The notes beneath the pieces are model-generated. The model saw only the letters and a program-made list of their open reading frames with translations. It was not told where the DNA came from and ran no database searches. Of a DNA stretch of 64,000 nucleotides, positions 1 through 64,000 are shown piece by piece. Where the stretch lies: the NCBI GenBank assembly GCA_916613615.1, contig OU744736.1, forward strand, positions 3,108,330 through 3,172,329, given 5' to 3'. The first letter of the stretch is position 1. Each line of letters begins with the position of its first letter. The stretch is from Steromphala cineraria (Eukaryota > Mollusca > Gastropoda > Trochida > Trochidae). Position numbers and translations under genes: made by a program.

Positions 1-3000
1 ATAATAACAGCAGAGCAAATCTTGATCACTAACCTTGGAGAGAGTGTTGATAATAACAGGAGAGCAAATCTTGATCACTAACCTTGGAGAGAGTGTTGAT
101 AATAACAGCAGAGGAAATCTTGATCACTAACCTTGGAGAGAGTGTTGATAATAACAGGAGAGCAAATCTTGATCACTAACCTTGGAGAGAGTGTTGATAA
201 TAACAGCAGAGCAAATCGTGAGCACTCACCTTGGAGAGAGTGTTGATAATAACAGGAGAGGAAATCTTGATCACTAACCTTGGAGAGAGTGTTGATAATA
301 ACAGCAGAGGAAATCTTGATCACTAACCTTGGAGAGAGTGTTGATAATAACAGCAGAGGAAATCTTGATCACTAACCTTGGAGAGAGTGTTGATAATAAC
401 AGCAGAGGAAATCTTGATCACTAACCTTGGAGAGAGTGTTGATAATAACAGCAGAGGAAATCTTGATCACTAACCTTGGAGAGAGTGTTGATAATAACAG
501 CAGAGCAAATCTTGATCACTAACCTTGGAGAGAGTGTTGATAATAACAGGAGAGGAAATCTTGATCACTAACCTTGGAGAGAGTGTTGATAATAACAGGA
601 GAGGAAATCTTGATCACTAACCTTGGAGAGAGTGTTGATAATAACAGCAGAGGAAATCTTGATCACTAACCTTGGAGAGAGTGTTGATAATAACAGCAGA
701 GGAAATCTTGATCACTAACCTTGGAGAGAGTGTTGATAATAACAGCAGAGGAAATCTTGATCACTAACCTTGGAGAGAGTGTTGATAATAACAGCAGAGG
801 AAATCTTGATCACTAACCTTGGAGAGAGTGTTGATAATAACAGCAGAGCAAATCTTGATCACTAACCTTGGAGAGAGTTTTGATAATAACAGCAGAGGAA
901 ATCTTGATCACTAACCTTGGAGAGAGTGTTGATAATAACAGCAGAGGAAATCTTGATCACTTACCTTGGAGAGAGTGTTGATAATAACAGCAGAGCAAAT
1001 CTTGATCACTAACCTTGGAGAGAGTGTTGATAATAACAGCAGAGGAAATCTTGATCACTAACCTTGGAGAGAGTGTTGATAATAACAGCAGAGCAAATCT
1101 TGATCACTAACCTTGGAGAGAGTGTTGATAATAACAGGAGAGCAAATCTTGATCACTAACCTTGGAGAGAGTGTTGATAATAACAGCAGAGCAAATCTTG
1201 ATCACTTACCTTGGAGAGAGTGTTGATAATAACAGCAGAGCAAATCTTGATCACTAACCTTGGAGAGAGTGTTGATAATAACAGCAGAGGAAATCTTGAT
1301 CACTAACCTTGGAGAGAGTGTTGATAATAACAGCAGAGGAAATCTTGATCACTAACCTTGGAGAGAGTGTTGATAATAACAGCAGAGGAAATCTTGATCA
1401 CTAACCTTGGAGAGAGTGTTGATAATAACAGCAGAGGAAATCTTGATCACTAACCTTGGAGAGAGTGTTGATAATAACAGCAGAGGAAATCTTGATCACT
1501 AACCTTGGAGAGAGTGTTGATAATAACAGCAGAGCAAATCTTGATCACTAACCTTGGAGAGAGTGTTGATAATAACAGCAGAGCAAATCTTGATCACTAA
1601 CCTTGGAGAGAGTGTTGATAATAACAGCAGAGCAAATCTTGATCACTAACCTTGGAGAGAGTGTTGATAATAACAGCAGAGCAAATCTTGATCACTAACC
1701 TTGGAGAGAGTGTTGATAATAACAGCAGAGCAAATCTTGATCACTAACCTTGGAGAGAGTGTTGATAATAACAGCAGAGCAAATCTTGATCACTAACCTT
1801 GGAGAGAGTGTTGATAATAACAGCAGAGCAAATCTTGATCACTAACCTTGGAGAGAGTGTTGATAATAACAGCAGAGGAAATCTTGATCACTAACCTTGG
1901 AGAGAGTGTTGATAATAACAGCAGAGGAAATCTTGATCACTAACCTTGGAGAGAGTGTTGATAATAACAGCAGAGCAAATCTTGATCACTAACCTTGGAG
2001 AGAGTGTTGATAATAACAGCAGAGCAAATCTTGATCACTAACCTTGGAGAGAGTGTTGATAATAACAGCAGAGCAAATCTTGATCACTAACCTTGGAGAG
2101 AGTGTTGATAATAACAGCAGAGGAAATCTTGATCACTAACCTTGGAGAGAGTGTTGATAATAACAGCAGAGGAAATCTTGATCACTAACCTTGGAGAGAG
2201 TGTTGATAATAACAGCAGAGGAAATCTTGATCACTAACCTTGGAGAGAGTGTTGATAATAACAGCAGAGCAAATCTTGATCACTAACCTTGGAGAGAGTG
2301 TTGATAATAACAGCAGAGCAAATCTTGATCACTAACCTTGGAGAGAGTGTTGATAATAACAGCAGAGCAAATCTTGATCACTAACCTTGGAGAGAGTGTT
2401 GATAATAACAGCAGAGGAAATCTTGATCACTAACCTTGGAGAGAGTGTTGATAATAACAGCAGAGGAAATCTTGATCACTAACCTTGGAGAGAGTGTTGA
2501 TAATAACAGCAGAGGAAATCTTGATCACTAACCTTGGAGAGAGTGTTGATAATAACAGCAGAGGAAATCTTGATCACTAACCTTGGAGAGAGTGTTGATA
2601 ATAACAGCAGAGCAAATCTTGATCACTAACCTTGGAGAGAGTGTTGATAATAACAGCAGAGGAAATCTTGATCACTAACCTTGGAGAGAGTGTTGATAAT
2701 AACAGCAGAGCAAATCTTGATCACTAACCTTGGAGAGAGTGTTGATAATAACAGCAGAGCAAATCTTGATCACTAACCTTGGAGAGAGTGTTGATAATAA
2801 CAGCAGAGGAAATCTTGATCACTAACCTTGGAGAGAGTGTTGATAATAACAGCAGAGCAAATCTTGATCACTTACCTTGGAGAGAGTGTTGATAATAACA
2901 GCAGAGCAAATCTTGATCACTTACCTTGGAGAGAGTGTTGATAATAACAGCAGAGCAAATCTTGATCACTAACCTTGGAGAGAGTGTTGATAATAACAGC

Positions 3001-4765
3001 AGAGCAAATCTTGATCACTAACCTTGGAGAGAGTGTTGATAATAACAGCAGAGGAAATCTTGATCACTAACCTTGGAGAGAGTGTTGATAATAACAGCAG
3101 AGCAAATCTTGATCACTAACCTTGGAGAGAGTGTTGATAATAACAGCAGAGCAAATCTTGATCACTAACCTTGGAGAGAGTGTTGATAATAACAGCAGAG
3201 GAAATCTTGATCACTAACCTTGGAGAGAGTGTTGATAATAACAGCAGAGCAAATCTTGATCACTTACCTTGGAGAGAGTGTTGATAATAACAGCAGAGCA
3301 AATCTTGATCACTTACCTTGGAGAGAGTGTTGATAATAACAGCAGAGCAAATCTTGATCACTAACCTTGGAGAGAGTGTTGATAATAACAGCAGAGCAAA
3401 TCTTGATCACTAACCTTGGAGAGAGTGTTGATAATAACAGCAGAGCAAATCTTGATCACTAACCTTGGAGAGAGTGTTGATAATAACAGCAGAGCAAATC
3501 TTGATCACTAACCTTGGAGAGAGTGTTGATAATAACAGCAGAGCAAATCTTGATCACTAACCTTGGAGAGAGTGTTGATAATAACAGGAGAGGAAATCTT
3601 GATCACTAACCTTGGAGAGAGTGTTGATAATAACAGCAGAGCAAATCTTGATCACTAACCTTGGAGAGAGTGTTGATAATAACAGCAGAGCAAATCTTGA
3701 TCACTAACCTTGGAGAGAGTGTTGATAATAACAGCAGAGCAAATCTTGATCACTAACCTTGGAGAGAGTGTTGATAATAACAGCAGAGGAAATCTTGATC
3801 ACTAACCTTGGAGAGAGTGTTGATAATAACAGCAGAGGAAATCTTGATCACTAACCTTGGAGAGAGTGTTGATAATAACAGCAGAGGAAATCTTGATCAC
3901 TAACCTTGGAGAGAGTGTTGATAATAACAGCAGAGCAAATCTTGATCACTAACCTTGGAGAGAGTGTTGATAATAACAGCAGAGCAAATCTTGATCACTA
4001 ACCTTGGAGAGAGTGTTGATAATAACAGCAGAGCAAATCTTGATCACTAACCTTGGAGAGAGTGTTGATAATAACAGCAGAGGAAATCTTGATCACTAAC
4101 CTTGGAGAGAGTGTTGATAATAACAGCAGAGCAAATCTTGATCACTAACCTTGGAGAGAGTGTTGATAATAACAGCAGAGCAAATCTTGATCACTAACCT
4201 TGGAGAGAGTGTTGATAATAACAGCAGAGCAAATCTTGATCACTAACCTTGGAGAGAGTGTTGATAATAACAGGAGAGGAAATCTTGATCACTAACCTTG
4301 GAGAGAGTGTTGATAATAACAGCAGAGGAAATCTTGATCACTAACCTTGGAGAGAGTGTTGATAATAACAGCAGAGCAAATCTTGATCACTAACCTTGGA
4401 GAGAGTGTTGATAATAACAGCAGAGCAAATCTTGATCACTAACCTTGGAGAGAGTGTTGATAATAACAGCAGAGCAAATCTTGATCACTTACCTTGGAGA
4501 GAGTGTTGATAATAACAGCAGAGGAAATCTTGATCACTAACCTTGGAGAGAGTGTTGATAATAACAGCAGAGGAAATCTTGATCACTAACCTTGGAGAGA
4601 GTGTTGATAATAACAGCAGAGCAAATCTTGATCACTAACCTTGGAGAGAGTGTTGATAATAACAGCAGAGCAAATCTTGATCACTAACCTTGGAGAGAGT
4701 GTTGATAATAACAGCAGAGGAAATCTTGATCACTAACCTTGGAGAGAGTGTTGATAATAACAGCA
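1..4765 (-). repeat. 97-copy 49-bp tandem array of an NCAPD3 splice-donor junction
   Basis: The unit is 49 bp and repeats exactly in register: unit starts fall at 1+49k, and the 97th unit ends at 4753, so there is no net insertion or deletion. Homology continues 12 bp further, to about 4765. Copies differ only at a few fixed positions: C/G at two sites in the cagcagagcaaa part, A/T/C in ctAacc, and one G/T near 870. Read on the minus strand, each unit is 26 bp identical to the end of NCAPD3 exon 25 (ending ctctctccaag) followed by 23 bp starting gttagtgatcaagatt, which is the intron start. The donor of the rightmost copy (4736-4737) is the native exon 25 donor. The array begins outside the window, so its true length is unknown. 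It is not coding: 49 is not a multiple of three, and each unit carries a stop in one frame. Confidence 0.97.
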
Positions 4766-7700
4766 ATCAGCTGAGGTGACAGATCAAACCGCTTCAATCT
4801 GCTTTTCAACTCATCTGAGGAAATAAGTAAAACATTAATTCAAAACTTTAATTTTAACTTTCACTGAATTCTTTCTTGTCAATCATGATGACAAATTCTA
4901 CAAAGTAATGGAATGTAGGAACAATGTCGGTATTTTACCTGCAATTTCATTGCGTTTTTCTGCTGCAATATTCTTGGCCAAACATCCGATGACAGCAATC
5001 ACTTGGGGCCAGGTGGACTTCTCATCTGGAATGTAACGTTTCATGAAATTTGGAAAAGAAGACAATGAATATACACATAGAGGTTTGAAAAACCATCTTA
5101 GCTGTTTACAAATGACAGATATCTAATAATGCATAATCAATTGGCAATTTGTTTTTATGTAATGTAGCATTTGTTTTGATGTGTCTTTGCTTTCACAAAT
5201 AAATTTACTACTGTAGAAATATTTGTGAGTAAGCATCACTTTACTGTGGACAATAGTATTGTGATTTTACAACTGCACATTATCATGATGTTGAACATGA
5301 ATCTGTATTACAATTCTGGTTGTCTGCAATACAAGTATTACATTGTAGTTTGATTTATATTTTTTCTATTCATGAAAATGGTTTAGGATTGTTTAACAAG
5401 ATGATTATTTTAGGTAATCACTGCTCCACTCTGGTATCTTAAGCTGGCAACTGGTCAATGATTTTGAAAGGGTGGTGTTAAGCTACGCTAGAGAAAAAGG
5501 AAATTTATGAAATGTCATAAGCATTGACCTAATGAATGATACACAACAGTCGAATGAAGGGGGTCTAACAACCCCAAAAACGTCAGGTTTGACAGTTCTC
5601 CCTCCTTCTTAATAGTCAATGTTTGTTTTGGAAAAAAATAATGATGTCGTTAAATTAGAAATCATTTGAGTGAGTTACCTTCTCCCCAGTTCTCCTCGCA
5701 GTGAGTATCCCAGTACTTGAGCAGGAACTCGTTGTCCATCTTGGGGAAGGACGTAGCAATCTCTGCTAACAACAGCCACGCCCCCTGCAAGACACATGCT
5801 GCACGTGAATGTTGGTTAGACAAAACCTAATGGTTATAATCGTAAAGTAAAAAGTAAAGTTTCTTCCCAAGTTAAATATTTTGCATTTATACTTGTACAT
5901 TCTACAAGAATCACAGACCAAATTCATATTCTAGGATGAGTAACTGACTAAAGATTTGCGTTTAGGACAAAATAGAGCCATGGGCTCTGTAGCTCATCAG
6001 ACTTTTGATGGAAATAGGTTTTTAAGATTCATGGGGTCTAAAAATCTAAAATTTAGAATCCCCACTGGCCAAGGAGCCTACACACAACTTTTCAGCTCTC
6101 TAGACCTTTTAGAACTGGAGAAGAAGATGACAATAGGTTTTTAAGGTTTTGACCCCTGTGACCCCATTTGGGGGTCATGGGGTCACAAAATCTACAATTT
6201 AGAATCCTCATTTGCCAAGGAATCTGTACATCAAATTTCAGCTCTCTAGAGTCGTTGGTTCTGGAGGAGAAGGTCGAAAATGTGAAAAGTTTATGGATGA
6301 TTGGATGGACAGATTGACGGCCGGACGCCATGCCATGCCATGAGCCAATCGGGTCTTTCAGACCTGATGAGCTAAAAATGTGAGATATGTAAGTACAGAG
6401 TGAACAGCTGAAAATAAGATTGATATCTCAATGTTGACAGCAACAAATTCCATTAGTCAGATGGAGACTGCACTTGACATATTGTTGATAAAGTGAGTGA
6501 GTTATGGTTTAGCACCGCTTGGGGAATATTATTGGGCTCACCTTATTGTTCACAGTGCCCATGTGAGTCTGCAGATGATTAAAGAGAGATTTCTTCAGCT
6601 TCCCCTGCCTCGACCAGTGTTGACACGCTCGCTGTAGATACCGTCTGGAGATGATATAGATGTGATAAGGGATGACTTTAACTGTTTTCTCAGTTTAATT
6701 CTACGGATATTGAAAAGTCATTTGCACAAAAGTTGGATCTTTCCCCTGTTTCTATTACATCACTCAATGAATCAAAAGCTAAATAAACTCAGAGAAAAAA
6801 ATCCAAGTGAGACATATGATTGTGATTTGATGAATCATTGCCATTCAATCCAGAACAATAATTAAAACATTTTGAAAAGAGAAAGTACACAATACACAAG
6901 GGGCAGATAAAAGATTTTTGCTTGGGTCTGGTGCACCCTATAGGTGTCATAGTACAACTATTGGAATGATTACTTTGTAAAAGAAGCTATTGGGCAAGAG
7001 GAAAACTAGCTAAATGACTAGATAGAGAAGGTATAAGACTTCTATCTTTTAATCGGGTACTATACAAACTAATACACAACATTTGATATATTCAAACTCT
7101 ATTTGCTGGGGTGCTCACTTCTACTAGATCCGCCAACGTTCATTTTCCAGTAACCTGAAGGTGATCAGTTGAATAGAATGAGTAGAGAATAAAAGAACTG
7201 ACCTGAGATCGAGACTCTCGTACTTGGTCATGATATCCAGCAGGCTCCACACCAGTCTGTGACTCTCCTCATGGGATCTGACAGGTGATAGGGAAATAGA
7301 AACATGTCATCTGTTCTCGCAGATTGTTAGAAAGAGTCTCATTAGATAAAACCTTTGACTCCAAAGAAAGAAGACAAAATTGCACCAAGAGCCTTATTTC
7401 AAGCCTGTTGGTGAAAAAATAGGGTTGTAATATCTGAAATTATCCGTTAAAAAGTTTAAAATAGAGGTAAATGACTGAGTCATGAAAAAAAAATCAGTTA
7501 TTTTTTTTTATCAATATTTATATATTCATTTTTTCAATTAAAAATAACTAACCCAAACATTTCAAGAGTAGATGGTCCACATACCTATCGAAGGGAGCGA
7601 TGTTATGTAGAATGATTTCCTCCAGCACCTCGATACACTTGTCCTGCAGAGTTGTCTCCCTGTCCATCACAAGGGGGAGAACTCCGTCCAGCCACACGCT

Positions 7701-10700
7701 GCAGAGGGAGATGAAATGTACATTACCAACGTAACAAGGTGGGAGAAAATTGCCTGACTCCCGCAATATGACAAAAAGAATATTACAGAGAAGAGGGAAT
7801 CAGATATCAATGGAATAGCGAGGGTTATAACAAAATTTCAACATGTTTCTTAAAAGTCACATAACACACTAGCTTCGAAGTGTCATAGTGTTTTTTTTTT
7901 TGCTGATTCGATAGTAATTGGCCACTATAGTTTCATTATGGCAAAATACAAAAACTCATGATGAAACAATATTTTGGCTTAATTGATACATGTAAATATG
8001 ACAGATATATAACTACATATGTTAACAAGATAGAATGACTATGTATGTGTACATATCAACGCACCTGTGAAGCTTGGTGTCTGTAGGATAGAGCCAGAGT
8101 AGATCGGTTAGACACGTCATGGCTTGTTTACGCACTGACAGAGACGGGTCAGAACATCGCTCTTCCAGAATCTTCAAATCCTAAAACCATTTTCATAGGA
8201 TGCCTTTAGTCATGAGCCGCACAGGCAGGTAGTAATAATTTGTAAACAATTGCAGGAATTTAAATACCGGTACTCTTTATTTCCTGCGACATTTTGAAAA
8301 TCAAAACTAGCCAGAAATTATTCACGCAAATTGGTAATTTGACATAAATTTGAACAAATCGTATGAAAACTACAAACATAACTGAATATACCTAGTGTCC
8401 TCCCATCATTTTCATTTAAACACATTTCGATTATAACATTATTTTTCATTTTGTTTATCAGGAAAAGAAAGACATGAATAATAACAGAAAGAACTATCAT
8501 TAAAACTTATCTTGATTTTGTGTAAATGAATCATGAATATAAGAGTTTTGATGATACACACATTTCATGATCAAGATATAGCACTATGATATCACTAAAC
8601 ATGTCATAGGACACCAAAATATGATTACAGTTGTTATGAAAATATTCTTTCCACAAATACCTCCTTCCTGTAGTCTGGTGCCTCGAACTTGATCATACAC
8701 TCCAGGGCTTGTAGCGCAGCCTTCCTTACGTTCACCTTCTGGTCATGGCTGCGTCGTCTCAACATGGAGATTACTCCATCGTCATCAGCTAGGTCTGACA
8801 CAAAAGTATGCATATTAAACAAAATATTAAGTCGTCTTAAACAATTGCTGTCACTGACTTCATCATTTAGATCTGCCATAAAAATATGAGATAAACAAGA
8901 TGTGTTTGTGAAACACGAATGCCTCCGGATGCATCCTGCTCGCTGTGTCAAGGTCAAGGTCACAAGGTCAAATGTCATGGTGTCATCTGAAAGGTCTCAT
9001 CACAAGGGATCCATATGTCAAGTATCAAAGACCTAGCTCTGACCAATCAAAAGTTATGACCAAGGTTAAAGTTTTTGTGGACAAACGGACAGACGGACAG
9101 GTGAAAAACAATATACCCCCGGAATCTCCGATTCGGGAGCATACAAAATTTATTTTTCATCACAATATTTAGGTCTTTCTCTTTATCAACTAGATCTGCC
9201 ACAGAATAATCAAAAGCTATGAAAACTGAACCTACTTGCGTTAAATCTCAAAGTAAGATGCTTCATCGACTTGATCTGCCACAAGAATATGATCCAGGAA
9301 CCGATTAGTTATAATAAAACCACTTAGATTGCCGTTTTATCAACTAGATCTGCCACAGAATGATCAAAAGCTATGAAAGCTGAACCTACTTGCGTTAAAT
9401 CCCGGGGTGAGTTCAATCAAGTTGAAGGGCGTCTTGACCTGGCTGTCGACAACAACCCCTTCTGCTGTCTTCTCCGCTGTTGATCCCTCCGCCTCTACCG
9501 TCTCGTCTACATTGCCTCCTCGGGGGCTCGGCTCTGGGGAGATTACAGACAGTTAAGTGTATTCACAAAATGTACATCAATTACTTTTTTGTGTGTGTAA
9601 AGTATTGAACTTTGAACATCAATTGAAAAGGTCAGATTATAAGATGAAATGAAAGACTTTTGAGAAACAGGGGCCTACCAAAAAACCCTGCTGTACTGAG
9701 CAGTAATTCACAGAAAAGTCTATATATAGATCAGTCTATATTCTGGAATATTTCTATCAGGACATATATGCTTTCTCGAACACACTGGCATCGGATTGTC
9801 CTTTGTCCTGATACTTCCATACCTGTTTGTGGGACAGTCCTGACCTCGACCCCAGGGGTCGGGATAACTCTAGGTAGCGGTCCCTGGCGGGGTCCCAGTC
9901 TGGGGGTCACCATCTCTCGTAGAGTGCTGATGATACCCCGGTCTCCTGTTGTCAGGAGGTTTGCAAACGCAGTGATAGCTCGGGTACGTACACTGGAAAA
10001 AAATGGATAAAGCAAGTTGTAGTCGTTTATGCAGACACCAAAAGGCGTTTGATGCATACATACTACCAGTTATATCAAGAAATAGAAGCTGTTTGTATCT
10101 GCCTAGAACTTGTATGTCAAATTTCAAACATCAAAATAAAATGCATTTAAACCATACTCATATCACTTTGTCAATAACCTTGCATGGCTTAAACCAAATG
10201 TGCTCAGATTGAAAAAGCCAATGGCATCCTATCCTCATTGCTAACTTGCTGAACCGAAAGGTCGCTCGACATAACCCCTTTAGATCAGAAATGCAAAGGA
10301 AATCAAACAAGAAGACATAGTCATCAACATCCCCCGCCAAATTAGTTTTCATTAAAGCCCCAAACATTTTCCTACTAGGGCCACAACTCTGTATTATTTA
10401 ATTTTACAAATCTCATTTTCAAACTCCATCAAGGTATTGATACCCTGAAGACACACACCAAATTTGGTTATCCTATCTTAAATTGGTCTGAGAAAATTTG
10501 ACTCCTTTGAAGGCACCCTTGAACAGTCTCCAAAAGGTCTGAACAAGGTCAATAACTCAATGAAAAATAAATTTGTGCCGGGGGATAATAAGTAATCACT
10601 GGAATTGTTATATGTGTGACATTCATAGGAGCAACACCACTACCCTCCGCCCCTCACTCACAAAATGAAATCATGTACCTATAATCCAGCGCAGAATCAT

Positions 10701-13700
10701 CTCGAGACACTGATAAGAGTAGGAAGCATAACAGAGGTGAAGTACTCACGTAGGAGCGATGTCGGAGCATCTTGAGATGAGGAGGATGACGAGGAAGCGA
10801 TGAGAGGCGAACACTGTCTGGTCTGCTGGTAGATCTTCTGTAACACCGAAACATCTCCACTTAGTACCATATAACACAGAAATTCAACTTGCACAAAATC
10901 TCATTATCAAAAACATGTTTGGGGCTTGCTGTTTGCTCCTCTGTAACATGGCATCATCTCTAGTGAGTACCATAAAAATAGAACACAGAAATGCTGCTTG
11001 CATGAAATCTTAACGTAAATATTTTGGAAGTTACCATTTAAATGTCTCTCGGCAGAGGCCAAAACCAGGGAGACAACATCCAGTGCGATGACACGGTTAT
11101 TGATCTGGAAATACACAAGTCTGTTAATACAAATACCAACTCATTAGGATGACATTTAAGTTTGTAGCAAGAGAAGAGTTCTTCATCTGAAGTGTCCATT
11201 CATGAGAAGAAATCAAGTCAGGGTTTTTCAAAGTACAGTGGTCCCTCGTTGTAACACTTGCTTTGGGGTCCAAAAAACTTACCCCGCGTTACAAGCAAAC
11301 AGCGGTACACCGAGCGAGTAAGTTGGCAGAAAAACAAAGAGTTGACTGCAGCTATTTATCATCTAAAACATCTTTCTGCAACTATTGGATCATTAATTAC
11401 ATTAAATGTTTGTTTTGTGTTGTTTTTGTTGACAATATTACTGAACAATGTTAAAAACAAACAGATATGATTTCATGAAAAAAACTAATTTCCATTTGTC
11501 ACGAGAAATGCAGCAGCAGCAAACATATCGAAATAAAAAGCTATATAAAAAAAATCTTGTGTTTTTGTGAGGACTTGTTTTTGTTTTTGTGAGGACAATG
11601 TCAACACAGAAACAAATATTTATATCACTTACAGCAAGGTTAAGCTTGTTTATATTGCAGACAAATTATTTACATTGAAATAATCTACATGTCCGTTATC
11701 AGCTGGGAAATCTTAATTTACATTACGCTGGTTAGGGGCCTCAGCAAAACCAAAGCCTGCCCTGATATGGATAAACAATTTAATATCAAAGCTCCCCACA
11801 CCACCATATTAGAGTAAACACTGTAGCGAGTCCTTTATTCGGTGTAAGGAGTACATCTCGTTCATTGTTTTGTAAACATGGCTTTGCAAATCGAGTCAAG
11901 ATCGAGTGGACATTTACGATCTTTTGGTTTAATTGAATTATACAAAGGTGGAAATACTTTATTTTTTGACACATTGTTTAAATTTTATATGGCGGTATGG
12001 ACAACAATCACTTGCATCGTAAGTTGAAACCAATAATAAATTGAAACAAACACGTGGTTTTCAACACTTTTGATGGAAGTTAGATAAACGATTGGCTTGT
12101 ATGTTTTTTTTGTTTTTTTGTAAACTAAGCTTGAAACATTGATGAGATTAGTTGTATATTTAGACGTTAACATTATCAGTTTTACTCACAAAGAAATTGA
12201 TATAAATTTTGGGAGCCACAGTTTACCCTGTGGATAACCCAGCCCGCGTTACATCAAAGGGCGGTATAGCGAGGGAACACTGTATAACTCTTAAACACAA
12301 ATGATATTTGGGTTATAAATGATGGGGGAATATTCAAGACAATGATAATATTTCAACACATCATTGGATAGGAATGACACTATAGGATCTAAATCAATGT
12401 TGCATGTGAAATGAATCAAAAGTTTAGGATTGTATACATGGTATAAAAATCTGCCAAGTAATAATAAAATAAGTAAATTAAGAGTATCAGTTTGATACCT
12501 TTTGATGTCTGGAGAGTCTCTTGATCCATTCCATCATCTTGACGTACGCTTGGTCCGGGAGATCGTCCAGCAGGGTCGTTATTGTCTGGAACATAGGAAC
12601 ATTTCTGTTAGTTGAGCATGGCACTATTATCTTAGGTTACACGGCTTCCTTTCACAAAACAACCTTAACTAAGGTTGGCCTTAACTCCCATTTTTAAACA
12701 TTGCACCAAGAAGATCTTTCTTGCACTGATATTATTTACCTTTAGAAGTATTTTTAGTGTCATGAAAGTTGTAATATGTTGCATTTTTTTAACAAACTGA
12801 ACTGTCGGGTGAGGGGGAATATGAGACAAAACTAATTGGACTCTTAACAATCTATACATATAATTTAACCTGAAGAATAAGGAACAATACTGAATCAACA
12901 GGTACAGAGATGAAGCAGTTTTGTAGCCGTGTAAGCCAAGAGCCATTACCTGTGCCACTTTGGTCCTGTATTCTGACTTGTCCGGAACTTTGGTACACAG
13001 GTGTTGGATCAGGTGTGTGTAAGGGGGTATAACTCTCTCATCTCCCTGCTTCTTCACAAATCTGTAAGATTATCATTGGCATATTTGGAATAAAATAAGA
13101 GAGCTTGGAAACCCCTGAGTCTAGTATTGACAGGTACCGGTATGTATCAGTGGTGTATTATATCAGGAACATTAAAGCTTCTTCATCCTGGGTATGTGTA
13201 TGGCTTCTTTGATCCACTAATTATCTTCACAACATTTTGTCTTAGTTTGAGCAAGTTCTGCAGTCCCAAGATGAGATAACCAATGAGCATCTACCATCAG
13301 TAGGAGGCAATTACGCAAAAAGAAGCATTGGAGATTCAAAATCCAAAAAAATCAGGATAAGAATTGAAAGGAGATTCCTATGACATGCAGTCTCAATTGC
13401 TGAAGATGCTTTAATATGAGGAAGGGGAAGATCTCAAATTGATAAAAATACTCTCTCAAACAGCACCTGATGAAGTCGACAGCGTTATCCCGAGTGTTTA
13501 GGACAGGACGGGGGATGGTTTGTGCACACACAGCCTTGTTGTTACCGATCAGCATCAACACGTTCTGGAGCAGGTACTTGAAGATCTGCAGACGATAGTG
13601 AGTGAGTTATTGTTTTACGCCGCTCGGGCAATATTTCAGCCATTAGCGGCGTTAATGCACACAATACACACTGTCATAAGCATATGATCAACCCAAACGA

Positions 13701-16700
13701 CATTAAAAGTAGCTGAAATTAAGCTTACACTTGAAGAGAGATACTGGTAAGTAAAACAGAAAATTCTCTCAAAACACTTGAGCTGCTGCGAATGTGCAAA
13801 ATCATAGTAAGGACACAAAACAATGATGCAACTGATTAACAATTGTATAAAAGTCTGGTATTGTTAGAACAAGATAAAGGCAGGCTAACACAACAAGAGC
13901 ATAGAAATTTTTTTTATAAAATCTTCAACTGTTTTCATGAATGTCTTAAAAAAAGAGAAATCAAATTATCCTTACAGCAGTTGTATTGGAAATCACATGA
14001 CCATGTAGTGCAGAGCACATAGCAATCAGTCCCTGAAAATAAACAAAGCAGCATAATTTATAACTGTAGAATATTCATTATCATCGCCAAAGTTTTACTC
14101 TTGGCTTACTTGTAGATGCATTAATTAGGAAATTTAAGGAAAAAGTTGTAATTATTTAAAGTTTTACAATAAGGAAGTAAATACTTAACGGTGACAATAT
14201 ACTAGTTATCTTTGGTATCACAAATGTAAGTTAAGTAAAGTAATACCTTGTAAGCCAGACAGGCAGGTGACATTACTCTTGGCCTGGAACAGAAACATCA
14301 AAGACAAATATTATTCCTTGGAAAATATAATCAAGTGTAAAAGACAAAATAGATATGTAAGAAAATTGTCACACGTTAGATTAAACATAAAATCTAATAC
14401 GGTATTATTGTTTAGATAATCATTTCAGTGGACGATTTTTTAGTTGACCTCATTATTTGAGAATATAATTTAAGACAGGGAGTTGTTTAAAGAAAAGGAA
14501 GTGGACTACAAATGTTTTGAAGTGATCACCGACCATGTTTCAAACTGTGTAGAGATGCGATCTCCATCCATACGTGTAATCTCAGCCATCATCATTATCG
14601 CGTGATGTGCTGTCGACTCCGAGGCTTTCAGAGAGAACGTCTCTAATAGATCAACCAGGCCCTGTATTAAAAAGTTAAACAAAATCATAGTTACTAGAGA
14701 GACGGAAAACCTTAAATCTGAAGGGTCTTGACAAGGGTTATCGTTTATCAAAGACTTACAAGACTTAGTCAATGTCAAAACATCATGAAGACTACAAAAT
14801 AGTTCACCTCATCAAACCAAAATTCAGAATTGAAATCTAATCCTAGAATGATTTATGATAAATGTCTCATTTTCACTTGTTTTGATAACAAGAGAAGATG
14901 TTTTCTTGAATCTTTTTATTCACTTTAGGTATGTATGTATACCTCAAGGAGGCCCTTCATCCAGTTCTGGAAGCATGTCAGTTGCCGTGGCGTCAAGTCC
15001 TCATCTTCCACTCCCTCCTCTTCGTCATCATCCTCCGGGAACTCCGAGATGTTCAGGGTCTGAAACATGACAGGCAAAACATTACCCCTTTCTTTTCTAA
15101 TATTGTATTAGAAAATGTTTGCCTCCAACTCCAATAAGCATCCATGTGGCAGAATACAATCAAATTTGAGTTTCATGAGCCCTAAGTGGACAGATGAATT
15201 TTTTCAACAGCTTCAGGGAAGTTTTTTTCAATAATAATTTATCAATAATCTTATTTCAAGAGAAACAAGGTTTCTTTGTTAGAGAGAACTACAAACAAAG
15301 ATAACATACAGGTTCCTGTGCTGTAGACCTCTTCCCTCTCTTGTTGCCACGCCCCTTCTTACGGCCACGCCCACTTGTCTGGTTGTGGGAGGAGTTACCG
15401 GAGGAGGAGCTTCGTTTACGCTTGCAGGTACCTGTGGCATAAGATAAAGAGATAGATTAGATAAAGATATATGAACCGTATGGGTTGTTGTAAGCTTCAC
15501 CTTGGCGACATTTAAGCCATTATAAAAAGTAGCAGCAAAACTTGACAGCATAAAAAGTGGTCAGCATAAAACATGAGGAAATATTTTGCTTTTAATGCAC
15601 TTTCTGTCAAAAATATGAGCCACATGAAAATAAAGACATAACCAGATTTTGATAAATTGATAGTAGATAACAATGATTTTAGTAGGTTGGGACCAGAATT
15701 ATAGAAATCGGAGTAATCAGTAAGTACATGATGGGTTGCTTGAAAAATATCAATATTACCTTTTTCCTAAAACTTTTGAAATAACAGGTTTAAATAAATT
15801 GGTAGTGAGTATAGTTACTGCTGTTCACAGGAAGCCAGACAAGGGAGATAACTAATGACCTGTTCATTCATGCCCTGCCAAAATCAGGAAAAGGACACCA
15901 TGACTTCTCTTGATCCATAAAGCATGAAGTAAAGTGTTATATTTTCTGAACCGTTGTCAAAGGACAACCAAAACAAAAATTGATCGTAGGGCCCTGCTGA
16001 TCATTTAAAAGCAAAGCTTCCATAAAAACATACCAAGTCTGCTCCAGATTTTGAGAACATCAACAGCTTTAATGAACAGCTCAGGACTGTAGACTTTGAA
16101 GGCTCCACTGCCTGTAAAGATAACAAGGATGATCAAAATGAGCAAATACTATGATGGATGAAAACACAATTTGTTGCTGTTCTACAAAGAGTCATATTGA
16201 TGTGTCATGATAAAAGCTCACCTGGAATTGTGACAAGTTTGAAGTAACTTGTTGCTGATAGAATAGCTGCAGCCCTCTGATTTGCATTGGCTGTCAGCTG
16301 AAAAGAATCAAACATATAATCACACACAAAGCTAAACCAAAACTTCTGTCACAAGAATGCTGTATCCTCGCACAGCAAGCCACCTGCTATCCAGTGGAGT
16401 TGAAGGTAGAGCCTCTTGACCTTACACAAAGCATGAGTGCTATTTTTTTATGAGAACATTTGTTTTTAATTATTAAACTGACAAATTTCTAAACGGAAAA
16501 ATGAATTAACTGTGCAAGGCATCATTGAGATTGTTGTACAGGAGGTTCCTCATCATCGTATCAATGTGTCTATAAAGGATATTCAAAGATAATTGATTGG
16601 ACATGTTTCCTTATTTCATATTAAACAAATCTATTAGAACAACCTGTACAGCATTTTAGTTTGGAGAGTTTGATTTCCTAAAATTATGAATTACAATGCT

Positions 16701-18724
16701 TTTATTGTTTCAAACTTACAGTTTATATCCCTTACCTACTAAGGCATTTATATCTTACCTTGCTTCCAGTATCAATGAAGTAAGCCAAAACCGTCAGAAT
16801 AGTTTTGATAGAAACATCGTTTTCAACAAGAACTGTCCAGAATCCTGAAAAATACAAAACAATTTGATGCAAACATTTCATAGAGAACACAAGTTGAATG
16901 AAAAGGAAAAGAATACATTTCAGGTGATACCCTAATTTTTCAATTAAGCATCCATATCATAAAATTGAAGTGTATACAGTATCATTAATTAGGGTTCAAA
17001 ACTAGCACTAGTCCGGTAGCCTATGGCTAGTAGCAAATTTGGTAAGATGTATTAACTGAATGACTAATTACATAATGAAAATAACATCATTTGGGCTAGC
17101 TAGAAATGGATTTGAAGAATCAGTTTTTAAATCCACTAACCCAAATGACTAGAAGTTAGACCTCTTTCTGTTTTGTTTTCCACTCAGTTAGATAAACCAT
17201 TTGACGACGTAACACTACTAAGCATTTGGTGTAAAAAATATATCCACATATATAGTCTGTTTATTACGTGACACCCGCGCGAGTTTTATGGTGGGTTTTT
17301 CTCAGACGATATTTACACTGTCTAAATGAAAAGCTAATTAAAGGTGTTTATTAGACAAATTAACAAAAATTAAGTCCAGCTTTTATTTTTTTGAAAAACC
17401 TTTGAACGAAAATCGAGAAGTGGTAAGGTCGAGGTTAGTTGATGTTTATTTCATTGCGTTCTTGTGATATCAATATGAGTTATGTGTCTCATAGATATGC
17501 CAAGGTACTTACTTATAATTTAAGTTGTATCTTTTATAAATAAAACATTTTCTTTTTGTGTATTCTCTATTTGTTATATCATTACCTTCTCCTGTGTTAA
17601 CCTCCTTCTGAACCAGCCAATCAGAGAGGAGTTTCTTGAAGTCCTCAAGCTGAGGAGAGTAGAAGCTATTAGACTGAAATTCTTCAACTGTGTCTTCTGA
17701 CAACTCATCAATTTCCAAGAAGTCTCCATCCCAGACTTTCTTGACCCACTCTGAAAAAAAGCAAATGTGAAAGTCCATCAGTAACTTCATCTACAATGCT
17801 CGCTTAAAATAACTCCAAGATCCACTCTGCTACAACTACTATTTTGGTTTATGTTTATTTCAACACTTTTTGAAAAGACTAGGGGAGAAACAGTTCACAA
17901 CTACACATAAATCAGAAATAGTTGATCCATGTATTTAGGATGTTTTATTGCTTTCTCTTCAATAAACTGTTCACATAAATGTTATTAGCACTTTCCAAAC
18001 ATTCATATACCATGGAAAGAACATGAACTTCTTTGGTCTTTAAATTCTTTGTCTGAGTCTCAGAGATAAAGTTACTGTCCTATTAACTTCCAGTTCGCGA
18101 TTGTGTTGATCTGGAAAATGTCAGCGGCAGTGAATATTGCCTCACTTCTCATTGGTTTTTTTCTTCACTGATTGTGTGTTCTTCTTTATTAATTTGTCAA
18201 ATATAATCAACAAAAATGTAACCTCTAGTTACATGTTTGAAATTGGCTGATGTTAACCCAAGTGCTCATAACTTTTTGTGTATAAACTCATATTAAACTG
18301 AATTGTCCCTTGAATTTCCCACAAATACCACCCTGATACGACTGTCCCTTTAAGGGGTTTTCTTTTTCATACCTAACGTCATTTCTATATTACGATTTTT
18401 CTGTTTTATTGACTAAAAGGTAAAATACTTCCCAATGGATTTCCATGAATAAAAATGCCTGTGAAAGGTGAACAGAACTTCTAATGCACAGTTATCGCAC
18501 CTTTTATTCTACCCAAACTTGTCAGCTGTGCTGTCAACATTCAACCAGTCAACATGTCGCAGTTTCTTTGATCATTAGTGATCTTTTTGTGATAATGACA
18601 ACATATCCTATTTCTTGATTAAAACTTGATATATTTTTTCAACTCAAATTTGTTTAATACCTTCATCAACATGACGTAGAGGCAAGGAAGATATAACTTC
18701 AACTGTGCGATCGATCTCCGCCAT
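4738..18724 (-). CDS. NCAPD3: Condensin-2 complex subunit D3, 5' part (25 exons, 852 codons, 3' end outside window)
   Basis: HEAT-repeat subunit of condensin II, the nuclear complex that compacts mitotic chromosomes. Exons on the minus strand: 18661-18724, 17586-17750, 16759-16844, 16222-16297, 16034-16111, 15310-15431, 14943-15059, 14510-14661, 14247-14283, 13976-14032, 13467-13585, 12950-13061, 12499-12585, 11035-11104, 10750-10837, 9823-9992, 9390-9533, 8661-8794, 8065-8180, 7585-7698, 7203-7277, 6542-6644, 5679-5784, 4939-5025, 4738-4814. They total 2556 nt, exactly 852 codons, and phases agree at every junction. The protein starts MAEIDRTVEVISSLPL, followed by WVKKVWDGDF as in the vertebrate N terminus. 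Residues ~157-197 are a basic Arg/Lys/Gly linker and ~198-220 an acidic stretch. Family landmarks include CTKVPDKSEYRTKVAQ, VISMLRRRSHDQKVNVRKAA, CSDPSLSVRKQA and LPLVMDRETTLQDK. Exon 8 uses donor 14508-14509, because the nearer GT at 14528 breaks the frame. Human NCAPD3 is about 1500 aa, so roughly the last 40% lies beyond the array. Confidence 0.95.
5990..6374. mobile_element. Small repeat element with two tandem core units in NCAPD3 intron 22
   Basis: It is bounded by an 11-bp inverted repeat: tagctcatcag at 5990-6000 and ctgatgagcta at 6364-6374. Two diverged core units share aataggtttttaag (6013 and 6132) and atttagaatcc followed by gccaagga (about 146 bp apart). The right part has a GGACGG-like run (gacggccggacgcc). 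The architecture resembles the other pearl-like elements here. Open frames inside it are accidental. Confidence 0.55.
6494..6545. repeat. Fragment of a GAGTGAGTTA...CCGCTTGGGGAATATT dispersed repeat (mollusc SINE-like)
   Basis: gtgagtgagttatggttt followed by caccgcttggggaatatt recurs at 13597-13655 and 34734-34790. This phrase resembles a SINE-like sequence common in gastropod genomes. Here it abuts exon 22 of NCAPD3, and its last bases supply part of the donor region. Only the conserved head is visible. Confidence 0.5.
8795..9389 (-). repeat. NCAPD3 intron 17 built of copies of its own splice junctions
   Basis: The exon 18 acceptor neighbourhood (catcagctaggtctgaca, just right of 8775) recurs in diverged form at ~8861 (catcatttagatctgcca), ~9187, ~9265 and ~9341 (atcaactagatctgccac). 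The exon 17 donor neighbourhood at 9380-9400 (tgaacctacttgcgttaaat) is repeated nearly exactly at ~9228-9247. The main repeat offset is 154 bp (9187 to 9341). A separate mobile element is inserted at about 8893-9150. Confidence 0.75.
8893..9150. mobile_element. Short pearl/Helitron-like non-autonomous element remnant
   Basis: It lies inside NCAPD3 intron 17. It carries gtcaaggtcaaggtcacaag, a phrase shared with the larger element at 25429-26880, then a short ACGG-type run (acggacagacggacagg) and a terminal palindrome-like stretch (ccggaatctccgattcggga). The layout of core, microsatellite and GC hairpin matches pearl-like elements known from bivalves. Ends are approximate and no coding capacity is seen. 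Confidence 0.5.
11236..12282. mobile_element. Non-autonomous Tc1/mariner-type DNA transposon
   Basis: It lies in the NCAPD3 intron between exons 13 and 14. Left end cagtggtccctcgttgtaac. The inverted right end reads cagtgttccctcgctatacc on the other strand. A TA dinucleotide flanks both sides (11234-11235 and 12283-12284), the target duplication of the Tc1/mariner superfamily. Subterminal phrases with ccgcgttaca occur near both ends. No transposase could be recognised in the ~1.05 kb between, so the element appears non-autonomous. Confidence 0.75.
13597..13655. repeat. Fragment of the GAGTGAGTTA dispersed repeat
   Basis: gtgagtgagttattgtttta then cgccgctcgggcaatatttc then cagccattagcggcg, the same family as at 6494 and 34734. 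It lies in the intron just upstream of NCAPD3 exon 11 on the minus strand. Confidence 0.55.
17172..17446 (+). repeat. Dispersed repeat, copy 1 (second copy at 33752)
   Basis: About 275 bp shared with 33752-34088 in the same orientation, including cactactaagcatttggtg, tatagtctgtttattacg and gacacccgcgcgag, and ending at gttagttgatgttt. Copy 1 lacks a segment present in copy 2. No coding sequence or terminal repeat was identified. It lies in NCAPD3 intron 2. Confidence 0.75.
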
Positions 18725-19068
18725 TTTTCAATTTTGGCGCTGTTTTCGTATTTCGAACAACATCCGGTTTGATGTAAAATGATTGATAATATAATACGAA
18801 CCAGATGTAAATAAAAGGATATGATTTAAACTTAACAATCTTTTTGATGGACAACATTTTCTGTTTTTTTTCATCAACCAATCATCATTATTTTTAAGAT
18901 AATAGTTTGGAAATAATTTCTGTAAAGCAAATGGGTACATTTTGGGAATATCTTGGAAGCGAAACGAAAGATTATTGTCATTGGCTAAATCTTGCACACC
19001 CTCGTAATTTCATTGGCTAACAAGAAGGGCAGGTTGTTGCAGGAGGCAAGTTCAAGGTCGAAGTCAAC
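18725..19068. promoter_or_regulatory. Bidirectional promoter between NCAPD3 and GCAT
   Basis: Only 344 bp separate the two start codons of these divergent genes. The interval holds three CCAAT-type sites: CCAAT at 18878-18882, and inverted ATTGG at 18980-18984 and 19012-19016, the last two 32 bp apart. No clear TATA box is seen. CCAAT pairs bound by NF-Y are usual in cell-cycle promoters, which suits NCAPD3. Use by both genes is inferred from spacing. Confidence 0.65.
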
Positions 19069-22000
19069 ATGGAGTTGCTGAAAAAAGCTATCATCCAATC
19101 AAGAGGTATATATATATACATATTTATAATGTGTCGTTGTTTGACTCAGTATTCATGTTGGAAGTATTTGCTTTATTTATATCTCCGTATGTGTATAAAT
19201 TCCCAAGTAGATGTTGTGTCCCCGATTAAATGAAACATTGGTCTGAATAGATCTAGCCTAGTGGAGGATGGTCTACTAGATGCACATGCTAAACAGATGT
19301 CAGAAATAAGAACAGATGTCAGAAATAAGAACAGATGGATATGAATGACTTTAATTTGGTATGCAACAAATTACAAATTAAAAGATTGTTATTGAGTACC
19401 GATACTCAAATTGTCAACTTCTCTGAGAATGAGGATTAAAATTACATATTAAAGAGAAATATTCAAACATATTAAAGCCTATTGACTTAATGATTTTAGA
19501 ATAAAATGCAAATTAATTCACTTAACATTAAGTGAACAATGAGCATAGTGACGTTTCAGTTCTATTTGTCAACATTTTTATTTGATCATCCAATTCCATT
19601 AAAGTTAAGTATATGTATAAATGTTTTTAAAATGTCTCTCATGAAAAGATATAATTATATGGCAATCAAACAGGTATTACTTCTACTCTGGCAGGGAGAG
19701 ATTATATGATGTCTCTATTTAGCATACCGGTAACTTTTTGATCCTAAAGTTTTGATCATTATGCAATTCTTTCAGTCAAACAAGTTTCATAATTTTATAC
19801 CAAGTTTAATATGAAAATAATGTTGAAAATAAGCCCATTTTTTTTTCAAATTTAGACATATGATCATAAGATATTTTTTTATTGTAAATATCTACTGTAT
19901 AAAGTGTCTTTTAACGTATTTTCTTTGTGTCATTTAGTTAAAGATTACTGCAATTCAGATTTTTTCTGGCCATTCAAGTGAAAACCTTGCTCTTGATTGC
20001 TTTATCATTGTCGTTGCTTTAGGTCCCATCACTCGGCATCTGACTGGTGTCCGAAACACAGCAACTTTGAGTGCGACACGTGATCTGCTGGAGAAGGAAT
20101 TGGAAGATATCCGAGATGCCGGCACTTGGAAAGCTGAGCGAGTCATCACATCTCCACAAGGGGCTTCTATCCATGTTCAGGGCCGGAAGGATAATATTCT
20201 CAACTTCTGTGCTAATAACTATCTTGGTTTGTCAGTAAGTGTTCTCTCTTTTGGTTATTGATAAAGAATTCAATGAGTTTTTAAGTATGTTTGAATTAAA
20301 ATGAAAAGGATTACATTTAATGGAACATTGTTTCATTTTTTTGAGTTTCATGTGTTTTACTTTTGAAAGAAAATCATTTGTACCTGTGTTGATTAGTAAA
20401 TTTTAAATGATGTTACTGTTACTTAGTGGTTGACAAGACTTTGATTATAGTGAGAGTTGTCTCCCCTCAGAGTCGCCCAGACGTGATCAAGGCAGTCACA
20501 GAGAAGCTAAGAAATGGCAGGAAAGCTTAAATTACAATTTTGACTTGAACCTGTTATTGCTTGTTGGAAAGTTAGCCAGGACCTTGTTTAAATGTTACTT
20601 AGAGCTTGACAAAGCTTTGGCTACAATTAGAGTTGTCTCCCCTCAGAGTCACCCTGAAGTGATCGAGGCAGGCAAGAAGGCACTGAACACTCATGGCGCA
20701 GGTCTCAGCTCCGTCAGGTTTATCTGTGGAACACAGGTGAGTGGTAACAACACCACACCTTCGATTTGTTTATTAACATTGCTTGTTAAAAGGGTGAAAT
20801 GTCATGGTGAATCCACATTCATTGAATCATATTCTTTTTAAAAAAAGTCTGTTAAAGCTCTAAGGTGATCATATATTTGATGTTTGTAGGTGTAGTTTGG
20901 ATTTGAAAAGGTTTAAGTATTTCTTTATGTTTTGCAAATTTTAACTAAGGGTAATATATTAAACTGAGATTTCTATGTGTTTGACTGCAGTACTAACTTA
21001 GGCCGATGATGAGATCTTTAAAAAATGATTGTTAATTTAAAATCCTTCCTTGCATTAATTCAGGATATCCATAAAGAGCTTGAAGAGAAGATTGCTAAGT
21101 TCCACGGGAAGGAGGACGCAATCCTCTACATCAGCTGTTTTGACGCTAATGCCGGTATCTTTGAGGTGCTGCTATCCCCCGAGGATGCCGCCATCTCAGA
21201 TGAGCTGAACCACGCCTCCATTATTGATGGGATACGGCTCTGTAAGGCTCAGAGACATCGCTACAAGCACAGGGACCTTGCAGGTGGGTGAAGACATATG
21301 AGTAGCGATGTTTGAGCTGATGCCCTGCACTGCTGAAGTTTACTTAGAGAGATCTCGTCAAGATAAGATCATTCTTGTGGAAAATATCTCAAGATTTAGA
21401 AATAGACATCACTACAAGCACAGGGACCTTGTAGGTGGGGGAAGACAGAAGAGTATAGGTGCCTCATTGCATTATTTTTTATAAAGTGTGATCTAGTAAA
21501 GATAGTATTTATCTTGTGGAAAATATTTATACAAGCAGTTAACACAGGGACAGTGTAGACAGGAATTATCCAGGAAAATATTTTTGTGATATATATTTCC
21601 ATATGTGAATTTTGCTGAAAAGTAGAGAGTAACGTAATCATGTGGCAGCATTCGGATGTGATACACTCTAAAGTATGGGATTGAGATATTGTCACTTGAA
21701 TCAATCTTTATAATTAAAGCAATAAACAAGTAAGTATTTCATATCATTGTTATGATTCCAGATCTGGAGGGAATCCTGAAGGAGACACAGAACCTACGTC
21801 AGCGTCTCATCATATCAGATGGAGTCTTCAGCATGGACGGGAATGTTGCTCCACTCAAGTAGGAGAATAAGTTTTACAGATCTATATGGTGGATTTATTT
21901 TGACAACATCTTATTTCTTGAAATGATTGGCCTGAAAGGAATAATCATATCGAAGCCAATGATTTCTATCTCAGATGGAATCTTCATTAAAGGGAATAAT

Positions 22001-25000
22001 AAGTAGGAGATGTAGTCTTTAGGATGTATTGGGTTTATATTAATTGCAGTGTGTTGGAAGATCTACATTATTTATCAGAATTGATTATCTCAAAAAGACC
22101 CGTTAAGGCTGAACTGATTTTGAGTTTTTGTGGTTGATAATTTGTATGATCCTGCTAAGCATCATGGTGTATTGATGTGCCAGAAAGTAAACAGAGCATC
22201 TAATACCAACCATGTATTCCCAAAAGGATTTCATAATCTGCATCACATCATGATAGTGAAGATTGAACTCCTGATCTGTATGACGTAATCAGGGTGCTAA
22301 TCATGATCTGTATGACGTCATGAAATTATGATCTGTTTGATGTCATGAAATTATGATCTGTATGACATCATGATAGTGAAAATTGACATCCTGATCTGTA
22401 TGACGTCATAAAGTAGATTGAAATCATGATGTGTATGATGTCACGCTAGAGAAAATTGAAATCATCTGTATGACGTCATTATAAAGTAGATTGAATTAAT
22501 GATCTGTATGACGTCATGATAGTGTAGATTGAAGCCTTTGACTGAATGACTGTTGACATCCGTTACTCTTCTATGTACCATCAAGAGATGCGTGTGATGT
22601 CATGATACTGTAGATTGTAACTAATAAATGTTGCCCTAACTCTTATGTTCAATCCCAACTCCAGAGACCTGTGTGATCTGGCTGACAAGTACAAGGCTAT
22701 GGTGTTCACTGATGAGTGTCACGCTACTGGATTCTTCGGCAAGACAGGCAGGTCAGTATTTTACTATAATCTAATCTCAGACCCAGTTGAATTCTGTTCT
22801 GAGCATGGAACCCTTTATAGATTTTAATTTGAAAATCATGTGTGTAATAAGTCAACTTTTAATTCACCATAATCGCAGAATTACATAGAAGATAATTTCT
22901 TCATGTTATCAAGCAAACAATGACACAATAGTACTTTCAACATTTATTTCAAAATGTCACATTCTTGCAATAAAGAAGTTAAAAATCGAAACAACTGTAA
23001 TTATTCTAAACAACTTTGACTGATAAATGCCTTCAAAGGGCGATCAGATATAAATGAAAGAATCTGATAGTGAAATATATTCAATGCTGTATTTGTGATG
23101 TTGACAGAGGGACCGAGGAGTACTTCAACCTGAACAACCGAGTGGACATCATCAACTCCACTCTGGGCAAGGCACTAGGAGGAGCTGCAGGTCCGTTCAA
23201 CTATGTGTTTATTTGTGAAAATCACACTTACGTGAAATGTCAATGTAACCTTTTATTATGTTCTAAGTCAATATTAGAAATCTTTTTGCAATGTTAGTGA
23301 CTTATGCATAAAAGTGGATTGTCTGTAACCAGGATGGAGGAAGAAATTGATAAAAAAAAGTATATCCTTTTCTGCAATAGCATCCATTTTCAAATATCAT
23401 GATATAGAGGCATGGTCTTGAAAATAAGCAAAACCTGAAATAAACGCAAGGTAAAGAATTGATGTCAGGGTGATGATGGTTTTAAATATATAGATGCTGG
23501 GTTCCAAACAGACAGGTTTGAGATGTGTTAATTTGATTTGTCATACATCATGCTATCATATCTTGAAGTTGATTTTTGAAAAATAAATATTAATTTTATC
23601 ATTTAATTCTATCATTTACCTTGTTTGTTATTCCCACCAGGTGGCTACACGACTGGACCAAAGCAGCTGATTGACCTGTTGCGTCAGAGGTCGCGACCCT
23701 ATCTGTTCTCCAACACCCTTCCCCCTCCGGTGGTCGCCTGTGCTAGCAAGGTAGGGAAACACTGCATGTAGGTGTTGTAAGGGAAAGGATCATGTGGTTC
23801 CTTGCAATGCAGCATTGCTCAGTTGACAACTACCTATGTGTGAGGTTCAGTGTAAAGAATAGGTGATACTTTCTCGATAGGTGGGTGACCTAATCAATTG
23901 TCGGATAATATAAAGATGATTTAAGATTTGATCCGAGATGATGTTATGATAGAGCAGTGTTGTGCGGTGCAGAGGTTACATGGTTTGACCACTGATAAAG
24001 AAATTCAGGGCTTGAATCCAAATATTGGCTCAGCATCTTTTCATGTTGAAGTACTGGTTTTTCATGTGGTAATTTTTTAATGCAATATAATGTTGAAAGT
24101 TAGTTTAACTAGTTTCAGACAGACCTTGCAGTTTTCACAAAATAATTCTCTCCTATTGCAGTATGTGACTACTCTAAGTGAAATGCTCCTTAGGTTGTGT
24201 TCAACCTAAGTCCTTAAAACCTCACTTTAAACTATTCAAAAAGATTCAATGAAATGGATCTTGCCAAGAGAAATATTCGTTTCTAAACAGAAAAAGGTGA
24301 ACAAATTCTGATCTTGTCCAGAGATGTAACTGATACAGTTTTATGTACATCTTACATTACTAGTTAAAATTTTTAAAAAGAACTGTGCAGCAACACATGT
24401 ATACTCCCAACAATAAGGATGAGATCATGTATAAGAATTAGAGCGAATTTTGTTTGCTTGTTGCAGGCATTTGACCTGATCATGGCGAGCCCCGACCTGC
24501 CCAAGAAGGTTCTCTCAAACACTCGCCGCTTCCGGGAAGGGATGGAGAGCGCAGGATTCAATGTCGCTGTGAGTAAAATCATTTAGACAAATAATTTCTA
24601 AATCTAGTAAACATGTCCCATTGACAACATAGTTACACTTATCATGATTTGTGAAGGGGCCTCATGATTGTTTATGACTTGCTGATTGTCATAAAGTCAA
24701 TGATTATTGGATATCTCATCAGCATGAGTTTGTTTGCCAGGGCGACCCAGAACACCCTATCTGTCCTGTTATGCTCGGGGACGCCAGACTTGCCTCTACT
24801 TTTGCTGACCAGATGCTAGGTGAGAGTCTTGAATTACTCTTCGCACATGGAAGAAACTTTCTGGGATAGCCCATCTTCGATGAATACCCTGTCTCTTACC
24901 AAGGCATTCCTTCATGACTCATGGGTCCTGCTTCTTTGGTACATACTTTGCGCTAATATGTAATAACTGATAAAATAACAAGTATTTAATAAGATGAGTT

Positions 25001-25388
25001 CGTAGTAATATTTTGTTCTACTCTACTCTTTTTTGCAGAACGTGGAATTTATGTGATTGGCTTCAGTTATCCAGTAGTACCAAAAGGTGAGATGATGCAG
25101 CATTACAAACCTCTTAATGATATTCAATGATACTATTTGTTCCTTTCTTGCAAAAGTTATAAGGGAATTATTCAGAACTTTTGTTCAAATAGATTTTGCT
25201 TTTTTAAACTTCTTCTCAATAAATTGCAAGTCCAGAGAACTGGAATCTTGTACACAGATACGTTTGCCAATCCAAGGACAATCCACAACCTTTAGGACTA
25301 TTTTTAATTTTTATAAAGACATAGAGAGGTGAAAGTGCATGTTCTACTGCACCACCAATTTCAAATTGCTGATTTACTGACTAATGTC

Positions 25389-25427
<39 letters not shown>

Positions 25428-27269
25428 TTTTATTAGCAGCCCCGTCTAAGGACGGGGCTGCTATCAGGTTTTGTGCAGTTTCCGCCGCCGCCGCCGCGCA
25501 CATACTAATGGCTATAACTTTTTTCTACTAAGCTTTCCAGAACTTGTATTCATAACTTACTGCTTATACCTCGAGGAACGATTTTGGCATGTTCACTTTC
25601 AAGGTCAAAGGTCAAGGTCACGAGCTATAAAATCACTAAAAAATTCCTTGTAAACGCAATAACTTGAAAAGTTTTTGTGCTATGAAGCTCAAACTTGGTA
25701 TGTATCATCCTTGGAAGAGTAAAAAATTTTGAAAAGGTTTTCGCTACAATCTGTTCAAGGTCAAGGTCACAGCAAGGTCACGACTTTAGCATGGTTTTGC
25801 GAAAATGTTTTATTTTAACTATGAACACTTTTAATCAATAGATGATTGTTATACTCAATGAAAAGTGTTCATAGATTGTGTAACCTTGAAGGTCAAAGGT
25901 CAAGGTCATGAGATTTGTGTTATTTCAATGTGCAACTAATTTGGATATAACTTTATCCCATTAAGCTCTTCAGAACTCATAAACATGTATAAGTGTTTAC
26001 ACCTCTGGGGACTTAGAATGATATGTTCACTTTCAAGGTCAAAGGTCAAGGTCACGAAATATAAAATCACTCAAAAATTCCTTGTAAACGCGATAACTTG
26101 AAAAGCTTTTGTGCTATGAAGCTCTTACTTGGTATATATCATCCTTAGAAGAGTAAAAAAATTTGAAAAGGTTTTCGCCTCAATCTGTCCAAGGTCAAGG
26201 TCACAGCAAGGTCACGACTTTAGCATGGTTTTTCGGAAATGCTTTATTTTATCTATGAACACTTTTAATCAATAGAAGATTATTATACTCAATAAAGAGT
26301 GTTCATTGATCGTGTAACCTTGAAGGTCAAAGGTCAAGGTCATGACATTTGTGTTAATACAATGGGCAACTAATTTGGATATAACTTAATCCCGTTAATC
26401 TTTTCAGAACTCATAAACATGTGTCACTGTTTACACCTCTGGGGACTTAAAATGACATGTTCACTTTCAAGGTCAAAGGTCAAGGTCATGAGCTATAAAA
26501 TCACAAAAAAAATCCTTGTAAACGCGTTATCTTGAAAAGTTTTTGTGCTATGAAGTTTAAATTTTGTATATATTATCTCTTGAGAAGTTAAGATTTTTTT
26601 AAAGGTTTTGGCTACGAACTGTCAAAGGTCAAGGTCACAGCAAGGTCAACAAATATTGAGAAAATGGATTATTTTTACTTTAAACACTTTAATTGGATAC
26701 ATTAATGTTATTTTCAATGAAATGTGTTCATTGATTGCGTGACCTTGAGTGTCAAACATCAAGGTCACAAGAAAATGCCCAATATGCTGAGGCTTGTAGA
26801 AGGCGGAACAGGGTTAGGCAAAACCCCAAGTTTCGGGGCTGCTCTGTTTTTGCGGTGTCCCGCAAACACTAATCTAGTTCCGTAATGTAGGCCATAATAC
26901 AGTTACATGATATACGATAGAAATGGACAGTGGTCGTTCATATTAGTTAGCTTTGTATCTGACTAATGTCCCCTTCAGTGAAGTGTTATATAACCTGATA
27001 CACTTCTGAGATAAATGCTTTTTCTGGTAAAACTTTTTATTTAATTTAAATATCATTCAATTCCAAGCATTATCTGTCATTTAACCATTGATAATGGGAC
27101 ATCTATCGGTACAAACTTCAATCATTCCATGAATCTAATGTAGCATATTCCTCCTACAGGCAAGGCCAGAATACGGGTGCAGATCTCGGCCTCCCACACT
27201 GAACAAGACATCGACCGTGCCATTGACGCCTTTGTGCAGATTGGACGCCAGCTTAAAGTCATCAAGTAG
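19069..27269 (+). CDS. GCAT: Glycine C-acetyltransferase (2-amino-3-ketobutyrate CoA ligase), complete
   Basis: Mitochondrial PLP enzyme that cleaves 2-amino-3-ketobutyrate with CoA to glycine and acetyl-CoA, the second step of threonine breakdown after threonine dehydrogenase. Exons: 19069-19105, 20023-20234, 20647-20736, 21064-21283, 21762-21858, 22665-22751, 23108-23190, 23641-23750, 24467-24568, 24741-24819, 25039-25086, 27160-27269. They total 1275 nt, giving 424 aa plus TAG; the human enzyme is 419 aa. The Arg/Lys-rich N terminus ([13 protein letters not shown]) fits a mitochondrial presequence. Landmarks: [51 protein letters not shown] (Asp235 would contact the PLP ring), STLGKALGG (Lys269 would bind PLP), and [20 protein letters not shown]. 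Exon 7 has an unusual donor, GTCCGT. Exon 3 is preceded by a decayed partial copy of itself, and exon 4 is followed by copies of its own donor junction. Confidence 0.97.
20420..20530 (+). pseudogene. Decayed duplicate of the GCAT exon 3 acceptor and exon start
   Basis: The segment gttgtctcccctcagagtcg with its upstream context is repeated 176 bp later as the real exon 3 acceptor (gttgtctcccctcagagtca). The copy encodes [13 protein letters not shown], against [13 protein letters not shown] in the real exon. It then loses similarity and reaches TAA at about 20528, without the [14 protein letters not shown] part or a matching donor. It looks like a dead partial exon with a still intact acceptor. 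Confidence 0.8.
21248..21570 (+). repeat. Tandem copies of the GCAT exon 4 donor junction
   Basis: The exon end and donor, acaagcacagggaccttgca followed by ggtgggtgaagaca (about 21262-21296), recurs 151 bp downstream at ~21404-21447 as acaagcacagggaccttgta then ggtgggggaagaca. A third, weaker copy (acacagggacagtgtagaca) lies near 21541. The stretch ttgtggaaaatat is likewise repeated at ~21375 and ~21514, so the unit is about 140-150 bp. Confidence 0.85.
22261..22540. repeat. Degenerate tandem repeat of CRE-like palindromes in GCAT intron 5
   Basis: A 25-40-bp irregular unit (gatctgtatgacgtcatgat with variable spacers) repeats about eight times. It contains four perfect TGACGTCA palindromes, at 22313-22320, 22401-22408, 22471-22478 and 22509-22516. 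One-base variants lie at 22281, 22339, 22363 and 22437. TGACGTCA is the full CREB/ATF site. Whether it is used in this intron cannot be judged from sequence. Confidence 0.8.
25388..25428. repeat. (AGAC)n microsatellite
   Basis: About ten uninterrupted GACA/AGAC tetramers lie directly at the left edge of the AGGTCA-rich element, the position where pearl-like elements usually carry a tetranucleotide microsatellite. Confidence 0.9.
25429..26880. mobile_element. Pearl/Helitron-like element with tandem AGGTCA-rich core
   Basis: It lies in GCAT intron 11. It opens with a GC hairpin (gcagccccgtctaaggacgg then ggctgc) and closes near a second GC-rich hairpin region (aaccccaagtttcggggctg). The core repeats with a period of ~434 bp: ccttgtaaacgc at 25646, 26080 and 26514. 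Each unit carries several aaggtcaaaggtcaaggtca blocks. No protein-coding capacity is seen. The architecture is that of non-autonomous pearl-type elements of molluscs. Confidence 0.7.
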
Positions 27270-27419
27270 AGAAGAAACCGAGTTGATGTAGAGCCAAATA
27301 TTACACTGTCTCCACAATACATATCATATATAGATAACTGCATATATCTATAGTGCACCGGTTTACAATGTTTTTATTATGAATACTCAAAAGTGTTATT
27401 GTTATGTTATCATTAGTAT

Positions 27420-27627
27420 ATTAAAATATATTTCTATATGAATGTATAACTGTTATCCTCTGATAAGAGAGTCTCGTGTATTAAGCACAAAAAAGTTGCC
27501 ACTCTTCGATTGAGTTTATGATATTTGATAGTGGAAGAATCTCAGTTTCATCTTTGGTATGGTAACCATTTCAATATTTAAAACTAGCAACGGCAAATGT
27601 AACCCCTGCACAAGTCACAAGAATAAA
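27420..27627 (+). promoter_or_regulatory. Candidate GCAT polyadenylation signals
   Basis: After the stop at 27267-27269, ATTAAA occurs at 27420-27425 and AATAAA at 27622-27627. The second lies next to the SINE insertion. Which one is used is not known. Confidence 0.4.
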
Positions 27628-27635
27628 CATGAAAT

Positions 27636-27879
27636 AATAATAATAACACTTTATTGTCCTCAGTACATACATACATATTGGACATTTTTCTTGTGCCGAA
27701 GCACCCGGCAGCCACAGTGCAGCGCCAGTTAAATCATTGTTCTGCCTTTACAATGCTGAGTGTCAAGCAAGACAGCAACAACTCCCAACTTTTAACGTCT
27801 TTTGGTATCACGCGACCGGGAATCGAACCCCGGTCTTCCGGGTGACGAGTGGACACTCTACCACTGAGCTACGCCCCCG
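27636..27879 (-). mobile_element. tRNA-derived SINE
   Basis: Read on the minus strand from 27879, it begins like a tRNA. An A-box-like stretch (tagctcagtggtagagtg) and a B-box (ggttcgattcc) stand at tRNA spacing, with an Asp-like gtcac at the anticodon position. The anticodon stem has mismatches, so it is not a working tRNA. A ~160-bp unrelated body follows, ending in gacaataaagtgttattatt, a short ATT-repeat tail. A second 3' fragment of the same family is at 47505-47575. Confidence 0.85.
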
Positions 27880-28941
27880 TAACTAAGGGTTTAATATCCT
27901 GATTTTGAAACCATTTCCATCCAATTTGTCTAAATCTATCACAGATGAAATATCAGAAGTCTTTTTACAATTACATTTGACTCTGATTCAAATTGCAACA
28001 ATTTATTTATCTACTAATGTAGAATTCTTCCTGTTGTTTTCAATGTAGGTACGATACAGGTACATATTTCTACTACCAGTTTAAGAATGAGAACACAGAA
28101 GTAACAGAATCAAATATGCTTATTCAGGAATATATTCAATACAAATGTGGAATCAAAAAATTTGAATTTATTGAATTTTCTTCAGGAAATCTTTACTACC
28201 GGTACATCATCAAAAATCCATGCTTTTTTAATAATTTGTTTTTTGATATAAAGTTTGTGACTGAGCTGAATTTAAGTCTTATAAGTTTTTGATGTTGGTT
28301 TCAATTCATTCAAAGTGGTTTTGAACTTGTATCCTATTTTATTGTATCAATTCCTTTGCTCTTAGAAAATTCTTGGAAGACTTATCCATTAGCAGCCCTA
28401 GACCCAGATTATTTCCCAAATGACTTTATGGCTTTACTACCCATAGGGGCAAAAAAAGTAGTGAAATTTGTGTATAGCCTTGCTCTGGCTCGAGTTATGA
28501 AATAAATTCACTCTCTTTTCGTAAAAGTCATATGACACACTTTCTCGGATAATAATCTCTATATGACATCGAAAAACATATTGACACTTGGGTATAGCAT
28601 TTAGGTTGAGAACAAAGTTGAATTAATTTTGAAAAACATTTTCACATTCCTTTTTTCAGACATGACATTTTCATTGTCAATTCAATATTGAAGAAGTTTC
28701 ATTTTTTCCAAAGTTTTCTTGTGTTACTGAGTGGTGGAGGGAATTTGGAGGATGGGATCTCATGTATAAATCTCAAGCTTTATCAAAGATGTAGATAGAT
28801 CTATCAATATCTTTGCTTTGATTGAACAATTATAAGATCATTTTCTTTGCATTTTTCTGTTTTATTGTTTACACTTTCATATCAAGTTCCCCCACAAGGC
28901 ACAATGTCCTTCCCCATCACAGGTTAAATAAAGCCTTGCTG
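27880..28941. other. Intergenic, no gene seen
   Basis: AT-rich sequence with no reading frame resembling a known protein and no clear repeat structure. Confidence 0.6.
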
Positions 28942-29305
28942 TTAAAGGGGCAGTGGCACGTTTTTGGATAATTTTATATTTGAAAATTTTCAATTATAAT
29001 TGTACGTTAATGCTAAATATATTATATTGATAGTGTCAAAAATCTCATAACACAAACCAATTATCCATAGTTAGAGGACAAAGTATGACGATTCACCTCA
29101 TATCCATGGGCGGCCATTTTGTGTGAACACCTTTAATTCATTTTGTGTAAGAAAAAGGAATTGCATGGCTAAACTTGACATTATATATTTGAATTATTAC
29201 TGCTCCATTTAGTTTAAATGCATTATCCATCAATTGGAACCATTAATTTTCATTTTCCTGACATCACCTTATATTCCCCTTAAAAACGTGCTACTGCCCC
29301 TTTAA
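28942..29305 (+). mobile_element. TTAA-flanked MITE, family 1, copy 1
   Basis: ~364 bp with inverted ends. The left reads aaaggggcagtggcacgttt and the right aaaacgtgctactgcccctt. TTAA sits at both outer edges (28942-28945 and the last bases). Internal landmarks include ggcggccattttgtgtgaa and aaggaattgcatggctaaac. No coding capacity. Full copies also lie at 39869, 52010 and 55633, and a worn end at about 34585. Confidence 0.9.
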
Positions 29306-30107
29306 ATGTCATAATTTACATTTGAATGTAGCGTCCTCTTCTGCCATTAGATGCAGTCTTCACAATCCTCCATGAACTGTCACAACAGCATTTACTTTGA
29401 TGTCAAGCATAAAAAAGTTTGTGAAATGTTGCAAGGCTTGTATTAACCACTCAATGGAGCTCTCACAAGTTATGCTTTGTGGAGGAAGTTGATTATGTTA
29501 ATTTGAGTTTAACAATACTCCTATCTTTATATCAAAGTTTGATGTGTCCTGAAACTATTTATATTTGTTATCTTGTCCATTTTGACGATATTAATATTGA
29601 TAATTGAATTTGTAAATTTTGGTCTGGAAAAATTTGACTTGACAGTGCTATCATTTTAGATTTATTAAGTAATACTTTAAATGTTGTCATAAATATCAAA
29701 CTAACATCACTGTCAGAAACTGTTTAGTTACTATTTTTAAAAAGTAGTAATTTTTACTAGAACGTGTTGTAGTATTACTACAATTTCTTCCCCGACTGTC
29801 AATCCTCCTATGCTTCACACATAGTGGAATTTAGCTTTTTCTCTCCAGGATTTTAAAAATGCATAATGCTTTTTACATTGAATAGATATATTTTGATAGC
29901 ATTTTTATCCAATTTAGACTACCTGTATTGTGTGCCTATTTAGATATGTAATGGCATTCCAAGATTGGTAAAAATTACTTGCAAGCTTCAATGAATAAAA
30001 TATTGATTGTTGTTTTCTAGTTGATTTATTCATTTCACCAAAACAATGTCAGTAAGATTTATCAGATTTCACGTTTTCCCTCCATGAACCTTCTGTGTTT
30101 TCTTTAC
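29306..30107. other. Intergenic, no gene seen
   Basis: AT-rich DNA between the family 1 MITE and the long palindrome. No reading frame, RNA gene or repeat could be supported. Confidence 0.6.
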
Positions 30108-30393
30108 ATGATGAAGGCAGTCTAAGTAAACCTAGCCTCACTATTATCCGTTACACTGCTATACTGAGTCTAGAAAGGTCTGGTTGAGGGTCGCGTCAGC
30201 CGACCTTTCTGCGACCTATGACCCTCCAACGTTATACGTGCGAAGGCACACTATTGTGGCTTGGTAAGATCAGTTCTGATTGGTCAACTTGGTCACGTGG
30301 GTTGACGCGACTCTCAACCAAGCCTTTCTAGACTAAGTATAGCAGTGTAACGGATAATAGTGAGGCTAGGTTTACTTAGACTGATGATGAAGG
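30108..30393. mobile_element. Long-palindrome MITE with perfect 10-bp target duplication
   Basis: Element 30118-30383 has inverted arms of about 83 bp with only a few mismatches. Both ends start cagtctaagtaaacctagcc when read inward. The spacer is about 100 bp. The flanking direct repeat atgatgaagg is perfect, at 30108-30117 and 30384-30393. A 10-bp duplication fits Mutator-like elements, and the same TIR start (CAGTCT) and duplication length are seen at 45047-45269. No coding capacity. Confidence 0.92.
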
Positions 30394-30567
30394 GACAGTC
30401 CTATTGCCAATTGGGTTTTATTGTTGAAAAACATTGAAGTGGACGTAGTGATGCATTCTTTTCTTTGTCAATTATTAACTCTAGAACAACTACTAGATGT
30501 GTTACTAACATATATGAAAATATGTGTGAAATAATCACATCAGTATAAACAGGGACTGTCCCTTTAA
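30390..30567. mobile_element. MITE family 2 copy, GGGACAGTCC ends
   Basis: Left end aagggacagtcctattg; inverted right end gggactgtccctttaa. The internal phrase gtgatgcattct...ctttgtcaa is shared with the copy at 52970-53202. It abuts the palindromic MITE at its left. The right edge carries TTAA, as in family 1. Confidence 0.7.
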
Positions 30568-30895
30568 AGTTCACATAACCACAAACATATTTCACTATTT
30601 TCTTTGGAATATAGAAAGTCTGATTACAATATTGTATAGTGCATTAAAGGTCTCTACTCAAATATGTTTAGTTTTGTAATTAAAGATGTTTTTGAAAGCC
30701 ACTTTTGATGGGCCGCTTAGACCTATCTGACAAAAAACAAGTGAATGCATGACTGGTCACGCCCCCATTTTGTGACGTCATAAACAGAATCGGCTTCGTT
30801 ATCTATACATCTATCGTAACAATAACACAGAATAAAAGTACCGAGGGTACAGAAGCTCACCTTAAAATGAATGATGTGGTAAAATGGTTTATTAT

Positions 30896-32000
30896 CCCCC
30901 GCAACAACGAAGTTGCGGGGGGTATTAAAATGGGTACCGTCCGTCCGTCCGTTACACTTTGTGTCCGGCTCATAACTTTCTAACTAATCAACCATTTCAA
31001 TTCAAATTTGTTATGGACATGAAGAAACATGTAATAATGTGTCATGAGAAACAATTTTCTGAAAATCTACATAAAATATTAGGATTTTGGAGAAAAAGTG
31101 GTAAATTTTGTAAGAAATCTGTTACAAGTCCCGTCCGGCTCACAACTTCTAAACTAATCATCACATATTGATCAAATTTGATATGGAGATACATAATCAT
31201 CTGAAGGTGTGTCATGAAGAATAATTTTGGAAATATTTTTATAAAATTTTGCCTTTTTTGGCAAAAAATGAAGACTCTGTTGGAAAACTGTTACAAATCC
31301 TGTCCGGCTCATCACTTCTAAACTAATCATCACATATTGATAAAAATTGATATGGAGATACATAATCATATGAAGGTGTGTCATGAAGAACAATTTTGGA
31401 AATATTTTTATAAAATTTTGCCTTTTTTGGAAAAAAATGAGGACTCTGTTGGAAAACTGTTACAAATCCTGTCCGGCTCATAACTTCTAAACTAATCATC
31501 ACATATTGATCAAATTTGATATGGAGATACATAATCATATGAAGGTGTGTCATGAAGAACAATTTTGGAAATATTTTAATAAAATTTTGCCTTTTTTGGC
31601 AAAAACTGAGGACTCTGTTGGAAATTTGTTACAACTAAACTAATCACATTTTTGATCAAATTTGTTATTGAGATACAAAATCATATGTTGGTGTGTCATG
31701 AAGAGCAATTTTGAAAATATGTTTGTTTAGATATGATCAAATTGATCTTGAAGATCCAAATACATAATACATAAATTCATTCGTTTGTTTTTAATTTTGT
31801 CAGTTAAGTCCAATTATGCCCAACAATGAACATAAAGTTGGTATGATTTAGTTTCTTTATTACAACAGTTTCTTTCATTTCCTGGAAAAGTTGTGTTAAT
31901 TTGTGCGACAAAAATTAATCGGCAATATGATAAGGAAAACCTATACATATTGTGCAATTTGCGGGGGATATAGCTCGACCATGTCAGCTGCTTGTTTTAC
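30896..32000 (+). mobile_element. Pearl/Helitron-like element, copy 1 (inverted copy at 41631)
   Basis: It starts with a GC hairpin (cccccgcaacaacgaagttg then cgggggg) and a GTCC microsatellite (ccgtccgtccgtccg). About four tandem ~150-bp core units follow, with landmarks gtccggctca, aactaatcatcacatattga and gaaggtgtgtcatgaag. The right end contains caatttgcgggggatatagc. The two copies are homologous along their whole length. Open frames inside are by-products of the core units. Confidence 0.85.
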
Positions 32001-33230
32001 ATGTAACCATCTTTTATATAATTGATTATGGCTGCCATCATGATTTTTTTATCTTTTAAATACTAGTCTTCTTTTGGAAACGACTAGAGCTTGAACAAAC
32101 ATTAATACATGAATGATATAATCATGATAAGTTAACAAGCAGTAGGTTTTTGTATAACTTTTTTGTATATCTATGGCTGAATTGGTGACCATCTTGTACT
32201 TTTTAATCTTCAAAATGCTACTTTTATGTGGGCATCCGTATTAATTTCATTATGATATCATGATTGGTTTAGGTGTATCCATTTAAATGTCATTCATTAC
32301 CTACAGGATGGTGGCCACTTACATTTGTTTTGTAGTGAATCATTAATATGATTTCAAGATTATTTCACTGATGGTTATGCTGCATGGGATATTGAGAATC
32401 CCAAAAGTACAGATTTTTCAAGGAAAATGAATGACTGATTGAGAGGAAAGTCATAAACACAGCAATGCATGTGACACGTTTATTTTGTTCACATAATATT
32501 TACATGTCAAGTGACCATGAGATGTCTTTCATTAAAGTATCAATTTATTTAACACTCATACAGTACTATAATGGTAAACATTTATTATGACAAATCAAAT
32601 TTCCTTACTTTTCTTAATAAACCCTTTTCGATTTTCATCTGCATATTTATTCCACATCAACTTATCATGTAGATTGCTAAAGACAAAGCTTATTGTAGAC
32701 AAGTTTTGTGTAAGTTGTTATTCTTAGAAAGAACATATCACTGTCATGAGAATACATTAGTCCATAACTTTTATTGCATACACATGGGCCATGGCCATAT
32801 AGCATATCAATTGGGTCAGGTTGATTATGCAACAGACTAGCAGCTGACACTGTGATGCTAGCAGCCTGCCTTGGGATGTGTATTAGACAGCATAGTGGAA
32901 TATCTGAACTCTGGTTGACCCCTTATGTGTGGTATTTAAAGGAATATAAGGGAGATACCATTGTTTAAAATTTAACATGGTTAATGTGATTTGGTTTTTG
33001 CAGCTAGTTGCCATAAAGATTTTAAACAAATTAATCAATTATGTTTGTCTTTCATCTAAATTTTTTTAGAAACACTTAAAAATATAGAACAACTTGCAGG
33101 ACAATCTTAAATATTCCATATTTAAGATAATATTATGATTAGTAAGTTAAAACTAGAGAATTTATATGGTGCCAGTGATCACTTGATGAAAGCTTAAAAT
33201 TTGATAATTATGATGTGTCATCTGCAGCTG
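32001..33230. other. Intergenic, no gene seen
   Basis: About 1.2 kb of AT-rich sequence without a supported gene or repeat. Confidence 0.6.
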
Positions 33231-33727
33231 AAAAGTCAATATAGCTGCTACTGCGGCCATCTTGGATTCTCAAAACTTAAACGTCTACCTTTCTGTGAGG
33301 AATCACCATGGGTATAACATAATACAATTTCAGAATGATATCTGTATTCGTTTAGAAGGAGTAGTCTTTTTCATGAAATCTAATTGAAAATTCAATATGG
33401 CTGTCATGGCGGCCATCTTGGATTCTCAAAACTGAAACGTCTACCTTTCTGTGAGGAATCACCATGGGTATAACATAATACAATTTCAGAATGATATCTG
33501 TATTCGTTTAGAAGGAGTAGTCTTTTTCATGAAATCTAATTGAAAATTCAATATGGCTGTCATGGCGGCCATCTTGGATTCTCAAAACTGAAACGTCTAC
33601 CTTTCTGTGAGGAATCACCATGGGTATAACATACTACAATTTCAGAATGATATCTGAATTCGTTTAGGAGGAGTAGTCTTTTTCGTGAAAGTTTACAGAC
33701 AGACGGACGGACGAGGTGAGCTAAAAA
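33231..33727. repeat. Three 156-bp tandem units ending in a (GGAC)n tract
   Basis: gcggccatcttggattctca recurs at 33253, 33409 and 33565, a 156-bp period. Copies 2 and 3 are nearly identical. The array ends in acagacagacggacggacga and ggtgagctaaaa, like the end of the element at 5990-6374. It is probably the core of another pearl-like element. Confidence 0.85.
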
Positions 33728-33751
33728 ACCCTAATAATTAACGATTTTCAG

Positions 33752-34088
33752 GAAATGTTTTCCACTCGGATGAATCATTTGACGACATAACACTACTAAG
33801 CATTTGGTGTAAAAAAGATAATTATATCAATGGCAATTAAACAATTATTTAGGCGGTATTTCAGTTGAAATAATGATGCGTTACTCTGTATAGTCTGTTT
33901 ATTACGCCACACCCGCGCAAGGTTTATGACCCTTAACCCAGGTGGGTTTTCACAGCCGATAATTAAGCTGTCTAAATGAAAGGCTAATAAAAGGTGTTTA
34001 TTGGAAAAATTCAGTCCAGCTTTTATTTTTTTGATAAATCTTTGAACAAAAAGTAAGAAGTGATTAAGTCAAAGTTAGTTGATGTTTA
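33752..34088 (+). repeat. Dispersed repeat, copy 2 (first copy at 17172)
   Basis: Longer than copy 1, with an extra internal segment of about 60 bp after gcatttggtgtaaaaaa. Otherwise it is colinear, including tatagtctgtttattacgcc and agtccagcttttattttttt. Confidence 0.75.
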
Positions 34089-34479
34089 AAAAGTCACCCA
34101 ATGATCCGTGGTGATCAAATAAGCCATACCTTATGATCAATAGTGTAATTCGATAGAGAAGTACTGACTGTTGCTAAAAAAATCTAATTTTAAGTTAATC
34201 TATATTTTATAGTGACAGTAAGGTATGAAATCGCGATTATGATTGAAAACCGGACTAAGATGCAAGTAAAGGTTATTTTGGAAACTGATCTAAAGCAGTC
34301 AGAATGTCTGTTACAGATTGGTTCTAAACTAGTATTTATTTAAACTGGACGTGTGCTTTCAGTTTCTACAAGCATATTTGTCTGTTTTAAGATTTCTATT
34401 GAAAACAATCATACACCAAAATGGGATAAATATTTGAGTTTTTAAAAATTCTTATCAATTATGGCACTTAGATTCATAT

Positions 34480-34610
34480 CAAAGCTAAAAATATGCTATG
34501 AAAATATTTGTATGGCTCTTTAGATGAACAGAGTTTGCAATTGGTAAAATTTCTTTCACTTTTCATAACATTTTTCTTAAAGAAAACATGCTACTGCCCC
34601 TTCTTAATGT
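34480..34610 (+). mobile_element. Worn right end of a family 1 MITE
   Basis: ttcttaaagaaaacatgcta followed by ctgccccttcttaa matches the right terminus of the TTAA MITE family with substitutions. The left end is not recognisable. Confidence 0.5.
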
Positions 34611-34733
34611 GCTAAGGAAAAGGCTTGACACCATGATAGGAGATAAGGTTAACCTTAGTTAAGGTTGCCATGTGAAAGAAGGCCCAGATGCTTTGCCATG
34701 ACATTATATCTAAGCCTGCTGAGTAAATTAGTA

Positions 34734-34790
34734 ATTGAGTGAGTTACTGTTTTACGCCGCTTGGGGAATATTTCAGCCATTAGCGACGTC
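34734..34790. repeat. Fragment of the GAGTGAGTTA dispersed repeat
   Basis: attgagtgagttactgtttt then acgccgcttggggaatattt then cagccattagcgacg, same family as 6494 and 13597. Confidence 0.55.
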
Positions 34791-34799
34791 TGAGCAAAT

Positions 34800-36916
34800 A
34801 AAGAAAATAAAGAGTTTAATAACAAAGATTTATTAACTGTTGAAGATTAAAACCAATACACATGTACATGGAAAAAACATTTGTAATTTAATTCTGTTAC
34901 ACAATGTTATGACTTTCAACCATCAATATGATGGATGCTTCATCTCTGTTTAAGTTATTGGGATTGCATCGACAAATTGATCTTAATGGTAAAGTTTGTC
35001 ATTCTATTACATTCCATGTGAAAACCATAATTACTTCGTACTGGACTTCCATGTTTCAGATAGTCAAAAGGACAAATTCTTCATATCTCAAATCACACAC
35101 TTTCTTATTTACAATTTGGAATGGTTAAGATATTATGATATTACAAAAAATACAAACAATTTAGGAATCAAATCATAGACCTAGATACTACTTTGAATCA
35201 TCGCAAGTAGTCACAAATAAATAATTAACATTTATTGCTAGCCAAGATGGAACAATGCTACATTTATTGATAATTGTAATCTTTAAATATATCACAATTT
35301 GTTTTGGCCACAATGCAATAAATAAAGATACATAAATTGTAACACAAAATTGTGTTTACTCCATTGTGACATACATAATAGCTAAACTAATTAGGTTCCA
35401 TTTATCGCCAATCATGATTTAAAATTAAAAACATTTAAAATAGGTTACTATGACAACAAAGCATTTGTAACAGCAGGTGAAACAGGTCTAATTGCAGCAG
35501 TGCACTCAATACAGGACACAGACAATATATGAACAAAATTCTGAATAAAATCAAGCAGCACTGATAAGTGCCAAAAAGCACTAAATTCATCCTGTTCAGT
35601 CTACCATATTTGACCTATTAAGCGCCCTGGGCAGTTAAAAAATTGGAAAAAGGGGGGCTTATTGAAATGTCTTCATTATTCAGTCAAATGAAACAAATGC
35701 ATATTTCCCCCCTAAATCAACAATCCATACATCATGACAACTAACATTCATGTTGTTTATATATATTTAAAAGATTTCATGTAAAAAATACATTATCATT
35801 TAATTTTTCTAACTTCCTACATTATAACAGCAAGATAACTTATGGATATGTGACCAGAGTTTCAACATTTCATGCAAAATTGATAGTCATTTTTCTACAA
35901 AAATGGTAAAAACTATATCAAGATATGAAAAGATTTATCATTACAGATTTAAACACTTACTTACTAATCATTTCAATAAAAGTTGTTCATGCTCAATATG
36001 TAAATGCATAGAATGGGTTATGATATGGGTTATGAGGGATGAAAAGAAGAATTACAAGTCTTAGTCACAAAAAAATATTTTTATGAAATGAACACAATTA
36101 TTAATTTGTTATCTTTCACCATCAAGATACATTTTGTCAAACTGGAGTAAATTCAATCGTATTGATATTGAACCATCATTTTAACAGTAACTGGCCAGTT
36201 TGATTCATTTTAACCTTCCTTGTTCAATTAGGGATAGATATAATGGAAAGGCAGAACAGGATTTAAATTGATATCAATCGTCAATAAACCAAGCATGTGG
36301 TAGTAAAATCAGAATTAAACTGTAATTGTGGTCAAAGGTTCCATTTACCCCACTGCTGTTTTAGCTGGGTAAATTTCTTGTTGGCAATTTTATTTGAAAA
36401 GTGTCACAAATTACAGTTCTGACATATTCAACCCATATTTAAAATCCATAGGGAGCAGAAAAACCTGAAAAAAGAACCTGAATTTCTTGTCATCTCATCC
36501 AATGTTTTAGCTATATTTCTAAGTGTTGGATTCTGACTAACAAGAGCATAGAACTCTGCTGATAGAATATTCATCAATGTTGCATATATATCTTAACAGA
36601 TTTGTACTAAAGAGTACAAAGGTGTTTGCAGAAATATTTTATTTATTTTGCCTATTTCTCTATATCTTCTTATCAAATTTTGACTTAAATGAATAAGGGA
36701 CCATAGTGAATTGTCCCCATGTCTCTCTCTACCTCAATATTTTCATGTAAAATACTGATTAACGACAAAATTAAACCCTGCTGATAGAATCTTTGTTCAT
36801 TTTTCCAATGTCTCAACCATGTTATCCTGTCTGACTCTGACTAACGTATAGACCGCAAATGCACTATTGAAAGAATCTGAATTTGAATGCTTGTCTGATA
36901 GCCCATGTGATCAGCT
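34800..36916. other. Intergenic and probable 3' UTR of HTATIP2-A; no other gene seen
   Basis: AT-rich. It includes ctattaagcgccctgggcag near 35617; a related 'attaagcgccccc' phrase occurs near 44014, suggesting another dispersed repeat. Bases just below 36917 should be the 3' UTR of the minus-strand reductase, with TTTATT (AATAAA on the minus strand) near 36640. Confidence 0.5.
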
Positions 36917-47843
<10,927 letters not shown>

Positions 47844-48650
47844 CTCAAGAGTGATGTGCAGTACGTCACCAAAAACTGTGTACGGGGAGCGTTTATTGCA
47901 CGCAATTGTATTTGTGTTGGAGGAAGGCTATTCCAGACTATTTATATATACCAGGCATTTGGTTTATCGATTAGTGTTACGACATCGCCACAACGCACCA
48001 GTCTATTTCCATTAGGACCAAATGTGGCATATGGTATCTCTCTTGCGCTGAAACTGACCTCCAAACGCCACCATTTTGATAATGAGACGGTCCCAGGCTG
48101 TTCTTAATTTCATAGGGGAAAATAAATGAATAAATTAAAAAGAAAATCAATGAAAATGATTCTGATATCGCTTGGAAGTTAGTCATTACTATTGTTTTTC
48201 GCAAACACAAAGGGGTATTCTTTGTTTGTTTTAATTAATAATTCATTAAAAAATTATGAATGCGTCTTTAAATTAAATCTATATGAAATTCATCACTAGA
48301 AGGATCAAGGCTCATTGTCGTTTTTTTTTAAACTGCAGAAGATACCCCAAAAAAACATTTTGCACCTATCTGTGGAAATTAGAAATGGTATTTTTTGGAA
48401 GTGTTCCCTTTATCGATAGATAACACCAAATTTGAATTTGATATATTTTGTTTCACCACCAAAGCAAAACTATCATGTATAAAATGATTATATTTCTATC
48501 GATACAATGAAAACAGGTTTTCAAAATCTGGCTTAGACCTTTTGATAGGCCTATCCTTATAACAGTAATTATCTAAGCGAAGCTATTTGGGGTTTGTGTA
48601 TTTGATACAGTAAACCAATTTATTCACTTGTATGACGGAAGCTACTTTTT
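47844..48650. promoter_or_regulatory. Upstream region of HTATIP2-A
   Basis: Contains the presumed promoter and 5' UTR of the minus-strand gene, by position only. No convincing TATA box or other site was identified. Confidence 0.35.
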
Positions 48651-49020
48651 ATCCCACCGGTATGTAATACCGTGAGATATAGTCATCACCCTGTCCGTCT
48701 GTATGTCCGTCCGTCCATCCGTCCGTCCGTCCGTAATCATTTCGTTTCCGGAGCAGAACTCAAAAACCGGTCCACATATCTTTCTGAAACTTTACATGTG
48801 TATTGCCCGACTACTGAAGTGGTGCCTTTTGATTTTTTCACATTTCTGAAAATTTAATTTTTTATTATTTCCATGGAAACGGCTCTTATTTGGACTCTGT
48901 TCATGAAAGCTTATACTATTATGAACCTTGCTTGAAAAATTTACAATTATCTTTCAAAGTTTTACATCTTACGATCATGTGGAACCGGTGGGATATGTCA
49001 TCTTCTGATGACTCTTGTTT
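48650..49020. mobile_element. Small element with GTCC microsatellite and inverted CCGGT ends
   Basis: Left end tatcccaccggtatgtaata, then a GTCC tract (ccgtccgtccatccgtccgt). The right end aaccggtgggatatgtcatc inverts the left. No coding capacity. It belongs with the other pearl-like elements in style. Confidence 0.6.
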
Positions 49021-49339
49021 TATATTGTATAAGTTAAAGGTAGGCAGATTAATGTCAAAATGTAGCCTTCAAATCAGAAAACGTGTTACTGGAATAGAAT
49101 TAGTGGAATGCAGAATATTCTTTAATTGGTGTACGTTTTGCAATTGATAAACTTATACTGAATCATTAGGCACCTCAAATTGTTATTATAAGTCATTAGA
49201 CATTATATATCAATGGTGAAACCTTTTGACTAAAATCTCGCCCTGTCATAAACCATCATGTGATATTGGCGTCATAAAGTATTTGTCTGTTATAATCAGT
49301 TAAAACCAAGACACTAAAAATAAGATATCGGAAAGCCCG

Positions 49340-49700
49340 AGAACAGTTGTCATGTATTATTTATATAGCACGTATATCCACCCATCGTGGTTGCTCAAGG
49401 CGATTGTTGTTTCCCTTGGTCAATGGCATTCTTTCACCGTCCGATCATTTTTCCAATTCAACTCCCTGGGGAGTATTCAACCGGCATCCATATGTGGCGC
49501 TCAGGTTAGGGGCCATTCTATGCCTCACAGGGTACCCATTCACAGCTGGGTGAACTGAGACACATAGTCACAGCAGTTTGTCCAACCCTGCTGAACGCTG
49601 ATAACCGACAGCTCGTCGTATGCATGTGTTCGTGTATCCACCATCCAGCCACTGACATGAATTCGTGGGATCTTTTAAGTGCGCAGTTTTTGTTGCACTA
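49340..49700. repeat. Probable dispersed repeat
   Basis: Contains tttatatagcacgtatatcc, ggctc-type phrases and cagggtacccattcacagct then gggtga, wording that I associate with a repeat common in invertebrate genomes. There is no second copy in this window to confirm it. Confidence 0.35.
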
Positions 49701-51334
49701 CACACTAGGGCTGTGTATGGCATCGCATGAGTTGTGGAGATTTGAAGATTTTATGTGCGATTCAGATAATGCATCCGCATCATTAACAGAATTAAATTGT
49801 AAAGAATGGTTGGGTTTAATTAATCCGTCACTGTTGCATAGGTTGAATCTTGTACAATTTATACACTTTCAATGTCAACAATGGTGTTAATAATATTCAA
49901 AATGCAGTTTGAATAGTGATATAATTTATTGAACGATGCAGATCGATAGCCAAACCCATATACAAAAATATTATTACATGATATTAATATATTAAATACA
50001 GCCATTATCTGCAGAAAAAGAAAACAGTGTCGCCATTTGAGCTGCAGTTGCATTTTTACCCAGTTCATGTTCATGAAAATAATTATCGATTAAAGAGACA
50101 TATACACATCGTATCAAGATCTATGTTTCCGATGAAACATACCATTTATGACTACACTAATATTATCGACCGTAATGTTTCCACAACGGACAACGTAATA
50201 GATGAAAGTAAAAAAATCCCCACAAATAACACCTTTATTCTAAAATTTCAGAATAACTTTTCACAATATCGGATTCAGGAAACGATCCCGATTTTAACAG
50301 ATCTAAACATCTTGGGGCATCAAAAACACAAAGGGATATACATATTTACACACTTTACAGATCACACCTGATCAGTCAATGGTGTTATTCAACAATAGTC
50401 AAATTAATCTTGCAAAGTCAACCTTTTTTAGAAGCGTATGTTACGTAATAAACATGTTAACATACATATGCTTCCACTCTGAAATAAACTTACCATTCAA
50501 AGCATAGAGTATAACCGATGCTACAAATTGTTCAAATTTATAGTAAAATCTAACGTGAGCAGGGATAGGCCGAATGATCAAATCCAAACTTTTTTAAAGC
50601 AACCAATCCACATTCTCTACTTCAAACCACAGCAACAAGCTACTTGTAGCAGGTGGTTAGAAATGTCTAAAGGAACCTTTGTTTGGAGAAATTGGCTGAT
50701 ATAGCATATGCAAGTCAATAAGTTATCGATATCGATGACTATTATTAGAGTACTTTCATCATTTCATCTTTTGAAGAAAACCCTAAATCCAATTTAGACA
50801 ATAAACACAAATCTAATCATCTAATAATGAAGTGAGTATTTTTTTCACACGAGCAGAGCATCTTTTTAATTACATATATTTTTGAAATTTTCTACGCGTG
50901 ATTTAATTTGACATTTTGAATATTTGCTTTGAAACAGCAAAAGCAAAATTGACAATCATTCTGATAATTTCTAAATGTGCCCACCATTTCATCAACGTCA
51001 ACGCAAACGGTTGCACCCCACAGGCATAGAACGTCGTCAAACAAGTTTTCCAATTGGGGATGTGACAAAAATTTTAACTGAAACGTCAATGGTCGCCATT
51101 ATACTTAAGGTATATAAAACTCCTCAAAATCTCTCCCTCCATGAAAAAAACCCCATTCATTTCGTATCCAAGTATCTTTCTTACAAATATAACAAACCCA
51201 TATTTTAATGATGTCTAAGATCTGAATGAAGAACTCGTGTATGTAACATCTTCCATTTTCCCACAAGGACGTTGATTCATCACGGCTGGTAAAGTATTGG
51301 GATCCAAGGGTTGCAACGTTTAATTGCTGACAAG
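49701..51334. other. Intergenic and 3' flank of HTATIP2-B, no gene seen
   Basis: No recognised protein. A 114-codon open frame at 50027-50371 has no familiar motif and biased, low-complexity content, so it is not called. The part just below 51335 should be the 3' UTR of HTATIP2-B. Confidence 0.5.
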
Positions 51335-55160
<3,826 letters not shown>

Positions 55161-55632
55161 TCTGTAGGATGGATCATTGCCTTGAATGAAAATATACAAA
55201 AACACATAAGATATAATCATTGTACATACTATATCATATCAAGAAAAAAATCCACCATTACGAAGATTGATTCATGTTCTGAGAAAATTCAAACTTGAAT
55301 GACATCGAAATGTATCATATTGCAATATCTGCCTCTGCTTGTACCGTCATTCCTAGCTCAAAGAATGGAAATTACAATAAATCAGCATAATTGCTTTGAT
55401 GAAAACATTAACGGTGGGAGGAGAAGAACAGTCGTCCGCTCCGATGCAACCATTTTTTCCCCAAGGAAAATAAAAATGTCATTTAAATCTGTTATATCTA
55501 TATCTAAATATTCAGCTTAAATAAATAAGATATATGACTCTAAACAGTTACATGTATATCACCAATAAAAATATTACAATATCATTTTTTATAAGCGAAT
55601 GGATAATTATGGGAATAAGGGATACCTTATAC

Positions 55633-55989
55633 TTAAAGGGGCAGTAGCACGTTTTTTGACAATTTTATATTCTAAATTTTTCACTGATAATTGAATGTTA
55701 ATGCTTAATTTATTATTTTGAATGTGTCAAAAATCTCATTACACAAGCCAATCATCCATAGTCAGAGTATGAAGATTCACATAAAATCCATTGGCGGCCA
55801 TTTTGTGTGAACACCTTTAATTAATTTTGTGTAAGAAAAAGGAATTGCATGGCTAAACTTTACATCATATATTTGAATTATTACTGCTCCATTTAGTTTA
55901 AATACATTGTTTTTCAATTGGAACCATTAAATTTCATTTTCCTGACATCACCTCATATTCCCCCTCAAAACGTGCTACTGCCCCTTTAA
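55633..55989 (+). mobile_element. TTAA-flanked MITE, family 1, copy 4
   Basis: Ends aaaggggcagtagcacgttt and aaaacgtgctactgcccctt with TTAA on both sides. Colinear with copies 1 and 3. It lies upstream of the HTATIP2-B start codon, probably in its 5' intron. Confidence 0.9.
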
Positions 55990-56099
55990 GGTTGGACAGA
56001 AAACCTACATTGTGAATTTATAATATATATATACATGTAGTTACAGTAAGTGAATGAATATAATACTATAAGTTGGATGCTTCTCCCTCGGGTAAAACT

Positions 56100-56564
56100 G
56101 TCTGATGTCACATCTTTGTAGAAATGTTGCCCGAGCCTGAAATCGGTCGCTGGAAAAATATACCAAAAGAAAATAGAACCTGTCAATTATGTAATTCAAC
56201 ATCAGTTGCAGATGAATTACATTTTATTTTCTATTGTAGCATCCTTGAGCCCCTAAGAAATAACACTTTGCCATCTAAATATCTTATAAACCGCACTAAA
56301 CACTTATTCGGATTACTATTCTCAACGAAGAACATAACAGAACTGAAATCCTTGACTAAATTTATAAATATCATCTTTAGATATGTTTCATGAGCACTTT
56401 CTCTTCAAATCATGTATATTGTTGTACTGTGTAACAAACCATCTTGTCCACTACTGTATTGTATCTATTTTATTGTAATGTAATCTTATACCACCATTGG
56501 TGGTCTTATGGATAATAAAGAATCTTGAATCTTGCAACATTTCTACAAAGATGATACATCAGAC
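56100..56564 (+). mobile_element. LINE C-terminal fragment enclosed by 31-bp inverted repeats
   Basis: 56124-56393 encodes 89 residues with RTCQLCNSTSVADELHFIFYC, the Cys/His motif typical of the C terminus of non-LTR reverse transcriptases (CR1/L2-like), then a stop. The 3' end has ggtggtcttatggataataa and an aatcttgaatcttg tail. The fragment sits between gtctgatgtcacatctttgt... (56100-56130) and its inverse (56534-56564), two mismatches in 31 bp. It is 5'-truncated and inactive. Confidence 0.75.
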
Positions 56565-56652
56565 CGTATTTTAATGTAAGGTAAGATAATAGGAAGTATC
56601 GTACGCCTACATTGAACAGATAAAGGACACATGACGTTAAAGCGTACCTTAT

Positions 56653-57032
56653 GACACGGAGAGGGTAGAAATACATGTATTGAATGAATTCTACAGATGA
56701 GTCTACATATTTCATAGGTATGAGACAACATGAAAAGGTTAGGTTTTTTCGGAATTGCATTTACAGGTTAAGGTAATTCGTATTTCGTGTATTAGTATCT
56801 CGGAGTGAATATACCTAACAAAGAAGTAGAATAGCATGACATGGAGAGGGTATAAATACCTGTATTGAATGAATTCTACAGATGAGTCTACATATTTCAT
56901 AGGTATGAGTTAACATGAAAAGGTAAGGTATTTTCGGAATTGCATTTACAGGTTAAGATATTTCGCATACCGTATACACTGTATTAGTATCTGGGAGTGA
57001 ATATACTTGACAAAGAAGTAGAATAGCATGAT
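56653..57032. repeat. Two 185-bp tandem units
   Basis: gacacggagagggtagaaat at 56653 and gacatggagagggtataaat at 56838 begin two colinear copies. Both contain aatgaattctacagatgagt and ggaattgcatttacaggtta and end in aagaagtagaatagcatga. Divergence is low. Confidence 0.88.
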
Positions 57033-57840
57033 TGCAGCTCTATACGATGAATTATTTATTCGTCTATAGTCTTGATCGACATTTGACCTGTCAAATAAGA
57101 AAAATCCCATTAATAATGCATAACATATATTTCTGTGTACTCCGTGAATTGGTCAATGAAATACAATGAAGCGGTCGTCCCAAGAGCCGCTTGGAATAAC
57201 TTCACAGGAAGAATCATGAAAGATGAGCTACTTCTATACATAGACAAGACCTGTGTGTAACATTGACGGATATGCTTTACATATCATAAACTATTTAAAT
57301 CCAGTTTACCTCAGCATCTCTAGCATCACATTTCATGAAGGAATCATTTGAACAAAGGTTACATTATATCAAACATTTACATCATTTACATTTTTTTACA
57401 TTTTGAAATAACGCCAAATCAAATCTATAATAAGACTCTTAAAAGTCAATTGAATGATACACAGGAAATCTTTTTGTCAAAATTGACAATTCGGAGACAA
57501 AAGAACTAACTAGCATAAAGCATTCCTTTCGGTCGTCAGTTTGCCGTGGGGCAATAGTACATGTATGTCTATTTTCATATCTCTTTTGATGTCACTGTGC
57601 TATATTTCATAGTACATCAAGTTCATTCACGTAAAAAAATATATTCATACAAAATAAAGCATAACCCAAAAACTGAGAATATTCACTAAAATGTTCAAAA
57701 GTTCTTTTCTAAAAGATTATTGTCTTGTGCCAGGTAGAGGACTGGGCCCTTTCTTACACATTTTGTCGCGTATTTGTCGCAACGCCTCGCAGACACAATT
57801 CTAGTCTAACATGAGATTTCGCGGAATATTTTCCTCGACC
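57033..57840. other. No gene seen
   Basis: AT-rich sequence, probably 5' intron of HTATIP2-B. No supported feature. Confidence 0.5.
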
Positions 57841-57871
57841 TTGCAGCCTCTTAAAAGTATATCCAACTTAC

Positions 57872-57950
57872 CTGCTATGTGCACACGAGCATATACGATG
57901 ATAAAATACTGAATATAGGACTGTTATAACTACTTAGAAGGCTTTAACAA
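57872..57950 (-). other. Candidate 5' untranslated exon of HTATIP2-B
   Basis: On the minus strand this ends cacatagcag|gtaagttg, a near-consensus donor of suitable direction 2.7 kb upstream of the coding start. In the phase needed to join the coding exon, a stop occurs before any ATG, so it would be non-coding, unlike the anchor exon of paralog A. The upper boundary is arbitrary. Confidence 0.35.
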
Positions 57951-57999
57951 GTGTGCATATTTGACATATCTCCCTGCACGTAAACTGGCAAGTTTCCAT

Positions 58000-60560
58000 G
58001 TTATGTGTAAAACGTCATCATTTTTGTTGTCAACAGCACTGCTGACCAAAACCCACAAATAACTTTTATGGGCGTTCCCAGGGGAAACATGCACAAGGGA
58101 GACTTCATTCTTCTCATAAATTACTGTTATGAATCGGTAACTGTTTTAAATACTTAACGAGGTTTATTATGAAAAAATATCAAACCTTTTTGTAAAACTT
58201 GTTATCCTTCTTACGGTTTCAATTTCAGATAAATATGTATTTTGTGAAATTAACTCTTTTGTAGTCTGCTATCCAGGCCCAAAAGCAAAAACTATTAAAT
58301 TGATGACCAAAAAAGTCTACTAAAGTATAGGAAGTTTAGATCATTCAGCTTTAGTAAAACAATTGAAGGTTAAAGCATCTTCTTGGCTCCGTTGTGTTAA
58401 AATACACGAATTGGTTAAAAATATTGTCAATATTGAAAAGAATACTTCTGAGACTACGTGTAAGTTTAACTCTTTCATTTGCCTGACCTTTGTGTTCCTT
58501 TTAATGGAAAAAAAACTCACGAAAAATAGAAAACTCACCCTTCAACATTGAAAATAAAATCAAAATATATGGTAGTTGTTTTGCGTTTATGTAGTGTTTT
58601 ATGTTGGCATCAGACAAGGTTGTTCATTATTCCACCTTTTTTTATAATACTTGCATAAAGCTTGAATATAATAACATTTATAGATTTTTTCTTGTGCCAA
58701 TAGCTTTTTTAATGTTCTATGAATATATGCTGATTCCAACGAAAACAATTGAGAAGAATCAAATTTGCAATTATATTAACGTTGTATGTTGTCATATCAT
58801 CTTTCACCCACCAGTAAAATAATCGAAAATATGTTTTTCAAATATGACAGAAAAGGATTGAACATTAGATACTTAACAAAAGTAAAGTAAATGCATTTTG
58901 TTCCAAAACTGACTTCAACTAAAGTGAAATAATAGATTATTTTCACATACATCTGTTTAGTCTATAATATAATATTCAGGAATGATCTTCTGTAAATTGA
59001 TTATATGTCACGTTCATGTTTACAGGGAAAACATAGGAGTATTTGAAATTATAGAAATTATGAATAACGCTTTATTTCTTTTTTAACTTAGTAAAGAAAT
59101 GTCAATCATTAGAATAAAAATCCCTAAGCTATTTTGTCCAATAAATATGATTATATATCAATCGCCTGAGAAGGGAAAGTTTAGTCAGTAAAGGGCCCAC
59201 ATATCCATAAAACAATAACATTTGTGTATATTATTGCACCATGAAACATCACGGAGACATGGAGTGTGTAAGTACTTTTTCTAGGCAAACAAAACTGGTT
59301 TGATGACAAATTATTCTCTGATGTATATAACTGGGTGAAGTTTTCTTATAGTTTATGAAAGATTTATTTGACTCCAGTTGGTAAAACATCTATGTAATCA
59401 ACCAAATTATCTGTAGTCGAATAACGAGTAAGGTATCAAGTGAGTTAGAGAAATTGACTTATGTAGCCGAACAAGTCACCTAAGTTGAACATTATTTACT
59501 GAATTAATTTTTGTTTTGCAATTAGTTACACTTGTTTTACTTTTCTTAAGATCTTTATTTGCCTAATTAGAAGACGTGCCCCTAAATGAAAAATTAATCT
59601 TATGACATAACTAATATTTCATGAGACTTTTCTATGTGTTACTGATTATAACCCCATTTTGCAATATCTAATCTTAACCAAACTCAGGCTTGGAATCGTT
59701 CTGAAATAATTTAACTAGCGAAATTTGAATACATTTATCAGAGAATGACGTAATATTTTATATATTTTATACAAAGCCACTATTCCATGCGGCAAAGGCC
59801 ATAACTAATATCCATTAATGTCCTAAGTTAAAATTTCTAACATTTATTTCGACCTCCATGTAACGAGTTACAAATGGACGTAATATTGTTGCCCAAAAAA
59901 TAATAAATTACTTTGCAGGAAACTTTCAACAAAGATGCCACTTTGATCCGAACTAGTTCTCGTTTGTGAGAAATATGACTTTTTACCAATCAAACACGCA
60001 CTAATTGTCATCATGTAAAAATTAATCATCGTTCAAGATTTATAGACTCCTTAACGTTATGGAAAGGAAATTAGTCCCGAATTCATACATTTATATTGTT
60101 TGAAGTTTCCGTCGCCAATCCCAGTGCTTTGAAACTTGTGACATTCTGTCCAAATTATTGCAGCATTGCTAGGCCATCCTAATATCATCGATGATAAAAC
60201 GGCGGAATCGACTCAGTAGCGATGCGCAGAGGGAAGCCGTATAACAGCCTTATTGGCGGAGTAATCGCCGTGAGCAGCACACTTAATTGGTCTCAGAGGA
60301 GATCACTATTTTAACAGACAAGTGTTTTCATACTGCATCGTATCATCTTCATCACCACCGATACAGATATCATATAAAAGCCAACACAATGAAGCGATTT
60401 TGATTGATTGATTTTTGGCGGGTTGGACTATAGCCCAAAATGGAATGTAATTAACGACATTTAAGGCGCGTGCGGAGTTGAAAACCTCCAAGTGTCTTCA
60501 CGTTCTGTGGAGACAGGAGATTAAACAGGAACCACACTCTTTATCAAAGTCTAATTGTTT
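58000..60560. other. Intergenic, no gene seen; right part is upstream DNA of the homeobox gene
   Basis: AT-rich. No open frame resembles a protein and no repeat was detected. The last several hundred bases are less AT-rich and may hold regulatory DNA for the homeobox gene, but no site can be named. Confidence 0.5.
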
Positions 60561-60567
60561 TCAAACG

Positions 60568-60577
60568 ATATATATAA
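60568..60577 (+). promoter_or_regulatory. TATA-like box of the homeobox gene
   Basis: A tatatataagg string lies about 40 bp before the start codon at 60612. Normal TATA spacing would put the cap site near 60600 and give a very short leader. Confidence 0.5.
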
Positions 60578-60611
60578 GGCCACACTCTGCTCATAATGAT
60601 ATTTGACCACA

Positions 60612-63600
60612 ATGGCGACCACCGACACACCAGGGGCAATTCAGCCAGAAATATCAGAACCGTTTACAGAAGATTCAGAAGATGTTGGAAAGAACATGGA
60701 TAAAGAGGAGAACTTTTCTAACCACATTCCGTTTCAAACAGATGAATCTAAACCAGAACAAGAAGTCGAATCCCAAAGGGAGGTAATTCAAGATCAACGC
60801 CTGAAATTTTCTATTTCCGCTTTACTTGATCTTCCGCAAGCGAACCATCACCAAGAGGACAAAACCAGTTTAACTGAGACAAATGGTAAGTCGTTTATCT
60901 TAATCTTAAGATATTTAAGATAAACGTTTCATATTTTTGACCATACTATAAATAAAAGGGAAGGAAGAATAATATAATTATCATTCATGGTATATGTCTC
61001 TTAAGATTCATTGTATATTTATATTTTATTATATATATATTTTATTATTTATATGTACATAACTCAAAGCTTTTTTGTAACCATTCTTCTGTAAAACACA
61101 ACTTACATTACGGGCAATCTAAAATCAGTGATTCAGATGGAACAATTCAATCATGTTTATTGTGTCTATCAAACAAAAGAAACTTGATACAACCATACTA
61201 TATATACTTCTATACTTTTACTACTAAATCTTTCTTAGCTCGATAGTTCCATTGAGTCGTTTAAAATTGTTGTATATCAATTATTACGATGAAACTACAT
61301 TAAAACAATGCTTTTTCAAACAATATTTATCAATACGAATGAAATTTTCCCTCACTAGATGTTGCTCATGCATGATTACGACTGCAGATAAATAAGTATA
61401 AGGAAAATATTGGTCGCGTGTGTATCTGTCTCATAAAGGATTTTGTATTATGAAAAAAATATATATATGTTATTTTCATAAGTTCGTATCCCTTTAGTCA
61501 CAGTATTTTGAAAGCTTATTTCTCCGGAACATATAATGTTTGTATACTCAGTGATATCTTCAATTAATAATGCAATGGACTCTATATTTCAGACTGCCCC
61601 GAAGGTTTAAGCCAGACATGTAAAGAGCGGTACACAGAGAAGATCACCCTGTCTATGTCCTCCAAGGGTAAGAGGAACAGAACCACCTTCTCTACGAGAC
61701 AGCTTCAGGAGCTAGAGAGGGCCTTCAGGAAAACTCACTACCCCGATATATTCACCAGGGAGAAACTTGCTGCTCGCATCAAGCTGCCGGAATCCAGAAT
61801 ACAGGTAAAACTTATAGATAGTCTTATATCTAGAATTAAAATCCAAAATTCAAAACTCTGATATATAAACTTGGAAAAATTGCTGTCCGCATCAAGCTGC
61901 CGGAATCAAGGATACAGATGACATTTATAAATATTCATACATCTTAAATTTATATTCAAAGTTGGAAACTCTGATATATGAATTTGAAAAAATTGCTGTC
62001 CGCATAAAGCTGCCGGAATCAAGGATACAGGTGAAACTAATAAATATTCATACATCTAAAATGTATATTCAAAGTTCAAAACTTTGATATATTGAACTTG
62101 GTGAAATTGCTGTCCGCATCAAGCTGCCGGAATCAAGAATACAGGTGAAAGCTATAGATATTCATACATCTAAAATATATATTCAAAGTTCGAAACTTTG
62201 ATATATGAACTTAGAGATAAAATTGCTGTCCGCAACAAGCTGCCGGAATCAAGGATACAGGTAAAAAGTTAAAAAGATATTCATAGGTCTAAAATTTATA
62301 TACAAAGTTCGAAACTTTGATGTATGAACTTGGAACAAATTGCTGTCCGTATCAAGCTGCCGGAATCAAGGATACAGGTGAAATTTATAAATATTCATAT
62401 AACATATATATTCGTATTGAAAGTTCAAATTCTGATATAAGAACTTGGAGAAATTGCTGTTCGCATCAAGGTGCCGGAATCAAGGATACAGGTCAAAATT
62501 ATAAATATTCATACGTCTAAAATTTATATCCAAAGTTCGAAACTTTGATGTATGAACGTGGAGATAAAATGTTGTCCGACCAAGCTGCCGGAATCAAGGA
62601 TACAGGTGAGACATATGGTTTACATGCCTGTACTCCCCACCCTGCAATAGTCTTTAGGGGAAAACTGCGGTTCGTATCAAGCTGTCGGACTCAAGGAAAC
62701 AGGTTCACTACTCTAAAATAGTTTTTTAGAGAATAACATGCTGATCAAAGCTGCCGGAATGAATATTCAGTTGAAAATGAATGAGTTATTCGTAGTAAGG
62801 TTAACTGGACAGAATATCCCGATACTCTATATCACCTCAGGGGATTTTCATCAGGAAATTGAACCATGGAACATTCAACCACAGGTTTCCGTGAATGTGG
62901 ATAAAAAGTGTAGCAAAATTGCTATTTGTATTAAGGTATCGGAATGTAGAAAACAAGTAAAATCAAACAAATAATCGTTAGATCTATCGTCAAACTAAAT
63001 ATTCTGATATATTTACCATGAAAATAGTTTTATCTGAATCCCGAATCAACGGATACCAGTGATCATTGACAACAATAAACCTTTTTTTATCTGAAGACAT
63101 AAGTTGGATTCTATTAAAAAAAACCAAATCATTCGTCGTGAGTTCTTACAACGTGAAAATGTACATATTCGAACCCAGCATTGCAATACAATTTACTCTT
63201 TGGAGTCTTAGTATATAGGTTTTTGAAAGCAATTGCTGGATGTTATCAGCTCTGCTTTTGCATTTAGAATATAAAGAACTTGCGAAACTCTAGCAGATAA
63301 TTAACGTCAGTATAATAACATGGTAGATTTATTAAACGGCGATATTTTCAAAAAATTTTGTGCCATATTTTTGAAGAATATGTTTAAGTTACGAGCAAAT
63401 GTCACGTGAGATCCCGTTGCATTACTTCCACTTTATTGTACTTTAGGCCATGTGGCCCATATACAAATAAAATTCTGTTCTGTTCTGTTGTTCTGATATT
63501 TTCATCGGAAGCGTAATAAAAATTCATTTCACATATCAATGGTGTGTGATATTTCCTTCTAGGTATGGTTCCAAAACCGACGTGCTAAGTGGCGGAAGAA

Positions 63601-63697
63601 GGAGAAACAGTGTCAGTCGCTATCGCTCTCAGGATACGGGATTACCTGCCCCTTGTCATGGGCCCCTCAAACACAGGGGGCCGCCGCCCTTCATTTG
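60612..63697 (+). CDS. Paired-class homeobox protein, ISX-like, 5' part (3' end outside window)
   Basis: Sequence-specific transcription factor. Exons: 60612-60885, 61593-61804, 63563-63697 (phases agree; a GTAAG donor follows the third, so the gene continues). The start [10 protein letters not shown] sits in accacaatgg. Residues 66-74 (FSISALLDL) match an eh1/octapeptide repression motif, as in vertebrate ISX. The homeodomain spans residues ~117-176, beginning [20 protein letters not shown], with WFQNRRAKW, Gln at position 50, and a basic KKEK end. The intron falls between homeodomain positions 46 and 47, the classical PRD-class position. No paired box is seen. LPESRIQ and the RKKEK end suggest ISX-like identity, but RAX, UNCX or a lineage-specific PRD gene cannot be excluded. 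Confidence 0.88.
61870..63075 (+). repeat. ~115-bp tandem array copying the homeobox exon 2 donor junction
   Basis: The end of exon 2 with its donor (gcatcaagctgccggaatcc then agaatacag|gtaaaac) is followed by seven clear copies. The tgctgtccg start falls near 61881, 61994, 62108, 62224, 62341, 62454 and 62569. Each carries a ~45-bp exon-like part (tgctgtccgcatcaagctgc then cggaatcaaggatacag) and ~70 bp of intron-like DNA. Most retain a GT after gatacag; the first copy has AT. Worn copies continue near 62660, 62745, 62925 and 63030. Translation of the exon-like part stays close to [13 protein letters not shown]. Confidence 0.93.
63410..63500 (+). mobile_element. Non-LTR element 3' tail with TTCTG repeats
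   Basis: ttaggccatgtggcccatat, then caaataaaattctgttctgt and further TTCTG units: a polyadenylation-like motif followed by a short repeat tail, typical of a truncated LINE or SINE 3' end. It lies in homeobox intron 2 just before exon 3. Confidence 0.5.
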
Positions 63698-64000
63698 GTA
63701 AGTTGTTTTATCTATCTGAAAATACATGCGCATTTAGACTTGGTGAAGATAAACGACGCAAATAGATATCCCTATGCCCTGTGCTCAACAAAATTAAGGA
63801 ATAATGCCAGTTTAATAGAAATCAGATCGTCCATTTCATTCAAAGGTTATAAAAATATTATTTAAAAGGATAAACGATAAAGATAACATCATCCCCTCCC
63901 TTATACTAAACGCTTACTTAAGGCCATTGTAGGAGGGAGGGCGGTACTGTAATCTGGTTATATCTTAAAAAACTTATTATTTTCAACTTCCTGTGCTTTC

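Follow-up and report, generated by a model that had tools for sequence, protein, structure and literature searches.

The window, i.e. the whole stretch of 64,000 nucleotides that was analysed (G000:C43:3108330-3172329, from an assembly of 1.27 Gb in 281 contigs), opens with a long tandem array that lies exactly on a splice junction of NCAPD3, a core chromosome-condensation gene. The features concerned are:

1..4765, minus strand: 49-bp minisatellite with 97 donors in the window and 102 in the assembly (TRF and assembly)
4715..4737, minus strand: first 23 nt of the intron with the native donor GTTAGT, the intron part of unit 1 (sequence)
4738..4814, minus strand: native NCAPD3 exon of 77 nt, ...INTLSK, whose last 26 bp form the exon part of unit 1 (homology)
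4939..5025, minus strand: preceding NCAPD3 exon (DEKSTWPQVIAVIGCLAKNIAAEKRNEIA) (splice-site scores and reading frame)

According to TRF, positions 1-4765 hold 97.2 copies of the unit with 98% matches and 0% indels. Read on the minus strand, each unit joins 26 bp of exon end to 23 bp of intron start and has the form CTGTTATTATCAACACTCTCTCCAAG|GTTAGTGATCAAGATTT(G/C)CTCTG, with few variants. This anatomy, free of indels, had been given in a preliminary description of the locus and is borne out, as is its claim that every copy keeps a GT donor: within the window GT is retained in 97/97 donors (AAG|GTTAGT in 89, AAG|GTAAGT in 7 and AAG|GTGAGT in 1), and eight distinct unit types are found among these copies. 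At least 97 donors in a row had been announced, which holds for the window, but the array continues past the window edge and the assembly raises the count to 102, all in register. The last in-register donor is found at window -212, and TRF places the far end of the array at L009:9293 (contig position 3108092, ~238 bp beyond window position 1). Across the full array, GTTAGT occurs 93 times, GTAAGT 7 times and GTGAGT twice; AAG|GT is present in 102/102 units, and the unit types number 46, 37, 6, 5, 4, 2, 1 and 1 copies. The next NCAPD3 exon (CTG TGC GAG GCT...) begins at window -553, and the array fills 4,972 bp (94%) of the 5,290-nt intron. Given the length of the array and its strict 49-bp register, a chance origin is excluded.

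Homology on both sides corroborates that the array sits at an NCAPD3 junction with the exon ending at 4737/4738, as had been proposed. For the exons preceding the array, comparison with condensin-2 subunit D3 (PDB 9f5w_D) gives an E-value of 1.6e-06, and joining the exons on either side from donor 1 gives a match to the same chain at E 2.8e-31. Here the join NTLSK|LCEAG aligns to DALQRLCRAS, gap-free at the junction. The acceptor of the native exon (window 4814-4738) reads TTTCCTCAG|ATG.

Donor choice and the reading frame

Among the in-window donors, donor 1 alone keeps the frame and avoids a stop. With donor 2 the transcript gains 49 stop-free nt, after which the next exon is read out of frame and terminates; the added length and the frame shift had both been predicted. 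The third donor was said to "usually" meet a stop. The stop is indeed present, but "usually" is too weak, since every in-window donor from the third onward places one inside the insert (95/97 donors). The expectation that distal donors lead to truncation thus agrees with the translations, by stop or by frameshift. Given the gap-free match of the joined exons, together with the stops or frameshift that follow from later donors, we infer that donor 1 is the protein-making donor.

Splice-site strength was scored with human frequency tables, and the scores are crude: on this scale donor 1 obtains 4.4, against 8.5 for the GTAAGT copies and 8.3 for the GTGAGT copies, so that 9/102 copies are stronger than the native donor. 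In pairing with U1, the common donor has a duplex energy of -7.5 kcal/mol, and the strong copies reach -11.4 to -11.8 kcal/mol. Best-scoring candidate donors were also taken for other exons of the gene (n=13), of which 12 lie between -5.7 and -8.6 kcal/mol, a span that includes the common donor; the thirteenth, at -2.1 kcal/mol, is probably misassigned. Since the nine copies out-score donor 1, and since downstream repeat donors are used in human IFI6 (see below), some use of distal donors is likely.

Every unit doubles as an acceptor (ACTCTCTCCAAG|G). With the human table its score is 2.2; the true acceptor of the intron obtains 1.6, and those assigned to other exons of the gene up to 10. Because each copy is, on these crude scores, about as good an acceptor as the true one, recursive or corrective splicing is possible.

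Modelling predicts weaker folding for the array RNA than for shuffled sequence (z +5.0) or tandem-shuffled units (P 0.003); its donors come out as less often unpaired (0.43-0.44) than the average array position (0.56). We attach no function to this modelled weak folding.

Known relatives, probable origin and apparent tolerance of the array

The preliminary description knew of no described equivalent. This is incorrect: the mirages of amphioxus and a donor minisatellite in human IFI6 precede it. The sections of PMC3087553 used here describe amphioxus globin genes in which exon-intron boundaries are duplicated in tandem in the manner of a minisatellite. According to them, such duplications had been named mirages earlier in amphioxus Adh3, mirages show length and somatic instability, and the Adh3 data together with globin RT-PCR suggest that regular splicing is undisturbed by their presence. 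Excerpts of PMC3902484 report repeats at splice sites in lancelet PGBD5 and cite that mirages in Adh and TnC give no aberrant mRNAs. For human IFI6 (6-16/G1P3), a minisatellite with multiple donors was described by Turri 1995, as cited in the portions of PMC4526556 and PMC2572611 consulted; the former states that two downstream repeat units serve as donors, so that three mRNAs are made. Excerpts of PMC2812944 deal with new introns and with repeats at human exon-intron boundaries; intron gain via tandem duplication of an AGGT site is the subject of PMC4974935 and, as the Rogers model, is cited in the excerpts of PMC3087553. Among open-licence papers, none was found on NCAPD3 with a minisatellite and none on donor minisatellites in bivalves; for molluscs nothing relevant and on VNTR donors nothing usable was found.

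The NCAPD3 unit holds an authentic exon-intron boundary, as homology on both sides indicates, and the array is a very large mirage of an already known kind. For the amphioxus mirages (Adh3, BflGb6, BflGb9, PGBD5 and TnC) the excerpts give 2 to 7 copies, where a number is stated, of units of 10-160 bp, against 102 copies of 49 bp in NCAPD3 of the present 1.27-Gb assembly, which is larger than amphioxus genomes. As in the IFI6 minisatellite, the repeat units supply splice donors, here in 102/102 repeats. Downstream donors are used in IFI6, however, according to the portions cited, whereas in NCAPD3 later donors would destroy the frame: none of those in the window is predicted to give an in-frame, stop-free coding isoform of the IFI6 type. 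With the AGGT duplication as outlined in the excerpts, the array has in common that GT...AG segments, potentially open to splicing, result when an AG|GT is duplicated; it differs in that the duplication took place at a junction in use and enlarges an existing intron. The copy number, well above those given for mirages in the parts of the literature used, is reached in a gene where errors should be costly. The locus offers a natural experiment on how the spliceosome selects one of about a hundred near-identical donors in a single pre-mRNA, and it indicates that a repeat lying precisely on a splice junction is, to all appearances, tolerable. If the host is not a cephalochordate, mirages would be no cephalochordate peculiarity.

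The ends of the array contain traces of its origin. Upstream the exon reads ...CAGCTGATTG|CTGTTATT, and the distal-most unit passes into the unique intron ...GCTCTCCTGACTAC. When GCTCTC is joined to CTGTTATT, CTG is common to both parent sequences. Units ending in C, the form that is continuous with the unique intron, make up 9/102 (indices 9, 23, 73, 84, 85, 91, 93, 95 and 101, counted from 0). Seven of them are in the distal third, the distal-most unit among them. The arrangement suggests that the first copy may have arisen by microhomology duplication and that the G form spread later.

Variants at +18 are somewhat clustered in the window (38 runs against 48.9 expected, P 0.015). The variants form a mosaic in which, whatever the offset, no more than 10 identical units follow one another. 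This pattern fits unequal exchange better than a single repeated assembly block. Tandem arrays are frequently misassembled, and the length or even the existence of the array might be an artefact, but the mosaic order of eight unit types, the unique sequence flanking both ends and the abundance of tandem arrays here (23 with units >=25 bp and >=2 copies in the 200 kb sampled) all argue against it, and we consider an artefact very improbable.

Taken together, the array is most probably a young, near-neutral mirage that arose by microhomology duplication, was expanded later and is spliced at the exon-proximal donor. A tandem duplication would have happened to span the exon-intron boundary, the first copy joining intron ...GCTCTC to the exon at the 3-bp CTG microhomology, and unequal exchange or slippage would then have expanded it into a minisatellite. 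The spliceosome would normally pick donor 1, since pairing across the 77-nt exon should favour the donor nearest its acceptor, and the array would leave with the intron at next to no cost. Distal donors are probably little used, and near-neutrality is argued by analogy with amphioxus. There may be a further reason for tolerance: because each unit is AAG|GT, whatever is mistakenly kept when a later donor replaces donor 1 starts with GT, ends with AG and might still be spliced out, a secondary removal that would leave the final mRNA unchanged.

The same AAG|GTTAGT units could also act routinely as acceptor and then as donor, such that the 5.3-kb intron would be lost stepwise, n x 49 nt at a time, and the mRNA would always be identical (recursive or ratchet splicing). 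The juxtaposed AG|GT in each unit, the pyrimidine-rich stretch in front of it (ACTCTCTCCAAG|G) and the slightly higher score of the unit acceptor compared with the true one (2.2 vs 1.6) are compatible with such a ratchet. Nonetheless, position -3 is a disfavoured A, a lone step of 49 nt may be too short, and the scores come from a human table on which acceptors elsewhere in the gene reach 10; we regard routine recursive splicing as unlikely.

Alternatively, it might be argued that the fraction of transcripts that are truncated or decay, and thereby the dose of condensin II, depends on copy number or on which donor is chosen. Whereas the stops and frameshifts from later donors and the 9/102 copies stronger than donor 1 would permit this, the array displays no sign of constraint (variable columns 1/26 in the exon part vs 5/23 in the intron part, Fisher P 0.086, not significant), and amphioxus mirages are reported, in the sources excerpted, as leaving splicing undisturbed. 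Clustering of the variable columns within the array is likewise not significant (P 0.54). A regulator of this type appears highly improbable, and the roles suggested earlier (buffering of donor choice, U1 titration and condensin II dose), which the preliminary description had itself labelled as inference, find no support in this analysis. The array most likely does little.

A second donor array and other local duplications

A second array was found 57 kb away in a homeobox gene, and hence the NCAPD3 array is not the sole donor array in this genome:

61595..61804, plus strand: homeobox exon (Pax6/paired-like homeodomain), with the next exon from 63563 (Pfam and PDB match)
61764..62661, plus strand: second, more diverged donor array with a unit of ~113 bp, the native one plus seven copies (repeat comparison)

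The homeodomain matches Pfam Homeodomain at E 8.8e-24 and has Pax6 as its best PDB match (E 3.1e-26). Its unit combines 41 bp of exon end with ~72 bp of intron, and GT is found in 6/7 copies (AT in 1/7). Weaker matches to the unit occur at 62662 (37/47 bases) and 62916 (33/47 bases). In a comparison of six decoy copies, from which the seventh and more decayed one was left out, divergence amounts to 4.9% in the exon part, 21.1% at +1 to +6 and 24.3% in the intron beyond +6, a roughly fivefold difference in favour of conserved exon parts. The contrast is also seen in the number of variable columns (exon 6/41 vs intron 38/73, Fisher P 1e-4), persists in G/C columns (P 0.002) and A/T columns (P 0.0009), and is retained without the worst-aligned copy (5/41 vs 26/73, P 0.008). 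Of the six changes in the exon part, four were judged by eye to be synonymous in the native frame; random changes would be so in 25.6% of cases. By a scan statistic, P is 0.0007 for this array and 0.18 to 0.99 for five other arrays in the window, each with just 2 to 4 units to compare. Selection on the copies, short conversion tracts and exchange with a paralogue are candidate explanations for the conserved exon parts. The predicted folding of the homeobox unit RNA is not significantly weaker than that of tandem-shuffled units (P 0.55).

A more general idea, which we put forward tentatively and think rather doubtful, is that donor-side mirages ending in AG|GT are self-correcting, their copies being possible recursive sites and wrongly kept stretches being removable. 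If true, an intron could reach about a hundred competing donors at little cost, such mirages would be incubators of recursive splicing and of new introns, and in the homeobox array it would be selection for splice-competent copies that has kept the exon parts conserved.

Local duplications were collapsed by hand from 44 BLAST rows, which together with the NCAPD3 array gave 17 loci (excluded were short TRF arrays lacking a BLAST row, as well as the pair 52013/55635, whose members are separated by 3.6 kb). Six of the 17 loci hold a junction, against 4.3 expected for placement anywhere (P 0.24) and 8.1 for placement in genic space (P 0.92). For the loci in genes the count is 6/10 against 3.3 expected (P 0.07), with an exon table that is partly approximate and two of the six junction loci (9182 and 10824) on exons unconfirmed by homology. 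As the enrichment is non-significant, a duplication process targeted at junctions is not claimed. The 19.8 kb beside the window (L009 and L010) contain local duplications at L009 2116-3013 and L010 3947-6351, clear of the part of L009 (about 6200-8980) in which NCAPD3 exon regions were recognised. Donors are not enriched in the minisatellites of 20 stretches sampled along a single contig (200 kb in total, with 2,500 bases masked; 23 arrays, mean rank P 0.51, 3/23 below 0.1). The top copy number in this sample is at least 56.5, for a 177-bp satellite that fills its whole 10-kb stretch; because this is a lower bound, the NCAPD3 array is not claimed to have the highest copy number.

Several single duplications in the window were noted as well. 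A presumed NCAPD3 exon end with its intron start is present at 9336-9401 and 9182-9247 (97% identity), and a presumed NCAPD3 acceptor region at 10824-10901 and 10927-11010 (73% identity); both exons are unconfirmed by homology. The start of a GCAT exon with its acceptor (CCCCTCAG|AGTCACCC) at 20593-20674 is duplicated 176 bp upstream at 20417-20498 with 83% identity, and the exon join aligns gap-free to PDB relatives of GCAT. What is probably the end of a GCAT exon, including the donor (CTTGCAG|GTGGGT), at 21253-21304 has a copy with 90% identity 151 bp downstream (21404-21455). The threefold 178-bp repeat at 44074-44621 carries CAG|GTATGA on the minus strand and may include a short exon, a candidate reading that gave no Pfam or PDB match. 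Two similar minus-strand genes lie at 36800-40500 and 51300-55300; their Pfam match is weak (E 0.15), and we presume from their appearance that they are HTATIP2-like. Finally, a 156-bp unit (TGAAAATTCAATATGGC...) is repeated in tandem at 33229-33690, L010 5422-6351 and L026 324-1096, and resembles an element with internal repeats.
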